From contig JACPYM010000064.1 in the NCBI GenBank assembly GCA_016196035.1, positions 1 through 64,000 on the forward strand: a DNA stretch of 64,000 nt. The letters are read 5' to 3'. Origin of the DNA: Acidobacteriota bacterium. Its GTDB lineage: Bacteria > Acidobacteriota > Blastocatellia > RBC074. Position 1 is the first letter of the stretch. Every line of letters starts with the position of its first letter. The notes below the pieces were generated by a model. That model was not told the DNA's origin. It made no database searches and was given only the letters and a program-made list of their open reading frames with translations. Shown here piece after piece: positions 1 to 64,000 of this stretch. Position numbers and translations under genes: made by a program.

Positions 1-327
1 GGAACCCGGCACGCCAGCCACGCACGCCCCGGATGGGGCGCAGGACTGAGCTTGCCCGCTACGCTATTGCAACTTCTATGCGGACACGGGAGCAAGGTTA
101 GACACCGTTGTGTGGCTGTTGATTGGGGAGGCTTGTCCTGCGCCCCTCCCGGGGCGCGGGGCGTGTGCGCCTGCTTCCGGTGGTTGCGGCTAGGCCTCCA
201 CCACCGGCTAAAATCCGCTGTGCCTTCGGCACACAGAGGGTGTCAACCTTTCTTGCAATTCTTCGCCTGCCTAACATCAGTTGATAATGCATCAGCGGGC
301 GCGCTACGGAACGTTTGCCGAGCGACT
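1..327. other. Non-coding stretch with GC-rich hairpins
   Basis: I see no convincing gene here; the open frames have no ribosome site and no recognisable protein character. Two GC-rich hairpins stand out: a 6-bp stem at 25-40 and a 7-bp stem at 140-157. Their flanks are roughly inverted copies of each other (about 23-45 against 135-165), so this may be a worn palindromic repeat element downstream of the lpx operon. Confidence 0.4.
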
Positions 328-777
328 TCAATGCGAGGTCTCGCGTTTGCGCGGCGGCAGCACAAAATGTTTGCCGCTCACATTCAAGGTGGTGAAACGC
401 GCGTAATGCACCATCCCCGAACCCAGGCCGGGCGAGAGTGAAACCAGCCCCATCTTCAAATCATCGAAATACAGCACGCAGCCAAAGCCCGCGTCTGACA
501 AGCAGGGGCCGTGAAAAAAGCGCTGCGTCTGGATTTCGGTGAGCAGCAACTGGGCGATCAGCACCTCGCGGTTGACCATGCGTTTGAGAATGCTCTCAAG
601 GATGGGCATCAACTCTTCCTGGAAGTCGGAGGTCGCCGCGACACCGGCCTGGATGAAGGTTTCGTTCTCACCCAGATGATCGAAAAAGAAGGCGAAAACC
701 TTGCCGAATTCCTCTTCGTTTTGCAGCAGGTCGCGCAGTTGTTCCAGCCGTTGCCATTCCATGGGGAACCTCGTCAC
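328..777 (-). CDS. Conserved-looking hypothetical protein, last gene of the lpx operon
   Basis: A 149-residue soluble protein with no signal peptide and no domain I recognise. The N-terminal half is helical and acidic (residues 1-75); the C-terminal half looks like beta strands and ends in a basic tail. Its ATG overlaps the lpxA stop (ATGA at 774-777), so it is probably translationally coupled to lpxA. That coupling is the main evidence that the gene is real and that the start is right. Acidobacterial lpx clusters often carry extra genes after lpxA, but this one does not resemble lpxB, lpxI or a Gfo/Idh oxidoreductase. Function unknown. Confidence 0.7.
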   Translation of the reverse strand: MTRFPMEWQRLEQLRDLLQNEEEFGKVFAFFFDHLGENETFIQAGVAATSDFQEELMPILESILKRMVNREVLIAQLLLTEIQTQRFFHGPCLSDAGFGCVLYFDDLKMGLVSLSPGLGSGMVHYARFTTLNVSGKHFVLPPRKRETSH

Positions 778-1544
778 TTTGTCACGCCGCGGGCCGACGT
801 TTCGATGAATTGGATTAAGTAATCAATCTCAGGTGTGCCGCTCAGCTCGGCTTTCATGCGTTCCAACGCCTGCGCAGTGTTCAGCTTCGCCGACAGCAGC
901 AAGTGAAAGGCGTGCTGGATATGGCGAATCGCTTCGTTGCTGAAGCCTTTGCGCCGCAAGCCAAGCGTGTTGGCGCCATAACACGACGCGTGATTGCCGA
1001 CCGTGCGCGCGTAAGGCAACGCATCTTTTACCACGACCGAATAGCCGCCGATGAAAGCGTGATCGCCGACGCGGCAAAATTGATGCACGCCGCTGTAAGC
1101 GCCCACCGTCACGTGATCGCAGATCGTGACGTGCCCGGCCAGCGTCGCGGCATTGGCAAAAATGTTGTGCGATCCGACCTGACTGTCGTGCCCGACGTGC
1201 GCCTGGGCCATAAACAGATTGTCGTCGCCCACGTGCGTGATGCCGCCGCCGTTGGTCGTGCCACGATTGAGCGTGACGTATTCGCGGATGACATTGCGCT
1301 GACCGATGACGAGATGCGTCTCTTCGCCTTTGAATTTCAAATCCTGTGGCGGTTGGCCAATCGAGGCGAAGGGATAGACGCTAGTGCCGCTGCCGATTTC
1401 GCAGGGGCCTTCAACGACGACGTGCCCGGCAATTTCTATGTCGTCGTGCAATTTGACGTGCGCGCCGATGAGCGAATACGGGCCGACGCTGACATTGCTG
1501 CCGAGTTCGGCGCTGGCACTGATGATCGCGGTGGGATGGAGCAT
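774..1544 (-). CDS. lpxA: UDP-N-acetylglucosamine O-acyltransferase LpxA
   Basis: First step of lipid A synthesis: moves a 3-hydroxyacyl chain from acyl carrier protein to the 3-OH of UDP-GlcNAc in the cytoplasm. The 256 residues match the family length (about 260). Residues 1-185 are left-handed beta-helix hexapeptide repeats. The catalytic histidine is H119 in the motif HVGHD (E. coli H125). Residues 195-250 form the C-terminal helical domain with the GLRRKGF motif. There is no Shine-Dalgarno sequence before the ATG: only 5 nt separate the start codon from a 26-bp inverted repeat at 1550-1630. It lies downstream of fabZ and overlaps the next gene by ATGA. Confidence 0.97.
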   Translation of the reverse strand: MLHPTAIISASAELGSNVSVGPYSLIGAHVKLHDDIEIAGHVVVEGPCEIGSGTSVYPFASIGQPPQDLKFKGEETHLVIGQRNVIREYVTLNRGTTNGGGITHVGDDNLFMAQAHVGHDSQVGSHNIFANAATLAGHVTICDHVTVGAYSGVHQFCRVGDHAFIGGYSVVVKDALPYARTVGNHASCYGANTLGLRRKGFSNEAIRHIQHAFHLLLSAKLNTAQALERMKAELSGTPEIDYLIQFIETSARGVTK

Positions 1545-1549
1545 AGCTT

Positions 1550-1630
1550 CAGTTGTCGGTCGTCAGTTGTCGGTTGTCGGTTGCCAATCGAAAGGGTTCT
1601 TTCAAACCGACAACTGACGACCGACAACTG
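1550..1630. repeat. Heptad-phased inverted repeat between fabZ and lpxA
   Basis: Arms 1550-1575 and 1605-1630 are perfect 26-nt reverse complements with a 29-nt spacer. The left arm reads as successive 7-mers AGTTGTC, GGTCGTC, AGTTGTC, GGTTGTC, GGTTGCC, so the palindrome is made of heptanucleotide units of consensus RGTYGTC. In the operon transcript it would fold into a long hairpin ending 5 nt before the lpxA start codon, where the ribosome site should be. Confidence 0.9.
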
Positions 1631-1634
1631 GCAA

Positions 1635-2069
1635 CTATTTCTTGCGGTCAGCCAGCGCGGAAGAGATGTTGGCCTCGGCGACCAATTGACCATCCACAAA
1701 CGCCTCAGCATGCAGCTTGGCATAGCCCATTTTGTATTTGAGCACGGTGACTTCGAGGCGCACCTGATCGCCAGGCACGACAGGACGGCGGAATTTGGCT
1801 TCGTCAATGCCGGTGAAATAGAGCAGCTTTTCGTCGCGGTTGGGGATTTCGCGAAACAGCAAAATCGCGCCGGCCTGCGCCATCGCTTCGATAATCAGGA
1901 CGCCGGGAAATACGGGCGCGCCGGGAAAATGGCCCTGAAAGACGTGCTCATTCATCGTGATGTTCTTGATCGCCACCAAACGTTTGAGCGGCTCGATCTC
2001 AAGTACACGGTCAACCAGTAGCATCGGGTAACGATGCGGGATGATGTTTTGAATTTCGTTGATGTCCAT
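1635..2069 (-). CDS. fabZ: 3-hydroxyacyl-[acyl-carrier-protein] dehydratase FabZ
   Basis: Dehydrates 3-hydroxyacyl-ACP to trans-2-enoyl-ACP in fatty acid synthesis and competes with LpxA/LpxD for their hydroxyacyl substrate. The 144 residues form a single hot-dog fold of normal length. The motif IIPHRYPMLLVDRV is at residues 9-22, the catalytic histidine is H47 in GHFPG, and the catalytic glutamate is E61 in IIEAMAQ. The usual acidobacterial and proteobacterial order lpxD-fabZ-lpxA is kept. The start codon is preceded directly by a heptad tandem repeat (2071-2105), with no Shine-Dalgarno sequence. Confidence 0.97.
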   Translation of the reverse strand: MDINEIQNIIPHRYPMLLVDRVLEIEPLKRLVAIKNITMNEHVFQGHFPGAPVFPGVLIIEAMAQAGAILLFREIPNRDEKLLYFTGIDEAKFRRPVVPGDQVRLEVTVLKYKMGYAKLHAEAFVDGQLVAEANISSALADRKK

Positions 2070-2070
2070 T

Positions 2071-2105
2071 GGTGTCAGTGGTCAGTGGTCAGTGGTCAGT
2101 GGTCA
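2071..2105. repeat. Heptanucleotide tandem repeat (GTGGTCA) between lpxD and fabZ
   Basis: Five uninterrupted 7-nt units: GGTGTCA followed by four GTGGTCA, then a partial GTG. On the coding strand this is TGACCAC repeated, ending 1 nt from the fabZ ATG and occupying the ribosome-site position. Confidence 0.95.
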
Positions 2106-2133
2106 GTGAAAAAGCCATTCGACTAGCCGTTGA

Positions 2134-3165
2134 TCATTGGGCACTTTTATCAAGCTCTTTTTCCAGTTTTTTCAAGCGGTCGAACAGTTCAGGCAAACGC
2201 CCATACAGCACCTGCGATTTGCGCCAGGCCTGATAATCCATCGCCGGCATCATACCACCGACCAGTTTGCCCGCTGCGACGCTTTTGGTCACGCCGGTGC
2301 GCGCGGTAATGGTGACGCGGTCGCCAACCGTGATGTGCTGGTTGGTGCCGATTTGCCCGGCGATGATGCAGGCCTTGCCGATTTTCGTCCCACCGGAAAA
2401 GCCCGCGAGCGCGGCAACGACGGTGTCTTCGCCGATTTCGACGTTGTGGCCGAGCTGAATCAGGTTGTCGAATTTCGCGCCGCGCCGGATGCGCGTTTCG
2501 CCAAAGCCCGCGCGGTCTACGCAACAGTTCGCGCCGAGTTCGACATCGTCTTCGATCACGACGCGGCCCACTTGCAAGAGCTTGCATTGCCGCCCCTGCT
2601 CATCGGGCGTGAAGCTGAAACCGTCCGCGCCGATCACCACGCCGCTGTGAATGCGGCAGCGCGCGCCGATGAGCGTGTCGTCATACACCGAAACATTGGC
2701 GAAGAACACCGAGTCGTCGCCGACCGTGCAGTGATCGCCGATGACCACACCGGGATGCAGCGTGACGCGGTCGCCGATGTGCGAGTTGCGTCCAATCGTG
2801 ACGCGCGGGTGGATGGAGCAATCCGCGCCGATGGCTGAGCCTTCGCCCATTGCCAAGTCTGCGCTGACACCGCGCGCGACGTAAGGCTTGCCGTAAAACA
2901 GTTGAATGGCGCGGGCAAAGGCGAGTTTTGGGTTGGGGGCGCTGAGCAAATTGCTATGGGCCAGCGCCGGATGTTCGGCCAGTTTGCGGGGCACGATTAA
3001 GGCCGTGGCGGCGCAACTGGCGGCAGCGGCCAGCCGCGCGGCTTCGGCGACAAAAGTCACGGTGCCCGCTTGTGCAGCGTCGAGCGGCGCCACGCCGGTG
3101 ATTTCAGCGTCGCCGTCACCATGCCACTCAGCGCCGATTCGTTCTGCTAGTGCCGCCAACTTCAT
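2134..3165 (-). CDS. lpxD: UDP-3-O-acylglucosamine N-acyltransferase LpxD
   Basis: Third step of lipid A synthesis: N-acylates UDP-3-O-acyl-glucosamine from hydroxyacyl-ACP. The 343 residues match the family. The N-terminal uridine-binding domain covers about residues 1-100, the left-handed beta helix about 105-300 with many hexapeptide repeats, and a C-terminal helix with a Leu/Lys-rich end follows. The catalytic-type motif LGHNVEIG contains the family histidine. I chose the ATG at 3165 because GGAGAAG sits 8 nt upstream; the upstream in-frame alternative at 3183 has no ribosome site. It lies between ompH and fabZ. Confidence 0.96.
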   Translation of the reverse strand: MKLAALAERIGAEWHGDGDAEITGVAPLDAAQAGTVTFVAEAARLAAAASCAATALIVPRKLAEHPALAHSNLLSAPNPKLAFARAIQLFYGKPYVARGVSADLAMGEGSAIGADCSIHPRVTIGRNSHIGDRVTLHPGVVIGDHCTVGDDSVFFANVSVYDDTLIGARCRIHSGVVIGADGFSFTPDEQGRQCKLLQVGRVVIEDDVELGANCCVDRAGFGETRIRRGAKFDNLIQLGHNVEIGEDTVVAALAGFSGGTKIGKACIIAGQIGTNQHITVGDRVTITARTGVTKSVAAGKLVGGMMPAMDYQAWRKSQVLYGRLPELFDRLKKLEKELDKSAQ

Positions 3166-3223
3166 CGCATCTTCTCCGCACAAAACAAAAGGCAGCAGCC
3201 AACCGCGGAACGCTGCTTTTCCG

Positions 3224-3258
3224 GGCTGCCTGCTGCCTACTGCTTACCGCTGACTGCC
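3224..3258. repeat. Degenerate heptad repeat between ompH and lpxD
   Basis: Five 7-nt units in register, GGCTGCC, TGCTGCC, TACTGCT, TACCGCT, GACTGCC, ending at the ompH stop codon. They are less uniform than the other heptad runs. A short partly complementary stretch (AGGCAGCAGCC, about 3189-3199) lies on the lpxD side, so the pair may form a weak hairpin. Confidence 0.6.
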
Positions 3259-3884
3259 TACTTCTTCGGCGCTGCTGCCGGAGCCGCGCCACCGGGGTTG
3301 GCCTTGTTATATTCCTTCATGAAATCTTCGGTGATGTCAGAGGTCGCCGAAGCAAACAATAGCACGCCCGCCTGTTGCGCCGCGCCGGCTTCAATCACCA
3401 ACACAATGCCGCGCTGCTGGCAGTAGGTTTCGAGCAACTTGCCAACCTTGTCATAAACCGGCCCTTGCACGTCGCCCAGCCGCTTTTGGCCGAGCGCTTC
3501 GTAATCCTCATTCAACCGTTTGAGGCGGCGCTCTTTTTCAGTGCCTTCCTCGACCCAGCCATTGCGCACGGCGGCGCTGACCGTGGCGCCCTGGGTATTG
3601 ATTTTGTTTTTGAGGTTCTCGACATCCGCCTGCAAGGCCTCCAGTTCTTTGCGCTTCGGTTCGAATTCAGTGTTGAGCGCATCGAGCTTTACTTTTAGAT
3701 CATTGAGGCCGACGCGAAACGCGGCGGTGTTGAGCACCGCAATTTTACCCTCAGCGCCCGTGCCGCCCGTCGCGGCAGCCGCAGCGGGTGCCGCAGTGGT
3801 GCGCGACGGTGGGGTTGGGGTTTGTGCGAAAGCGGCCAGCGACAATGCGCTGAGCAACGCCACGGTGAAAAACATTCTGTTCAT
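3258..3884 (-). CDS. OmpH/Skp-family periplasmic chaperone (copy 2)
   Basis: A secreted coiled-coil chaperone that should hold unfolded outer-membrane proteins on their way to BamA. The 208 residues begin with a signal peptide (residues 1-20, ending AFA) followed by a Pro/Thr/Ala-rich linker. The long charged helical arm (about residues 65-135, Leu/Lys/Glu heptads) and the C-terminal ITEDFMKEYNKANP motif match the neighbouring gene. The start at 3884 is preferred because AAGGAG is 10 nt upstream; the ATG at 3893 would lie against the ribosome site. The C-terminus has an Ala/Pro-rich extension ending in KK. Confidence 0.88.
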   Translation of the reverse strand: MNRMFFTVALLSALSLAAFAQTPTPPSRTTAAPAAAAATGGTGAEGKIAVLNTAAFRVGLNDLKVKLDALNTEFEPKRKELEALQADVENLKNKINTQGATVSAAVRNGWVEEGTEKERRLKRLNEDYEALGQKRLGDVQGPVYDKVGKLLETYCQQRGIVLVIEAGAAQQAGVLLFASATSDITEDFMKEYNKANPGGAAPAAAPKK

Positions 3885-3938
3885 CTTTGTCATACTCCTT
3901 ACGGCTCCTTACGGGATCGAAATATAGAATTGCCACAG

Positions 3939-4502
3939 CTACTTGGCCGCCGTCGCCGGCGCAGGGTTCGCTTTATTATATTCTTTGATGAAATCGTCGG
4001 TGATAAAGGCCGCTGTCGCGGCATACACGACTAACGCGGATTCGCGCAACTTCCCGGCTTCAAGCACTTGGGTAATGCCCTTTTGCGCGCAATACTGTTC
4101 GAGGAATTTGCTGATCTTGTCATAGATCGCGCCGGTTTCCTCCTGTTCGCGTTTCTGCGCCAGCGCCTGGGCGTCTTCGCCCTTGCGCGCTATTTCCTTT
4201 TGCAGGGATTGAATCTGTTCCTGCAGGCCAGCCGACTGTTGCGGGGTCAGGTTCGTCGCTTCCTGCAAGGTCTTTTGTTTGGCTTCCAGCGAGGTTTGCA
4301 TGGATTCCAGTTCACGCTGTTTCGGCCCAAATTCGACTTGCAGCTTTTCGTATTTCACTTTGAGTTCGCCGATTTCGGTGCGAAAGGCGGCCAACTCAAG
4401 AATGCCGACCTTGGTTTTGCCAGCATCCTGCGCCACGGCACTCAACGACAGCACCAGCATGAGTGCGGATAGCCGCAGGATAAAATTCGATTTCAGTTTC
4501 AT
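3939..4502 (-). CDS. OmpH/Skp-family periplasmic chaperone (copy 1)
   Basis: The 187-residue paralogue lies directly downstream of bamA. It has a signal peptide (residues 1-24, VAQ/DAG cleavage region), a coiled-coil arm (about 45-120, rich in Gln, Glu and Lys) and the same C-terminal pattern FITDDFIKEYNKANP as the next gene. The two copies are clearly related but far from identical, so the duplication is old. Ribosome site AGGAG lies 11 nt before the ATG. Together with bamA and the lpx genes this gives a complete outer-membrane assembly operon. Confidence 0.9.
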   Translation of the reverse strand: MKLKSNFILRLSALMLVLSLSAVAQDAGKTKVGILELAAFRTEIGELKVKYEKLQVEFGPKQRELESMQTSLEAKQKTLQEATNLTPQQSAGLQEQIQSLQKEIARKGEDAQALAQKREQEETGAIYDKISKFLEQYCAQKGITQVLEAGKLRESALVVYAATAAFITDDFIKEYNKANPAPATAAK

Positions 4503-4557
4503 TGAAAAATCATCTCCTATCTTTTCGTAAGCGCCTCAACCAGCGCCCCAACCTTGC

Positions 4558-7500
4558 TTAAAACGTGCGTCCCACGCTAAACCGCACTGCGGTGCGCCGT
4601 TCGAGAAAGAGCACCTTGGGATCGGTCAAATCGGTCTTCGCCTGCGGGTTGTAGGCAAAAATCAGCCGGAACGGAACGTTGATCACCGGCATCTGCACGC
4701 GGATTTCCATGCCGAAAGAAGAGCGGATGTCGGAAAACAATTTCTGATTGGCTTGCGAGTTGCGCAGGATGTTGTAACTACGCGAATCGCCTTCCAAGAA
4801 GATCGTGCGGTAACCAATCGGATTGCCTGAATCATCACGCGGCGCACTCGCCAATTCTTCCGCCGTCGCCACGCGACCCGCCTGATTGAGCGTCACGCCG
4901 TTGGGGGCAATCTGCTGATTGATATAGCCGGTATTGGTGGTCTGATCTTTGTATTTGCGCGCGTTGAAGACCGAACCGATGTCGGCAAAGGCGGCGATTG
5001 CCAGAATGCTGACGATGGGCACGCGGTATTCCAGGTTGTAAATGAACTGGGTGTCGCCCCCGATGGGCGTGAAAAAGCGCTGCGCATTGACGACGTTGCA
5101 ATTCGCCGACGGCGTTTCGGTGCAGCCTTTCTCTGGCGCTTGGAAAGTAAAATTGCGAATCACGCTGGAATCCACCTGCCCGACGGGCGGGTTAATCAGC
5201 CGGGTCGAATCGTTCGGATCAACGACTTTCGCCACGACGTTCTTGGTCGAAAGGAACGAATCGCTCGCCACGACCGGCGAAATGGAGCGGATGTTATAGC
5301 CACGAATGTCGTATTCGCCGCCCAGGAAAAAGCGTTCGTAAATCGGGATGCCGCCGATAAACGAGAGCGAGCAAATGTCGCGCACGCGGTCGCAACCGTC
5401 GAAAGAACTGCCATAGGTGCGAATGTGGTCAGCGCGAAACCGCATCGCCAGCACGTGCGGTTTATCCGAACGACGGTGGAAGACCGGCATGAAGCGTTTG
5501 TATTCGAGCGAGGGCGCAAACGTGCTGACGTCGCCGCCCAGAAAGCCGCCTGCCAGTGAGAGGCCCAGGAACAGGCTCTGCCCACGGGTCGGATCAAGCG
5601 AAGCGTTGGTCGAATTATAAAAAAGCGACGGGACAATGCGGCTGGTGATGATGCGCGGTTGCGCAAAGGTCACCGGGATGTCGTTTTTCGGGTCGCCGTC
5701 ACGATTGACCTTCGGGTCTTGCGTGCTCGTTGCAGTCAGCGAGTATGACAACCCTAACCGCGACAGTCCCGCGAAGCTGCGCACCTTGCGTCCAAAAAAG
5801 GTGTTGGCAAAAATCGCCGCCGGCGCCGACATGCTGACCGTGCCGCCCACCGTGTTCTGCGTGAAGAGCGTATCGGCGTTCAAACTGGACAGCCCGAAGA
5901 AACTGGCTTGCAGTTGTTCGGTCGCGTTATTGAAATTGAACCCGGAGCCGATGAACTGATACTTCTGCGCAAACAACTGCAAGCCCAGACTGACGGGTTT
6001 GCCCAGAAAGTATGGCTCGGTGAAACTAATGCTGGCCGCCAATTGCCGGTTACCACCTGATAGCGAAATGCCCAGCGATTCGCCGTAACCTAAAAGATTG
6101 TTCGTCTCGTACTGCACACCAAAAAAGCTGCCCTGGAAACCGGATACGCCGCCGTTGACTGAAATCTGCTGGCGGCCTTTCTCTTTGACCTGCAAATCAA
6201 TGTCTACGGTTTGGTCGCGGTCGTTCGTGCGCGTGATCGCATCTTTATCCTTGATCTCGTCAAAGAGGCCGAGTTGGTTCAAGCGCAAGACCGACAAATC
6301 CCAATACCGTTTGTTATACGGGTCGCCTTCGTTGACAAGCACTTCGCGGCGCAGCACCACGTCGCGCGTGTTGGTGTTGCCGATGAATTCCAAGCGCCGC
6401 ATGGTGAACTGGCGGCCTTCGTCCACTTCCAACGTCACTTCGACTTCGCCCTCGGTCGCGGACGTGTCGTTGAATTTGGGATTGAAGTTGACCTCGGCTT
6501 GAATATAACCCTGCGTGCCGAATAGGTCTTTGACGCCTTTGAAAACATTCTCCTGAATGTTTTTCATGTTGATGTATTCGCCGACCTTAATGCCCGACAC
6601 CGCCGTGATCACGCCGGGTTGGAAGATCGTCACACCTTTTTCTTCGACTTTGGTGACTTTGTAGCGGCGCCCAACTTCGATGGGAATCGTCACCCGCAAT
6701 CCAGGGCCTGTCTTTCGCAAGAAGGGCAGCGGCAACCCGCCGCTCACCTTGCCTGCATCTTCAACAATCGGCTCACTGTACTTGGCTTGCAGGTAGCCTT
6801 TTTGTCCCAGGAAAAAGCGCACGCGCTCCAGGTCGTCCTGCAATTTTTCTTTGAAATAGATGTCAGCGGATTTGAAGGTCGAGATAATGCCCGCTTCTTT
6901 CACCAACTTCATCGCCCCGCGTAACCGGCGTTGCGAGAAATCGCCCTTTTCACCAGTGAAGACGATTTCTTTCACGCGCACGCGCGGCCCTTCTTCGACA
7001 TTGAAGATCAACGCGACCGTGGTGGCGGAAATGTCTTCGACTTCGATTGAAACATCGGCTTGGGGATGTCCCTTTTCCGCCAGCAATTCACGCAAGACGA
7101 TCTTGGCCGCATTCACCTTGGCCGGATCGAGTTGGTTTTCCTTGCTGACTTGGGTGCGGCGTTCTTTGAAGCGGGTCAGGACATCGCTTTCGGTCGCCGA
7201 TTTCAGACCGCGATACTGCAAATCGCGGATGATCGGGTATTCCTTGACCTGAAAAATGATGACCTTGCCGCCACGCGGGCCGTCATCCAGCAGCAGTTTG
7301 GTTTGCAGCGGATCGAAGAAACCCAAACCCAGAATCGCTTCCAGATCGCGCTGCGCCAACGCCTGGCTATAGCGGTCGCCCGGCTTGCTCTGCACATAAT
7401 AAAGAATGGATTCTTTCGGAATGCGGCGATTGCCGCGGATTTCCACATCTTCGACCAACACGTCCTGCGCAGCTTGTTGCGCCAACACGGGACGCACGAT

Positions 7501-7572
7501 CACGAACGATAGAAATGCCGAAAAAATTGCTGCGATCAAGGCGCTCGTCTGAAGATTAAAGCGCTTGGTCAT
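4558..7572 (-). CDS. bamA: Outer membrane protein assembly factor BamA
   Basis: Central subunit of the BAM machine that folds beta-barrel proteins into the outer membrane. It is 1004 residues, longer than E. coli BamA (810). A signal peptide covers residues 1-32. POTRA domains follow, the first starting VEDVEIRGNRRIP and later ones with typical VKEIVFTGEKG and MRRLEFIGNTNT openings, up to about residue 470. The rest is a 16-strand barrel with the conserved loop-6 IRGYN motif and a C-terminal phenylalanine (RFSVGRTF). The start at 7572 has GGGAGAGG 6 nt upstream. The extra length is mainly in barrel loops, for example around the CSLSFIGG and EKGCTETPSANCN segments with paired cysteines. It leads the operon. 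Confidence 0.96.
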   Translation of the reverse strand: MTKRFNLQTSALIAAIFSAFLSFVIVRPVLAQQAAQDVLVEDVEIRGNRRIPKESILYYVQSKPGDRYSQALAQRDLEAILGLGFFDPLQTKLLLDDGPRGGKVIIFQVKEYPIIRDLQYRGLKSATESDVLTRFKERRTQVSKENQLDPAKVNAAKIVLRELLAEKGHPQADVSIEVEDISATTVALIFNVEEGPRVRVKEIVFTGEKGDFSQRRLRGAMKLVKEAGIISTFKSADIYFKEKLQDDLERVRFFLGQKGYLQAKYSEPIVEDAGKVSGGLPLPFLRKTGPGLRVTIPIEVGRRYKVTKVEEKGVTIFQPGVITAVSGIKVGEYINMKNIQENVFKGVKDLFGTQGYIQAEVNFNPKFNDTSATEGEVEVTLEVDEGRQFTMRRLEFIGNTNTRDVVLRREVLVNEGDPYNKRYWDLSVLRLNQLGLFDEIKDKDAITRTNDRDQTVDIDLQVKEKGRQQISVNGGVSGFQGSFFGVQYETNNLLGYGESLGISLSGGNRQLAASISFTEPYFLGKPVSLGLQLFAQKYQFIGSGFNFNNATEQLQASFFGLSSLNADTLFTQNTVGGTVSMSAPAAIFANTFFGRKVRSFAGLSRLGLSYSLTATSTQDPKVNRDGDPKNDIPVTFAQPRIITSRIVPSLFYNSTNASLDPTRGQSLFLGLSLAGGFLGGDVSTFAPSLEYKRFMPVFHRRSDKPHVLAMRFRADHIRTYGSSFDGCDRVRDICSLSFIGGIPIYERFFLGGEYDIRGYNIRSISPVVASDSFLSTKNVVAKVVDPNDSTRLINPPVGQVDSSVIRNFTFQAPEKGCTETPSANCNVVNAQRFFTPIGGDTQFIYNLEYRVPIVSILAIAAFADIGSVFNARKYKDQTTNTGYINQQIAPNGVTLNQAGRVATAEELASAPRDDSGNPIGYRTIFLEGDSRSYNILRNSQANQKLFSDIRSSFGMEIRVQMPVINVPFRLIFAYNPQAKTDLTDPKVLFLERRTAVRFSVGRTF

Positions 7573-7897
7573 GAAACCTCTCCCACTTAAATGATCGGCC
7601 ATTGCCCCTACACACACTGCGGAATGACGGCCAACTCTGCATTCAGAAAACTTTCGTCATGGATGATTGGGGTGATTCAACAGCGCGCAAATTTCCTCTT
7701 ACGTTTCAGGCCGCGCTGTCCGAGTTGGCAGCTTTCAGCGCCGCAACGTCATGAACGTCTACGGTTGTGAAGGTTGCAGTGACAAATTACAAGTCGCGCA
7801 TTATACGCATGCAGCCCGGTGTTGAACAGCCAACGTTGGCGAAAAGAAGCCCTTGCCAAAGTTTCTTTCTGCAAGGGAAAAGCCGCATTTGGGCCGC
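7573..7897. other. Upstream region of the bamA-lpx operon
   Basis: I see no gene, RNA or strong repeat in these 325 bases. It should contain the promoter of the envelope operon and the 3' end of the panE-like transcript, but I cannot pick out a convincing -35/-10 pair. Confidence 0.4.
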
Positions 7898-8938
7898 TCA
7901 ACTGTGATAAATCATCAAGCGCCGCTGTTCCACCAGCCCCACTAATTCATCCAAACTATGTTTGCCAGGCTCGAGTTGTTCGACGGCCATCGTCTCAACG
8001 ATGTTGAGTACAGTCGAGTTATAGGGCGTGGGCACGTCATACTTTTCGCCCAACAGGATGATCTCGCCATTAAAATAGCCGGCCTCGGTCGCGCCGCGCC
8101 GCTGCTTCAAATCCACCCAGGTCGAGGGATAGGTGCGTAATTCAACCGGCAGCGACTGGGCGGCCCGGATCTTTTCGGTATCTTCGACACAATTTCGCAA
8201 TTGGTTGGCAACAGCAGGCACATTATAAGGAGTAGCATCCAGTACGATGTGCGCGGCCGTCAGCACATGCAGTCCTTCCTCAAGCACTTCGGACATAAAG
8301 TACGCCAAGGCGGGCGTCACCTGCGCCAATTGCACATAGCTATCTATAATGCCCAGCGTGGCGTTGTTGAGGTTGAGCAAGAGCTTGCTCCATTTCACTC
8401 CCATAATGTGTTCGTGCGTGGTAGTGCGAAAACCCGCTTGCGTCAAGGCGGCGGCCAGTTCAGCGCCGAATTCATCAAAACCGAGCGGGTAATTGCCCAA
8501 GCTGATTGTGTCGCCCATCGTCCATGCCACCACACCCGGTTCCACCAAGGTCGCGCTGATGCCCGCCATCGCGCCATACACATTTTTGAAGCGCCGCGCC
8601 GCCCACTCTTCATTGCGCACCGCATTTTGCAAACAAACAATCGGCGTCTCTTCGCCGAGCGCGTCGCGCAACACATGAGCCGACTCTTCGGTCTGGGCCG
8701 TCTTGACGGTCAAGAGGATGACATCCTCAGCGCGGGGCGTGAGTTGGGCCGGATGCGTGACTGCCGTGAGGTTGCGCACCTGCGCTTCCCCGGCTTGCGT
8801 AAGCAACCGCAAGCCGTTGCGATTGATGGCTTCGGCGTAAAGCTCACGCGCCACTAAGACAACCTCTGCGCCCGCCGCCGCCAATTTACCGCCCACCAGG
8901 GTGCCGATGGCACCTGCGCCATGAATGATGAATCTCAT
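7898..8938 (-). CDS. Ketopantoate reductase family protein (PanE/ApbA)
   Basis: NADPH-dependent 2-dehydropantoate 2-reductase family. If it is the true PanE it makes pantoate for coenzyme A. The 346 residues begin with the Rossmann nucleotide-binding motif HGAGAIGT (G7, G9, G12). The middle holds the family lysine in GVKWSKLLLNLNNA, and the C-terminal helical domain carries the substrate-binding end TYPSTWVDLKQRRG-TE-GYFNG. It is somewhat longer than E. coli PanE (303), as in the wider ApbA family, so the exact substrate is not certain. It stands alone, between bamA and the tRNA-Arg locus. Confidence 0.85.
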   Translation of the reverse strand: MRFIIHGAGAIGTLVGGKLAAAGAEVVLVARELYAEAINRNGLRLLTQAGEAQVRNLTAVTHPAQLTPRAEDVILLTVKTAQTEESAHVLRDALGEETPIVCLQNAVRNEEWAARRFKNVYGAMAGISATLVEPGVVAWTMGDTISLGNYPLGFDEFGAELAAALTQAGFRTTTHEHIMGVKWSKLLLNLNNATLGIIDSYVQLAQVTPALAYFMSEVLEEGLHVLTAAHIVLDATPYNVPAVANQLRNCVEDTEKIRAAQSLPVELRTYPSTWVDLKQRRGATEAGYFNGEIILLGEKYDVPTPYNSTVLNIVETMAVEQLEPGKHSLDELVGLVEQRRLMIYHS

Positions 8939-9023
8939 CGCTGCCTCCGTGAATACCTGTTGCCATCAAGCTGCGTGCTTAGGGGAAGTCGTGCTAATGC
9001 GGGAAACGTTGTTTGTAAGGAAA

Positions 9024-9061
9024 GAGCAGAGACCGGTTCAGTGCGCTGCCGATCTCTGCTC
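9024..9061 (-). terminator. Intrinsic terminator of tRNA-Arg
   Basis: A 9-bp stem GAGCAGAGA/TCTCTGCTC (9053-9061 with 9024-9032), followed on the minus strand by a short T-rich run, 10 nt past the tRNA 3' end. The spacing fits termination of the tRNA transcript. Confidence 0.6.
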
Positions 9062-9109
9062 GCTTGGAAGTACCCCCGGCACGGCTCGAACGTGCGACCC
9101 TCTGCTTAG

Positions 9110-9765
9110 CCTACCACTCCGGATTTCCCCGGCCCCGCACGAACTTCGCACGAGTTGTAGTCTGGACCATATCTTAGGCATTTCAGCCTGGATGCGTATG
9201 GCCTCTACGGAACCCCAATGTAATCATCAGCGAAATTCACGTTCTTCATCTGATGATTCTTAGGCGACTCAATTCTCAAGCTGACAGAGACATTGACCTG
9301 TTCTGCCTTAAAGTAATAACACTTGTCAGTGTCAGGACAATAGACGCAGAAAACATCAACTTGCGCTTTATCAACTTGCTTACCGTGCGAGCCATTTCTG
9401 TCAGCCCACCAATTCATCAGGTTGACTAACAAAACGCCTCGGTTCGCGCGCCGATATTTAACCTGAATTCTTATGAAGCGAGTGCCATCATAAGCAACCA
9501 GATCAAACGGCGCGTGCTCGGTTGAAGGGAATAAAACCAAATACCCTTTTTCAACCAAATCACAGTAAGCCTTTGCCACGCCTAAGTCGCCTTTACTTTT
9601 GGTGTGATGTCGCTGAATTTCCATAAACACCTCACCTCTAGGTAAAGGCAAAATTGTCAGGTTTCCTCGGTGTTGTCATAGACTGCACGCGGCAGTCCTT
9701 AGAGATTCACCGATATAGCACCCTCCACTGTTTGAGTTGTTTTTCCCCAAACAGGCTCCTGATTG
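9110..9765 (-). ncRNA. Self-splicing group I intron in tRNA-Arg(UCU)
   Basis: The 656-nt insert has the hallmarks of a group I ribozyme. Near its 3' end (9164-9175) is AAGATATGGTCC, close to the conserved S element. P7 forms between GGCCAT (9203-9198) and ATGGTC (9170-9165). Between them is a P8 hairpin AGGC/GCCT (9189-9186 with 9179-9176). Further hairpins occur at 9681-9697 (6 bp, P2-like), 9728-9754 (7 bp) and 9119-9132 (P9-like). The last base is G (9110), the expected omega-G, directly before the 3' exon. P1 and the exact subgroup are not resolved. It carries a homing endonuclease gene. Confidence 0.88.
9205..9624 (-). CDS. Intron-encoded PD-(D/E)XK homing endonuclease
   Basis: A 139-residue small endonuclease of the PD-(D/E)XK group, like I-Ssp6803I from a cyanobacterial tRNA-fMet intron. 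It should cut an intronless tRNA-Arg allele and let the intron copy itself. The N-terminal helix KGDLGVAKAYCDLVEKGY is followed by the active-site strands: D41 in APFDLVAYD and Q54/K56 in IQVKY (the QXK form). A WW patch and a pair of cysteines lie in the C-terminal half. The start at 9624 has GAGGTGAGGTG just upstream; an earlier ATG at 9651 precedes that site. The stop codon overlaps the edge of the P7 strand, so gene and ribozyme core interlock. Base composition is more AT-rich than its neighbours. Confidence 0.85.
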   Translation of the reverse strand: MEIQRHHTKSKGDLGVAKAYCDLVEKGYLVLFPSTEHAPFDLVAYDGTRFIRIQVKYRRANRGVLLVNLMNWWADRNGSHGKQVDKAQVDVFCVYCPDTDKCYYFKAEQVNVSVSLRIESPKNHQMKNVNFADDYIGVP

Positions 9766-9813
9766 AAGGCAGATGCTCTATCCCCTGAGCTACGGGGGCG
9801 TACAACGATTGGT

Positions 9814-9842
9814 AATTTACGGCATCGGTTCAGGCTAGGCAA
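9814..9842 (-). promoter_or_regulatory. Sigma70-type promoter of tRNA-Arg
   Basis: On the minus strand TTGCCT (9842-9837) and TAAATT (9819-9814) are separated by exactly 17 bp, and the tRNA 5' end is 15 nt further on. Confidence 0.65.
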
Positions 9843-9870
9843 GGCGGCCTTCACACGCGGCGTTTCGCGC

Positions 9871-10446
9871 TCATTCCTGATTCAGCGCGCGTTCATCGTA
9901 AAACCGCGTGGGCTGTTCACTCACTTGCTTGGTCAGATAAACGATCTGTCCGGTGTGATAGCTGAAATGCTCGACCACGTGAAAGATCGCGTCGAGCACG
10001 GTTTGCGGAAAGCCTTGCGGCACGATCAGACGTTGCAATGGCGCGTCGGAGGCTTTTGCGCTGACTTCACTTTCCAGACTGCACAGCACGCCGTCTACTT
10101 CCGTCAAAGTAGCTTCCAGCAGGGTCAATAAGGCTTCTTTGTCCAACGCGCCTTGCGCGGCAAACTCGGCGGCCCGCGTGCGCACGTCCGCCGTGTCGCC
10201 GACCCCGGCGACGATCCATTGGCGCGCATTGCCGCACAGATGCAGTAACAGATTGCCGATACTGTTACTGGCGTTGTTGGGCCGCCACCAGATTTGCTCC
10301 TCATTCATTGGCGCGAGGGCCAGCCTGAGTTTCACCGGATAATCCTCGCGCAAACGAAAGCGTGCCTGGCGCAAAAACGCCAGCGCAGCGGGTAGGGGCG
10401 CGGCGGGCGGTTCAAGGCTATAAAGCTTTGGTGATTCTTTCGTCAT
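9871..10446 (-). CDS. DinB-like / DUF1572 family protein
   Basis: A 191-residue four-helix-bundle protein of the DinB superfamily, whose members bind a divalent metal through histidines and include thiol transferases; this one's substrate is unknown. Supporting motifs are SIGNLLLHLCGNARQW (about residues 82-97) and HVVEHFSYHTGQIVYLTK (about 156-173), giving three well-placed histidines, with a final Tyr-rich segment. The basic, proline-rich first 20 residues lie before the bundle. It is a single gene; a related protein lies at 44400-44939 within the clp operon. Confidence 0.82.
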   Translation of the reverse strand: MTKESPKLYSLEPPAAPLPAALAFLRQARFRLREDYPVKLRLALAPMNEEQIWWRPNNASNSIGNLLLHLCGNARQWIVAGVGDTADVRTRAAEFAAQGALDKEALLTLLEATLTEVDGVLCSLESEVSAKASDAPLQRLIVPQGFPQTVLDAIFHVVEHFSYHTGQIVYLTKQVSEQPTRFYDERALNQE

Positions 10447-10647
10447 GCAAGTTTCCTCGTTGCGGTACGGTCAAGTGACCATAAGTTTTTCAATCCGCCG
10501 CCAGCGGCGTTGGCGTAATGTACTTTGCGCCAAACGCCCGCTGGTCAAACAAACCAGTGATAGGCATAATACCCTCCGCTTGCGTAGCGGACGCAGCAGC
10601 AAGCGAGTTTTGAACGCGCTAAGCACAGCGAAGCGCAAGAGGAAGCA

Positions 10648-11475
<828 letters not shown>

Positions 11476-11495
11476 GGTTGATACGCCAGACTGCG

Positions 11496-11532
11496 AATAC
11501 GAAAGGGCATCCATTGGATGCCCTTTCGTATT
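11496..11532. terminator. Bidirectional terminator
   Basis: An 18-bp perfect inverted repeat (11496-11513 with 11515-11532) rich in A on one side and T on the other, in the gap between two convergent genes. It can serve both strands; it ends 8 nt before the stop codon of the minus-strand gene. Confidence 0.8.
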
Positions 11533-11539
11533 TCGGGAT

Positions 11540-12793
11540 TTACTTGGGCAGCAATTCATAGCGATGCGGCTTGGGTTGCGCCGCCGCCCGCTGTTCGGCG
11601 ATGACTTCCTGTTCCAACGCGTTCAGCGCGTCAATGGCTTTGGCGATGTGGGGCGATTTGCTGGTTTGGAAAGGCACCTGCACCTGCCGCCAAGCGGCGA
11701 AATGCAGGTTGTTGTGTTTCAACGTCAGCGCGTGAACCGCCGCCGCCTGTTTGGCCATCGGAGTTGAAAACCAAGCCAGATTGACGCCTTCGGTTAATTG
11801 CTCTTTGGTGAAATCGCCGAGGGCCTCGCCGTCAAGTTTGAGTTGATAACGCGCCGCCGTCAGACCCGTAACTTTCAGCAGTTGCCGGTTCAGGCTGTCC
11901 ATCACGTCAGAGGATTTCACCGCCAGCGCCATCACCGCATCGCTCATGTCCACGGGCAGCGGCAACGCATTGTCTGTCTGCGTCCAGGCCAACCCGCCCT
12001 CATTCTTTAACTCCATCACCTTTGTATTTTCCATCTGCTTGACGACGCCCAGAGTTGCGTCAAGTTCGACCGCGCTGACCAGGGCGGGCGCTTTCCAGGC
12101 TTTCAGCAACTCCGTCGCCATCAGCAAATGCCCGGCGGCCACCGGATGGATACGGTCGGGAATGATTTTCTGCGCCGTGACTGCATCGGCGGCGTTGGCT
12201 TTTTTCAAGGCGGCGACGACCGCCGAGTTCAAGTCAGCCACATCCAGCCGTTCTTTGGCCGCCAACTCTTTGACGTATTGGCTGTAGCGCAGGAGCAGGG
12301 CGTTATAACCGCCCTCAAACGTGGCCGCGCGTGTCACATCGTCATACGGCGAAGGTTGAATCAACGTCATCCGCACGCCGGTCAAATCGCTTTTGAGTTT
12401 CTGCACGATATGTTGATAACCATTCGCATAAGCCTCAAAGGTTTTCTCATCAAAGGCCCGATAGCGCCCATCATTCATCCCCAACATTACGGTCACGACA
12501 TTCGGTTTATACGCCAGGACATCGCGCTGCAAGCGCAGATCAATCGTGCCGCCGCCGCCGCCCGTCACGCGGTCGCCGCCCCAGCCCGAATGCACAAAGC
12601 TGATTTCCAATTTGGGAAACCGCGTGAGGACATAGGTTTCGACAAACGTCGTGTAAAGCCGCTGGTCGGTGATGCTATCGCCATAAAAGACGACGCGGTC
12701 ACCGCTCTTCAGGTAAAACCCGTCCTGGGCGTGCGCCGTTGCCGTCAGCAGCAACAACAGGCCGAGGCCGATAAATTTCTTGAGCGCTTTCAT
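11540..12793 (-). CDS. Secreted SGNH/GDSL-family hydrolase
   Basis: An extracytoplasmic esterase/lipase of the SGNH fold, 417 residues. The signal peptide is residues 1-22 (AHA). Block I is FYGDSITD with nucleophile S40, a Gly-rich block II follows (GGDRVTGGGGG), block III is GMNDG, and the catalytic Asp-His pair is in PDRIHPV. The C-terminal 170 residues form an extra domain without a clear family. Acetyl-xylan or other carbohydrate esterases have this layout, but the substrate cannot be named. No ribosome site stronger than GAGAGATC is seen before the ATG. It faces the response regulator across a shared terminator. Confidence 0.88.
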   Translation of the reverse strand: MKALKKFIGLGLLLLLTATAHAQDGFYLKSGDRVVFYGDSITDQRLYTTFVETYVLTRFPKLEISFVHSGWGGDRVTGGGGGTIDLRLQRDVLAYKPNVVTVMLGMNDGRYRAFDEKTFEAYANGYQHIVQKLKSDLTGVRMTLIQPSPYDDVTRAATFEGGYNALLLRYSQYVKELAAKERLDVADLNSAVVAALKKANAADAVTAQKIIPDRIHPVAAGHLLMATELLKAWKAPALVSAVELDATLGVVKQMENTKVMELKNEGGLAWTQTDNALPLPVDMSDAVMALAVKSSDVMDSLNRQLLKVTGLTAARYQLKLDGEALGDFTKEQLTEGVNLAWFSTPMAKQAAAVHALTLKHNNLHFAAWRQVQVPFQTSKSPHIAKAIDALNALEQEVIAEQRAAAQPKPHRYELLPK

Positions 12794-13225
12794 GATCTCT
12801 CCTCAGCCTCGCCAACACTGGCGAAGCGTTGCGCGGCCCGCTCTTGCAGCGGGCCATTTTCCGGGTGCTTGAACCATTAAATTGGGGGGAATCGGGGGCG
12901 GGATGATGGCAACACTACGGCCCGATTGCAAGCATCCGAAGTGCAACGCATTGCAAATTCGGGGGCTGCCAGCGCGCGCGCCAACTCAGCTTAAACCCTG
13001 CGCAAATGAACTTTTGACTCACCAGACCGGCTCGGGAACGTACACCGACTGAACCATTGCGGGCCAATGACCAGGCCGATCAGTCTATTTTTCGGGCAAA
13101 AGCACGGGGGAAATCTTTGTAATTAAGCATCCGGCGTCTGGCATAGATTTTCCACTTAGCCGCGAAGTGGTGTTTTCAAACACAAGGCTGGCAATTTCGA
13201 TTTTCTCCCCAGAAAGGCCTTACCA
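12794..13225. other. Divergent intergenic region
   Basis: 432 bases between two divergent genes for secreted proteins. No gene, RNA or strong repeat is visible. It must contain two outward promoters; I cannot assign them with confidence. Confidence 0.4.
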
Positions 13226-13981
13226 ATGAATCAGATTAGAAGCGCAACGTTACTCGTCGTCCTTGTCGTCATGGTGGGCATTGCCGTGGGACAAAGCAAC
13301 GCACGCAACAGGTCAAAGCTCGCGCCGCGCGCCACCGCCACACCGGTCGTCCCCCTGCCTGCCAAACGCGCAGTCATCATTCATTTCAACCAAGGCCTAA
13401 CGGTCAAGGGCGCCTTCTTGCGCGCTGACTCCGAAACCGTGCAGATCGAAACAGTGAGCGGGCGCTTGACGCTCAAAATGAATGAAATCGCCAGCCTGGA
13501 TTTTGCCAATTCTGAAACGGCGGCCACCAAACCGCGCGAAGAAGCGCCGCAAAATCCGCCCGCCGCCACGCCGACGCCCGTGCCAGCGGCGACGCGCAAA
13601 GCTTATTTGGCGTTGCGCAAACTCGCCGATGCCGCGCAGATCGGCTTGCCCTATTTGCAATATGGCAACCTGCTGCTTGAGATCAAGCCGACGGTCGAGG
13701 AGGTCTTGACGACCTTGCCCGAAAACGCGCTCAAGGCTGAGATGGCGCAAGCCCTGGAAGCTTACACGGAAGCAGGCCAGGCCTGGGGCGCGATGCACGC
13801 CAGCGGGATTTTACAGATTGCCAGTGAGCCGGGCGCGACGCTGATGAAAAAGTATGAGATCAAGCCCAGCGTGAATGGCTTGGGACAAACCGATCATCTA
13901 CGCCTTGATGTGACGCTGAGCACCATCTGGGCGGCGGCGGCCAAACACTTGGACAACGTGGCGGCGATGTTACGACTATAG
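13226..13981 (+). CDS. Hypothetical secreted protein
   Basis: A 251-residue exported protein of unknown function. The signal peptide is residues 1-22 (IAVGQS). Residues 45-95 form a small beta domain (IIHFNQGLTVKGAFLRADSE...) resembling SH3/Sm-like modules found in other acidobacterial secreted proteins. A Pro/Ala-rich linker follows at 100-125, then a helical domain to the end. AGAAAGG precedes the ATG. It is followed by a palindromic repeat and a terminator, and is convergent with the CAP-domain gene. Confidence 0.75.
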   Translation: MNQIRSATLLVVLVVMVGIAVGQSNARNRSKLAPRATATPVVPLPAKRAVIIHFNQGLTVKGAFLRADSETVQIETVSGRLTLKMNEIASLDFANSETAATKPREEAPQNPPAATPTPVPAATRKAYLALRKLADAAQIGLPYLQYGNLLLEIKPTVEEVLTTLPENALKAEMAQALEAYTEAGQAWGAMHASGILQIASEPGATLMKKYEIKPSVNGLGQTDHLRLDVTLSTIWAAAAKHLDNVAAMLRL

Positions 13982-14049
13982 CCAATCCTCTCTTCAGGTA
14001 ATTCAAACTAGAGCAGTTTGCAATTGAGTTTACGGGAGTGCGTTGTGCC

Positions 14050-14145
14050 GGGACGGTACCGCGCGCGTGAGCAAGCGGCGCGTCAAGCTGACGCTACTGG
14101 CTGAACCGCCCAGGCTCCGCTTGCTCACGCGCGCGGTACCGTCCC
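14050..14145. repeat. Palindromic repeat element, family A copy 1
   Basis: Perfect 29-bp inverted arms (14050-14078 and 14117-14145) around a 38-nt centre. The arm core ACGGTACCGCGCGCGT-AGCAAGC recurs at 51981-52071 with one base changed, so this is a dispersed family. It lies between convergent genes. Confidence 0.9.
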
Positions 14146-14244
14146 GCTGCGCGGTTTTTCTCATACACTGATATGAAAACTGATCTAACGCTGTCTGCTT
14201 GTCGCACGTGCTTGCTGCGAAGGTCGCATGACAAGCGAACAAAA

Positions 14245-14290
14245 CGGCGGGGAGTTCGGCCTGTAGGTCGAACTCCCCGCCGCTCTTTTT
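14245..14290 (+). terminator. Intrinsic terminator
   Basis: A 14-bp perfect stem (14245-14258 with 14269-14282) followed by CTCTTTTT on the plus strand. It should end transcripts of the secreted-protein gene at 13226, and possibly the converging CAP gene. Confidence 0.8.
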
Positions 14291-14301
14291 ATCAGACAGC
14301 T

Positions 14302-15753
14302 TTAGAGCGGCTTCTCGCCAGTGGCTCCCCATTGCTGCACACGCGCCTGGCCGGTGGAGCTGTTGAGGATGTACCAGGTCGCCGTCGCCGCGCGCCAGAT
14401 TGCGATGTCCGTCTTGCCGTCGCCGTCGAAATCACCCGGCGCCGGCACGTCATTGTAAGGCGCGGCTTGTAGACCCCACTGCTGGATGCGGTATTGGCCG
14501 GTCGCACTATTGAGGATGTACCAAACACCCGTTGAAGTGCGCCAGACCGCTAAGTCCGTTTTGCCGTCGCCGTCATAATCGCCCGGCACCGGCACGTCGT
14601 TATACGGCGCAGTTCCCAAACCCCAAGCCTGGTTGCGCAAGACGCCTGTCGAACTGTTGAGAATCAGCCACGCCCCTGTGCTGGGACGCCACACCGCCAA
14701 ATCCGCTTTGCGGTCGCCATCGAAATCCCCCAGTACCGGTTGATCGCCCGGCGCGCCGTGCGCTTGCACACGGTATTGCCCGTTAGAGCTAGTGAGAATG
14801 TACCAGGTGGCCGTCGTCGCCCGCCAAACAGCGATGTCCGTCTTGCCATCGCCGTCATAGTCGCCGGGCACGGGGATGTCGGCATAAGCCGCCGCCCCTG
14901 ATCCCCAAGCTTGCGTCCTGAGCATACCCGTGGCGCTATTCACGACTGACCAAAGCCCCGTGCTGGGACGCCAGACCGCCAGATCAACCTTGCCATCGCC
15001 GTCATAATCGCCGGGCACCAAAATATCTTCTTGCGTGCCCAGTGTGCGCGTCTGCTGTCCGCCGGTCGAGCTATACAGCAAATTCCAAACGCCGGTCACC
15101 GGTCGCCACGTCCCTAAATCGGCCCGGCGGTCGCCATCGAAATCAAAGGCCCGATTCAAACTGAACACCGGAATCGGCAAAGGCGTCGGCGTGGCCGTAG
15201 GCATCGGGCTGGGCGGCGGCCCAATCGGGATGATTTGATCAACGTAGCCGCCAAAATCATTCGTCCAGTAATACCCATAGGGTGAGCCGGGCGCGGCGAC
15301 ACGGCCAATGCCCATGACCGTATAAGCCGAGGTCAGCATGTTCTGGTTATGCCCCGCTGAGTTCTTCCATTGATTGAACGTGGCCAGCGCCGTCGAATTG
15401 CCTGCGGCGATATTTTCGCCCTTATACGTTTGGTAGTTGTAGCCAAACGCCGCCATGCGCACAAATGGATCACGCCCCAGGCTGTCGGTGCGGCTGAAAT
15501 AACCTCTGGCCGCCATATCCGCGCTCATCCATTTGGCGGCGTTGGTTAAGGTGACCGAGACTTGTAGGGGTGCCAGCCCGTTTTGCTGGCGATAATTGTT
15601 GATCAATTGCACAAAGGCCAGTTCCTCGCTATCGAGCGCCGTTTGCGCGGGCGCAACACGCTCGAAGCGCCAGCCTGCGGCGAGCGCAATGATCAGTAAA
15701 ATGCCGAGCACCCGCCAAAGACACGGGCGCAAAGAAATTCCGTAAAAAGACAC
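14302..15753 (-). CDS. Secreted CAP-domain protein with FG-GAP/VCBS repeats
   Basis: The 483 residues begin with a signal or anchor segment (about 8-35). A CAP/SCP domain at about 37-170 has the motifs NNYRQQNGLAPL, KGENIAAGN and HNQNMLTSAYTVMGIG. A Pro/Thr linker then leads to about six FG-GAP repeats of the form [15 protein letters not shown] with Ca-binding aspartates. I chose the GTG at 15753: GAAAAGGAG lies 8 nt upstream, while the other in-frame GTG at 15783 is inside a MITE. The repeat block closely resembles the C-terminus of the giant protein at 27554-33934. Probably cell-surface or secreted. Confidence 0.87.
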   Translation of the reverse strand: MSFYGISLRPCLWRVLGILLIIALAAGWRFERVAPAQTALDSEELAFVQLINNYRQQNGLAPLQVSVTLTNAAKWMSADMAARGYFSRTDSLGRDPFVRMAAFGYNYQTYKGENIAAGNSTALATFNQWKNSAGHNQNMLTSAYTVMGIGRVAAPGSPYGYYWTNDFGGYVDQIIPIGPPPSPMPTATPTPLPIPVFSLNRAFDFDGDRRADLGTWRPVTGVWNLLYSSTGGQQTRTLGTQEDILVPGDYDGDGKVDLAVWRPSTGLWSVVNSATGMLRTQAWGSGAAAYADIPVPGDYDGDGKTDIAVWRATTATWYILTSSNGQYRVQAHGAPGDQPVLGDFDGDRKADLAVWRPSTGAWLILNSSTGVLRNQAWGLGTAPYNDVPVPGDYDGDGKTDLAVWRTSTGVWYILNSATGQYRIQQWGLQAAPYNDVPAPGDFDGDGKTDIAIWRAATATWYILNSSTGQARVQQWGATGEKPL

Positions 15754-15761
15754 TACTGCTA

Positions 15762-15888
15762 CTCCTTTTCGGTCGTGGTTCACAAATGATGATGGCTCTA
15801 ACTCACCTCTCTGAAGAGCCGATGGCTACTGCGCCTCAAGTTAGTGGCTTTTTGTCGTCATCATTTGTGAACCACGACCCTCCTTTTC
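15762..15888. mobile_element. 109-bp MITE with 9-bp target duplications
   Basis: The element spans 15771-15879, with perfect 22-bp terminal inverted repeats (15771-15792 and 15858-15879) starting GGTCGTGG. It is flanked by identical 9-bp direct repeats CTCCTTTTC (15762-15770 and 15880-15888). The duplicated target is the Shine-Dalgarno sequence of the CAP gene, so one copy remains in place before the GTG start and the other lies upstream of the insert. It has no coding capacity; a transposase in trans is presumed. Confidence 0.85.
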
Positions 15889-16421
15889 GGGATTGCTTGC
15901 GCGGTTTGTACAAATTCACGCCGACCTGAGGGCACACTCCGAACCTACGGCAAACTGCGGCCAGCCGAGCCAAGCCACTTTGCCAGTGTCTACCTGGACA
16001 CACTTGTGGTTGAGTTATAAGAGCGTTGGGTAAACGGGTACGGGGCTATCGTGTGAGTTATGGCAGTCGCGCAAGACTGCGATTGATTGATTGCCTTTTC
16101 AGGCGAGTTGTTCAGGGGAGTGTTGTTTGGTGCGCGTACCTTTTAGCCTAGCAGCGTGGGCTTGTAAATAACCCCGCTTCACATTTTCTGATTTTAATCG
16201 GTGAGCGTTGCGTGTATACGCCTACAGCGGGCAAAGCAGGCTAATAATTTACCGTTCAATTATGCCAAATACGGTATTCAACATTCCCAATAGAACCGTG
16301 GTGCTTTTGAATCGGTGCTTAAGGAAAGAAGCGATATAAGATAGACCCGTGCAATTTAGCATGTGGCGAGCGAATGGGCTTGAAGTCAAAGTTCTAAAGG
16401 CTGGAATAGAATTTTAATGCT
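15889..16421. other. AT-richer non-coding region
   Basis: No gene recognised in these 533 bases. From about 16140 the composition is clearly more AT-rich than the surrounding genome. It contains the upstream region of the CAP gene and the 3' side of a small secreted-protein gene. Confidence 0.4.
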
Positions 16422-16640
16422 TTAGCTCTGTCCGCCTTTACACTCAGCTAAACAACTTCTTTGATCCTCTTCACACGCTTTCTTTGCTGCTTTATTCTTT
16501 GCATATTGCTTACACGCCTTAAATTTCGCCTCACAGTTACAGTCTTTTTTAGCTCTGGGCGGTCGCGGTGTTTGCTGGTAAGCAACCCCCGGCACAGATA
16601 ACAGACCGATAAGGATTACGCGCAGAAAAGACTTAGTCAT
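16422..16640 (-). CDS. Small secreted cysteine-rich protein
   Basis: 72 residues with a clear signal peptide (1-22, GVAYQ). A short Pro/Arg linker is followed by a helical region with five cysteines in the spacing CxCxxxxxxC...C...C (CNCEAKFKACKQ, KACEEDQRSCLAEC), suggesting disulfide-bonded helical hairpins. No family recognised. The ATG at 16640 has AGGAGG 6 nt upstream, which rules out the longer frame from 16712. The low GC content differs from its neighbours. Confidence 0.75.
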   Translation of the reverse strand: MTKSFLRVILIGLLSVPGVAYQQTPRPPRAKKDCNCEAKFKACKQYAKNKAAKKACEEDQRSCLAECKGGQS

Positions 16641-16794
16641 AATGCACCTCCTGTTTGCCAAACGCTTAAGGCCATTATCCCCTTTCTCGCCATTGCGGCA
16701 AGCACGTCTCACGCGCTGTTTTGGACGCTATCGATCTCACAAACGCCCGGACAAGAGCGAAAGCAACAGCGGGACTCCAGGCGCAAAAAAGTAA

Positions 16795-16825
16795 AGCCGG
16801 AATCCTCCCCACGAAGATTCCGGCT
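16795..16825 (-). terminator. Intrinsic terminator
   Basis: A 10-bp stem AGCCGGAATC/GATTCCGGCT (16795-16804 with 16816-16825), followed on the minus strand by TTTACTTTTTT. It begins at the stop codon of the gene ending at 16825 and supports that frame as coding. Confidence 0.8.
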
Positions 16826-17241
16826 CATTGATACTTAAAGCAGGTCACCTTGGACCCCACATCCAAGTAAGCCCCGCTTCGATGAGCAGTATCCGCCCTA
16901 GTTGCCGCACGAACAATACGTAGAAATACCTGTTTTGCGCTTTCACAGCTTGGCGGCGATGGCGCATCACGCGCGCCATCAGCGGCGCGCAAGACTTTGC
17001 CGCCGCGCTCGAATTCACGCTCGAACTTGGCGTTATCGCTTTCCCAACCCGTGAAACCAGCCGCCAGCCGCGCCTTGCTGTCTTCGGCCTTGCCGCTTTG
17101 CCACGCGCCACCGAACCGATAACCAGTGCGATTGAGCGGAATGACGGCCAGCCCTTTTTTACCGCACGCTTTGAATAATCGCTGCCCTTTGACAAAGGTG
17201 GTTTCGAGGGAACAAGCTGACGCGCGCGGTGAAGGAAACAA
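16825..17241 (-). CDS. Hypothetical protein
   Basis: 138 residues, no family recognised. Residues 18-75 (VKGQRLFKACGKKGLAVIPL ... WESDNAKFEREFERGG) look like a compact globular domain with two more cysteines towards the end. I prefer this frame over the overlapping one at 16845-17291 because a perfect intrinsic terminator starts at its stop codon and its composition is more protein-like. The start is uncertain: no good ribosome site is visible and it may begin further downstream. Confidence 0.5.
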   Translation of the reverse strand: MFPSPRASACSLETTFVKGQRLFKACGKKGLAVIPLNRTGYRFGGAWQSGKAEDSKARLAAGFTGWESDNAKFEREFERGGKVLRAADGARDAPSPPSCESAKQVFLRIVRAATRADTAHRSGAYLDVGSKVTCFKYQ

Positions 17242-17397
17242 GTCCGCGTGGTGAACGACAGGCTGGCGCTCGCATCAACGCAGACGGACATTGAGAGACA
17301 TCGCTAGGACAGGCCAGTGAAGATCGCAACTACAAGCCAAAACACCAGCGTCAGTGGCAAAGAAACAGACCGCGAAAGCGAAAGGCCGAACATCATT

Positions 17398-17754
17398 ATG
17401 AATGACGAACATCTAGCAATAATTCTAAAGGGCATCCAAGCGCGCCTTGAAATCGCCCTCAGACAAGCGTCTGAGAGCTTGCCGGAGGAAGAGCGGGTAA
17501 TCCATGCGATCCACATTGCTGAGGCTTGTGAGCCGTATTTGTTGCATTTGCCTTGTGACGATGATGCGCACTGGGTTGAACGGCTGGCGTTTTACCCGAT
17601 TGCCCTCAACCCAGTGGCCCATCTCATTGACGAGCTTTCACACGAGATCAGCCGGCTCACGAACGTACCCAAAAAACCTGCCGCGCGCCTGACGCCGCCA
17701 GCCAAGACGAAAGCCGCCAAAAAGCGCGCGGCGGCAAAAACGAGGGGCCGATGA
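17398..17754 (+). CDS. Hypothetical protein with basic Ala/Lys-rich tail
   Basis: 118 residues. Residues 1-85 are helical and acidic, with a His/Glu-rich stretch (HAIHIAEACEPYLLHLPCDDD). The last 30 residues are Lys/Ala/Pro-rich, like nucleic-acid-binding tails. The ATG at 17398 is the likelier start; a longer frame from 17317 adds a low-complexity N-terminus. The stop overlaps the next gene (ATGA at 17751), indicating translational coupling with the zinc-ribbon protein. Confidence 0.65.
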   Translation: MNDEHLAIILKGIQARLEIALRQASESLPEEERVIHAIHIAEACEPYLLHLPCDDDAHWVERLAFYPIALNPVAHLIDELSHEISRLTNVPKKPAARLTPPAKTKAAKKRAAAKTRGR

Positions 17755-17954
17755 AAAGCTGCCGGGAATGCAAAGCATTAAACCCCCAGGACGCCCGCAC
17801 CTGCTTGTATTGCCGTGAATCGTTGCCGTCCGTCGAACGTTTTAATTCCATGCAGTTCCCGAAATTCAACCTGTCTTCCCTGATGAAGCGCAGGCTGGGC
17901 TATCTTGCGCTAGCCATCCTCATTCTGTTTCTGGCTGAATTGGTAAGACGTTGA
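17751..17954 (+). CDS. Zinc-ribbon membrane protein
   Basis: 67 residues. An N-terminal zinc ribbon with CREC and CLYC knuckles (C4, C7, C18, C21) is followed by a linker and a single C-terminal transmembrane helix (about 48-64, YLALAILILFLAELV). This is the common layout of small zinc-ribbon membrane proteins of unknown role. It is coupled by ATGA overlap to the gene before it. Confidence 0.75.
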   Translation: MKSCRECKALNPQDARTCLYCRESLPSVERFNSMQFPKFNLSSLMKRRLGYLALAILILFLAELVRR

Positions 17955-18079
17955 TTGCGCGCTGACGCGCTTGCCTCACCGCCCCGCCTAACTTGGCGGA
18001 GCGCAGGTGCGGGGGCTAAACAAAGAAATAATTCACCCGCCGCTCACGCGGCATATCGCAACATCAGGAGTAATTGAAA

Positions 18080-18271
18080 ATGCATAAAGGTACCGTGAAG
18101 TTTTTCAACGAAGCCAAGGGTTTTGGCTTCATCACACCCGAGGATGGCGGCAAGGACATCTTCGTTCACACTTCGGGCTGTAAGGATCAAATCAAAGAGG
18201 GTGATGTGGTCACCTTCGACACTGTCACAGGCAAGAAGGGCCCACAGGCCGAAAACGTCAGGCGGGCCTAG
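18080..18271 (+). CDS. Cold-shock domain protein (CspA family)
   Basis: 63-residue single cold-shock domain that binds single-stranded nucleic acid and melts RNA structure. RNP1 is KGFGFI (13-18) and RNP2 is DIFVH (26-30); start [15 protein letters not shown] lies 9 nt before the ATG at 18080. It is shorter at the C-terminus than E. coli CspA but complete. No cold-shock 5' UTR can be defined by eye. Confidence 0.95.
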
Positions 18272-18360
18272 CGGCGCCAGGCGCGCGACGTTGATAACGC
18301 CCAGATGTGCCGCCAGCCACAGCGGGAGCAACCGAGCAAACAGAGAAGGAAGGAACGTTA

Positions 18361-18702
18361 ATGCAAAAGTCAGAGACGGCAGACCAGCCAACCAAAGAAA
18401 CCGAACCAATTCTTGCGCATGGAAAACCCGAAAGGCTGCTGACAACCATCGAAGCCGCGCAGGAGATTGATCGAAGCCCGCAGCAGGTGGGCCTGCTGAT
18501 TATGCAAGGCAGGCTTCCCGCACGGAAGCGTGGGCGAGATTGGCTGATCAAGGAATCAGACCTTCAATTGCTAATGAACATCACGAAAGACCGGCCCACT
18601 GATACAAGAAACAGCCAGCCAGGCAAAGCGCCCTCGGCGGCGGCAGGGAAGATCGCAACGGCATTGCGGCGCGGCGGGCCTGCTAGAAAAGGAAAGGGTT
18701 GA
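18361..18702 (+). CDS. Helix-turn-helix (MerR/excisionase-like) DNA-binding protein
   Basis: 113 residues. A disordered N-terminus (1-28) precedes a helix-turn-helix of the HTH_17 type (about 29-75): LTTIEAAQEIDRSPQQVGLLI, then MQGRLPARKRGRDWLIKESDL, the wing pattern typical of excisionases and small regulators. A basic Lys/Arg/Gly tail follows. GAAGGAAGG precedes the ATG at 18361. It may regulate its neighbours or be a relic of a mobile element; no integrase is nearby. Confidence 0.8.
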   Translation: MQKSETADQPTKETEPILAHGKPERLLTTIEAAQEIDRSPQQVGLLIMQGRLPARKRGRDWLIKESDLQLLMNITKDRPTDTRNSQPGKAPSAAAGKIATALRRGGPARKGKG

Positions 18703-18722
18703 TCGCTACCCAATACACGGGA

Positions 18723-18754
18723 AAAGGGGAGAGCAGTTTGTTGCTCTCCCCTTT
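18723..18754. terminator. Bidirectional terminator
   Basis: A 13-bp perfect stem (18723-18735 with 18742-18754). It ends the HTH gene on the plus strand and, 89 nt past tRNA-Phe, may also stop that transcript on the minus strand. Confidence 0.75.
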
Positions 18755-18842
18755 CTCTAAAACCGTTTGTGGCGCTGACTGGTATTCTCAACCAATACGC
18801 GCCCGAGGCCCGTTGATTACGCCCGTGGCCCATTGATAAAGA

Positions 18843-18918
<76 letters not shown>

Positions 18919-18935
18919 TCAAAAAACGAAGGCGC

Positions 18936-18964
18936 ATCTTACTGACCGGTCGGAGGTCTGTCAA
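18936..18964 (-). promoter_or_regulatory. Consensus promoter of tRNA-Phe
   Basis: TTGACA (18964-18959), 17-bp spacer, TAAGAT (18941-18936), then 17 nt to the tRNA 5' end. This is an almost perfect sigma70 promoter. Confidence 0.85.
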
Positions 18965-19049
18965 CCGCGCCTTGGGACTTTGCTGTCCGCACAAACAACA
19001 GGGCAGGGCTAGCGTGACAGCCTCGATTGGCCGCCCAGCAACGCTGGTT

Positions 19050-19847
19050 TCAGGTAAAGATTTGCTTCTGTTTGTGCAGCGCTTTGCCTTCTAATTGCGG
19101 CACTTGATCGTAGCCTTCCTCGTCCAGCGCGGGCACGAGTTGGGCCAGCAATTCTTCGTAGGTAAGTTGATAATTCGCCTCGGTGATCGCCTTGATCGCA
19201 TAGTAGGTCATCGCGCCGTGCGGCTGGCCGTCAATGGTGGCGTCCGATGAATACTGGTTGCTCTTGCAGCCGCTCAACAAGATTTCGTTCATCCCTTCCT
19301 CAGGATATTTCTCTTTCTTCTTGTCGGCGGCCTTCAGTTCCGCCGTACTGAGCGCCTTTGCCCCACGCAGGCTAGGATGTAAGAAACGGTGGCGGCGCTG
19401 ATCGGGCGTATCGCCCACAACCGCGCGCGTGACCGAACCGGAATGACAGGAATCAGAAATCACGGTCAGGCTGACGCCCTTGGGCAAGCCGGCAAACAGG
19501 ACGCGCAGTTCATCGTCAATGATCAGGTTCTTGTCCACATCATACGGACAAATTGCTTCGTCATACTTTGGCTCATCGCCGTCCTTATCGGCCACGTAGG
19601 TGCCGTGCGAGGCATTGGTAAACACCAGCACGTCGCCCGCCTTGGCGCCTGCCAGCAAATCTTTCAGACCAGCCAGGATGTTGGCCTTGGTCGCCTGGGC
19701 GTCGAGCAGCAGTTTTACGTCTGTAAAACCGAAATGAGTTTTGAGCAGTTGCGCCCAGCCGTGGGCGTCGTTGAGACAGCCTCTGAGGTCGTTCTCTTCA
19801 CCGTAGGGATAGTCGTTGATTCCGACACAAAGCGCTTTCTTCGACAT
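19050..19847 (-). CDS. Metacaspase-like caspase-family protease (peptidase C14)
   Basis: 265 residues, cytoplasmic, a single caspase fold starting at residue 3 (KALCVGINDYPYG). The catalytic dyad is H81 (NASHGTY) and C134 (SDSCHSGS). The acidic loop DKDGDEPKYDEAICPYD after the histidine is typical of type I metacaspases, which cleave after Arg/Lys and need calcium. C-terminal motifs LLSGCKSNQYSSDA and GAMTYY complete the fold. There is no extra interaction domain and no defence or toxin partner next to it. AAAGGAG precedes the ATG. Confidence 0.93.
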   Translation of the reverse strand: MSKKALCVGINDYPYGEENDLRGCLNDAHGWAQLLKTHFGFTDVKLLLDAQATKANILAGLKDLLAGAKAGDVLVFTNASHGTYVADKDGDEPKYDEAICPYDVDKNLIIDDELRVLFAGLPKGVSLTVISDSCHSGSVTRAVVGDTPDQRRHRFLHPSLRGAKALSTAELKAADKKKEKYPEEGMNEILLSGCKSNQYSSDATIDGQPHGAMTYYAIKAITEANYQLTYEELLAQLVPALDEEGYDQVPQLEGKALHKQKQIFT

Positions 19848-19908
19848 GGCAAGACTCCTTTCCGAGGTTTTGGTTAATGAAGCGAAAGGCAGGGTTCGGC
19901 GTGGCGGA

Positions 19909-20970
<1,062 letters not shown>

Positions 20971-21059
20971 TCTAACAGTCTGAATTCGCCCTGCTCGGCG
21001 AACGCGGGACTATAGCATACGGTTGACGCGCCGCGCCAAAACCAGTTAGCTTCGCGGCT

Positions 21060-21644
21060 GTGAAAACCGAAGCAGTACCTTTGATTGAATTTCTGGATGA
21101 GTTGTTGCGCCTGAAAGCCGTGCCGCGTACCGGCTGGTTATTGCGCGGCGTGCGCGACGTCGAATCGGTCGCCGACCATTCCTTTGGCGTCGCCTGGATT
21201 GCGATGATTCTGGCCGATCAAGTGCAGGTGCAAGGCCAGACAGTCAACGTCGAGCGCGTCTTGCGCATGGCGTTGTTGCACGACCTGGCCGAAACGCGCA
21301 CCGGCGATTTGCCCGCGACGATCAAACGTTATTTTGACAAAGCCGCGCTGGAACGGGCCGATGAAACCGCGACGGCAGAGATTCTGGCCCCGCTCGGCAT
21401 GCTTGGTTCAACATATCTGGATGTTTGGCGCGAATACGAGGAACGGCAAACGCTGGAATCCCGCCTTGTCAAAGCCGCCGACAAGCTCGACCTGTTATTG
21501 CAGGCGCGCGAATACGAGCGCGGCGGCGCGCGCAACCTGCAAGAGTTTTGGGAGAATTCGGAGACCGACTTTTCCGGCTTGAACCTTGATGGCTTGATTG
21601 TGGAATTGGTTGAGCAGTTGAAAGCGAGCAGAGCCAAAGTATGA
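21060..21644 (+). CDS. HD-domain phosphohydrolase (YfbR-like 5'-nucleotidase)
   Basis: 194 residues. The HD metal-binding fold shows H39 in VADHSFG and the HD pair in LLHDLAE, plus the conserved Asp in AADKLDLLLQA. The layout matches 5'-deoxynucleotidases such as YfbR and the HDDC2 group, which recycle dNMPs. The start is GTG, with no good ribosome site; the N-terminus LIEFLDELLRLK is typical of the family, so the start is likely right. Its stop overlaps the next start (ATGA at 21641). Confidence 0.87.
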   Translation: MKTEAVPLIEFLDELLRLKAVPRTGWLLRGVRDVESVADHSFGVAWIAMILADQVQVQGQTVNVERVLRMALLHDLAETRTGDLPATIKRYFDKAALERADETATAEILAPLGMLGSTYLDVWREYEERQTLESRLVKAADKLDLLLQAREYERGGARNLQEFWENSETDFSGLNLDGLIVELVEQLKASRAKV

Positions 21645-22264
21645 ACTTTGTCGAACAAGGCATCGGCTGGTTGCAGCAATTGTCGCCTTTCTGGGTGTTG
21701 GCGTTTATGTTTTTCGTCGCCTACATCGAAAATGTTTTTCCGCCGTCGCCGAGCGATGTGGTGTTGATCTTTGCGGGGACGATGATTGGCGTGGGGACGG
21801 TGGGTTTCGCGTCTTCCCTGCTGGTGTCTACGCTGGGCAGCACGCTGGGCTTTCTGACGGCCTATCTGGTGGGGCGCTATTTTCAAAGCAGCATCGTGGA
21901 CGGGCGTTTCAGCCGTTGGCTGCCGGTCAATACGATTCAACAGGTCGAAGGTTTGTTTCAGCGCTACGGTTACGGTGTGATCGTCGCCAACCGCTTTCTG
22001 GCCGGGACACGCGCCATCGTGTCGTTTTTCGCGGGCATGTCGAAAATGAATCTGCCCGTGACGACGGCGCTATGCGCCATCAGCGCGCTGGCCTGGAATG
22101 CGATCCTGCTTTATCTGGGCAAAATCTTCGCGGGCAACTGGCGCAAGGCGGCGGAGTATCTCGAACTTTACAGCAAGGCCGCCACCGTTATCGTCCTTTT
22201 ACTGTTGGCCCTCTTCGCCTGGCGCTTCTATAAAAACCGCAAAGCCACCGCAACCAGCAACTGA
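21641..22264 (+). CDS. DedA-family membrane protein
   Basis: 207 residues with about five hydrophobic segments. Family motifs include ENVFPPSPSDVVLIFAG (reentrant region), LGSTLGFLTAYLVGR and the signature RFLAGTRAIVSFFAG, with the conserved arginine of the second reentrant loop. DedA proteins move undecaprenyl phosphate or phospholipids between leaflets of the inner membrane. Translationally coupled to the HD gene. The stop codon lies in the first unit of a 7-nt tandem repeat. Confidence 0.92.
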   Translation: MNFVEQGIGWLQQLSPFWVLAFMFFVAYIENVFPPSPSDVVLIFAGTMIGVGTVGFASSLLVSTLGSTLGFLTAYLVGRYFQSSIVDGRFSRWLPVNTIQQVEGLFQRYGYGVIVANRFLAGTRAIVSFFAGMSKMNLPVTTALCAISALAWNAILLYLGKIFAGNWRKAAEYLELYSKAATVIVLLLLALFAWRFYKNRKATATSN

Positions 22265-22288
22265 CTACTGACTACTGACTACTGACTA
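22261..22288. repeat. Heptanucleotide tandem repeat (CTGACTA)4 between dedA and pta
   Basis: Four exact CTGACTA units. The first contains the TGA stop of the DedA gene, and the run ends 6 nt before the pta ATG, leaving no Shine-Dalgarno sequence. Confidence 0.95.
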
Positions 22289-22294
22289 CCGACC

Positions 22295-23305
22295 ATGGAC
22301 ATTCTGCAAAAAATCCGCGTGCGCGCGGCGACCCAGCTCCAACACATCGTGCTGCCCGAAGGCGACGACGACCGCACGCTGGTCGCCGCCGCGCAAATTG
22401 CCGAACAGCGGCTGGCGCGTCTGACTGTTCTCGGCAACGAAGAAAAGCTGCGCAGCCGGGCCGCTGCGCTGGGCGTTTCGCTCACCAACGTGCCGATTCT
22501 CGATCATCGCCGTTCGTCCGATTTAGATCGCTACACCCAAGAGCTTTACGAACTGCGCCGCGCCAAAGGGGCCACGCGCGACGAAGCGGCCAAGCAGGTG
22601 CTCGACCCGCTCTATTTCGGCAACCTGATGGTGCGCGCGGGCAAGGCCGATGGTTCAGTCGCGGGCGCGACCAATACCACAGCGCATACTGTGCGCGCCG
22701 CGCTGATCACGCTGGGCTTGAAAGCGGGTTACAGCTTGGTTTCTTCGGTGATCGTGATGGTTGTGCCAAATAAAGAGTTCGGTGTGGATGGCGCATTGAT
22801 CTTTGCCGATCCGGCAGTGGTCATCAATCCGACAGCGGCGCAATTGGCCGAGATTGCGCTGGCTTCGGCGGAAACCTGCCGCGCCTTGCTCGATGCTGAA
22901 CCGCGTGTGGCGATGCTTTCATTTTCGACCAAAGGCAGCGCGCAACACCCGCTGGCCGACAAGGTGATCGAAGCCACCAAAACCGTCCGCGCCCGCGCGC
23001 CTGAATTGGCGATTGACGGCGAATTGCAACTCGATGCGGCCTTGATCCAGAGCATTGCCGCATCGAAAGCACCCGGCTCGACGGTCGCGGGCCGGGCGAA
23101 TGTGTTGATATTTCCAGACATCAATGCGGGCAACATTGGCTACAAGCTGACGGAGCGGCTGGCGGGCGCGACGGCCATCGGCCCAATTTTGCAGGGGTTG
23201 GATAAACCGGCGAACGATCTGTCGCGCGGGTGCAAGGCCGAAGACATTGTGGACGCCGTCGCCATCACGGCGGTACAAGCGCAGGCACGCAAACGAGGCG
23301 CGTAG
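22295..23305 (+). CDS. pta: Phosphate acetyltransferase
   Basis: Interconverts acetyl-CoA and acetyl phosphate. The 336 residues match the short (catalytic domain only) form. It starts [13 protein letters not shown], with [24 protein letters not shown] in the middle and [30 protein letters not shown] near the end, all phosphate/CoA-site motifs. No acetate kinase gene is in the window, so the partner is elsewhere. The ATG has no ribosome site and follows a heptad repeat. Confidence 0.95.
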
Positions 23306-23332
23306 GATCGGCTTCGTTCAAACAAAACCATA

Positions 23333-23409
23333 GCCGCAAAAAAGCCCAAAAGACGCAAGGGGAATTCCCTCTTTGAATTCCCCTTGCGTCTTTTGGGCTT
23401 TTTTGCGGC
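23333..23409. terminator. Very long bidirectional terminator
   Basis: A perfect 35-bp inverted repeat (23333-23367 with 23375-23409) with a 7-nt loop, including A6/T6 tracts at the outer ends. It lies between the convergent pta and hypothetical genes and would terminate both. Confidence 0.88.
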
Positions 23410-23445
23410 AGACAATTTCTCGCCTGTCGAGCATTGGCGAAGCGC

Positions 23446-23862
23446 CTACTCTTCGCCAACTGCTTCGGTTAGTTCCGCCAAAAAATCAGGATCGCCGTGG
23501 CGCGGGCGGCTGAAATACCACCAGTTATTGCGGGCCGTCCAGCCTTCCTCTTCGGCGACTTCATCACCCCAAAGACAAACATCGGTGGGCTGCACTTGTG
23601 CCTGCATTTGCTCATCGGCGCGTTGCAGACGCGGCACTATCGCTTTGCGTTCGGCGACAGCGGCAACAGCCAAAGCGTCTTCAAGCAATTGCCGCACGTC
23701 CAAATCATTCAAATAATCATCCAAACCCAGCGTGTACCCCTCTTCGACCGTGCGCACGAGGGTTTCCCAGCTTTCCAGCAATCCAGCCAGACCGCCTTCG
23801 ATGACGTGGGCAACGCTGCCGCGTTCGCGCAGTAGTTCGCGTACCGGATCGTTGTTGCTCAT
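23446..23862 (-). CDS. Hypothetical acidic protein
   Basis: 138 residues, soluble, strongly acidic, no family recognised. Residues 1-75 form helices including a DDYLNDLDVRQLLEDAL segment; a tryptophan-rich stretch (WTARNNWWYFSRPRHGD) lies near the end. GAGGAG lies 7 nt before the ATG. It is separated by 15 nt from the lipoprotein gene upstream and may share its transcript. Confidence 0.7.
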   Translation of the reverse strand: MSNNDPVRELLRERGSVAHVIEGGLAGLLESWETLVRTVEEGYTLGLDDYLNDLDVRQLLEDALAVAAVAERKAIVPRLQRADEQMQAQVQPTDVCLWGDEVAEEEGWTARNNWWYFSRPRHGDPDFLAELTEAVGEE

Positions 23863-23877
23863 CAGCTTGCTCCTCGT

Positions 23878-24333
23878 TCAGCGGCGACTCTGCCGCCAGA
23901 AATAGTTCACGCCGTCATTCGGCTTGAAATAGGTGCGGATGGTCAAGTCCTGATTAAAGGCGACGAACGCCCCGCTCTGTTGGTCAAAGCGCGCGATCAC
24001 GCCGTCGGCCCGCACGACTTCGAGCACGTCTTTACTGGCTGGACGATCACGCAACGTTTGCGCCTGCCGCAAGTATTCGTCCGCCTTGATTGCGCCGAAT
24101 TCGCGCCCGTGCTTGGCAAAATGCTCCTGGAATTTCTGGCGCGAAGCGAAGCCGACCTCCGTGTGCACCGCCACGCTCTGGGGCGTTGCGGCTGGCGCCG
24201 CCTTTTGTGCCATCGCCTCATGTGCCATAGCCTCACGCGGCGGCGCAGTAGTCTGACGGCACGCCAGCCCAGCCAGGGCCAGCCAGAGCACGCTCAGCAG
24301 CAACCAGATGCGTTTGGGCAATCGTTCAGACAT
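23878..24333 (-). CDS. Lipoprotein with a BECR-like (toxin-type nuclease fold) domain
   Basis: 151 residues. A lipoprotein signal peptide ends ALAGLAC (lipobox C25). A linker rich in Ala, Met and Glu follows (30-55). Residues 60-150 read FQEHFAKHGREFGAIKADEYL ... VVRADGVIARFDQQSGAFVAF ... IRTYFKP. This pattern (His-Gly-x-x-Phe start, R-x-D/N-G-x-x-x-R/Y middle, TxFKP end) is one I know from C-terminal domains of polymorphic toxins and phage heads with the barnase-EndoU-colicin-RelE fold. Here it stands alone on a lipoprotein, so nuclease activity is not assured. No immunity gene is obvious, though the next gene is a small acidic protein. Confidence 0.65.
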   Translation of the reverse strand: MSERLPKRIWLLLSVLWLALAGLACRQTTAPPREAMAHEAMAQKAAPAATPQSVAVHTEVGFASRQKFQEHFAKHGREFGAIKADEYLRQAQTLRDRPASKDVLEVVRADGVIARFDQQSGAFVAFNQDLTIRTYFKPNDGVNYFWRQSRR

Positions 24334-24423
24334 GCCTTATTTCCTCACCTGAAACGAAAAGACGAGTGAGGAATCAGCCGATTCGTCACTCGTCCTGACA
24401 ATTTGGCAAATGCGCGCGGGCCA

Positions 24424-25209
24424 CTAGCGAATCGAAATCGGCATGCCGCCGCCACCACCCAAACCAGGTTTGGTCTCAGGTGCAGGCAGCTTTTCAACCC
24501 GTTCCGGATCAAGCACGGTCAAACGCGTAACCGCCTCGGTGCCGACGCTGGTGGTGCGTACATCTTTGTCGCTCGCGATTTCAAACAGCAGGTCGGCGGC
24601 CTCTTTGTTCTTGCCCGAGGCTTCCAGCGTGCGCGCGATCTTCAGTTTGATTAGCGGCAGCGAGAGTTCGCCCGGATTCGTTTTGAGCTTGTTGTATTCG
24701 GCCAGCGCTTCATCATACTTGCCCGCCGCTTCGTAACGGCCCGCCAAGGCCATGCGCGCCTGCGCCCCGACAGCGGAATTGTTGCCCGCCAGTTGCTTCA
24801 AAGTCGCTTCGGCTTTTTCAGGCTCAAAGGCGAGTTGATGCGTCGCGGCGTAATAACCCGCCAGTTCGCCGTTTTGCGACGGGTAATCATTGGCGGCCTT
24901 GGTAAACGCTTCGTAAGCCTTGTGATGCTTTTCGTCCTGCGTAGTGAAGGCGTAACCCGTCGCGCCCGGCGGGACCGGATTGGCGACGATGGCATCGTTG
25001 ACGCGGAAAGCCTCAGCCAGCGATTCAGCCGCATTGGCGGAGCGCCGCGACATAATCAACCAGGCGATTAATGCCAGCGCGATGACGACGGCGGCGATGA
25101 TCAAATAATTCGCAATCGGTTTCGAACGCTCCTGCACCCAGCCGGTCGTTTTGACGTATTGATCCATCAACGGATCGCTCTTTAACTGACGTGCTTGCCC
25201 TTTTGCCAA
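24424..25209 (-). CDS. Membrane-anchored TPR protein (YfgM-like)
   Basis: 261 residues. A basic cytoplasmic N-terminus (1-30), one transmembrane helix (about 34-55, [21 protein letters not shown]) and a periplasmic domain with TPR-type helices (about 95-230; [15 protein letters not shown]) precede a Gly-rich tail. This is the layout of YfgM, an ancillary SecYEG/chaperone protein, though similarity beyond the architecture is not proven. The start is TTG, chosen because AAGGAG lies 8 nt upstream. Confidence 0.78.
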
Positions 25210-25318
25210 TGTTGTGACTCCTTACAGATGAAATAATGGGGCGATGAGGAAAGCGGCAAAATAGCGGGCGCTCTTCGTGGTTGTCAAGCCCGCGTATTTC
25301 CTGCCACCTTGAAGCGCT

Positions 25319-26371
25319 TCAACGATTCCGCAATAAAAGATAGATAAACAACGGCGCGCCCAACAAAGCAGTGATCGCGCCCGTCGGCAATTCGCGCGGC
25401 GCCAGAGCCGTGCGGGCGATGGTATCGGCGAATAAGGCCAGCAAGGCGCCTGCCAGTGCTGAAGCAGGCAGCGCCAGCCGATTGTCCGCGCCCGCCGCCA
25501 GCCGCACCAGATGCGGCGTCAGCAAGCCTACGTAACCAATCGAACCGCTGGTGGAGACCGCCGCGCCTGTTAATAATGAAGCTGCCGCAAACACCAGCCA
25601 GCGCACGCGCGCTGTCTCTACGCCCAGGGCAAAGGCATCGCGTTCGCCGATCATCAGCAAATTCAACGCGCGCGCCTGGGTCGTCAAAAGCGCGCCACAC
25701 ACCACCACGGTGGCCGCTACGAACAACAAACCCTCCACCGTGCCACTGGCCAGATCGCCCAGCAGCCAGAGCGTGATGCTGCGCAATTGCACGTCATTCA
25801 CCAAAGCCAACGTCAGTACCGTCAACGAAGACAGAAACACCGAGACGATCACGCCCGCCAGCACCAACCGCGCCGGGTCGTCTTCGCGGCGGCCAAGGCG
25901 GTAAACCGCGATGCTCGTCAACAACGCGCCCGCAAACCCGCAGACCGAACGGCTCAACAACAAATTCACGCCAAGCTGTTGTGCAAAGACGATCCCGGCA
26001 ATCGCGCCCAACGCCGCCCCGCTGGAAATGCCCAGCACGTGCGGATCGGCCAACGGATTGCGCAACAATGCCTGAAACGCCGCGCCCGCCAACGCCAACG
26101 CGGCACCCACAGCCAACGCCAGCCCGATGCGCGGCAGGCGCACGTCAAAAATGATGGCGGCGTGCTCCGGCGAAAGCTGCGCGGGCTGTCCAAACAAGGT
26201 GGCGGCGAGGCCTTTAATCAAAACACCTGCCGCAATGGGCTGCGGGCCGAGCGTGAGCGCAAGCAATGTCATCCCCAGCAACGCCAGCACCAGCGTGGTC
26301 AACACCAGCACTGCGCGCCGCCGCGTCAAATAGGCGCGAGTCTCTTGCTTGGCAGTTGAAGCGGGGTTCAT
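25319..26371 (-). CDS. FecCD/BtuC-family ABC transporter permease
   Basis: Inner-membrane permease for iron-siderophore, heme or cobalamin import, 350 residues with about ten hydrophobic segments. Family motifs present include RLPRIGLALAVGAALALAGAAFQALLRNPLADPHVLGISSGAALGA in pieces along residues 80-140 and GxIGYVGLLTPHLVRL near the end (EAA-like coupling loop). Its start overlaps the stop of the binding-protein gene (ATGA at 26368). The expected ATPase gene does not follow: the next gene downstream is the TPR protein. Confidence 0.94.
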   Translation of the reverse strand: MNPASTAKQETRAYLTRRRAVLVLTTLVLALLGMTLLALTLGPQPIAAGVLIKGLAATLFGQPAQLSPEHAAIIFDVRLPRIGLALAVGAALALAGAAFQALLRNPLADPHVLGISSGAALGAIAGIVFAQQLGVNLLLSRSVCGFAGALLTSIAVYRLGRREDDPARLVLAGVIVSVFLSSLTVLTLALVNDVQLRSITLWLLGDLASGTVEGLLFVAATVVVCGALLTTQARALNLLMIGERDAFALGVETARVRWLVFAAASLLTGAAVSTSGSIGYVGLLTPHLVRLAAGADNRLALPASALAGALLALFADTIARTALAPRELPTGAITALLGAPLFIYLLLRNR

Positions 26372-27333
26372 GGCGTTTTCGGCGCGACGGCTGCCGGTGG
26401 ATGCAGCGCATTCGCCAGTTGCTCTAATCCGTCAATCAAACGCGGCCCGGGGCGGCTGGTCAGATCAGGACTAATGCGCACGATGCGTTGGTTGCGCACG
26501 GCAGGCGTCGTTGCGAAGGCTACACTCAATTCCCTTTCGCCAATCGCGCCGTCGCCGTGCATTTCAGGCGCAACAATGAATTCGGGCGCGCGGGCGATCA
26601 CGGCTTCGCGCGAAAATTGCGGATAGTCGGCGCTTTCTTCGCCGGAGATCGAAACGCCCCCGGCCCGCGTGATCAAATCGTTGATGAATGTATCGCGCCC
26701 CACCGTAATCAACGGCGCGAGTTGCAACACGAACAGCACGCGCGGTTTGGGCAAGTCCGCGTTGCGCGCTTCCACCGCCTGGATGCGCGCGGCCAATTGA
26801 TCGGCCAATGTTTGCGCGGCGGTTTGCGCGCCGGTGACTTCGCCCAGATGGCGCACAGCGACTGCCACATCGCGCACCGAACGCGGGTTGGTCACATACA
26901 GCGGGATGTTGAGTTGATCGAGTTGCCGCGTCAGCCGCTCCACCTGACTGGCCGTCGAAGCGATGACCAGGTCTGGTTTCAAAGCAATGATGCGCTCCAG
27001 ATTCGGTTGCAGAGTGTCGCCGATTTTCTCTTTGGCTTTGGCCGCCGGCGGGAAATCGCAATAGCTGGTCACGGCGACCACGCGGTCGCCCAGCCCCAAC
27101 GCAAACAGCATCTCAGTCACATTGGGCGCGAGCGAAATCAAGCGTTGCGGGTTTTCGATCACGGCAACCTGGCGTTGGAGTTCGTCGGTGAAAACGTGGC
27201 GTCCGGCCTGACTGACTGACGGCGCGGGGCGGCAGCTTGCGCAACTGAGCAAGACGGCGACGCAAACCAACCACTGCTGACAATGCTGAATAATGCTGAA
27301 CATAACGGGCATCCACTGAAAACGAGGGCGCAC
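26368..27333 (-). CDS. BtuF/FepB-type periplasmic binding protein (lipoprotein)
   Basis: Substrate-binding partner of the adjacent permease, 321 residues. It has a lipoprotein-type N-terminus (LLSCASC). The helical-backbone fold shows RLISLAPNVTEMLFALGLGDRVVAVTSYCDFP and LKPDLVIASTASQ, typical of cobalamin/iron binding proteins, with the second lobe beginning FVLQLAPLITVGRDTFINDLI. The start is uncertain: GTG at 27333 or ATGs at 27312 and 27303, none with a clear ribosome site; 27303 gives the neatest signal peptide. I see no cobalamin riboswitch in the leader. Confidence 0.88.
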   Translation of the reverse strand: MRPRFQWMPVMFSIIQHCQQWLVCVAVLLSCASCRPAPSVSQAGRHVFTDELQRQVAVIENPQRLISLAPNVTEMLFALGLGDRVVAVTSYCDFPPAAKAKEKIGDTLQPNLERIIALKPDLVIASTASQVERLTRQLDQLNIPLYVTNPRSVRDVAVAVRHLGEVTGAQTAAQTLADQLAARIQAVEARNADLPKPRVLFVLQLAPLITVGRDTFINDLITRAGGVSISGEESADYPQFSREAVIARAPEFIVAPEMHGDGAIGERELSVAFATTPAVRNQRIVRISPDLTSRPGPRLIDGLEQLANALHPPAAVAPKTP

Positions 27334-27492
27334 CGTAGCACGCGCTTCGGAAACCCGTCAACGCAAGCCAACTGGCCCCGGCGCGACGGACTGGCAAGCG
27401 GAAAATCGGGCACAGTCTTCGGCCTGGTCGTTGTCGGGGTCTGGTCGCACACTACCAGTAACCCATACGGTAAAAGCAGCAGCCAGCTAAAA

Positions 27493-27532
27493 CAAAACGG
27501 GCAAGCCGCCCATGACCTGCCCGTCTGTTTTG
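27493..27532 (-). terminator. Intrinsic terminator of the giant protein gene
   Basis: On the minus strand a CAAAAC..ACGGGCAGG / CTTGCCCGTTTTG stem-loop is followed by TTTTAG, 22 nt past the stop codon at 27554. Confidence 0.65.
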
Positions 27533-27553
27533 CGCTGTAAATGGCGTGTCTGC

Positions 27554-30500
27554 TCACCGTAACCCAACAGGTCTGGCTTCGGCCAGCCCATCGTTTTTGG
27601 TGATCACCACGCCCTGCTCGGAGCCTTTTACATACCAGGTTTGGGTGGCCAGCCGCCAAACAGCCAAGTCGGCCAGGCCATCGCCGTCGTAGTCCCCCGG
27701 CAAGGCTTGATCGTAGTAGGGCGCCGCGCTCGTGCCCCAGTTCTCCAACCGGTAGCGATTGCTGGCGCTTTGCCAGATGTACCATGTGCCCTGCCGCCAG
27801 ACCGCGCAATCCGTGACGCCATCGCCATCGTAATCCGCCGCCACCGGCACATCCGCCCCCACGCCCCACTGCCTGACGATGAATTTGCTGTCGCTGCTGC
27901 GTTTCACCAGCCACGTCCCGCTCGCGCGCCGGAACACGGCCAGATCAGACTTCCCATCGCCGTCGTAATCGCCCGGCACCGCCACGTCGTTGTACGGCGC
28001 AGTACCCGCGCCCCAGTTCGTGACATCAATGTTGCCATCGCTGCTCCGGCAGACGTACCAATTGCCCTCGCTGGGCCGCCAGATAGCGATGTCAGTCTTG
28101 CCATCGCCGTCATAGTCGCCCGGCACCGGCACATCCGTGCTCAAGCCCCACTGCCTGATGAGGAAGCCACTGTCGCTGCTGCGCTTCACGTAAAACGTCG
28201 CGTCGCTGGGCCGGAACACCGCTAAGTCGCTCTTGCCGTCACCGTCGTAATCGCCCAGCAAGGTCACATCGCCCGCCGTGCCCCAGCTTTGTTGCACAGT
28301 TTGTTGCGTACTGCTCTGGCTGATGCGCCACATACCATCACTGGCTGACCAGAGCGCCGGGTCAGCTTTGCCGTCGCCATCGTAATCCGCTTGCATGGCC
28401 AGCGCCGCCAGCGCGTTGCTGATGTTCAGCGTGTAGGCGCGCGTGCCCGTGCAGTTATTCGCATCCGTCGCCGTGAGCGTGAAATTGTAGGTGCCTGTCA
28501 CCGCCGGATAGCCGAAAAGCAAGCCCGCCGCGCCATACAAGGTCAGCCCCGCCGGCAACGCGCCCGCCGTCACGGCGTAACTGTAACTCCCGCTCGGCGT
28601 GGCCGCGACCGTTTGGTTGTAAAGCCGCCCCGGTTGACCGTTCGGCAAAGCCGACAAGGTGATCGCCGGGCAACTGCTGCCTGCAATGGTACCGCTATAA
28701 ACACGGCTGCCCGTGCACGCGCCGAAGCCCGTCGCCGTGAGCGTGAAGCTATACGCACCAGCGACGGTCGGCGTGCCGCTGATGACGCCCGTCGCCGCGT
28801 TCAACACCAAGCCTGCGGGCAAGCCGCCGCCGCTGACCGCGTAGGCATAGTTGCCGCCCGCTGGTGTCGCCGTGACGGTTTGGCTATATGCCGCGTTGAG
28901 CGTTGGTGTGGGCAACGCGGCCAGTGTGACGGATGGACAGCCCACCACCAGCGTGTAGCTTTGCGTCGCCACGCAGCCATTGGCCGCCGTAGCCCTGAGC
29001 GTGAAGCTGTAGCTACCGGTCACCGTGGGCAAGCCACTGAGCACACCGGTCGTCGCGTTGAGCGTCAAGCCGCTCGGCAAGTTGCCCGTCACCAGCGCGA
29101 AACTGTAACTTCCCACCGAAGTGACGCTGATGGTTTGTGCATAGGCGTTTCCTGCCGTGCCCGCCGGCAAAGTCGTCGTGGTGATGGTGACGCCAGCACA
29201 GGCCATCGTCACCGTGTAATCGCGCGCGCCGCTGCAACTACCGCTGGTCGCCGCCACACGGAAGTTGAACGTGCCATTCGTAATCGGCGTGCCGCTGATG
29301 ACGCCGGTCGCGGCATTGAGCGTCAACCCCGGCGGCAACGCGCCGCTGCTCACGTTGTAGCTATAACTCCCCGCCGGACTCGCGCTGACGGTTTGGTTAT
29401 ACGCCGTGCCCACCGTGCCGCCCGGTAAACTCGCGGGACTGAGCGTCACGCCCGGACATTCCACCAGCAACACGTAATCGCGGAACCCGCTGCACGCCCC
29501 GAAAGCCGTCGCGGTCACGCGGAAATTGAACACCCCGCTTTGCGTCGGCGCGCCGCTGAATGTCCCATTGCTGTTCAGCGTCAACCCCGCCGGCAACAGG
29601 CCGCCGGTCAGCGCAAAGCTGAAAGCCCCCGCCGGACTGGCGCTGAGCGTGGTTGGATACGCCGTGTTGATCGTCGCGGCGGGCAGATTCACAGGCGTGA
29701 GCGTAATGGCCGGGCAAACCACCGTCAGCCTTACGGAGAAGTTCTGCTGGCACTGGCCGAAGCCGGTCACGCTCACATTGAATGTAAACGTTCCTGCGGC
29801 AGGCGGCGTGCCGCTCAAGCTGCCATTGCCGCCCAATGTCAACCAGCCAGGCAGATTCGCGCTGCTGAATTGATAATTGCCGCCCGCCGGACTCGCGCTC
29901 AACGCCGCATTGAACAATACTCCCGCCGTGGCTTGTGGCAACGCGGCCAGCGTGATCGTCGGGCAAGCATTCGTCAGGGCAAACGAGGCGGGCGGCAGGC
30001 CTGTCGCGGCGGCCTGCACGGCGTAACTGCCAGGCACCAGATTCGCTACGGCGCTCGCGCTGGCCTGGCCTTGCGCGTTGGTGTTGACGGTCGCGCCGCC
30101 GGGGAAAGTAGCGCTTGCGCCACTGCCTGGTGCGCTGAAAGTCAGCGGCACATTGGCGAGCGGCAAGCCATTCTCGGTCAGCGTCGCCAGCAACGGTGCC
30201 GCGAAGGGCGTACCGGGGATGGTCGTTTGTGGTGTGCCGCTCGTGGCCGCCAGCACGTAATTTGACTCGACCGCGCCGATGTCCAACGCGCCGTTTTGCG
30301 GACGCGCGACGCCGCGTTGGTCGGTGGCGGGTGCGTCGCTACTCGTGCCCGCGTTGATCGCCGGGCTGCCGGGCAACAGGCGATGCGTGAGCGTCGGGCC
30401 GCCGTTGTTGGCGAGCGGGCCGAGTTTGGCGTCGAGCGGCGCGGCAGGGGTGCCGACTTGATCGCCATTCACGCCATTCGTCAGGCCATTCGCCCCGGTA

Positions 30501-33500
30501 CCGTCACCGATCAGATTATTCCCCAGCGAGGTCACTAAATCTTGCAAGTCTGGGGACGCAGGCGCCGTGTTCCCGGCAATGATCGTATTTTTGAGTTGGA
30601 GCGGGGGATTGATGTTGCCGAAAAGACCGCCGCCGCCAAAGCCAAGTTGGCCGTCGACGTGATTATCGGTGATCGTGCAATTCGTGATGGTGCGATTGCG
30701 GGAGCGCGATCGAATGCCTCCACCATCAAACACCGCACGATTGCCGCTGATGGTCGTATTGATGATGGTCGAAGCTGTTCCTTCATCGTCGACGCCGCCA
30801 CCGCTATCCCTCGCTTCGTTGTTGTAGATGGAGCTGGCCGCGAGGGTCATAGAACCCGTTTGATAGATTGCGCCTCCCCTCAGGGCGGAATTGCCGGACA
30901 AGGTACATTGGCTGAGGTTGAGCGTCCCATCACAGTTAATGGCTCCGCCCTGGCTGGGAAAGGCGAAGTTATTGCTGCCACCACTGGCGGTGCCGGTGAA
31001 AGCATAATTATTGGTAAAGCGGCAGCCGTTGATGTTCAGCACGCCGTTGCCGCGCTGTGCAATGGCTCCGCCGAAGCCTTCTCCCGACACGACACTTTCG
31101 CTATTGCTGCCGGTGGCATTCCCGCCCTGTGTGCGATTCCCCGTCAGCACGCAGTCGGTCAGATTCACAGTGCCCGAGCTTTGATCGTAGAGACCACCGC
31201 CATAAGCGCGTTCAGCAGCGACAAACGAAGCAGCGCTCACCACGTCGGGCGTTTTGTGGTAGCCAGCGGCAATCGTCAGTCCTGACAGCGTCACATTCAG
31301 GGGGGCTTCGACAATTTGGAACACGCGCGATTGATTGTTGCCGCTGACGGTCAGCAGGTTTGCCCCCGGCCCTTGAATGGTCAGGTGCTTGTTAATCACC
31401 AACTCGCCGGAAGTCAGCGTGATCGTGCTGTTGGCGGGCAGATTGAAGGTAATCGTGCTGCCCACACAGGCATCGGCAATCGCCTGTCGCAAGCTGCCGG
31501 GGCCGCTGTCATTCAGATTCGTGACCACGGGATTGCTGACGCAGAAGTTGTTCAAGGCGAAGGCGACCTGGTTCATGCCTGCGCCACCCGCTGTCACCTG
31601 ATACGCACCAGACAGCGCATTGGCCGTCGCCATCACGCTGGCTTGCCCATTCGCGGGCAGCGTGACCGCGCTATTGCTCAGCACGGCGCTGGGGCCGCTG
31701 CCGGGCGGGGTGAAGCTCACTTGTCCGCCTTGCACCGGTTCATTGAAATTGCTGCTGACCGCGACGGCCAGCGGATTGGCAAAAGGCGCGGTGGGCGCCG
31801 CCGTCTGGTTGTTGCCGCTCATAATGGCGAGCATGAAGCCGCGCGATTCAAACGCGCCAATGTCTACGTTGCCGACGCGGTTGATGCCGCGCTGATCGGT
31901 GGCGGGCGCACCACTGCTCGTGCCCGCATTGATGGCCGGACTGCCGGGCAACAAGGCGTGCGTTTGCGTCGGGCCGCCGTAATTGCCCAGCGGCGCGAGC
32001 AGCGCCGGGAGCGGATTCGCACTCGTGCCGACTTGATCGTTATTGACGCCGTTCGTGAAGCCGGTGCTGGAATCGTTCTGGCCGATCAAGTTAAAACCTT
32101 GTGACACGTAGCTTCCAAAAGCATCCGGGTCTCCGAGCCCTGCTGTGTTGCCCGCAACGATGGTACCTTTGATATTGCCAATACCAGAATTCTTGAAAAT
32201 CCCCCCACCGAAACCGCCGGCTGCATTGTTGGTAATCGTGCAGTTCGTTACCGTGAGCAAGATTGCCCCACTTTCACCAGCAATTCCCGACCCACTGTTA
32301 CCGGTGATGGTGCTATTACTGATAGTGGCCGTGCCATGACTATCAATCCCGCCTATATCGGCGGTATCCTGGTTGTTGGCGATGGTACTATTCACCACGG
32401 TCAGCAGATTAGTATTTAAGATGCCGCCTCCATGATTATCGGCACTGCTATTAGAAACCAGACACTCGCGCACCGTCAGCGTGCCTTGATTACAAATTCC
32501 CCCGCCGCCACTCCCCACCGCATTGCCATTCGTAATCGTCAGCCCAGACAGCGTTGCCGTGACGTCTGTAGGAATGTCAAAGACACGACTGGCGTTGTTG
32601 CCGCTGATCGTCAGCAGATTCGCGCCCGGCCCTTGAATCGTCAGGTTCTTGTCAAGCACCAATTCGCCCGACGTCAGCGTGATCGTGCTGTTGGCGGGCA
32701 GATTGAAGGTAATCGCACTGCCCGGACAGGCATCGGCAATCGCTTGCCGTAAGCTGCCCGCGCCGCTGTCGGCGGTAGTCGTGACGATGGGATTAGTCAC
32801 ACACGAACCGACCTCGAACGCGCCGATGTCTACTACGCTACCGACCTTGCGTGGGAAACCCGCACCGCGTTGATCGGTGGTGAGCGGCGTGCTCAGACAA
32901 CCGGGATTCTGCACGACGCAGTTGTCGCCCAGGTCAATGGCTGGGCTACCCGGCAGCAGTGCCATTGTCTGCGTCGGCCCACCGTTGTTCTGAAGCGGGC
33001 CAAGTTTCGGATCGCCGCTGAGGGCAGGTGAGCACGAGCCATCCATCACCAGATTATTCTTGTTGGTGCCGATGGTGCCCAAGTTCGCGCAATCAACGCC
33101 CCTCGATGAGTTGGCGATGATGGTGTTGGCAAAGTTCAGCGTGCTATCGTTGAGGATGCCGCCGCCGGTAAAGTTGAGGTCTGCCAGGCTATTGCCGGAG
33201 AAGGTGCTGTTGGTCACGTTCGCCGTGCTGCGGTTGTAGATGCCGCCGCCAAGCCGGGCGCTATTGTCCGAGAAAGTGCTGTTGATCACATTCAATGTGC
33301 CAGCCCTATTCTCAATCCCGCCGCCACCGTAGGCGCTATTGCCAGTGAAAGTGCTGTTGGTCACATTCACCGTGCCGCCGTCATTCTCGATGCCGCCGCC
33401 GTCGGCACCGCCATCGCCATTGCCTACGCTATTGCCGGAGAAGGTGCTGTTGGTCACAGTCAGCGTGCCAAAGTTGACGATGCCACCGCCGCGGCATCCA

Positions 33501-33934
33501 CATTTGCCATTCGCAATCGTCAGGTTCAGCAACGTGAGCGCCTTGCCGCTGTTGACAATCATCACTTGCACGGAATTATTTCCGCTGACGATGATGCTCC
33601 TCCCCGTGCCGTCAATCGTCAGGTCGTTGTTGATGGGAGGCAGGGTCGAAGCGAGCGTGATCGTGCCGCTGACGCTGAAGGTGATCGTGCTGCCCGGACA
33701 GGCATCTATAATCGCCTGCCGCAAGCTGCCAGCGCCGCTGTCGTTGCCGTTCATCACAACGGGATTGGTGGTGCAGGCGAGCGCCGCCGCGCTAGTCGCC
33801 GTCGCGTGCGTGGTGCGCAAGCCCCACCAGCCGCCGCTCAGCAGCACGCAGCACAGCACCGCCGGGAGCCACTTGCTTAAGCGCCGTCGCAGGTTGCCGA
33901 ACAATTCATTGCGTCTCGTTGGTTGCGATTTCAT
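27554..33934 (-). CDS. Giant secreted beta-helix / Ig-like / FG-GAP protein
   Basis: 2126 residues. A signal peptide covers about 20-50. Three beta-helix modules (about 50-1300) each open with [26 protein letters not shown] and contain many NSTFSGNSA and GGGI coils, like CSLREA/polymorphic outer-membrane repeats. About 1325-1840 hold six or seven putative Ig-like modules with the pattern [17 protein letters not shown]. About 1848-2126 hold FG-GAP repeats ([17 protein letters not shown]) like the CAP-domain protein at 14302. The start at 33934 is fixed by GGGAGG 6 nt upstream; a longer frame to 34135 runs antisense-like through the preceding regulator. It lies 31 nt after a receiver gene, so probable output of the two-component cluster. 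Likely an adhesin or surface structure. Confidence 0.9.
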
Positions 33935-33965
33935 CAGGTTCCTCCCGGTTGGGGTGTGTTTGTTT

Positions 33966-34373
33966 TCAGGGAAACCGGCTGCCGCGTGACGCCTGGCCCG
34001 CAGCCTCGTCCGCCGGCGTGGCTGGCGCGGGCAGGATTTGCCACAGCGCCAGCAGATTCTCTTTCTCGACAAAGCCCGCCGCGCCCGCCGCCCGCGCCGC
34101 TTCGCGCCATTCCGCCGTGTCGTATTGCGTGACAATGCAAACGTGGGCTTCGGGCTGGGCAGCCTTGAGTTGCCGCGTCGCCTCGATGCCGTTGACGTTC
34201 GGCATCTGAATATCCATCAGCACCCAATCCGCCGCGCTCAATTGGTATTGTTGATAGGCCGCCAGCGCCGCCGCGCCGTCCGCGCATTCGTAAACGGCCT
34301 CGGCCAGCGGCCCGGCGATGCGCCGCAGCAACGCGCGAATCGCAGGATTGTCTTCGACGATCAACAGCTTCAT
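33966..34373 (-). CDS. Stand-alone receiver-domain response regulator
   Basis: 135 residues, one receiver domain with no output domain. Phosphorylation-site residues are E7/D8 (VEDNP), D54 (LMDIQMP), T82 (VTQYD) and K104 (VEKEN). The C-terminal 25 residues are a Pro/Ala-rich tail. It follows the LuxR regulator across a palindromic repeat and precedes the giant secreted protein by 31 nt; it may act as a phosphate relay or sink for the upstream kinase (inference). Confidence 0.92.
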   Translation of the reverse strand: MKLLIVEDNPAIRALLRRIAGPLAEAVYECADGAAALAAYQQYQLSAADWVLMDIQMPNVNGIEATRQLKAAQPEAHVCIVTQYDTAEWREAARAAGAAGFVEKENLLALWQILPAPATPADEAAGQASRGSRFP

Positions 34374-34493
34374 GACTTGTCGTATGTGATCTCGGCGGGC
34401 TTGCCGATGAACGAGGGGAACTATGCGGAAAGGCGGGTGGGGAAGATATAGCGGCTACCACTCAGTTGGCATAGGTGGTACCACTCATGCGGC

Positions 34494-34620
34494 CACCTGG
34501 GTACGCACCGCTTCCAGCGTGCGGGCGTGGCGTTAGACAGACTGATACCGTAGGACAACCCTCCGGCATCAGTCTGTCTGCCGCCGAGACCGCACGCTGG
34601 AAGCGGTGCGTACCCAGGTG
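34494..34620. repeat. Palindromic repeat element, family B
   Basis: Perfect 31-bp arms (34494-34524 and 34590-34620) with a second nested inverted pair inside (34535-34546 with 34568-34579, 12 bp). The right end touches the TGA of the LuxR regulator gene. The arm begins CACCTGGGTACGCACCGC. No coding potential. Confidence 0.92.
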
Positions 34621-35283
34621 TCACAGCAATTCAGATTTATGTTCCAACGCAAACCGCAACAGCGCATTGTGCCCGTGCAGAGCGAGCTTGCGGCAGATGT
34701 TGGCGCGGTGGTTTTCGACCGTGCGGTAGCTGATGGTTAATTCTTCGGCGATGTCTTTGCTTTCTTTCTGTTGGGCGATCAGGCGCAGGATGCGGCGTTC
34801 GGTGGCGGTCAGATCGCCGAGGCCGGGTTTGTGTTCGGCCATTCCGGCGGCGCGCGCCGTGCGGTTGAACAAGTGACCGGTGAGCGCCGAAGACACGAAC
34901 GGATGACCCGCCGCGACGGCTTTGACGGCGGCGACGATGTCGGTGACGGCGCTCTCTTTCAATACGTAACCGAGCGCGCCCAGATCGAGGGCTTCGTTGA
35001 ACATCACTTCATCGCTGTGAATGGTCAGGAAGATGACGGCCACGGCGGACTGACGCGCGCGCAGTTGGCGCAGCAGTTCAAAGCCGCTCAAGCCGGGCAT
35101 GTTCACATCGAGGATGGCGATGTCGGGCTGGTGCTCCGCGATGGCGGCGAGCGCGGTGGGGCCGTCGCCCGCCTCGGCAACGACGCGCAAACGCGGCTCG
35201 GTTTCGATGATCGTGCGCAAGCCGCTGCGCACAATCGGATGATCGTCGGCAATCACGAGGCGAATGTCAGGCGCTTGGTTCAT
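34621..35283 (-). CDS. NarL/LuxR-family response regulator
   Basis: 220 residues. The receiver is at 1-125 (D13/D14, phosphoacceptor D59 in LDVNMPGLSGFE, K109-region LKESAV) and the LuxR helix-turn-helix at about 153-215 (TATERRILRLIAQQKESKDIAEELTISYRTVENHRANICRKL in outline). The DNA-binding output partner of the histidine kinase encoded directly upstream, whose 3' end it overlaps by 17 nt. The stop codon abuts a palindromic element. Confidence 0.96.
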   Translation of the reverse strand: MNQAPDIRLVIADDHPIVRSGLRTIIETEPRLRVVAEAGDGPTALAAIAEHQPDIAILDVNMPGLSGFELLRQLRARQSAVAVIFLTIHSDEVMFNEALDLGALGYVLKESAVTDIVAAVKAVAAGHPFVSSALTGHLFNRTARAAGMAEHKPGLGDLTATERRILRLIAQQKESKDIAEELTISYRTVENHRANICRKLALHGHNALLRFALEHKSELL

Positions 35284-38200
35284 GTTTCAATGCCAGGTTG
35301 ATCTGCAAACGTGTGCCCGCGCCCGGCGTGGATTCGAGCGCGAACGTGCCGCCGAGCATGCGCACGCGCTCGGCGATGCCGGTCAAGCCAAAACCTTTCG
35401 ATTGGGCATTGCGGATTACGGAGTGCGGATTGAAAGGCATCTGCGAATCTGCAATCTGCAATCCCCAATCCGCCATCCCTCGTCCGTTGTCCTGCAACGT
35501 CAATTCGACGTGCGCGTCTTTGCGCAGCATCACGAGTTGCGCGGCGGTCGCGCCGGAATGCTTGACGATGTTGCTCAAGCCTTCCTGCACGATGCGGTAA
35601 ACATTGATTTCGTCGGCGGGCGCGAACACGCCATCGAGCGGATCGAGTTCGGCAGTAATTGCAATGCCCGAAGCGTGCGCGACCTGCTTGACCAGACCGT
35701 GCAATGTTTTGGTAAGTCCGGCTTGTTCTAACTGGTGGGGGCGCAGATTGTAGGAGATTTCTTTGACCTCGTGAATGGCCCGCGAAGCCTCTGCGGAAAT
35801 ATCGCCGATTTGCGCTTGCGTTTGCGTGGGGCTGAACTTGTTTTGCAAGAGCAGCAAGGCCAAGTTTTTGATGACGATCAGGCGTTGCCCCAGACTGTCG
35901 TGCAATTCGGCAGCGATGCGCTGGCGTTCGCGTTCCTGCGATTCGAGCAATTGTTGTGAGAAGACTTGCTGCTGGGCATGCTTTTTTTCGACCAGCGCGA
36001 GCCGCCAACGATGCGCTGACCACACCAGGCTTGCGACGCCCACGAGCATCAGCGACACAAACCACCACCTGCGCCAGAACGGCGGGATGACTTCGATCAG
36101 CAAACGGCGGCCTGCGCTGTTCCAGACGCCGTCGGCATTGGCTGCCGTCACGCGAAACGTATACTGGCCCGGCGGCAGTGACGCGTAATAGGCCACGCGC
36201 CGCTCGCCCGCCTGCACCCAGTCGCGATCGTAACCTTCGAGTTGATATTTGAATTGCACGTGCTCGGGCAGCCCCAGACTCAAGCCCGTGTAATGAATCT
36301 CCAGATCACGGTGCTGCGGCCCGACTTCAATCTTTTCAAGCGCCTTGACGGGCGACCGGTCGAGGATCGTTTGCTCAATCTCCACGGGCGGCGGCAGCGC
36401 ATTGATCTCGCGCGGATCAATCACCGCGACTCCGGCAATGGTCGGAAACCAGAGCCGGCCATCGCGCGCGCGCCAGCCGGCGGGCTGTCCGCCACCATTC
36501 GTCTCGCTGCTCTTCATCCCGTCGGCGGCGCGGTAAGAAACGCAAGTGAACGCCGAGAGCTTGCCAGCGGCGTAATCGTTGAGTTCCTGACGGCTCACGC
36601 GATAGATGCCGCGATTGCCGCTCATCCAGAAGTTGTCGTGTTCATCGGCAATGATGCGCGAGACGTTGTCGTCAAAGAGTCCGTCTTTGGTCGTGATGGC
36701 GACGAACTTGCCGTTGCGAAAACGATTGAGGCCGCCGCCATACGTGCCGATCCACAAACTGCCATCGCGGTCTATGTGGATGGCGCGCACAAAGTTGTGT
36801 GAAAGGCCTTGCGCCGTGGTGTAGTTGGTAAAGCGCCCTGCTTGAAAGCGGCTCAAGCCTTCGACCGTGCCCAGCCAGAGCGCGCCCGCGCCGTCTTCCG
36901 TGATGAAACGCACGCTGTTGTTCACTAAACCATCAGTCGTGCGGTAAGTAGTGATCGTCTCATTGTGCAATCGGCTCAACCCATTCGCCGAACCGATCCA
37001 AATCTCGCCCGCGCGATCCTGATAGAGCGCCCACACGTTGCCCGGCGGCAAGCCTTGCGCGGCGGTGTAGCTGGTCAATTGCCCGTCCTTGATTCCGTCT
37101 TTGGGCCCGGGCTTGAGACGAACCACCGTGTTTTCCAAACCAATCCAAAGATCGCCCGCGCGGTCAATCAGCAACGCGCGCGCACTGTCGCCGGGCAAGC
37201 CTTCCTGGCGTGTGAAAGGGGTGATGCGTCCGGCTTGCCAGCGCATGACGCCGCGTCCCAGCGTGCCGAGCCAGAGCGCGCCCGCGCCGTCTTCAACGAT
37301 TGGCAGCAGGCTGTTGCTGAGCAATCCATCGTCGGTGGTGTAAGTCACCACACGGTTCCGGCGCCAGCGGAAGAGGCCGCCACCATTGGTGCCGATCCAG
37401 AAATTGCCTTCGCGGTCGCCGTGAAAACCCCAGACGGTAAAGGGCGGCAGGCTCTGCTGCTGCGGATGCGGGCGGCATTGGCCGCCGCTCACCTGGCGCA
37501 ACCCGACTCCGCCAAAACCGTTCACCCACAGCATGCCTGCCGCATCTTCATAGAGTTGGCGCACGTTTCCGCCGCAATCAAGCAGCGTCGGCGGCTCAAA
37601 TTTCCCATTGAGGATTTGCGCCACATACTGGCCTGCTGCCGCCCACAGACTCCCGTTACGCCGCACGCACAGCGATTGAATCGGCGGCACTGCATTTTTC
37701 CCAGCCTGCTGCTGTACCGCCTCAACCGCAAATACACCAGCGCGAAACTGGGCTAAGCCGCCGGACGTGGCGACCCACAAATGGCCCTCGCGGTCTTCGG
37801 CCAGCGCATGAACGGCCTTGTCCGGCAACCCGTCAGCTACGCCGTAGTTTTTGAATTGACCGTGACTGAAACGTGACAATCCATCATCCGTGCCGATCCA
37901 TAAGTCTCCCTGCCGATCCTCGGTGATCACATAAACAGTATTGTTGGATAACCCCTGCGCAGTGGTGTAAGCGGTAAAAACTCCGGCTTGGAAACGCGTG
38001 AGGCCGCCACTGTCCGTGCCAACCCAGAGCGCGCCTGCCCGGTCTTCGTAAAGGAAACTGATCCGATTGCTGCGTAATCCAGGGGTGTTGGTCGCGTTGA
38101 AGACCGTGAATTTCACCCCATCGAACCGCGCCAGCCCACCCAACGTGCCCAGCCAGAGATAGCCGGCGCGCGTTTGCCAGATAGCGCTGATCGTGTTCTG

Positions 38201-38314
38201 CGGCAGGCCGTTCTCGGTCGTCCAGTTGGTTTGGGCATAGTGTGTCGGGAGGGCTTGCGCCGCCACCTGCGCGAGGGGCAGCAACATCAGGAAGATGATT
38301 TGAGTGATGGACAT
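35267..38314 (-). CDS. Hybrid-type sensor histidine kinase with two-component-regulator propeller
   Basis: 1015 residues. Signal peptide at 1-20, then a periplasmic sensor made of about 14 propeller repeats (pattern DRAGxLWIGTxxGLxRF), a Y_Y_Y domain (about 690-760), one transmembrane helix (about 775-795) and a cytoplasmic HisKA_3 helix with H in ERQRIAAELHDSLGQR. The HATPase domain has the N box and DNGRGM. Between DNGRGM and GFGLTGIAERV lies an unusual insert of about 23 residues (948-970) encoded by a heptanucleotide repeat. The chosen start, ATG 38314, begins a proper signal peptide; the frame stays open upstream through a fragment of a paralogue. It probably phosphorylates the adjacent LuxR regulator. 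Confidence 0.9.
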   Translation of the reverse strand: MSITQIIFLMLLPLAQVAAQALPTHYAQTNWTTENGLPQNTISAIWQTRAGYLWLGTLGGLARFDGVKFTVFNATNTPGLRSNRISFLYEDRAGALWVGTDSGGLTRFQAGVFTAYTTAQGLSNNTVYVITEDRQGDLWIGTDDGLSRFSHGQFKNYGVADGLPDKAVHALAEDREGHLWVATSGGLAQFRAGVFAVEAVQQQAGKNAVPPIQSLCVRRNGSLWAAAGQYVAQILNGKFEPPTLLDCGGNVRQLYEDAAGMLWVNGFGGVGLRQVSGGQCRPHPQQQSLPPFTVWGFHGDREGNFWIGTNGGGLFRWRRNRVVTYTTDDGLLSNSLLPIVEDGAGALWLGTLGRGVMRWQAGRITPFTRQEGLPGDSARALLIDRAGDLWIGLENTVVRLKPGPKDGIKDGQLTSYTAAQGLPPGNVWALYQDRAGEIWIGSANGLSRLHNETITTYRTTDGLVNNSVRFITEDGAGALWLGTVEGLSRFQAGRFTNYTTAQGLSHNFVRAIHIDRDGSLWIGTYGGGLNRFRNGKFVAITTKDGLFDDNVSRIIADEHDNFWMSGNRGIYRVSRQELNDYAAGKLSAFTCVSYRAADGMKSSETNGGGQPAGWRARDGRLWFPTIAGVAVIDPREINALPPPVEIEQTILDRSPVKALEKIEVGPQHRDLEIHYTGLSLGLPEHVQFKYQLEGYDRDWVQAGERRVAYYASLPPGQYTFRVTAANADGVWNSAGRRLLIEVIPPFWRRWWFVSLMLVGVASLVWSAHRWRLALVEKKHAQQQVFSQQLLESQERERQRIAAELHDSLGQRLIVIKNLALLLLQNKFSPTQTQAQIGDISAEASRAIHEVKEISYNLRPHQLEQAGLTKTLHGLVKQVAHASGIAITAELDPLDGVFAPADEINVYRIVQEGLSNIVKHSGATAAQLVMLRKDAHVELTLQDNGRGMADWGLQIADSQMPFNPHSVIRNAQSKGFGLTGIAERVRMLGGTFALESTPGAGTRLQINLALKHEPSA
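35407..35473. repeat. Heptad-phased inverted repeat inside the histidine kinase gene
   Basis: The left half has the 7-mers CATTGCG, GATTACG, GAGTGCG, GATTGAA (35407-35434); the right half has AATCTGC, AATCTGC, AATCCCC, AATCCGC (35446-35473). The halves are inverted versions of one consensus, GGATTGC. The whole lies in frame and encodes residues 948-970 of the kinase. Confidence 0.85.
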
Positions 38315-38602
38315 GCTCAGCCTGCCGTCTTTTGTGATCTGTGAGTGCCGATGTATATCCCCGATTGGGGCGCGCGCCAATCGCGGCGGAGAATCATAGC
38401 TGCAACCAAAAAAAGCGGCACGCACTATCCAATAGCCGGCGCGCGTTTTAAGCAGTGCGTGAACGGCGTTTTGCGGCAACCCGTTGTCCGCCATCCATTG
38501 GTCAAAGCGGTACTGCGCCTGCGCCACCACATTGAGCAGCCAGCACCACATCACGAAATAAAACGGGGCCCATCCCACTAATGCGAGTCTTCGTTGATAC
38601 AT
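38315..38602 (-). pseudogene. 5' remnant of a paralogous propeller kinase
   Basis: A 96-codon open stretch in frame with the kinase. After a hydrophobic N-terminus (WAPFYFVMWCWLLNVVAQAQ), codons 31-60 read YRFDQWMADNGLPQNAVHALLKTRAGYWI. This repeats, with differences, the start of the mature kinase next door (YAQTNWTTENGLPQNTISAIWQTRAGYLWLG in outline). Similarity stops abruptly, and the next 36 codons resemble nothing. It looks like the truncated head of a second kinase gene. If translated it would add an extra N-terminus to the kinase, but no ribosome site is clear. Confidence 0.65.
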
Positions 38603-38907
38603 TGTGTTTGAACCAGTTTGAGTACCGCAGAGGGCAGAAGCGCGCGCACTCTAAAACAAAACAGGCAGACCGGCAATATAACGCGCGGCTCAACGCGGTC
38701 TGGCTTGTCTGGCTTTAGCGAATTGTGCCAACGAAGAAAAAGCTTGAGCGACGCACCGTTTCAGGTGTAATAATGAGCTTCCGATTTCCCAACGATATGA
38801 GATGAATGATCTAGTCATCTTAATGGCATCCGCCTTTGAATAATCCCCAAGCTTCATTTGCACAGATTCTGCAAAGATTCAGTTTTTCATAAAAGGAAGG
38901 TTTAGCT
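38603..38907. other. Divergent intergenic region
   Basis: 305 bases between the kinase remnant and the UDP-sugar dehydrogenase gene. No gene seen. AAAGGAAGG just before 38908 is the ribosome site of the dehydrogenase. Confidence 0.4.
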
Positions 38908-40224
38908 GTGAGCAACAAGCAAGTTTTACTCGACCGCATCGCCCAGCGCAGCGCGCGCGTCGGCGTCATCGGACTCGGTTATGTCGGCCTGCCGTTGGTG
39001 GTCGAATTCGGCCACGCCGGTTTCGTCTCCACCGGGTTTGAAGTGGACACGCGCAAGGCCGACGCCATCAATCGCGGGGAAAGCTACATCCCGGACGTGC
39101 CCACCGCGCAGGTCGCCGCATTGGTCAAGGCCGACAAGCTGCAAGCCACGACCGATTTTTCGGCGCTCAAGGATCAAGACATCATCATCATTTGCGTCCC
39201 GACGCCGCTGCGCAAAACCAAAGACCCCGATGTCTCTTACATCCTGGCGGCGGCGGAAAAGATTCAGGAAACCTTGCGCCCGGGCCAGTTGGTAATTCTG
39301 GAATCCACCACCTACCCCGGCACGACCGACGAAGTGTTGAAGCCGATCTTTGATGCGAAGGGTTTGAAGATTGATGAGGATTACTTCCTGGCTTTCTCGC
39401 CCGAACGGGTTGACCCCGGCAACGAGAGTTTCAACACCAAGAACATCACCAAAGTCGTCGGCGGCGTCACGGCGGACAGCGCCGATGTGGCGGCGGCGGC
39501 TTACGGCACGATGGTGGACAAGGTGCACCGTGTGACGTCGGCGCGCGTGGCCGAGGCTTGCAAGCTGCTCGAAAACACCTTCCGCGCGGTCAACATCGGC
39601 CTGGTCAACGAACTGGCACAGCTTTGCCACACGCTGGGAATTGACACCTGGGAAGTGATCGCGGCGGCGGCGACCAAGCCCTTCGGCTTCATGGCCTTTT
39701 ATCCAGGCCCCGGCATCGGTGGGCATTGCATCCCGCTCGATCCGCATTACCTCTCGTGGAAGGCGCGCATGCACGGCTTCGAAGCGCGCTTCATTTCCCT
39801 TGCCGAAGAAGTTAATTCCAAGATGCCCGAGCACGTGGTCGAACTCGTCACCGACGGCCTGAACGGTCATCGCAAAGCGGTGAACGGCTCGAACGTGTTG
39901 GTGTTGGGTGTGGCCTATAAACGCGACATTGACGACATGCGCGAAAGTCCGGCGCTCGCCGTGATCGAACACCTACAAAAACGCGGCGCCGCAGTCAGCT
40001 TCCACGATCCGTATGTGGCCGAGGTTCATCTGGAAGGAAACGGCGCGCACCTGAGCGGCATTCCGCTGACATTGGAAGCCGTCGCCAACGCCGATTGCGT
40101 CATCATCGTCACCGACCATCGCAACGTGGATTACAAATGGGTGGTCGAGAACGCCAAGCTGGTTGTGGATACGCGCAATGCGACGCGGCCCTTGGGCGAG
40201 AATGAGAAGATCATTCGGCTATAA
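38908..40224 (+). CDS. UDP-N-acetyl-D-glucosamine / UDP-sugar 6-dehydrogenase (WbpA-like)
   Basis: Oxidises the C6 alcohol of a UDP-sugar to the uronate with 2 NAD+, giving precursors of surface polysaccharides. The 438 residues include an N-terminal Rossmann domain (GVIGLGYVGLP, about 18-28), a central helical domain and a C-terminal UDP-binding domain. The catalytic cysteine is near residue 274 in GIGGHCIPLDP, with the VPTPL and ESTTYPGTT motifs. The pattern is closer to WbpA/TviB-type UDP-GlcNAc dehydrogenases than to UDP-glucose dehydrogenase. GTG start with AAAGGAAGG upstream. No other polysaccharide gene adjoins it. Confidence 0.93.
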   Translation: MSNKQVLLDRIAQRSARVGVIGLGYVGLPLVVEFGHAGFVSTGFEVDTRKADAINRGESYIPDVPTAQVAALVKADKLQATTDFSALKDQDIIIICVPTPLRKTKDPDVSYILAAAEKIQETLRPGQLVILESTTYPGTTDEVLKPIFDAKGLKIDEDYFLAFSPERVDPGNESFNTKNITKVVGGVTADSADVAAAAYGTMVDKVHRVTSARVAEACKLLENTFRAVNIGLVNELAQLCHTLGIDTWEVIAAAATKPFGFMAFYPGPGIGGHCIPLDPHYLSWKARMHGFEARFISLAEEVNSKMPEHVVELVTDGLNGHRKAVNGSNVLVLGVAYKRDIDDMRESPALAVIEHLQKRGAAVSFHDPYVAEVHLEGNGAHLSGIPLTLEAVANADCVIIVTDHRNVDYKWVVENAKLVVDTRNATRPLGENEKIIRL

Positions 40225-40336
40225 ATCAAAAGGCAAAAGGCAAATATCAAAAGGCAAAAGTGTGGAACTGATCTTTAGAAATAAAGAAAAGTGCCGACCT
40301 TTTGCCTTTTGATATTTGCCTTTTGCCTTTTGATTT
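40223..40336. repeat. Heptad-phased inverted repeat (AAAAGGC) between convergent genes
   Basis: Perfect 38-bp arms (40223-40260 and 40299-40336) with a 38-nt centre. Arms read in 7-mers: AAAAGGC, AAAAGGC, AAATATC, AAAAGGC. It fills almost the whole gap between the two stop codons and may also serve as a terminator in both directions. Confidence 0.95.
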
Positions 40337-40338
40337 TC

Positions 40339-41304
40339 CTACCACTCACCCGTGCGATCCCACGCAAACGCCCGCAATTTATCCAGCAATTCAGCCGACA
40401 ACATTCGCCCATCCGAATAGGAAAGATTGGCCGTGACGTGTTTGGCCGTGCGCATGCCGGGGATCACGGTGCTGACGGCGTCGTGGTGCAGCGTGAAGCG
40501 CAAGGCCAATTCGGCCAGCGTCGCGGCTTCACTGCCCAACGATTCTTTCAGCTTTCCGACGCGCTCAAACACCTTCTGTTTGCGGTCGCCCCGGAAGAAC
40601 CAGTTGCGGAAATCGCCTTCGGGAAAGGTCACATCAGGTGTGATCACACCGGTCAAGCCGCCCTCATCAAACGGCACGCGCGCCAGCACGCCGATGTGAT
40701 GTTGCTGGCAAACCGGATACAGCTCGTCTTCGGGCGCTTGCTCAAAGATGTTGTAGATGACCTGCACGGTGTCAATGTAACCGAGCTTCAACACTTCGAT
40801 GGCGTTGGCAGGCTGGTAATCGTTGAGTGAGAGGCCGAAGTAACGCACCTTGCCGTCTTCGCGCAATTTCATGAACGCATCCAGCCATTCGTTCTGATGC
40901 GCCCAGGTGTCGTGCCAGACGTGCAGTTGTTGAATGTCCAGACAATCTACGCCCAGATTGCGCAGACTCTGCTCGGTGCATTCGATGATGTAATCGTAGG
41001 GAAACACATCGTGCACCGACACCGGACGCGCCGGCCATTCCATGTTTTTGGGCGGGACTTTGCTGGCGAGATAGATACGTTCCTGGCGGGCGCGCGCGAC
41101 TTCGCCGACCAGCTTTTCGCTGTGGCCGCTGCCATAGGCCAGCGCCGTGTCAATGAAGTTCAAGCCCTGATCAATCGCCAGGTTCAACGCGCGTTTGGCT
41201 TCGTCATCATCGCCGCCCCGCCATTGCACGCCGCCGATGCCCCAGGCGCCGTAACCGACCTCGGAAACCTCAATCCCCGTCCGGCCCAGTTTGCGGTATT
41301 TCAT
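40339..41304 (-). CDS. Aldo/keto reductase family oxidoreductase
   Basis: NADPH-dependent reductase, 321 residues, TIM barrel. It starts [22 protein letters not shown]. The catalytic tetrad is visible as D in [14 protein letters not shown] (Asp and Tyr), the Lys in ASKVPP and the His in IQQLHVWHD. The cofactor end is [13 protein letters not shown]-like ([13 protein letters not shown]). Physiological substrate unknown. The start at 41304 has GGGAG upstream; a longer frame to 41391 lacks one. Convergent with the UDP-sugar dehydrogenase across a heptad inverted repeat. Confidence 0.92.
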
Positions 41305-41700
41305 GATTCTTCTCCCTCGTGTTTTTGATTTGAATGTGATGCGCTGGACGCACGGGCATTTACGCACTCGGCATTTTGCGTTGTCAAGCAAGGCGACTGG
41401 CGTGTGCCCGGCCCATCATCAGCCGCGCTATTTGATTAACAAAACACCGCAGCACAAACGGATACCGTCTACTCAATTGCAAGCCGATCTCGCTCTGATG
41501 CCGTGCCGACCCATCTGCTGAGGCAAGCGGCGCTGGGCGGTGTCTGGCTCGACGATTACTCCAACGTGTTGAGCATGTTTCGCTGGAAGTAGCACCACAG
41601 CAACCAAACACCATCCGCGCTAAAAACGGCTAAACCCCACGCCAGCGCCGCTGAGGCGGTGGCGTGGGGTTAGCGTGGTTGCGGGTTCAGCGTGCTGGGT
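41305..41700. other. Intergenic region with a terminator hairpin
   Basis: No gene in 396 bases. A strong stem (41629-41651 with 41656-41674, one-base bulges) followed on the minus strand by TTTAGCCGTTTTTAG is the likely terminator of the M6 protease gene ending at 41701. Confidence 0.6.
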
Positions 41701-43770
41701 CTATTTCGAATTGATGCCCATCACAAACCCGTCAAGCCCGACCGAAAGACTGGCGAGTTCGCCGGGCATCTGTTGAAAGCGTGTGGTGGCCGGATTGAAC
41801 CAGAAAACCTCGTGCGCCGCATTGAGGCCCCAGACCGAACCCGCGCGGCCCACCGCCAACTTCACCAAACGGCCCGGCACTTGGGCGAACCGCATGGTGG
41901 CCCCGTTGAGCGCGAAAATTTCGTTGTTGGCGTTCAACCCCCACACCGCGCCGTCCTGGAATTTGCTGACGCTGATTTGCGCCAGGCGACCGGGCACTTG
42001 TTGAAATTCCCGGGCGACCGGATTGAACTGGAAAATCTCGCCGCTCGCATTCAGCCCCCACACACTGTTGTAGCCAACTGCGATTTGCACCAACCGTCCC
42101 GGCACTTGCTGGAATTCGCCAGTCTCGCGCTTGAAAACGAAGATTTCCTGTTGCGCGTTCAGCCCCCAAACATTGCCGTTACTGATGGAAATCTGCGCCA
42201 ACAGGCGGCCCGGTACTAGCTCGAACTCTTGCGTGTCTGAATTGAATCGGAGAACTTCCTGCCACGGATTGATGCCCCAGGCCTCACGCCCGGTCGTATC
42301 CACGGCGATTTGCGTCAGCGGCCAGTAAAATTGCGTGTAAGTCTGCGTCTCCCAGTCGTAGCGGAATACTTCGTTCTGCGCATTGATGCCCCAGATAAAG
42401 CTGTTGAAACCCTGACCGACTTCGATCTGTTTGAGGCGGCCCGGCACTTGCTCGAATTGCTGCTGCTGCGGCTCGCGGTACAGCGTGCCTTGATTTTGGA
42501 ACACCTCGCCACCTGCTTCCGTCCAGTGAACCCAACTGAACGAGATGGTGGAAGCGCCGTTGATGAAAGGCGGCACAAAGATGCGCGCCGGGCTGCTGCT
42601 TTCGTCCAGCCATTGCAAAGCGGGCGTGAGTTCGCCGCTCTTCCACAACAGGTTGCCGCCGCGTGTCAGATCAGGCGCGCCCGCGTGAAAAACGGCCCAC
42701 TCGTGCGGATTTTCCAGGATCGTCGGCACCTTGTTCCCGTCCTGCTGAATATGCCAGATCGCTACGCCTTCCGACGCCACCTCGCTATCAAAATTGGTGT
42801 TGCCGGGCGCACGGCGTGAACGGTATTCGACGATAAAGAATTCTCCGACGCCGCGCGCCGAATCGTAAAGAATGACCGGCGCATCAGGCCGGAAGCTTTG
42901 CTGCGCGTGCAGAAATTCGGTTCCTGGCGCACGCAAATCACGAATGCGCGGCTCGACCCAACCCAGTTGCAAGCGATGCCAGGGGTCAAGATAGTAGCTG
43001 CGTTTGTCGTCGTAGTTGGTGTAAACCGTAGCGCCCATCAGGGTGAGGTCATTGTTCAGCCCACCGCCGCCGTACAAATCCAACGCCCCCAATTGATGAT
43101 TGAGTTCGTGCGTGATGGACATCAAGCTGGCGCTTTGTTCAATGTTTGCTGCTTGCCCGCAAAAACTGACGCTGGAATTGCCTGCGCGCAAACAACCGGT
43201 GGGGCGGTTGTAGGCGGTATCAGGAACTCCATCGTTCGGGCGCCGCGCGTTTTGAATAATCAGCACGCCCAGTTCACTGCTGTCTACAAAGCGGTCGCCG
43301 TTGGCATCGAATTGCGCAAAGTTGAACCCATCCTGCATCGCTTTCAATATGGCCCGGTTGGAACGCGCGATGTCCGTCCCCTCACCGCCCTGCACAAAGG
43401 CATCCGCCACGGAAAGATTGACTTCCACAACGCCGCCCACGCGCCAGCTAAACCGCCCGTTGGATATGGCAAGAAAGTAATTGCTGACGCTGCGGTCTCG
43501 ACTCTGCAGCGAAAAGACCAGCGAACTGTAATAGCTTTTGTCTTTGTCGGAGGCAAAAGGCGCGCCGCCATCGTAATGGGCGATAATTAGCAAAAGCGGA
43601 CGCAGCCCTTTGACATTGCCCATCTTGCGGTAGCCGAAATCTTCCAGCGACTGCGCCAGCACGGAAACACCGCCTAGCGCCAGGCACGCCACCCAGAGAC
43701 AAGCCGTTTTCAGTAGTTGCCGCGTCTGCTTTGCCTGCGTTGCTCGCTCAAACTTTTGCTGCTGTTTCAT
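41701..43770 (-). CDS. Secreted M6-family metalloprotease with tectonin-like propeller
   Basis: 689 residues. Signal peptide at about 1-40 (SVLAQS). An M6 (immune inhibitor A) peptidase domain follows with the zinc motif HELNHQLGALD at about 218-228 (HExxHxxGxxD), preceded by an EF-hand-like DANGDRFVDSSE loop. From about residue 430 to the end there are six or seven repeats of the form EFQQVPGRLxQIxVG...VWGLNAxxEIF, a tectonin/WD-like propeller that may bind sugars or surfaces. AGGAG precedes the start; a GTG one codon earlier is an alternative. An extracellular protease. Confidence 0.9.
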   Translation of the reverse strand: MKQQQKFERATQAKQTRQLLKTACLWVACLALGGVSVLAQSLEDFGYRKMGNVKGLRPLLLIIAHYDGGAPFASDKDKSYYSSLVFSLQSRDRSVSNYFLAISNGRFSWRVGGVVEVNLSVADAFVQGGEGTDIARSNRAILKAMQDGFNFAQFDANGDRFVDSSELGVLIIQNARRPNDGVPDTAYNRPTGCLRAGNSSVSFCGQAANIEQSASLMSITHELNHQLGALDLYGGGGLNNDLTLMGATVYTNYDDKRSYYLDPWHRLQLGWVEPRIRDLRAPGTEFLHAQQSFRPDAPVILYDSARGVGEFFIVEYRSRRAPGNTNFDSEVASEGVAIWHIQQDGNKVPTILENPHEWAVFHAGAPDLTRGGNLLWKSGELTPALQWLDESSSPARIFVPPFINGASTISFSWVHWTEAGGEVFQNQGTLYREPQQQQFEQVPGRLKQIEVGQGFNSFIWGINAQNEVFRYDWETQTYTQFYWPLTQIAVDTTGREAWGINPWQEVLRFNSDTQEFELVPGRLLAQISISNGNVWGLNAQQEIFVFKRETGEFQQVPGRLVQIAVGYNSVWGLNASGEIFQFNPVAREFQQVPGRLAQISVSKFQDGAVWGLNANNEIFALNGATMRFAQVPGRLVKLAVGRAGSVWGLNAAHEVFWFNPATTRFQQMPGELASLSVGLDGFVMGINSK

Positions 43771-44075
43771 CACTGTTCACTCCTCGTTCAGGTTCGCTCG
43801 GTTGATCCATTTACGTTTTGATTGCACGAACACCTCTCAATCACGCAGCATCACTATATGCAGCGGGCTGGCTAACCAGGATGGGACGTGTCATAGATCA
43901 GCCGTGACTTCGGTCACACTGCCAGACCAGCAGGCTTTAACGGAGCGATTGGCAAAATCGCAGACAGCAGGCAGGGTGGTTCGCTTGAATGATTGAAGAG
44001 ATGCCTTTTGCGCCGCCCACAAAGTTTGCTAGCATCTGGCTTGACCGAGTTCACAGTTGTTTAGGTGTAGCTGTC
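43771..44075. other. Divergent intergenic region
   Basis: 305 bases between the M6 protease and clpS. The frame from 43989 leading into clpS is open but has no protein-like character. No repeat or RNA seen. Confidence 0.4.
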
Positions 44076-44393
44076 ATGCCAACCATTGATCCGCAACACG
44101 AAGATGATGTCCTGACTGAGCGCAAGCAGAAGCTGCAAAAGCCGCCGCTCTATAAAGTCCTCTTGCACAACGATGATTTCACGACGATGGATTTTGTCGT
44201 CTTCGTGTTGGTGCAGGTCTTTCACAAAGGCGAGGAAGAAGCGATCCAGATTATGCTCGCGGTTCATCAGCAAGGCGTCGGTGTGGCGGGCGTTTTCACC
44301 TACGAAGTCGCCGAGACCAAAGTCAACCAGGTACACAATCTGGCAAAGGCGCATGAATACCCGCTGCTGTGCACCCTGGAAGAAAACGAATAA
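44076..44393 (+). CDS. clpS: ATP-dependent Clp protease adaptor ClpS
   Basis: Adaptor that brings N-degron proteins to ClpA. The 105 residues have a charged, flexible N-terminus (1-25) followed by the core PPLYKVLLHNDDFTTMDFVVFVL, with N/D residues that bind the N-terminal amino acid. The ends VHQQGVGVAGVFTYEVAETK and CTLEENE are typical. The start at 44076 has AGGTG upstream and the usual length; the longer frame from 43989 is unlikely. First gene of a clpS-dinB-clpA operon. Confidence 0.95.
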   Translation: MPTIDPQHEDDVLTERKQKLQKPPLYKVLLHNDDFTTMDFVVFVLVQVFHKGEEEAIQIMLAVHQQGVGVAGVFTYEVAETKVNQVHNLAKAHEYPLLCTLEENE

Positions 44394-44399
44394 AGCACC

Positions 44400-44939
44400 A
44401 TGCAATTGACCATCGCCGAATTACTCGCTTACACCGACGAAGAGCGCGCCAAATGGCAACGCTGGTTCGCCGCGCATGGCGACGAACCGTTGAAGCTGGC
44501 GCTCGCCGGTGAAACGCATACCAGCCTGGGCGCCTTGATCATGCACATTTTCTGGGCCGAAGGGTTTTATGCTTACTGGCTGCGCGGCGAAGTGCTCTCG
44601 CAAGACAGCACGGTGGTCAAAGAGAATCAGGCGCGGCCCAACGATCAAGCCGCCGCAGTCTTTGGCCTCGGTGAAATCACGCGCGCGGCCATGCGCGCTT
44701 TTACCGGCAGCGCCAGCGCCGAGGATTGGGAGCGCGCCTATGAACTGGCAGTGCCGGAATTGCACTTTCAAGGCTCCGCGCGCAAATTGATCGCGCATAT
44801 ATTGATTCACGAAATTCGGCATTGGGCGCAGGTCGCCATCATCATCAGACAAAATGGGCTGACGCCGCCGGGCGATCACGACTTGGTGTTTAGCCCCTCT
44901 TTCGGGCCGCTGGCACGGCGCATTTCCAACCCAGACTAA
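44400..44939 (+). CDS. DinB-superfamily protein within the clp operon
   Basis: 179 residues, four-helix bundle of the DinB/DUF1572 type. Putative metal ligands are a histidine in ALIMHIFWAEGFYAYWL and the pair in HILIHEIRHWAQVAI. It lies 6 nt after clpS and 6 nt before clpA, so it is transcribed with the protease adaptor and unfoldase. DinB proteins are often thiol-dependent metalloenzymes; a role linked to Clp proteolysis is only suggested by position. Confidence 0.87.
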   Translation: MQLTIAELLAYTDEERAKWQRWFAAHGDEPLKLALAGETHTSLGALIMHIFWAEGFYAYWLRGEVLSQDSTVVKENQARPNDQAAAVFGLGEITRAAMRAFTGSASAEDWERAYELAVPELHFQGSARKLIAHILIHEIRHWAQVAIIIRQNGLTPPGDHDLVFSPSFGPLARRISNPD

Positions 44940-44945
44940 CGCTTT

Positions 44946-47243
44946 ATGATAACCAGAGAATTACAAGCCACCCTGAACCTGGCCGCCAACGAGGCGATCA
45001 CACGGCGCCACGAGTTTTTAACGCTGGAGCATCTGCTCTTTGCCTTATTACACGACCGGCAAGGCGGCGAGATCATCCTCAATTGCGGCGGCAACCTCGA
45101 CGAGTTGCAGCAAGAGCTGGAAGTGTTCTTCGCCGAAAATCTGCACCCGTTGCCACTGGGCGTCGAACGCTTTCCCGAACAGACTGCCGCCTTTGAACGC
45201 GTGTTGGAGCGCGCGCTCTTTCAAGCGCAGTCATCCGGCCAAGAAAAGATTGACGCGGGCAACATCCTGGCCTCGCTCTATCTGGAAAATCATTCGCACG
45301 CGCTTTACCTGCTGGAAAAACAAGGCATCTCGCGGCTGGATATGCTGAATTACATCGCGCACGGCATCTCGAAACTCGACGCCGACGATGACGACCTGTT
45401 GGCGGAGGAGACTGACGATACCGACGAGCCGGATGCCATCTTGGGCAAACGCGACAGCCAGCCGCGGCACGGCAAAGACCCGCTCTCAGCCTTCACCGCC
45501 AACCTGACCGAACGCGCCGCGCAGGGCAAGATTGATCCGCTGATTGGCCGTCTGGCCGAACTCGAACGCACGATTCAAGTGCTCTGCCGCCGCCGCAAAA
45601 ACAATCCGCTTTATGTCGGCGATCCCGGCGTCGGCAAGACCGCCATTGCCGAGGGACTCGCGCTCAAGATTCACGAAAACGCCGTGCCCGACCCGATCAA
45701 AGGTTTTGAGGTTTACGCGCTGGACATGGGCGCGCTACTTGCCGGCACGCGCTATCGCGGCGATTTCGAGAATCGCCTGAAAGCCGTCATCCAGGCCTTG
45801 CAGGAAAAGCCCAACGTGATTTTGTTCATTGACGAAATCCACACCATCGTTGGCGCGGGCGCGACCAGCGGCGGTTCGATGGATGCCTCGAACATCCTGA
45901 AACCCGCGCTGGCCAACGGCGAAATGCGCTGCATCGGTTCGACCACGCACAGCGAATACAAGGCATCGTTTGAACGCGACCGCGCGCTGGCCCGCCGCTT
46001 CCAGATCATCGAAATTTCGCAACCGAGCATCGCCGATACGATCCAAATCCTGCGCGGCTTGAAAGGCCTTTACGAAACCGCGCACGGCATCCCCTACAGC
46101 GACGCGGCCATCACCGCCGCCGCCGAACTGTCGGCCAAATACATCAACGACCGTTACCTGCCCGACAAGGCGATTGATGTGATTGACGAGGTCGGCTCGG
46201 CGATGAAGCTAAAACCTGCCGCTGAACGGCCCGCGCTCATCACCGAACACGAAGTCGAACTGGTCGTCGCCAAGATGGCCAAGATTCCCCCCAAGACCGT
46301 CTCGACCAACGACAAACTGAAACTGCAAAACCTGGAAGGTGAATTGCGCGAGGTGCTTTACGGCCAGGATCACGCCATCACCAAACTGGTCAACGCCATC
46401 AAACTCTCGCGTTCGGGCCTGGGCCACCCCGACAAACCCGTCGGTTCGTTTCTGTTTTCCGGCCCGACGGGCGTGGGCAAAACCGAACTCGCCAAACAAC
46501 TGGCGCACGCGCTGGGCGTCGAATTCATTCGTTTTGACATGAGCGAATACCAGGAAGCGCACACCATCTCACGCCTGATCGGCGCGCCGCCGGGCTACGT
46601 CGGCTTTGATCAAGGCGGCCTGCTGACCGATGCGATTCGCAAAACGCCTTATGCCTTGCTGGTGATGGATGAGATCGAAAAGGCACACCCGGCGCTGTTT
46701 GATATTTTGTTGCAGGTGATGGATCACGCCACGCTGACCGACAACAATGGCAAGAAGGCCGACTTCCGCAATGTCATTCTGATCATGACGACCAACGCGG
46801 GCGCGCGTGATTTGAGCGGCAAACGCATGGGCTTCAAACAGGTCGAACAGACCGGCATCGGCGGCACCGGCAGCAAAGCCCAGGGCGCCATCGAACGCAC
46901 GTTTAGCCCCGAATTCCGCAATCGCCTCGACGCCTGGATCGCCTTTGAACCGCTAACCACCGAAGTCATCAAACAGGTCGTAGACAAATTCATCAACGAA
47001 TTGCGCTCGCAATTGATCGAGAAGAAGGTCGAGTTGGAACTAACCGATGCGGCGCGCGAGTGGCTGGCGACGAAGGGCTACGACAAACTTTACGGCGCTC
47101 GCCCCATGGCGCGGCTGATTCAGTCGAAGATCAAAGAGCCGTTGGCGAATGAAATTTTGTTTGGCGCGTTGGAGAAGGGCGGCAGGGTGATTGTGGATGA
47201 GAAGAACAAAGAGTTGGCGCTGGAATTCACCGCCGCAAGCTGA
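44946..47243 (+). CDS. clpA: ATP-dependent Clp protease ATP-binding subunit ClpA
   Basis: AAA+ unfoldase that feeds proteins to ClpP. The 765 residues match E. coli ClpA (758). The N-domain (1-145) has two Clp_N repeats, followed by an acidic linker (DDDDLLAEETDDTDEPD). AAA1 carries Walker A GDPGVGKT at about residue 226 and Walker B VILFIDEIHT. AAA2 carries GPTGVGKT near 505 and LLVMDEIEKAHP. There is no ClpB-type middle coiled coil. The co-encoded ClpS confirms ClpA rather than ClpC. clpP is not in the window. Confidence 0.97.
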   Translation: MITRELQATLNLAANEAITRRHEFLTLEHLLFALLHDRQGGEIILNCGGNLDELQQELEVFFAENLHPLPLGVERFPEQTAAFERVLERALFQAQSSGQEKIDAGNILASLYLENHSHALYLLEKQGISRLDMLNYIAHGISKLDADDDDLLAEETDDTDEPDAILGKRDSQPRHGKDPLSAFTANLTERAAQGKIDPLIGRLAELERTIQVLCRRRKNNPLYVGDPGVGKTAIAEGLALKIHENAVPDPIKGFEVYALDMGALLAGTRYRGDFENRLKAVIQALQEKPNVILFIDEIHTIVGAGATSGGSMDASNILKPALANGEMRCIGSTTHSEYKASFERDRALARRFQIIEISQPSIADTIQILRGLKGLYETAHGIPYSDAAITAAAELSAKYINDRYLPDKAIDVIDEVGSAMKLKPAAERPALITEHEVELVVAKMAKIPPKTVSTNDKLKLQNLEGELREVLYGQDHAITKLVNAIKLSRSGLGHPDKPVGSFLFSGPTGVGKTELAKQLAHALGVEFIRFDMSEYQEAHTISRLIGAPPGYVGFDQGGLLTDAIRKTPYALLVMDEIEKAHPALFDILLQVMDHATLTDNNGKKADFRNVILIMTTNAGARDLSGKRMGFKQVEQTGIGGTGSKAQGAIERTFSPEFRNRLDAWIAFEPLTTEVIKQVVDKFINELRSQLIEKKVELELTDAAREWLATKGYDKLYGARPMARLIQSKIKEPLANEILFGALEKGGRVIVDEKNKELALEFTAAS

Positions 47244-47254
47244 AAGGTCAAACA

Positions 47255-47839
47255 ATGGCTGCCGAACTAAAACTAATTAGCCCAGAAGAATACTTGGCGT
47301 GCGAACGTGTGGCCGAATACAAAAGCGAGTATGTCAACGGCCATATCTTGGCGATGGCGGGCGGCAGCAAACGACACAATCGCGTGGCCGGCAGCGTTTT
47401 CGGTGAACTGTACATCCTGTTCAAAGACACACAGTGCGAAGTCTTCAACAGCGATATGAAAGTGCGGGTGTCGAGTTCAATGAAGTTTCACTACCCCGAT
47501 GTCTCAGCGGTTTGCGGTGAAGCCAAATTCGCCGACGATGAAGAAGATGTGCTGCTCAACCCGCAATTGATTGTCGAAGTACTCTCACCGCGTACTTCTG
47601 CCTACGATCGCGGCAAGAAGTTTCAGTACTACCAGGAAATTTCTTCCTTCCGCGAATACCTCTTGATCGCGCAAGATGAGCCAGTCGTCGAACGCTATGT
47701 TAAACAAGCCGACGGCAACTGGCTGTACACCAAAATCGCCGGACTCGAAAATAGCGTCGAATTGCTCACGCTCAACTGCCGCATCGCACTACGCGACATT
47801 TACGCCAAGGTCGAGTGGCCCGCTCCCTCAGAAACTTAA
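47255..47839 (+). CDS. Uma2-family endonuclease-fold protein
   Basis: 194 residues of the Uma2 (PF05685, DUF820) family with a PD-(D/E)XK nuclease-type fold. Motifs: SPEEYLA start, EYVNGHILAMAGGSKRHNRVAG (D/E-G and H), YPDVSAVCGE and LLNPQLIVEVLSPRTSAYDRGKKFQYYQ, containing the E-V-L-S and K/Q catalytic-type positions. The family's biological role is unknown. It lies 11 nt after clpA with AAAGG upstream, so it may be co-transcribed. Its 3' end overlaps the convergent TonB receptor by 12 nt. Confidence 0.93.
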   Translation: MAAELKLISPEEYLACERVAEYKSEYVNGHILAMAGGSKRHNRVAGSVFGELYILFKDTQCEVFNSDMKVRVSSSMKFHYPDVSAVCGEAKFADDEEDVLLNPQLIVEVLSPRTSAYDRGKKFQYYQEISSFREYLLIAQDEPVVERYVKQADGNWLYTKIAGLENSVELLTLNCRIALRDIYAKVEWPAPSET

Positions 47840-50401
47840 GCTCACCCCAAACTGCATCCGCCGCACGGGCCGCGCCGCCACGGCTTGCCCAAAGAACGGC
47901 GAACTCTGATTCCCGACAAAGCCCGCGTAATTCACCCGATTGAACACATTGAAGGCATCCACTTTGACCGCCAGCGTCGGGCCGTCGTCTTTCTTCCCTT
48001 TAACCAAACCGAATTCACGCCCCCAACGCAGATCGAGTTGCGCGTAACCCGGCCCTTGCAGCGTGTTGCGTCCGACGCCCGCCGGACGATCCAGCGCGAA
48101 GCTGTCTTTGTTATTGTCCTCACCGGTCGTCAAACTGTAAGGCGCGCCAGTATTGAGCGTGAGCGCGACGCCCAGATCAAAATAAGCGCGCGCCTTCAAG
48201 GTGCCCGTCATAACGAAGCGTTGCCGCGTGTCGAAATCGGCGCGGCCCCATTCGCCGCGCAGGTCGTAACTGTTCGCCGGGAACCACGCCACGCCGCCCG
48301 TGTCGTTGCGGGCGCGCCCCAGCGCGTATTGCACAATGCCGTTGAAATACTTGTTGACCTTACCGCGCAAGGCGATTTCGAGCGCATGGCTGTTCGAGCG
48401 CCCGGCGGCTTCGATCTGGCGCGTGACGGAAAAGTTGGGATTCGGACGCAGCGTAGACGGCGGCGCAAGCGGGGCGTTGACATCGCGCGAACGGAACAGA
48501 TCAAAGCCGCGCGTGCCGACGTAATTGACCGCCAGCGTCAGTCCCTTTTGCAATTGCCGCTCGACGCCGATGCCATATTGCAACGTGTGGGGAATGACGA
48601 CTTGCGGGTCGAGGCGCACCACACTGACCGGTTGCGCGGCGAGCGTTTGCCCATTGCTCAGCGGATTCGGAAAGCCCGGATTGGGGATCACAAAGCGCCG
48701 CAGGGTTTGCCCATCAAAACGCAAGAAATCCGAAATCGGTTGCGGCCCCGTGCGGTCGTAAAAGATGCCCGCGCCGCCGCGCACCACCGTCTTGCGCGCT
48801 TTGCCCGGCGCATACGCAAAGCCGAAACGCGGCGCGAAATTGTTGTGATCGTGGAAATAATTTTGCCAGTCGTAACGCAAGCCCACGGCGATGTTCAGCG
48901 CGGGCCGCACGCGAAATTCATCCTGCACGAAGCCGCTCACGACGGCCTCCAAAAAATGCAATTCGGTGCGGCCTTGTTGCTGAATGAAGTTGTAGGGGCG
49001 TTGGGCTTGATAATCGGCCAGCGAAGCAAAATAGAACGTGCCGAGTTGGTTGGTGCGGTCAAAGACGCCGCGCCAACTGATGTCGGGGATCTGCACCCCT
49101 GTTTTGATGAAGTGTTTGCCAGACTGATAAGACAAGGTTTCGACCCATTCGCCGTGCGATTCGCTGCGCGTGAAATCAGCCTGTGCGCCGCCGCTGGTAA
49201 AGGCCTCCTGCACGATGACGCGCGGCGCCTGGTTCTGGCTGACGACCGGCGAGTTGTAATGCCCGACCAGCAGATAGAGTTGATGCACCAGCTTGGGCGA
49301 AAGGGTCGTGTTGAAGTTCACGCGCACTTCGTCTTCGCGGAAGAGCGAATTGGTGGCGACTGCGGGCAGGTTGAAGCCGCCGATGCCCTGGTTATGTGAG
49401 TTGCGGCCTTCAAACGAATAGTGGAGCGAAGCCGTCGTGCGCTCGCTCATCTGCCGCGTCAGCCGCAACGCAAATTCGGTTTGATGAGTTGGCGTCGGCA
49501 CATTCTGGCGCAATTCGCCGCTGGGCGTGCGCGCAAAGATGACCGCTTGCTGATCCTGTTCGTCGCGTTCGGCGGTGAGCAGGAATGAGAACGGATGCTT
49601 TTTATCTTTGCTGAATGGGCTGACCGGGCCGGTGAAATTGCCTTCGTACATGCGCCGCTGTTCAGCCGCGCGCGTCAACGCAAACGGATCGCGGGCATTC
49701 GTGCGCGCATCGCGGAACGTCCAGTTGAATTCGCCGTGAAATTGCGGCGTGCCGGGTTTGGTGGTGACTTCGATGCGGCCCCGCCCCGGACGCGCGTATT
49801 CGGCGGAGTAGGGGTTGCTGTTGATCTTGATCTCTTGAATCGCCGAGGACGTGACGCCCGCTTTCTTGACCTCCATGCCGTCCACGATCAAGGTCACGCC
49901 GCCCGTGCCGATGGCGCCCGCATCCAAAAAGCGCGCGGCCATGCCGATCACATCCTGATCGAAAGCCGGCAGCCGCTTGAGCAGTTCGCGGTCAACTGCG
50001 ACGGTGTCCTGGTTGTTGCCGGTGTCGGTGTTGACCTGTGCGGCGGCGGCTTCGACGGTGACATCCTGTTGCAATTCGGCGACGGGCAGCACAATGCGCA
50101 AAGGCGCGGGCGGTCGCGCGCCCAGGCTGACAGGAATCGTTGCCAGCTTGAAGCCTTCGCGTTCGACCTTGATCTCGTAAGCGCCCGCCGCAAGTTTGTC
50201 GAAGCGGAACGCGCCATTCGCATCGGTCGTCACAGTCTGTTTGCGCTGGTCGCTGGTATTGGACAGCGTCACGCGCGCCTTGGGCAAGGCAGCTTCGTTT
50301 TGGTCGAACACGAAACCGCTGATGGACGCTGTGGTTTGCGCCTGTGCGGTCAACAGCAACAGGCTGAGCAACGTGCCCAGCAAAAGCGTGCGGTACAACA
50401 T
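47828..50401 (-). CDS. TonB-dependent receptor with carboxypeptidase-regulatory domain (Oar-like)
   Basis: Outer-membrane protein, 857 residues. Signal peptide at 1-22 (AQA), then a carboxypeptidase-regulatory-like beta domain (about 25-105: SISGFVFDQNEAALPKARVTLSN), a plug (about 120-215) and a barrel ending RRMQFGVSLSF with a C-terminal Phe. Acidobacteria have many such receptors; the ligand is unknown. The start at 50401 has AGAGGG upstream. The next gene upstream on the same strand (YVTN protein) is 13 nt away, so they form a pair. Confidence 0.92.
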   Translation of the reverse strand: MLYRTLLLGTLLSLLLLTAQAQTTASISGFVFDQNEAALPKARVTLSNTSDQRKQTVTTDANGAFRFDKLAAGAYEIKVEREGFKLATIPVSLGARPPAPLRIVLPVAELQQDVTVEAAAAQVNTDTGNNQDTVAVDRELLKRLPAFDQDVIGMAARFLDAGAIGTGGVTLIVDGMEVKKAGVTSSAIQEIKINSNPYSAEYARPGRGRIEVTTKPGTPQFHGEFNWTFRDARTNARDPFALTRAAEQRRMYEGNFTGPVSPFSKDKKHPFSFLLTAERDEQDQQAVIFARTPSGELRQNVPTPTHQTEFALRLTRQMSERTTASLHYSFEGRNSHNQGIGGFNLPAVATNSLFREDEVRVNFNTTLSPKLVHQLYLLVGHYNSPVVSQNQAPRVIVQEAFTSGGAQADFTRSESHGEWVETLSYQSGKHFIKTGVQIPDISWRGVFDRTNQLGTFYFASLADYQAQRPYNFIQQQGRTELHFLEAVVSGFVQDEFRVRPALNIAVGLRYDWQNYFHDHNNFAPRFGFAYAPGKARKTVVRGGAGIFYDRTGPQPISDFLRFDGQTLRRFVIPNPGFPNPLSNGQTLAAQPVSVVRLDPQVVIPHTLQYGIGVERQLQKGLTLAVNYVGTRGFDLFRSRDVNAPLAPPSTLRPNPNFSVTRQIEAAGRSNSHALEIALRGKVNKYFNGIVQYALGRARNDTGGVAWFPANSYDLRGEWGRADFDTRQRFVMTGTLKARAYFDLGVALTLNTGAPYSLTTGEDNNKDSFALDRPAGVGRNTLQGPGYAQLDLRWGREFGLVKGKKDDGPTLAVKVDAFNVFNRVNYAGFVGNQSSPFFGQAVAARPVRRMQFGVSLSF

Positions 50402-50414
50402 AAACCCTCTTTTT

Positions 50415-51434
50415 TTACTTCTCCAACACCAACACCATGAAGCTGCCGGGTACGGCGGCGGGGCGTCCGCCGCCGGTGGCTGGGGCAAATTCAGCCGTTG
50501 GGAGATACAGCCGATGCGTCTTGGGATCGCAAGTCATCGTGCGCGCGCCGCGTTGTGTCGGGATGTTTTCCGCTGCGAATTTGCCCGGCGCGGTTTCGCG
50601 CACGACCGTCAGCGTGCCGTCGCCGCCGTTGGAACTGAAGGCCAGGCCCGTGCCCGGATCAAAGGCCGCCCCGTCCGTGCCCGCGCCGATGGGCACGTCG
50701 GCCAGCACCTTGCCGTTGTCGGCATTCATCACAATCATCTTTTTGTTTTCGCAAACCGCATAGAGCCGCCGCTTCTTGGCATCCAGCGCCAAACCGCTGG
50801 GCGCTTCGCCGGGCGCAAGCGGCCAGCGTGACTTGATCGTCAGCGTCTTGGCATCAATCACGGCGATTTCGCTCTTGTCATCAATGTTGACGAAGACGGT
50901 ACCGTTGCCGTCGGTCTGTGCAAATTCAGGCCGCCCGCCGAGCATGACCGTCTTGATGACTTCGCCTTTGGCCGCGTCAATCACCGTGGTGCTGGCTTCG
51001 GCGGCGGCGCGGGTGCGGTTAAAGGTAAAGACGCGCTTGGTCACCGGTTCGTAAAGAATCGCGTCGGGGTTGCCGCCGGTTTTCGCGGTACCCAGCACGG
51101 CCAGCGTTTGCAAATCAAAAATCGTGACCGTCGCATCGCGGCCATTGCTGGTGAAGCCGCGCTTGAGGTCGGGCGCAAGGGCGATGCCGTGCACCCCGTT
51201 CGTGTTGGGAATCTCGCCGACGGCTTTGCCCGTGGTGACATCCACGACAATGACTTTGGTGGCGTGCGAGACATACAAGCGCTGCGCAGCGCTATCTACC
51301 GCCAGATAGTCCCAGCCGCCTTCGCCGCCGAGCGTGATCTTGTTGACGACGTGATAGCCGGAGCCTTGTGCATAGACGACGCAGGGCAACAGCAGCGCAA
51401 GCGTAACGAAAATAAGCTGACTGATCTTTTTCAT
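50415..51434 (-). CDS. Secreted YVTN-type beta-propeller protein
   Basis: 339 residues. Signal peptide 1-22 (VYA). Seven propeller blades follow with the YVTN pattern (RLYVSHATKVIVVDVTTGKAVGEIP, GFTSNGRDATVTIFDLQT, RVFTFNRTRAAA and so on) up to the end. Such proteins are commonly extracytoplasmic and bind ligands or partner proteins. No metal ligand pattern is clear. It lies directly before the TonB receptor gene and could supply or bind its ligand (inference). Confidence 0.88.
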   Translation of the reverse strand: MKKISQLIFVTLALLLPCVVYAQGSGYHVVNKITLGGEGGWDYLAVDSAAQRLYVSHATKVIVVDVTTGKAVGEIPNTNGVHGIALAPDLKRGFTSNGRDATVTIFDLQTLAVLGTAKTGGNPDAILYEPVTKRVFTFNRTRAAAEASTTVIDAAKGEVIKTVMLGGRPEFAQTDGNGTVFVNIDDKSEIAVIDAKTLTIKSRWPLAPGEAPSGLALDAKKRRLYAVCENKKMIVMNADNGKVLADVPIGAGTDGAAFDPGTGLAFSSNGGDGTLTVVRETAPGKFAAENIPTQRGARTMTCDPKTHRLYLPTAEFAPATGGGRPAAVPGSFMVLVLEK

Positions 51435-51464
51435 ATCGAACCTCGCAATTGAAACAATGCTTGA

Positions 51465-51935
51465 TTATTTGGCGATAGGCTGCCCTTCCGGGCTAACCTT
51501 GATCTCGCCAAGTTTCCCCAGCCTTCTGACCTGGGCCTCATAAAATTCGAGTTTGCCGTCTTTGGTGACCGCTTCGACGCGCACGATGCGGCCTTTACCC
51601 GCCTGTTTGACAATGGCGTCTTTGACGGCGGGCGGCAACGCGGTGAGCGCCATTTGTTCCTCGATTTCGATGACTTTGCCGTCGGCGTCAATCAGCAAAT
51701 CGCGCGTCTGACCGTTGCTGATGGTTTCGAGTTCATAGACGGTCTTGCCTTGCTCTAATTCCTTTGAGAGGCCGCGCACCTTGGCGCCTTTACTTTGCTC
51801 CTTAACCGTTTGTTGAACTGCCGGTGGCAGATTTCTCATTTGCACGCGTTGTTCCTGCGCTGGGGTTGGTCTGCTGCCAACAAACAGAGCGGCCAACATG
51901 AGCGCGAGCGTGAAGGCGAATTTATTGTGTTGCAT
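51465..51935 (-). CDS. Secreted PepSY-like protein
   Basis: 156 residues. Signal peptide 1-26 (TPAQE). Two repeats follow of a PepSY-like module (about 32-95 and 97-150): LPPAVQQTVKEQSKGAKVRGLSKELEQGKTVYELE in outline, then LPPAVKDAIVKQAGKGRIVRVEAVTKDGKLEFYEAQV. The family often inhibits or senses periplasmic proteases or binds ligands. It lies 30 nt upstream of the YVTN gene on the same strand; the three genes to the TonB receptor form a likely operon. Confidence 0.83.
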   Translation of the reverse strand: MQHNKFAFTLALMLAALFVGSRPTPAQEQRVQMRNLPPAVQQTVKEQSKGAKVRGLSKELEQGKTVYELETISNGQTRDLLIDADGKVIEIEEQMALTALPPAVKDAIVKQAGKGRIVRVEAVTKDGKLEFYEAQVRRLGKLGEIKVSPEGQPIAK

Positions 51936-51980
51936 GGAATCCTCTGGTTACGAACATTGGGGGTTGAGCAGCTTCAGGGT

Positions 51981-52071
51981 TACGGTACCGCGCGCGTCAG
52001 CAAGCAGTGCATCAACAGTGGCGCATGGGGTCAATGTCAGACTGCCGCTTGCTGACGCGCGCGGTACCGTA
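51981..52071. repeat. Palindromic repeat element, family A copy 2
   Basis: Perfect 25-bp arms (51981-52005 and 52047-52071) around a 41-nt centre. The arm TACGGTACCGCGCGCGTCAGC shares its core with the element at 14050-14145, differing by one base in the AGCAAGC flank; the centres differ. Confidence 0.9.
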
Positions 52072-52110
52072 CCGGCGTTACATACTTCCATAAACGAAAT
52101 TGCAACCGGT

Positions 52111-55100
52111 TTACAGCCCGCGTTTGCGCAGTAAATAAAACAGCACGGGCGTCACCAGTAAGGACAATGCCAATGAAACGGTTACACCGCCGATCACGGC
52201 AATCGCCAGCGGTTGCAGCAACTGCGAACCGGAACCGATGCCGACCGCCAGCGGCAACATGCCAAAGATCGTCGCCAGCGCCGTCATCAAGATCGGACGC
52301 AAGCGCCGCCGCGCCGCGTAATAAATGGCGTCGCGCAATTCCAGTCCCTGCGCAGTGAAGTGTTGTTCAGAGTCGAGCATCAGGATGCCGTTTTTGTGCA
52401 CGATGCCGATGACCATGATCGCGCCCATAAACGACGAAATGTTGAGCGTCTGTTTGGTCAGCCACAGCGCCAGCAACGCGCCGAAGCCGCACAGGATCGT
52501 GGCAATCAAAATCGCAATCGGGTGCGAGAACGAACGAAACTCAAACACCAGAATGATGAAGATCAACAGGATCGAACCGAGCAGCACCATCGTCAGGCCG
52601 CGAAACGATTCCTGCTGAATCACGTAAAGCCCCCCGTATTCGATCTGCGTGCCGGGCGGTAGCGGGACTTCTTTCGCCAGCCGCAGCTTGATCTCGTCCA
52701 TTGCCGAGACGAGGTCGCGGCCTTCGAGTTGGGCCGTGACCGAAGAGAAGTTGCGCAAATTGTCGCGCCGGATTTCATAGCTTGTCTCTTCGGTTTCAAC
52801 GTCCGCGATGGAAGCGAGCGGCACGCTGTGGCCGCTGGGCGAAGTCAGCAGCAGGCTTTTAAGTTTGTCGTTGGTGGAGCGATATTCCGCCGGATAGCGC
52901 ACGCGAATCGGAATCAGACGGTTGTCGCGGATGACGTTGGAAGCGACTTCGCCATCCAGAATGCCCGCTTGCAAATCGAGCACGTCCTGCGCGCTGAACC
53001 CGGCCAGCGCGGCCTTTTCCAGGTTCACTCTGAAATTGTGCGCCGGGCCGATGGCGGTGGTGCGGTCTTCCACATCCACGACGCCCCTGACGCTTTTCTT
53101 TTCCAGCCATTCGGCAATCTGGCCGGCGACCTCGCGATAAACTTTGTCATCGGGATGAAAGACTTTGATTTCGATGGGCTGCGGCGTTTGGGCGAGGTCG
53201 CCGATCATGTCTTCGATGATGTGAATGAACTCGAATTCGAGCACCGGCTCCTTCTCTTTGATCTTGTCGCGCACCTCTTCGATCACTTCTTCAGACTCGC
53301 GTTTGCGGTCGCGTTTGAGCCGCACGAGAAAGTCGCCCGTGTTCGGTTCGGTAATGAGCGGGCCGAGTTCCGCGCCCGTGCGGCGCGAATAGCCCGCCAC
53401 TTCGGGGGCTTCTTTCAAAAACTCTTCGACGTGACGCAAGACGCGGTCGGTTTCGGTCAGCGAAGTGCCGGCGGGCATTTTGTAATCCAACACGAACGCG
53501 CCTTCATCCACTTCGGGCAAAAAGCCGCTGCCCAATTGAAAATAGATAAACACCGAAGCCGCCAGTACGCCCAACGATGCCAGCACCATCAACCCGGCGT
53601 GCGCGAGCGACCACTGCAGAGCCTTTTCATAGCGTGCCGTCAACCCGCGCATGATCCGGCCTTCGCCCGCCTGTTCGGCCTCCTCGATGTTGCTAGCGGC
53701 TTGCACCGTGCGGGCTTTGAAAAACAGGCGCGCCAAGACCGGCGTCAGGAAGATCGCCAGAAAGAGCGACGCCAGCAACGCCGTGACCAGCGAGAGCGCC
53801 AACGCACGAAAGAAAATCGCTGTGATGCCGCCCAAGAAAATCAGCGGCACGAACACCACAATCGGTGTCAGGGTCGAGCCAATCAGCGCGGGTGTGAGTT
53901 CGATGATGGCACTCCGGGCGGCTGCGCGCGGCGGCTGGCCGAGCGAGAGATGCACGATGATGTTTTCAACCATCACGATGGCGTCATCAATGACGACGCC
54001 AATGCAGGCCGCGATGCCGCCAAGCGTCATCACGTTAAAGCTCATGTTGAAGAGCTTCATAAAAATGATGGCGATCAACACGGCAATCGGAATCACCAGC
54101 CCAGCGACCAACGTTGTGCGCCAGCTTTTCAAGAAACCGATCAAGACGACAATCGCCAGCCCCAAGCCAATCAGGATGCTATCGGTCACGCTGCTGATCG
54201 AATCGCGCACGTTGAACGATTGATCGTAAAAGATGCCGAGTTGAATGTCGGGCGGCAACGTCTTGCGAATGTCGTCGAGTTCGCGATTCACCGCCGCCGC
54301 CGTCTCGACGACGTTGCCGTCAGGTTGTGAATGCACGTTGACGAGCGTAGCCGGGCGGCCATCGGCCGTGACGACAACGTAATTCGGTCGTTCGCCATTC
54401 ACCACCCTCGCCAGGTTTTTGATGTAAACCGGCGTGCCTTTGACGACATCCACGACGACGTCTTCGATTTGCTCTTTGCTTTTGAGCTGACCGGTAACGG
54501 TGGTCAGATAGAGTTTGTAATTTTCCTCGACCAGCCCGCCCGCGCCGATGAGATTGGTTTTGCGGATGGCGTCGGCGACTTTGGTGAGCGGAATGCCGTA
54601 ACTGTTGAGCTTTTCTGGCTCGACGAGCACGTGATATTCGGGCGGCTTCCCGCCGGTGATGCGCGCTTCGGCCACGCCGGAAAGGCGAAAGAGGCGCGGC
54701 GCGATTTGGTTGTAAGCCAGATCGTAAAGTTCCGCCTGCGAGCGTTTCGGCGAAGTCAGGCTGAAACCCAGCATCGGGAACGCAAAGAACGTCAGCCGGT
54801 TGATGTCGAAGCGCGTGCCCGGTGGCAGGCTCGGTTCGATCTGCGCGATCTTGCCTTGCATTAGGTGCAAGGCGTTGAGAATGTCTACGTCCCAGCGAAA
54901 GATGACGCTGATTTCAGACGAGCCGCGCCCGGTGACGGAGCGCACATCGGTGATGCCGGGTACGCTGCGAATGGCTTCTTCGAGCGGGCGCGTGACGGTC
55001 AGCATCTGCACGTCAACCGGTTGAATGCCGTTGTCCACCAGGATGACGATGCGCGGAAAATCGGTTTCAGGAAAGAGCGATATCGGCAGGCGAAAAGTGA

Positions 55101-55188
55101 ACAGCAAACCCGCGCAGGCAAGGCTGAGAAAGATCAGCACCAGCGCGCGGCCGTGCGCGTCTACGAATTGGGCGAGACTTGCAGTCAT
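52111..55188 (-). CDS. Efflux RND transporter permease subunit (AcrB family)
   Basis: Inner-membrane proton-driven pump, 1025 residues, 12 predicted transmembrane helices with two large periplasmic loops (about 40-340 and 560-870). Proton-relay aspartates are in the TM4 motif [14 protein letters not shown], with the DD seen in drug-type (HAE) pumps rather than the DG of metal pumps. The N-terminus lacks the usual MIxxFIxRP but has [11 protein letters not shown]. The start overlaps the stop of the upstream Uma2 gene (ATGA at 55185). Last gene of a four-gene operon. Substrate unknown. Confidence 0.95.
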
Positions 55189-55847
55189 AGGGTGTCAGGC
55201 AACTCTGTGTCCGGTAACTCTTCGCTTGGGTCTTCAGGTTCAGGTGGAAAAACGACGCGGTTATAAACATCCGTCAGCCGCAGCGTGCAGGCAATCGAGT
55301 TTAGTTGCAGGCTCGCCTCCAGCCCCGCCGTGCGCCGGTAGAGCCAAGCGCCATCCGTCTGGCGCTCGAAATGTTCGAGCAGCGGTTTGGCCTGCGAGAC
55401 CAGGACGTAATCGGTTAAAGACGGCAGCCATAATTGATACCGCTCCCACTTCTCGCCGCGATCAAAGGCCTCGGTGGCCGGCGAGAGCACCTCGATGATG
55501 ACGGTTGGGTTGAGCAGTACATCGCGGAAATTATCGTGATGTTTCAACTCGCCGCAGGCCACCAACAGGTCGGGGTATGAATAAAACCCTTTCAAGGAAG
55601 CGTGCGGCTTGGGCACAGGGCCGCTGCGCACCTTCGTGTCTTTTGAAAAGGCTTCGCAAGGCGTGTCCAGCAGTTGGTTGTAAAGTTGTCCGGTGAGATT
55701 GATGCAGATCCTGCCGTGTTCGGGACTCTCGCCCGCCAGCTTGTAAATCACCCCGTCCAGATATTCGTGGCGCTCTTCGGCCTCGCGTTCGAGCGCCAGA
55801 TATTCTTCTTCGGAAATCAAAGGTTGCAGCATTCGTTGTGGCGTCAT
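55185..55847 (-). CDS. Uma2-family protein inside the RND efflux operon
   Basis: 220 residues, DUF820/Uma2 fold: [38 protein letters not shown], the [11 protein letters not shown] strand and [28 protein letters not shown] with E-V-L-S and the following Lys-x-x-x-Tyr-Gln. GGAGG lies 9 nt before the ATG at 55847. It sits 45 nt after the periplasmic adaptor gene and is coupled by ATGA to the pump gene. The acidic Pro/Glu-rich C-terminus ([19 protein letters not shown]) is unlike the other two copies in this window. Its role in the pump operon is unknown. Confidence 0.92.
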
Positions 55848-55892
55848 AAGTTTTTCCTCCGCGCGCATTCTCGCTTATGCGTGCGTCATGCG

Positions 55893-57221
55893 TCACTCCT
55901 TGTCTTTCTCTTTCTTCTCAGCGCTATCTTTATCTTTCTCGCCTTTCTGCTCGTCTTTCTCGCTCTCTTTCTTATGGACTTCGGTGCCGTCAGGCAGGCT
56001 GTAACCGCCCTCAACGATCACCGTTTCATCCCCCTTCAAACCAGCCATGATGCGCACCTTGCCCTCCACGACTTCGCCGGTTTCGACTTCTTTGAGGTGC
56101 GCGATGTTTTTGCCGTCCACAACCATCACCGTGCCTTTGCCGCCTTCTTCGGCAAATTGCACGGCGGCGACGGGGACGACGACGCTCTGGCGCGCGCTGC
56201 CCGTGGTAATGCTCACCGTGCCAAATTCGCCGCCTTTCAACTTGCGTTGTCCATTCGGAATCTCGCACCAAATTTCGACCGTGCGCCGCTGTGGATCAAC
56301 CGACTGATTGATGGTCGTGATGCGCCCACTGAGCGCCTCACTTTGCTCGGGGCGTTGATCGGTCGGTGCAAAGCTGCACGCCTGCCCTTGCCGCACGGCG
56401 CGCGTGTTGGCTTCGGGCACTTGCGCGCGGGCAATCGCAACGGACAGATTCATCACGGTGAAGATGGGCGCGTCGGGTTTAGCCAGATCGCCGGGATACA
56501 TCATCTGTTCGGTAATGACGCCCGCGAAGGGGCTGAGCACGGTGGTGAATTCGAGTTGCGCATTCATCTCGGCCAGCTTCGCGCGCGCTTGCTCGACGCG
56601 GCTTTGCGCGCTGCGGATGTCGCGCTCGTTCGATTGTTTTTCCAGCAGGTCGAGCGATTTAACGGCCACGTCGTAGGCGGTTTTGGCTTGCGCCAATTCC
56701 GTTTCGCTCACCAGCAATTCGCGTTGCGGAATGGCGCCTTGATCAAACAGGGCTTTGCGGCGGTCATAAATTTTCTGGGCCTGATCGAGCGCTGCCTTGG
56801 TGGTGGCGACCTGCCCGCGCCCGCGTTCGGTTTCGGTCGGCAAGGTGCCTGACGTGGTCTTTTGCAAATTGGCTTCGGCTTCAGCAATGGCGGCACGTGC
56901 TTCATCGCGTTGCGCCAGCAGGTCGCGGTTTTCCAAGACGGCCAGCACCTGCCCGGCATTCACGCGGTCCCCCTTGCGCGCGTTCAATTTGACGATGCGC
57001 GCCGTGATGCGCGCCGCCAGATTGGCCTGTTCGCGCGGAAAGATCGTGGCGGGCGCGCGCACGGCCAGCGTGAGATCGGCGATTTCGGCCTGCGCCAGCA
57101 TGACCTCGACCACGGGCTTGGGCGGCTTCTCTTCTTCGGTATGCGCCGCTTTGCAACCCGCGAAGGGCAGGTTGCACAAAAGCGCGATGATAATGCTGAT
57201 GATGCTGCGATGAATTTTCAT
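55893..57221 (-). CDS. Efflux RND periplasmic adaptor (HlyD/MFP family) lipoprotein
   Basis: 442 residues. The N-terminus ends in a lipobox (LPFAGC). Lipoyl half-motif VNAGQVLAVLENRDLLAQR, a helical hairpin (about 100-225), second lipoyl half, beta-barrel domain (about 255-330) and membrane-proximal domain (VVVPVAAVQFAEEGG). The last 28 residues are almost all Lys, Glu, Asp and Ser (HKKESEKDEQKGEKDKD), an unusual charged tail. Its start overlaps the tolC-like stop (ATGA). Links the pump to the outer-membrane channel. Confidence 0.94.
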   Translation of the reverse strand: MKIHRSIISIIIALLCNLPFAGCKAAHTEEEKPPKPVVEVMLAQAEIADLTLAVRAPATIFPREQANLAARITARIVKLNARKGDRVNAGQVLAVLENRDLLAQRDEARAAIAEAEANLQKTTSGTLPTETERGRGQVATTKAALDQAQKIYDRRKALFDQGAIPQRELLVSETELAQAKTAYDVAVKSLDLLEKQSNERDIRSAQSRVEQARAKLAEMNAQLEFTTVLSPFAGVITEQMMYPGDLAKPDAPIFTVMNLSVAIARAQVPEANTRAVRQGQACSFAPTDQRPEQSEALSGRITTINQSVDPQRRTVEIWCEIPNGQRKLKGGEFGTVSITTGSARQSVVVPVAAVQFAEEGGKGTVMVVDGKNIAHLKEVETGEVVEGKVRIMAGLKGDETVIVEGGYSLPDGTEVHKKESEKDEQKGEKDKDSAEKKEKDKE

Positions 57222-58540
57222 TGGCCTGAAGCCACCTCTAAATCGGCCTTGGCGTTCAAGTAATTCGCCAGGAGCGTGAAATAGGCGGCGCGCGCCTGTG
57301 CGAGTTGGCTTTGCGCCGTCACGACATCTAGCGCCTGGCCTTCGCCGCCTTCGTAACGCACACGGCTGAGCCGCAAATCTTCTTCGGCCAGCCGGATTTG
57401 TTCTTGCGTCAGTTTGAGTTGTTCAAAGAAACGTTTGACGCGCGTTAGCGCCAATTGGTAATCGCGCGAATAGGTGCGTTCGGCAATCGCGCGCCGCGTT
57501 TCGACCTGCGCGCCGCGCAATTTGGATTGCTCGACCTGACTGCGCGCCCGAAACCAGTCAAAGATCGGAATGCGCAAATTGAAATAGGCCGCGTAGCCGC
57601 GTTCGCTGGCGCGCACCACCGTCGAATCCAGGCCGTACTGAAATACAAAATTGAAATCCGGCAGCAAGGCGGAACGCGCGCGTTTGGCTTCGGCTTCAAA
57701 ACTGCGCCGCTGCCAGTCATACAACTTGAACTCGGCGCGTTGCAGATAAGGCGCGCCGCCCTGGTTGGGCGTCGTGGCTTCTGGCCCAACTTCTGGCGCG
57801 GGCGGCGGCGTGTTGAGCGTATCAGCCAGTGCCAATTCTTCCGCAACATCTTTCGTCCAGAACGCAGCCAATTCCTGGTTGGCTAAGCTGGCTTCCAACT
57901 CCGCCGCGCTGCGCGCCTGTTCCAACGAAGCCGCCAACGCTGACGCCTTGATGACATCCGCCTGGGCCACCTCGCCGCTGTTAAACAGCAGCCGCGTCCG
58001 TTCTTCAAACGCGCGGCTCTCTTGCACGGCGGCGCGTTGCACTTCGGCCAAATGGCGCGTTAGCAATACGCGGTAATAGGCCGTCGTCACCGCGCGCCGT
58101 AAATCGCGCCGCGCGATTTCGTATTCGGCCCCGGCCACACCCTGCGCCGCGCGCGCGCGTTGGGATTCGGCGCGCAACCGGCCCGAAAGATCAAATTCCT
58201 GTGTGACCTGTCCCAGCAGCACGTATTCGCGAATGCCATTGAGCGGCACAAAGCTGGGACTGTTGGGATCACGCGCGCTGGGATTGTTGTAGATGAAATT
58301 GGTTTGCGCCTGCGCTTGCGGCAGAAAGCCGGCGCGTGCCTGGGTTAGTTCGCGGTCGGCAATGCGACGTTCCTGTTCGGCCACACGGACATCGTTGGGG
58401 GCGGCTTCGGCCAGGCGCAGACAATCGGCCAGCGTCAGCAAAGTTTGCGCAGTTGAAGTCGTCAGCAACACCGCCAATCCCAGCAGCACCACCGCGCCGC
58501 GTTTCAAATTCATCATCACAACCAACATAGCGTTAGGCAC
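57218..58540 (-). CDS. TolC-family outer membrane efflux protein
   Basis: 440 residues, first gene of the efflux operon. Signal peptide within the first 32 residues (LLTTSTAQ), then two OEP repeats with the long helices typical of the TolC tunnel (about 35-235 and 255-435), including LTLADCLRLAEAAPNDVRVAEQ and SQLAQARAAYFTLLANYLNAKADLEVASGQ motifs. The start is uncertain: GTG-type 58540 or internal ATGs at 58528, 58516 and 58513; none has a clear ribosome site. Overlaps the adaptor gene by 4 nt. Confidence 0.93.
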   Translation of the reverse strand: MPNAMLVVMMNLKRGAVVLLGLAVLLTTSTAQTLLTLADCLRLAEAAPNDVRVAEQERRIADRELTQARAGFLPQAQAQTNFIYNNPSARDPNSPSFVPLNGIREYVLLGQVTQEFDLSGRLRAESQRARAAQGVAGAEYEIARRDLRRAVTTAYYRVLLTRHLAEVQRAAVQESRAFEERTRLLFNSGEVAQADVIKASALAASLEQARSAAELEASLANQELAAFWTKDVAEELALADTLNTPPPAPEVGPEATTPNQGGAPYLQRAEFKLYDWQRRSFEAEAKRARSALLPDFNFVFQYGLDSTVVRASERGYAAYFNLRIPIFDWFRARSQVEQSKLRGAQVETRRAIAERTYSRDYQLALTRVKRFFEQLKLTQEQIRLAEEDLRLSRVRYEGGEGQALDVVTAQSQLAQARAAYFTLLANYLNAKADLEVASGQ

Positions 58541-58704
58541 AACTTTAGGCCCTTAAATTTGTAACCAAGGGGAAACGACATATCCGCAGCATACCGCAGC
58601 CGAGATAAACGCACCATAAACGAGGCGGCTGAATGCGCGGCTTGAGCGCTTCGCCGCCGGTGGTCTATGATAAGATGCCATCTGAAAGATTGTGAGGATT
58701 ACCG

Positions 58705-59319
58705 ATGACGGCTCAACCAAACTTGCAACGCAAATACACGATTGAGGAATACATTGAGTTGCTCCACAACTCGGATGAACGCTTTGAGTATTTTGAAGGC
58801 GAAATCGTTTCGATGGCGGGCGGCAAGCTGGCGCACGGCAGGATCGCTAAGAACCTGGGTCACCATATCGAGAACCTGCTGGCAGATGGCCCGTGTGAGG
58901 TCTTCGGCAGCGACGTCGCCATTAAAACCGTGCGCGCCCAGCCCTTCCGCTACCCGGATGTGAGCGGCGTTTGCGGCGAGCCGCTGATCGAAGAGTTTCG
59001 CGGCATTGAGATGTTGCTCAACCCAGTGTTTATCTGCGAAGTCCTTTCGCCACGCACCGAACTTTATGACCGCGAAGAGAAATTTCTGGTCTATCAGGCA
59101 ATCGAATCATTTCGGGAATACCTCTTGGTTGAACAACAACGTCCGCACGTCACGCGCTATGTGCGCCAGCCCAACGGACAGTGGTGGCGCGACGACATCA
59201 TCGGCTTGGATAGCTCCGTTAGGCTGGAATCGCTCAGTGTGACGCTCTCGCTGCGCGATATTTACCGGCGGGTCAAATTCCCAGAGCCAGCCGCAGCCGC
59301 GACCCAGCCAGCCACCTGA
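58705..59319 (+). CDS. Uma2-family endonuclease-fold protein
   Basis: 204 residues, third Uma2/DUF820 gene in the window. Motifs: [86 protein letters not shown]. The core residues of the family fold are present, with C in place of the E of EVLSP's neighbour (FICEVLSP keeps the Glu). GTGAGGAT upstream acts as a weak ribosome site. It is closer to the copy at 47255 than to the one at 55185 by motif comparison. Confidence 0.92.
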
Positions 59320-59426
59320 AATTGCATACCTGCGCAGTAAACAAATCGGCCCTGACGGGCTATGATGCCCGCGTCAGTAACTTTTCCCGAACAACTCAAT
59401 CTATTTCACGTAGCGAGGAATCCACT

Positions 59427-62400
59427 ATGCAACGCACGTTTCACCCTGCTCGTTCTCTGACTTTGCTCGCGCTCGGCGCACTCATCGCCTTGGGCAGCGC
59501 GGCCTTCATCAACCACGCTTCATCCCACGCGCAAGAAACCAAACCGGCCAGTCCGTTCACCGGTTTGCGCTATCGCAACATCGGCCCCTTTCGCGGCGGA
59601 CGCTCGGTCGCGGTGACGGGCGTGGCTTCGCAACCGAATACGTATTACTTCGGCAGCGTCGGCGGCGGCGTCTTCAAATCCACCGATGGCGGCGATAACT
59701 GGGTGCCCGTCAGCGACGGCCAGCCTTTTGGCACCGGCACCGTTGGCGCGCTGGCCGTTTCAGAAAGCGACCCGAATATCGTATTCGCCGGCATGGGCGA
59801 GGCCTGCATTCGCGGCAATTTCTCGCACGGCGACGGCGTGTATAAATCGGTGGACGCGGGCAAGACCTGGGCGCGCGCGGGCCTCGCCGATTCGCGCATC
59901 GTCGGCAAGATCAGAATTCATCCGAAAAATCCCGACATCGTTTTTGTCGCGGCGCTCGGCCACGCGGCGGGCGCGAATGACGAGCGCGGCGTCTTTCGCA
60001 GCAAGGACGGCGGTAAGACGTGGCAGCGCGTGCTTTTCAAATCGAACAAAGCGGGCGTGGTGGATTTGAGCATGGATCCGAGCAATCCGAACGTGCTTTA
60101 CGCCGCGATCTGGGAAGCCAAACGCACGCCGTATAGTTTGGAAAGCGGCGGCCCCGACAGCGGGCTTTGGAAATCAACCGATGGCGGCGATAACTGGACG
60201 GATATTTCGCGCGCGCCGGGGCTACCGCGCGGCATCCTGGGCAAGATCGGCGTCGCCGTTTCGCCCGCCAATCCTGAGCGTGTTTACGCCTGTGTCGAAG
60301 CCGAAGACGGCGGCGTGTTTAGTTCGAGCGACGCGGGCCGCACGTGGACGAAGGTCAGCACCGATCGCAACCTGCGCCAGCGCGCCTGGTATTACACGCA
60401 CATTGTTGCCGACCCCAAAAACGTGGATGGCGTTTATGTGCTCAACGTCGGCTTTCACAAATCCATTGACGGCGGGCGCACTTACACACAACTCAATCCG
60501 CCGCACGGCGACAACCACGATATGTGGATCGCGCCCGATGATCCGAACCGCATGATTACCTCGAACGACGGCGGCGCGAATGTGAGTTTCGATGGCGGAC
60601 GCCGTTGGAGCGAGCAAGATCAAGCGACCGGCCAGTACTATCGCGTCGCCACCGACAACGATTTCCCCTATCACGTCTATGGCGCGCAGCAGGACAGTTC
60701 GACCGTGCGCATCGCGTCGCGCACGACCGGCTTCGGCATTACCGATAAGGACTGGGATTCGACGGCGGGCAGCGAGTCCGGCTGGGTGCAGCCTTCGCCC
60801 AAAGATTCGATGGTCGTGTTTGGCGGCAATTATGGCGGCCTGCTTGAACGCCTCGATCACCGCACCGGCCAGTCGCGCGATTTGAATGTGTGGCCCGACA
60901 ATCCGATGGGCTGGGGCGTCGAAGGGATGAAGTACCGCTTCCAATGGAACTTCCCGATTCTGTTTTCGCCACACGACCAGAACGTGCTTTACACCGGCGG
61001 CAGCCACCTCTTCAAAAGCACCAACGAAGGCCAGTCGTGGCAAATCATCAGCGACGACCTCACGCGCAACGACAAGAGCAAGCAAGGCTCATCCGGCGGC
61101 CCGATTACCAAGGACAACACCTCGGTCGAGTATTACTGCACGATCTTCACGCTGGCCGAATCGTCCGTCACCAAAGGCGTGATGTGGACAGGTTCAGACG
61201 ACGGCCTCGTTCACGTCACGCGCGACTGCCACGCGGCCAAGCCTGTGTGGGAAAACGTCACGAAGAACGCGCCCGGCTTGCCCGAATGGGCACAGATCAA
61301 TTCCATCGAAGCCTCGCCACACGACGCCGCGACGGCCTATTTCGCCGCGACGCTTTACAAGGCCGATGATTTCCATCCGTACCTTTACAAGACCAGCGAT
61401 TACGGCAAGACGTGGAAGAAGATCGTGACGGGCATCCCCGACAACGCCTTCACGCGCGTCATCCGCGAAGACCCACACCGGCGCGGCTTGCTGTATGCAG
61501 GCACCGAGACCGGCATGTACATCTCATTCAATGACGGCGACAGTTGGCAAGCCTTCCAACTCAACCTGCCCGTCGTGCCGATTACCGATTTGACCATACA
61601 CAAACGCGACAAAGATTTGGTCGTCGCCACACAAGGCCGCGCCTTCTGGATTCTTGATGATTTGACGGTCTTGCATCAGTGGCCCCAGGGAAATAACACG
61701 ATTGCCGACGTGCATCTCTTCAAGCCTGAAGAAAGCTATCGCATGCCCGGTGGTGGCGGACGTGGCGGTGCGGCGGCGGCCATCGGTGAAAACCCACCAT
61801 CAGGCGCTACGATTTGGTTTTATCTGAAAGACAAACCCAAAGGCGACATCGCGCTCGAAATCCTAGACGCCGCTGGCAAGTCGGTGAAGAAGTTTTCGAG
61901 CCGCGCGCCCGAAGGCGGTGATGCGCCCACAGGCGGCGGACGCCGTGGCGGCTTCGGCGGCCCCGCGCGCGTGCCTGCCGAGAAAGGCTTGAACCGTTTC
62001 GCCTGGGATTTGCGCTACCCCGACGCGACGACCTTTCCGGGCATGATCTTGTGGGCAGGCAATACGTCAGGCCCGCGCGCTGTGCCCGGCAATTACCAAG
62101 TCAAACTGACTGTTGATGGCAAGACACTGACCGAGACGTTTGAGGTACGCAAAGACCCGCGCGTGCCGACGACGCTGGCCGAGTTTCAAAAACAATTCGA
62201 TCTGCTCGTCAAAATCCGCGACAAGTTCTCTGAGACCAGCGAAGCCATCACCAACATCCGCGACATCAAGCGCCAAACCGACGAATACGCCAAACGCGTC
62301 GCCGGTCAGGCCGAGCTGAAACCCATCGTAGACGCGGCCAAAGCGCTCAACGACAAACTCACTGCCGTTGAAGTCGAGTTGTATCAAGTCAAAAACCAAA

Positions 62401-62645
62401 GCGGCCAAGACCCGCTCAATTACCCGATCAAACTCAACAACAAAATCGCCGCGCTTGGCGGCTCGGTCGCAGGCAGCGATACGCAACCGACTGACCAGCA
62501 AGTCGCCGTTTACGAAGACCTCGTCGCCAGGATCAACACGCAACTCGACAAGTTGAAACAGGTGCTGGCGGCGGACGTGCCTGCCTTTAACAAGCTGGTG
62601 CAGGAGAAACAGGTGCCAGCGGTGTTTGTGAAATCGGCAAAGTAG
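59427..62645 (+). CDS. Secreted VPS10/sialidase-like beta-propeller protein
   Basis: 1072 residues. Signal peptide about 1-38 (SSHAQE). Two large propellers of Asp-box/BNR-type repeats (pattern GGxxKSTDGGxTW: [40 protein letters not shown]) run to about residue 760. A beta-sandwich-like region with Gly-rich loops ([20 protein letters not shown]) follows, then a C-terminal coiled region (about 920-1070). This layout is abundant in Acidobacteria and often annotated as glycosyl hydrolase; there is no sialidase catalytic arginine triad I can confirm, so binding or scaffold roles are as likely. GAGGAA precedes the ATG at 59427. Confidence 0.9.
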
Positions 62646-62966
62646 GGCAACGATGAACTGTGGCAATGTGCGTTCGTATCGCGTTTAAGGCGGAACTACA
62701 AACGCGGGCGCTGAATGCGAGCGACTAAACCGAAGCAACCGACCTTGGCACATTCAACTCAATCAAACCCCAGCCGGAGCAAGCGTTCAGAGTTCCGCCT
62801 TTAGGCGGCAGCGCGCCGCAGGCGCGTCATTCCGGCGCTCCGCGCCGCCGCCGCCTAAAGGCGGAACTCTGAACGCTTGCGCGCCACGGTTCGCGTTTCA
62901 ATGAATGTTCCAAATTCGGCTGTTTCGATTTAGCCGCCCAAGAGCGCGCGTTTGTGCGGGTTGCGT
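62646..62966. repeat. Palindromic repeat element, family C, in an intergenic region
   Basis: Perfect 31-bp arms (62779-62809 and 62850-62880), each containing the inner palindrome CCGCCTTTAGGCGG. A degenerate half-copy (AAGGCGGAACTACAAACGC) lies at about 62688-62706. No gene is visible in the remaining bases of this gap between the propeller protein and hsdS. Confidence 0.85.
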
Positions 62967-64000
62967 TCACGCCTGCAACGCTTCCTTCAGCGCCACTTGC
63001 AGCAGGCTTTCCGCGCGCGCTTTGCCTTGCCGGATGCGCGCTTCCAGTTCGTCGCAGAATGCGAGCAGCGTTTCCAGCTTCGCCACGATGCGTTTTTGCT
63101 CGGCGAGCGGCGGGAGGGCAATGAGAACTTCGACCAACTTGCTGGACTTGATTCCCAATGCTGTCACGCCTGTTGCCTTTTTGCGCAACTGCTCTTGGAC
63201 AACTTTGGAGAGAATGGCATTTAACAAGAACTTACTGCTAAAGCTGATTGGTTGAATATTTATGATCCTCTGTGCCAGCGCAAATGATCCTTCATAATTC
63301 AACAGGCAGGCATTGCCTAAAGGTGCTTCTGTCGTAAACAAAATGTCTCCACTTCTTGGAAATCCTCTTGTCATATGTTTCCGGTAATCCTGCTCTGAAA
63401 TAAATTCTTCCGGCTCGTTAGAGAACCTCCCGAACCTGACGTTCTTTGCTGTAATCAACTTTATTCCTTGCTCTATCTTTGTCGGAGTTTTGCCTCGGTA
63501 ATCAATAAAATTGGTGATCTCTCCCAATCTACACCACGCCCAATTGTCGGGAATCTCAAAGAGAACTTCATCAGAGTTAATGGGTGGCAGCAGCTTGCCC
63601 CGCTTCAACTTCTTTTCAGCGATGAGCTTTTCCTTTTCGGCTTTGATCTTTTGCAGCAACACGGCGGCAGGTTCATTCGCTGCGTCCTGCGCGACCAGCT
63701 TGCCCTGCATCGCTTCACTCAGGAACGCCTGCCGCAACCGGCGCACGATCTCAAGCTGGTGATCGAGTTCGGCGGCCAGCCGCTTGCTGCCGGTTTCGAC
63801 CTTCTGAAATTGTTCGAAGAGTTGTTTCTGTTCTTCAAGCGATGGCAGAAGAATTTCTATGTTGAAGAATTTATCGGCTTGCAGGCGCACCCGGTTCGTC
63901 GTGCCGTCGCTGGCTTTCTTACACAAGTCATCAAAGAAGGCGGTTGAGGTCAGCTTCAGAAAGAAATGCTTATCAATGACGTTCTCATCCAGATCGAGGC
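62967..64000 (-). CDS. hsdS: Type I restriction-modification specificity subunit HsdS (partial)
   Basis: The frame runs open to the window edge, so the N-terminus is missing; about 344 residues are visible. It contains the end of the first target-recognition domain, the central conserved helix (EQKQLFEQFQKVETGSKRLAAELDHQLEIVRRLRQAFLSEAMQGKL), a complete second recognition domain (beginning LPDNWAWCRLGEI-like IPDNWAWCRLGEITNFIDYRG) and the C-terminal conserved helix (PLAEQKRIVAKLETLLAFCDELEARI). HsdS sets the DNA sequence recognised by the HsdM/HsdR enzyme, whose genes must lie beyond the window. Confidence 0.94.
   Translation of the reverse strand, partial: LDLDENVIDKHFFLKLTSTAFFDDLCKKASDGTTNRVRLQADKFFNIEILLPSLEEQKQLFEQFQKVETGSKRLAAELDHQLEIVRRLRQAFLSEAMQGKLVAQDAANEPAAVLLQKIKAEKEKLIAEKKLKRGKLLPPINSDEVLFEIPDNWAWCRLGEITNFIDYRGKTPTKIEQGIKLITAKNVRFGRFSNEPEEFISEQDYRKHMTRGFPRSGDILFTTEAPLGNACLLNYEGSFALAQRIINIQPISFSSKFLLNAILSKVVQEQLRKKATGVTALGIKSSKLVEVLIALPPLAEQKRIVAKLETLLAFCDELEARIRQGKARAESLLQVALKEALQA

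Follow-up and report, generated by a model that had tools for sequence, protein, structure and literature searches.

A probable mobile group I intron with a predicted PD-(D/E)XK homing endonuclease in an acidobacterial tRNA-Arg(UCU) gene

We found that a tRNA-Arg(UCU) gene on the minus strand of the window (the whole stretch of 64,000 nucleotides analysed here) runs from 9799 to 9071 and is interrupted between U34 and C35. We consider it highly probable that the interruption is a mobile, self-splicing group I intron with a homing endonuclease; splicing, cleavage and homing are processes that we infer from sequence. The sequence-only reading of this DNA had placed a tRNA-Arg(UCU) split in its anticodon at 9071–9799, and had described an insert of 656 nt with a terminal G, an AAGATATGGTCC element, P7 and P8 helices, and a 139-residue ORF with D41, Q54 and K56. 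All of these are present as described. It had also taken the host to be an acidobacterium, and the nearest named relatives are indeed Acidobacteriota. The features are the following.

9766–9799, minus strand: 5′ exon of tRNA-Arg(UCU), ending ...TCTGC-CTT, through U34 (ARAGORN on the joined exons)
9110–9765, minus strand: predicted group I intron of 656 nt, starting with C and ending with G
9756–9758, minus strand: guide sequence GAG, pairing with exon CTT (P1, U34·G wobble at the splice site)
9728–9754, minus strand: P2 hairpin, CTGTTTG/CAAACAG (94.6% of cells paired, 60.5% when shuffled)
9718–9723, minus strand: P3 5′ strand GGGTGC, with its 3′ strand GCATCC at 9195–9190 (100% paired, 71.6% when shuffled)
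9668–9712, minus strand: P4–P5 region, P4 being CGGTG/CACCG (98.5% paired, 92.4% when shuffled)
9663–9666, minus strand: P6 5′ strand GGAA, with its 3′ strand TTCC at 9212–9209 (94% of cells paired)
9630–9638, minus strand: Shine-Dalgarno-like GAGGTGAGG ahead of the ORF start (direct reading)
9205–9624, minus strand: predicted PD-(D/E)XK homing endonuclease ORF, 139 aa, in the P6 loop, with ATG at 9624 and stop TAG at 9207–9205
9165–9203, minus strand: P7, P3′, P8 and J8/7, with P7 formed by GGCCATA (9203–9197) and TATGGTC (9171–9165), and P8 at 9189–9176
9119–9132, minus strand: P9 hairpin with a GAAA tetraloop, CCGGG-GAAA-TCCGG (core alignment and direct reading)
9071–9109, minus strand: 3′ exon of tRNA-Arg(UCU), CTAA-GCAGA..., from C35 (ARAGORN on the joined exons)
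9024–9061, minus strand: probable terminator, a long GC hairpin followed by TTT, directly 3′ of the tRNA (direct reading)

When the exons were joined by hand (GCCCCCGTAGCTCAGGGGATAGAGCATCTGCCTTCTAAGCAGAGGGTCGCACGTTCGAGCCGTGCCGGGGGTA), ARAGORN returned tRNA-Arg(tct) with a complete cloverleaf and the anticodon loop CTTCTAA. At default settings, ARAGORN called no tRNA on the intron-containing gene; with introns allowed it gave a tRNA-Ser, which we rejected because the hand-joined exons show that its halves were mis-joined. A promoter scan upstream of the split tRNA found none at the scan threshold, and direct reading shows TTGCCT-17-TAAATT at 9842–9814, which is kept in relatives. Rfam matches to mir-7558 in the GC hairpin at 9024–9061 were set aside as spurious.

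The genome of the window (G000) has a second, intron-free tRNA-Arg(UCU), located in a 15-gene tRNA array on contig C2. Thus, loss of splicing at the window copy would not necessarily be lethal, and the window copy may not be the sole source of tRNA-Arg(UCU) in its genome. The intact array gene also lends itself to a reading in which the split gene is a pseudogene left by a dead insertion and the array tRNA does the work. We find this very improbable. The exons of the split gene still give a complete cloverleaf, in which the T arm differs from that of relatives by compensatory changes; the ribozyme core is conserved and, like the ORF, intact. Additionally, the array tRNA has a different acceptor and anticodon stem (CTCGT-CTTCTAA-ACGAG), scores below most housekeeping tRNAs, and does not resemble the tRNA-Arg(UCU) found in relatives.

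Several side observations concern the other tRNA genes of G000. There are two dense tRNA arrays, of 15 genes (C2:166900-168800, L001/L083; L numbers are individual loci) and 12 genes (C67:19400-20950, L002/L084). Both contain low-scoring, odd tRNAs, such as a short tRNA-Leu (aag/gag), and exist alongside the scattered housekeeping tRNA genes. An HNH nuclease-like ORF (L083:11400-12029) begins inside the array tRNA-Arg(tct). We considered an apparent tRNA half at C123:73431 as a further intron and rejected it. This 3′ remnant of tRNA-Arg(CCU) (L077, about 73.4 kb) adjoins an integrase-like gene about 18 kb from the intact tRNA-Arg(CCU) at C123:55272. It looks like an integrase attachment remnant, probably from an integrated element with its attachment site.

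The insert itself has the helices of a group I ribozyme. Across a set of 40 related introns with the ORF cut out, double-sided changes numbered 83 in P3, 32 in P8, 92 in P2 and 8 in P4, and P8 was 100% paired compared with 76.5% in the control, in which partners were shuffled and relatedness was ignored. The variety of pair types (for example, GC, CG and TA at the first P3 pair) is hard to explain otherwise than by covariation. P4 shows a T-A to G-C change in 8 introns, the G-C pairs of P6 are invariant across all 40, and P7 occurs in two forms, GGCCATA/TATGGTC or GACTAYA/TATAGTC, with both sides changing together. The P5a and P9 helices assigned in the window align poorly across the 40 and were excluded from this support. 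P1 is short: exon bases C32-U33-U34 pair with GAG, and the first intron base pairs with the preceding G. A P1 of three exon pairs and one intron pair counts against a mobile group I intron. The GGAG guide is conserved in 38 of the 40 introns, and the U·G pair of P1 at the 5′ exon end and the terminal G are found in the window and in nearly all relatives. The window intron lies in a tRNA and has a GAAA loop on P9; these are two of three traits of subgroup IC3, the third being a short P5, and the intron may belong to this subgroup.

A group I covariance search had been proposed by the sequence-only reading as a check, and its outcome was mixed. The Rfam model RF00028 did not match the window copy even at E≤10, and Rfam gave no group I match on the ORF-bearing loci. 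The window copy was most likely missed because of its ORF insert. Neobacillus and Cytobacillus have, in the same tRNA and at the same split base, introns of 287–289 nt without a nuclease ORF. RF00028 matches these siblings along the entire model, with scores of 29.8 (E=7e-6) and 24.9 bits (E=2e-4) that fall short of the gathering score of 50. Through the core, the window intron aligns with them. It is conceivable that the window holds an insert of another type beside a nuclease gene and no group I intron, as the missing RF00028 match would have it, but we give this next to no credence. The covariation across 40 introns, the group I model on the ORF-less siblings with their full-length alignment, and the U·G pair at the 5′ splice site with the terminal G of the intron all contradict it. 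Thus, our analysis supports the group I assignment already made by the sequence-only reading; we find P3–P8 and P4–P6 helices with a conserved core. As Rfam gives such a copy no score and ARAGORN skips it by default, a genome can seem to be missing a tRNA gene that is in fact present.

The ORF in the P6 loop encodes a protein that matches Pfam PDDEXK_5 (PF11645) with 140 bits against a cut-off of 26. A search of the PDB with the single window protein found nothing, whereas a profile of 53 relatives matched 2ost (I-Ssp6803I) with E 6e-9 and the catalytic stretch aligned. D41 and K56 are invariant in these relatives and Q54 is kept in at least 90%. An AlphaFold2 model (pLDDT 88.7) had 2ost as its first four fold matches, with a best TM of 0.75 and E 1e-10. 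NCBIfam offered no name for the protein; PHROG 5018, which has no assigned function, matches the window protein, a protein of phage Sf-FR1 and a Nostoc protein. These results support the prediction that the ORF product is a PD-(D/E)XK homing endonuclease of the I-Ssp6803I type.

The end of the ORF appears to have a second use. Intact intron-borne ORFs end in CCG-TAG followed by AGACTAYACG or AGGCCATACG, and their stop is always TAG; free-standing members of the family have TAA, TGA or TAG stops and other endings. The bases at the ORF end are the 3′ strand of P6 (TTCC, which pairs with the GGAA after P4), J6/7 and P7. Thus, the coding end and the stop codon would also serve the ribozyme.

Comparison with related genomes, which the sequence-only reading had also called for, found tRNA-Arg(UCU) without an intron in six of the 11 genomes of the acidobacterial family (G001–G006), including one of the same genus as the window (G003). 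The intron is present in four others (G000, G007, G009 and G010); the G010 copy contains an assembly gap and its 3′ half was left out. No tRNA-Arg(UCU) of this kind was seen in G008, which is 83% complete. Over the stretch examined around each of the six intact loci, at least one neighbour of the split tRNA gene is kept: a ketopantoate-reductase-like gene at five (all except G005), a response-regulator-like gene at five (all except G004) and a DinB-like gene at two. Thus, the distribution of the intron is sporadic against empty sites. ORFs are broken in three sister introns (L090, L091 and L162), and the intron is single-copy in its genome, which counts against mobility. Between the family's ORF copies, dN/dS was about 0.1 (0.07–0.12) for the pairs that could be computed; the Biopython code is experimental, one pair was near saturation and several gave no value. 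Judged by these ratios, the endonuclease ORF is under purifying selection.

Could the intron still splice and yet have lost its mobility, being passed on vertically within this lineage with the endonuclease as a passenger? Within the family, the intron copies have neighbouring genes in common, the endonuclease tree mostly follows phylum, and there is one copy per genome, all of which would fit. We nevertheless regard this as unlikely, because the tRNA is intact in a same-genus relative and in five others, the endonuclease was present in only four Acidobacteriota genomes of a sample of 396, and selection on the ORF is purifying. We favour a mobile intron, and the coexistence of intact, decayed and empty states is the pattern to be expected if it invades, decays and is lost in a cycle. 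The sequence-only reading called the intron active or recently active. This is likely in view of the intact ORF, the low dN/dS, the sporadic distribution and the decayed sister ORFs.

Other introns and relatives were noted in these genomes. Past the gap in G010 (L086:3420-3620) lie a divergent second P7–P9 and a mismatching tRNA 3′ half, which a tandem duplication may have left behind. Group I introns that lack an ORF and score above the Rfam cut-off occur in G003, G005, G007, G008 and G010 (L165–L170); several lie in tRNAs whose anticodon is CAU (tRNA-Ile or Met). In G004, a distant nuclease relative (L048, 23% identity, stop-containing) lies directly downstream of an intact tRNA-Arg(CCU).

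Based on these results, we propose a model with two parts. At the RNA level, the intron would fold into P1–P9 and a guanosine would attack after U34, at the U·G of P1; joining of U34 to C35 would then give a normal tRNA-Arg. This part follows the predicted structure. At the DNA level, the product of the P6-loop ORF may cut an intronless tRNA-Arg(UCU) gene at its near-palindromic anticodon stem-loop, and repair from an intron-bearing copy would insert the intron. Homology and the sporadic pattern suggest this second part. The last codons of the ORF would double as the 3′ strand of P6, with the TAG stop in J6/7.

The endonuclease belongs to a family dedicated to tRNA-Arg(UCU). With only the protein as query, a scan of 84,980 species genomes by a pattern search that favours close relatives yielded 80 loci. 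Relatives occur in at least seven bacterial phyla, and the hits cover Acidobacteriota, Actinomycetota, Bacillota, Bacteroidota, Rhodothermota, Ignavibacteriota, Myxococcota, Pseudomonadota and Cyanobacteriota. At 36 loci the gene is inside this intron, 34 with clean boundaries and two (L086 and L117) cut by gaps. At three others the tRNA carries an ORF-less intron and the nuclease gene follows 123–190 nt downstream of that tRNA. Free-standing genes number 37, each no more than about 110 nt from an intact tRNA-Arg(UCU); of the rest, three are decayed pieces (L119, L120 and L164) and one, L160, is 962 nt away. The split is CTT/CTAA at every intron locus except two in Ignavibacteria (L113 and L116), where the same intron is in tRNA-Arg(UCG) with the split CTT/CGAA and the guide GGAC in place of GGAG; here the intron has jumped to another tRNA. 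As the same split base recurs at more than 30 loci found by protein similarity alone, the split in the window is not due to chance. The host that the sequence-only reading called less usual is so with respect to the literature searched; for the introns of this family, tRNA-Arg(UCU) is the standard one.

We also considered whether tRNAs beside free-standing nucleases always have a changed, resistant anticodon arm, and rejected this, since many keep the consensus GC-CTTCTAA-GC. A search of plasmids for the endonuclease gave no match. The decayed pieces, in Sporosarcina and Bacillus sp. REN10, combine intron and nuclease remains near tRNA remnants. In more than 20 Nostocales genomes (L134, L136–L143, L145–L159, L161 and L163), a free-standing nuclease lies 62–75 nt downstream of tRNA-Arg(UCU) and appears to be a resident gene that has some additional role; that of L136 has a C-terminal module like an HNH endonuclease family (phrog_15471).

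Phages carry the nuclease as well. In a viral collection, 21 of 22 relatives adjoin tRNA-Arg(UCU), mostly 60–140 nt downstream and in tRNA clusters; the neighbour in L176 was called tRNA-Pyl by ARAGORN, yet has the loop CTTCTAA. Synechococcus phage Sf-FR1 and Acinetobacter phage Herod show the same arrangement. L093 is filed as gammaproteobacterial; its contig equals that of the viral L176 in length and appears to be the same one. At three Bacillota loci (L097, L103 and L115), an ORF-less intron interrupts tRNA-Arg(UCU) and the nuclease is just outside, downstream of the tRNA. By direct reading, the free-standing gene of L097 has TAAAATTACACGAGTCGTA after it, a sequence similar to TAGAGACTACACGTGTCGCA of the intron (P7–P3′), and the neighbouring ORF-less intron keeps ...GAGGTTCCGTAGAG. 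This P7–P3′-like relic points to an earlier location of the gene within an intron. On the endonuclease tree, intron-borne and free-standing members are clustered, mostly by phylum, with 8 changes compared with 30.7 when shuffled; the tree has 138 columns and an arbitrary root, and does not settle which state came first.

We tentatively suggest, with more doubt than confidence, that one endonuclease lineage specialized on tRNA-Arg(UCU) moves among three homes: inside a bacterial tRNA intron, free-standing beside a bacterial tRNA, and free-standing beside the tRNA-Arg(UCU) of a phage cluster. Phages would be the vehicle, carrying the nuclease, and sometimes the intron as well, into further bacterial phyla. 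If this is true, the series of states is a natural record of nucleases entering and leaving introns. As intron-borne, escaped and free-standing forms of one nuclease occur at one tRNA, and also in phages, the union of intron and nuclease can be tested directly.

Mobile tRNA introns are a known kind, and the tRNA-Arg(UCU) family adds to them, with hosts in Acidobacteriota, Bacillota, Bacteroidota, Rhodothermota, Ignavibacteriota (as UCG) and Gammaproteobacteria. Bacterial tRNA group I introns have been reviewed from tRNA-Leu(UAA) and tRNA-fMet in cyanobacteria and from alpha- and betaproteobacteria (PMC4033280), and four bacterial tRNA host genes were counted as of 2007 (PMC1995217). We found no description of bacterial tRNA-Arg(UCU) introns or of a phage association in the open-access literature, a scope that does not establish priority. 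The tRNA-fMet intron of Synechocystis PCC 6803 has 655 nt and encodes I-Ssp6803I of 150 aa, the described example of a PD-(D/E)XK endonuclease in such an intron (PMC1995217). Like the window intron, it is a group I intron in the anticodon region of a tRNA, and their proteins share a fold and profile homology; the hosts differ (fMet and Arg-UCU), identity is about 20%, and the window family spans many phyla and is also free-standing. A group I intron in the tRNA-Arg(CCU) of Bartonella has been shown to splice (PMC7717549). This intron (BbgpI) and that of Agrobacterium, both alphaproteobacterial, are in a different isoacceptor from the UCU of the window, and the Bartonella locus, about 308 nt including the tRNA, is too short for an endonuclease ORF. 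The introns of Azoarcus tRNA-Ile(CAU) and cyanobacterial tRNA-Leu(UAA) have the same general core, but differ in tRNA and position. The TAGAGACTANACG-type motifs of the window intron are presumably those of the Azoarcus intron, and to our knowledge neither the Azoarcus nor the cyanobacterial tRNA-Leu(UAA) intron has an ORF. Last, the phage members resemble T4 SegB and other free-standing phage endonucleases of tRNA clusters in standing beside a tRNA. SegB belongs to a different nuclease family, and the family described here differs further in being tied to one tRNA, tRNA-Arg(UCU).
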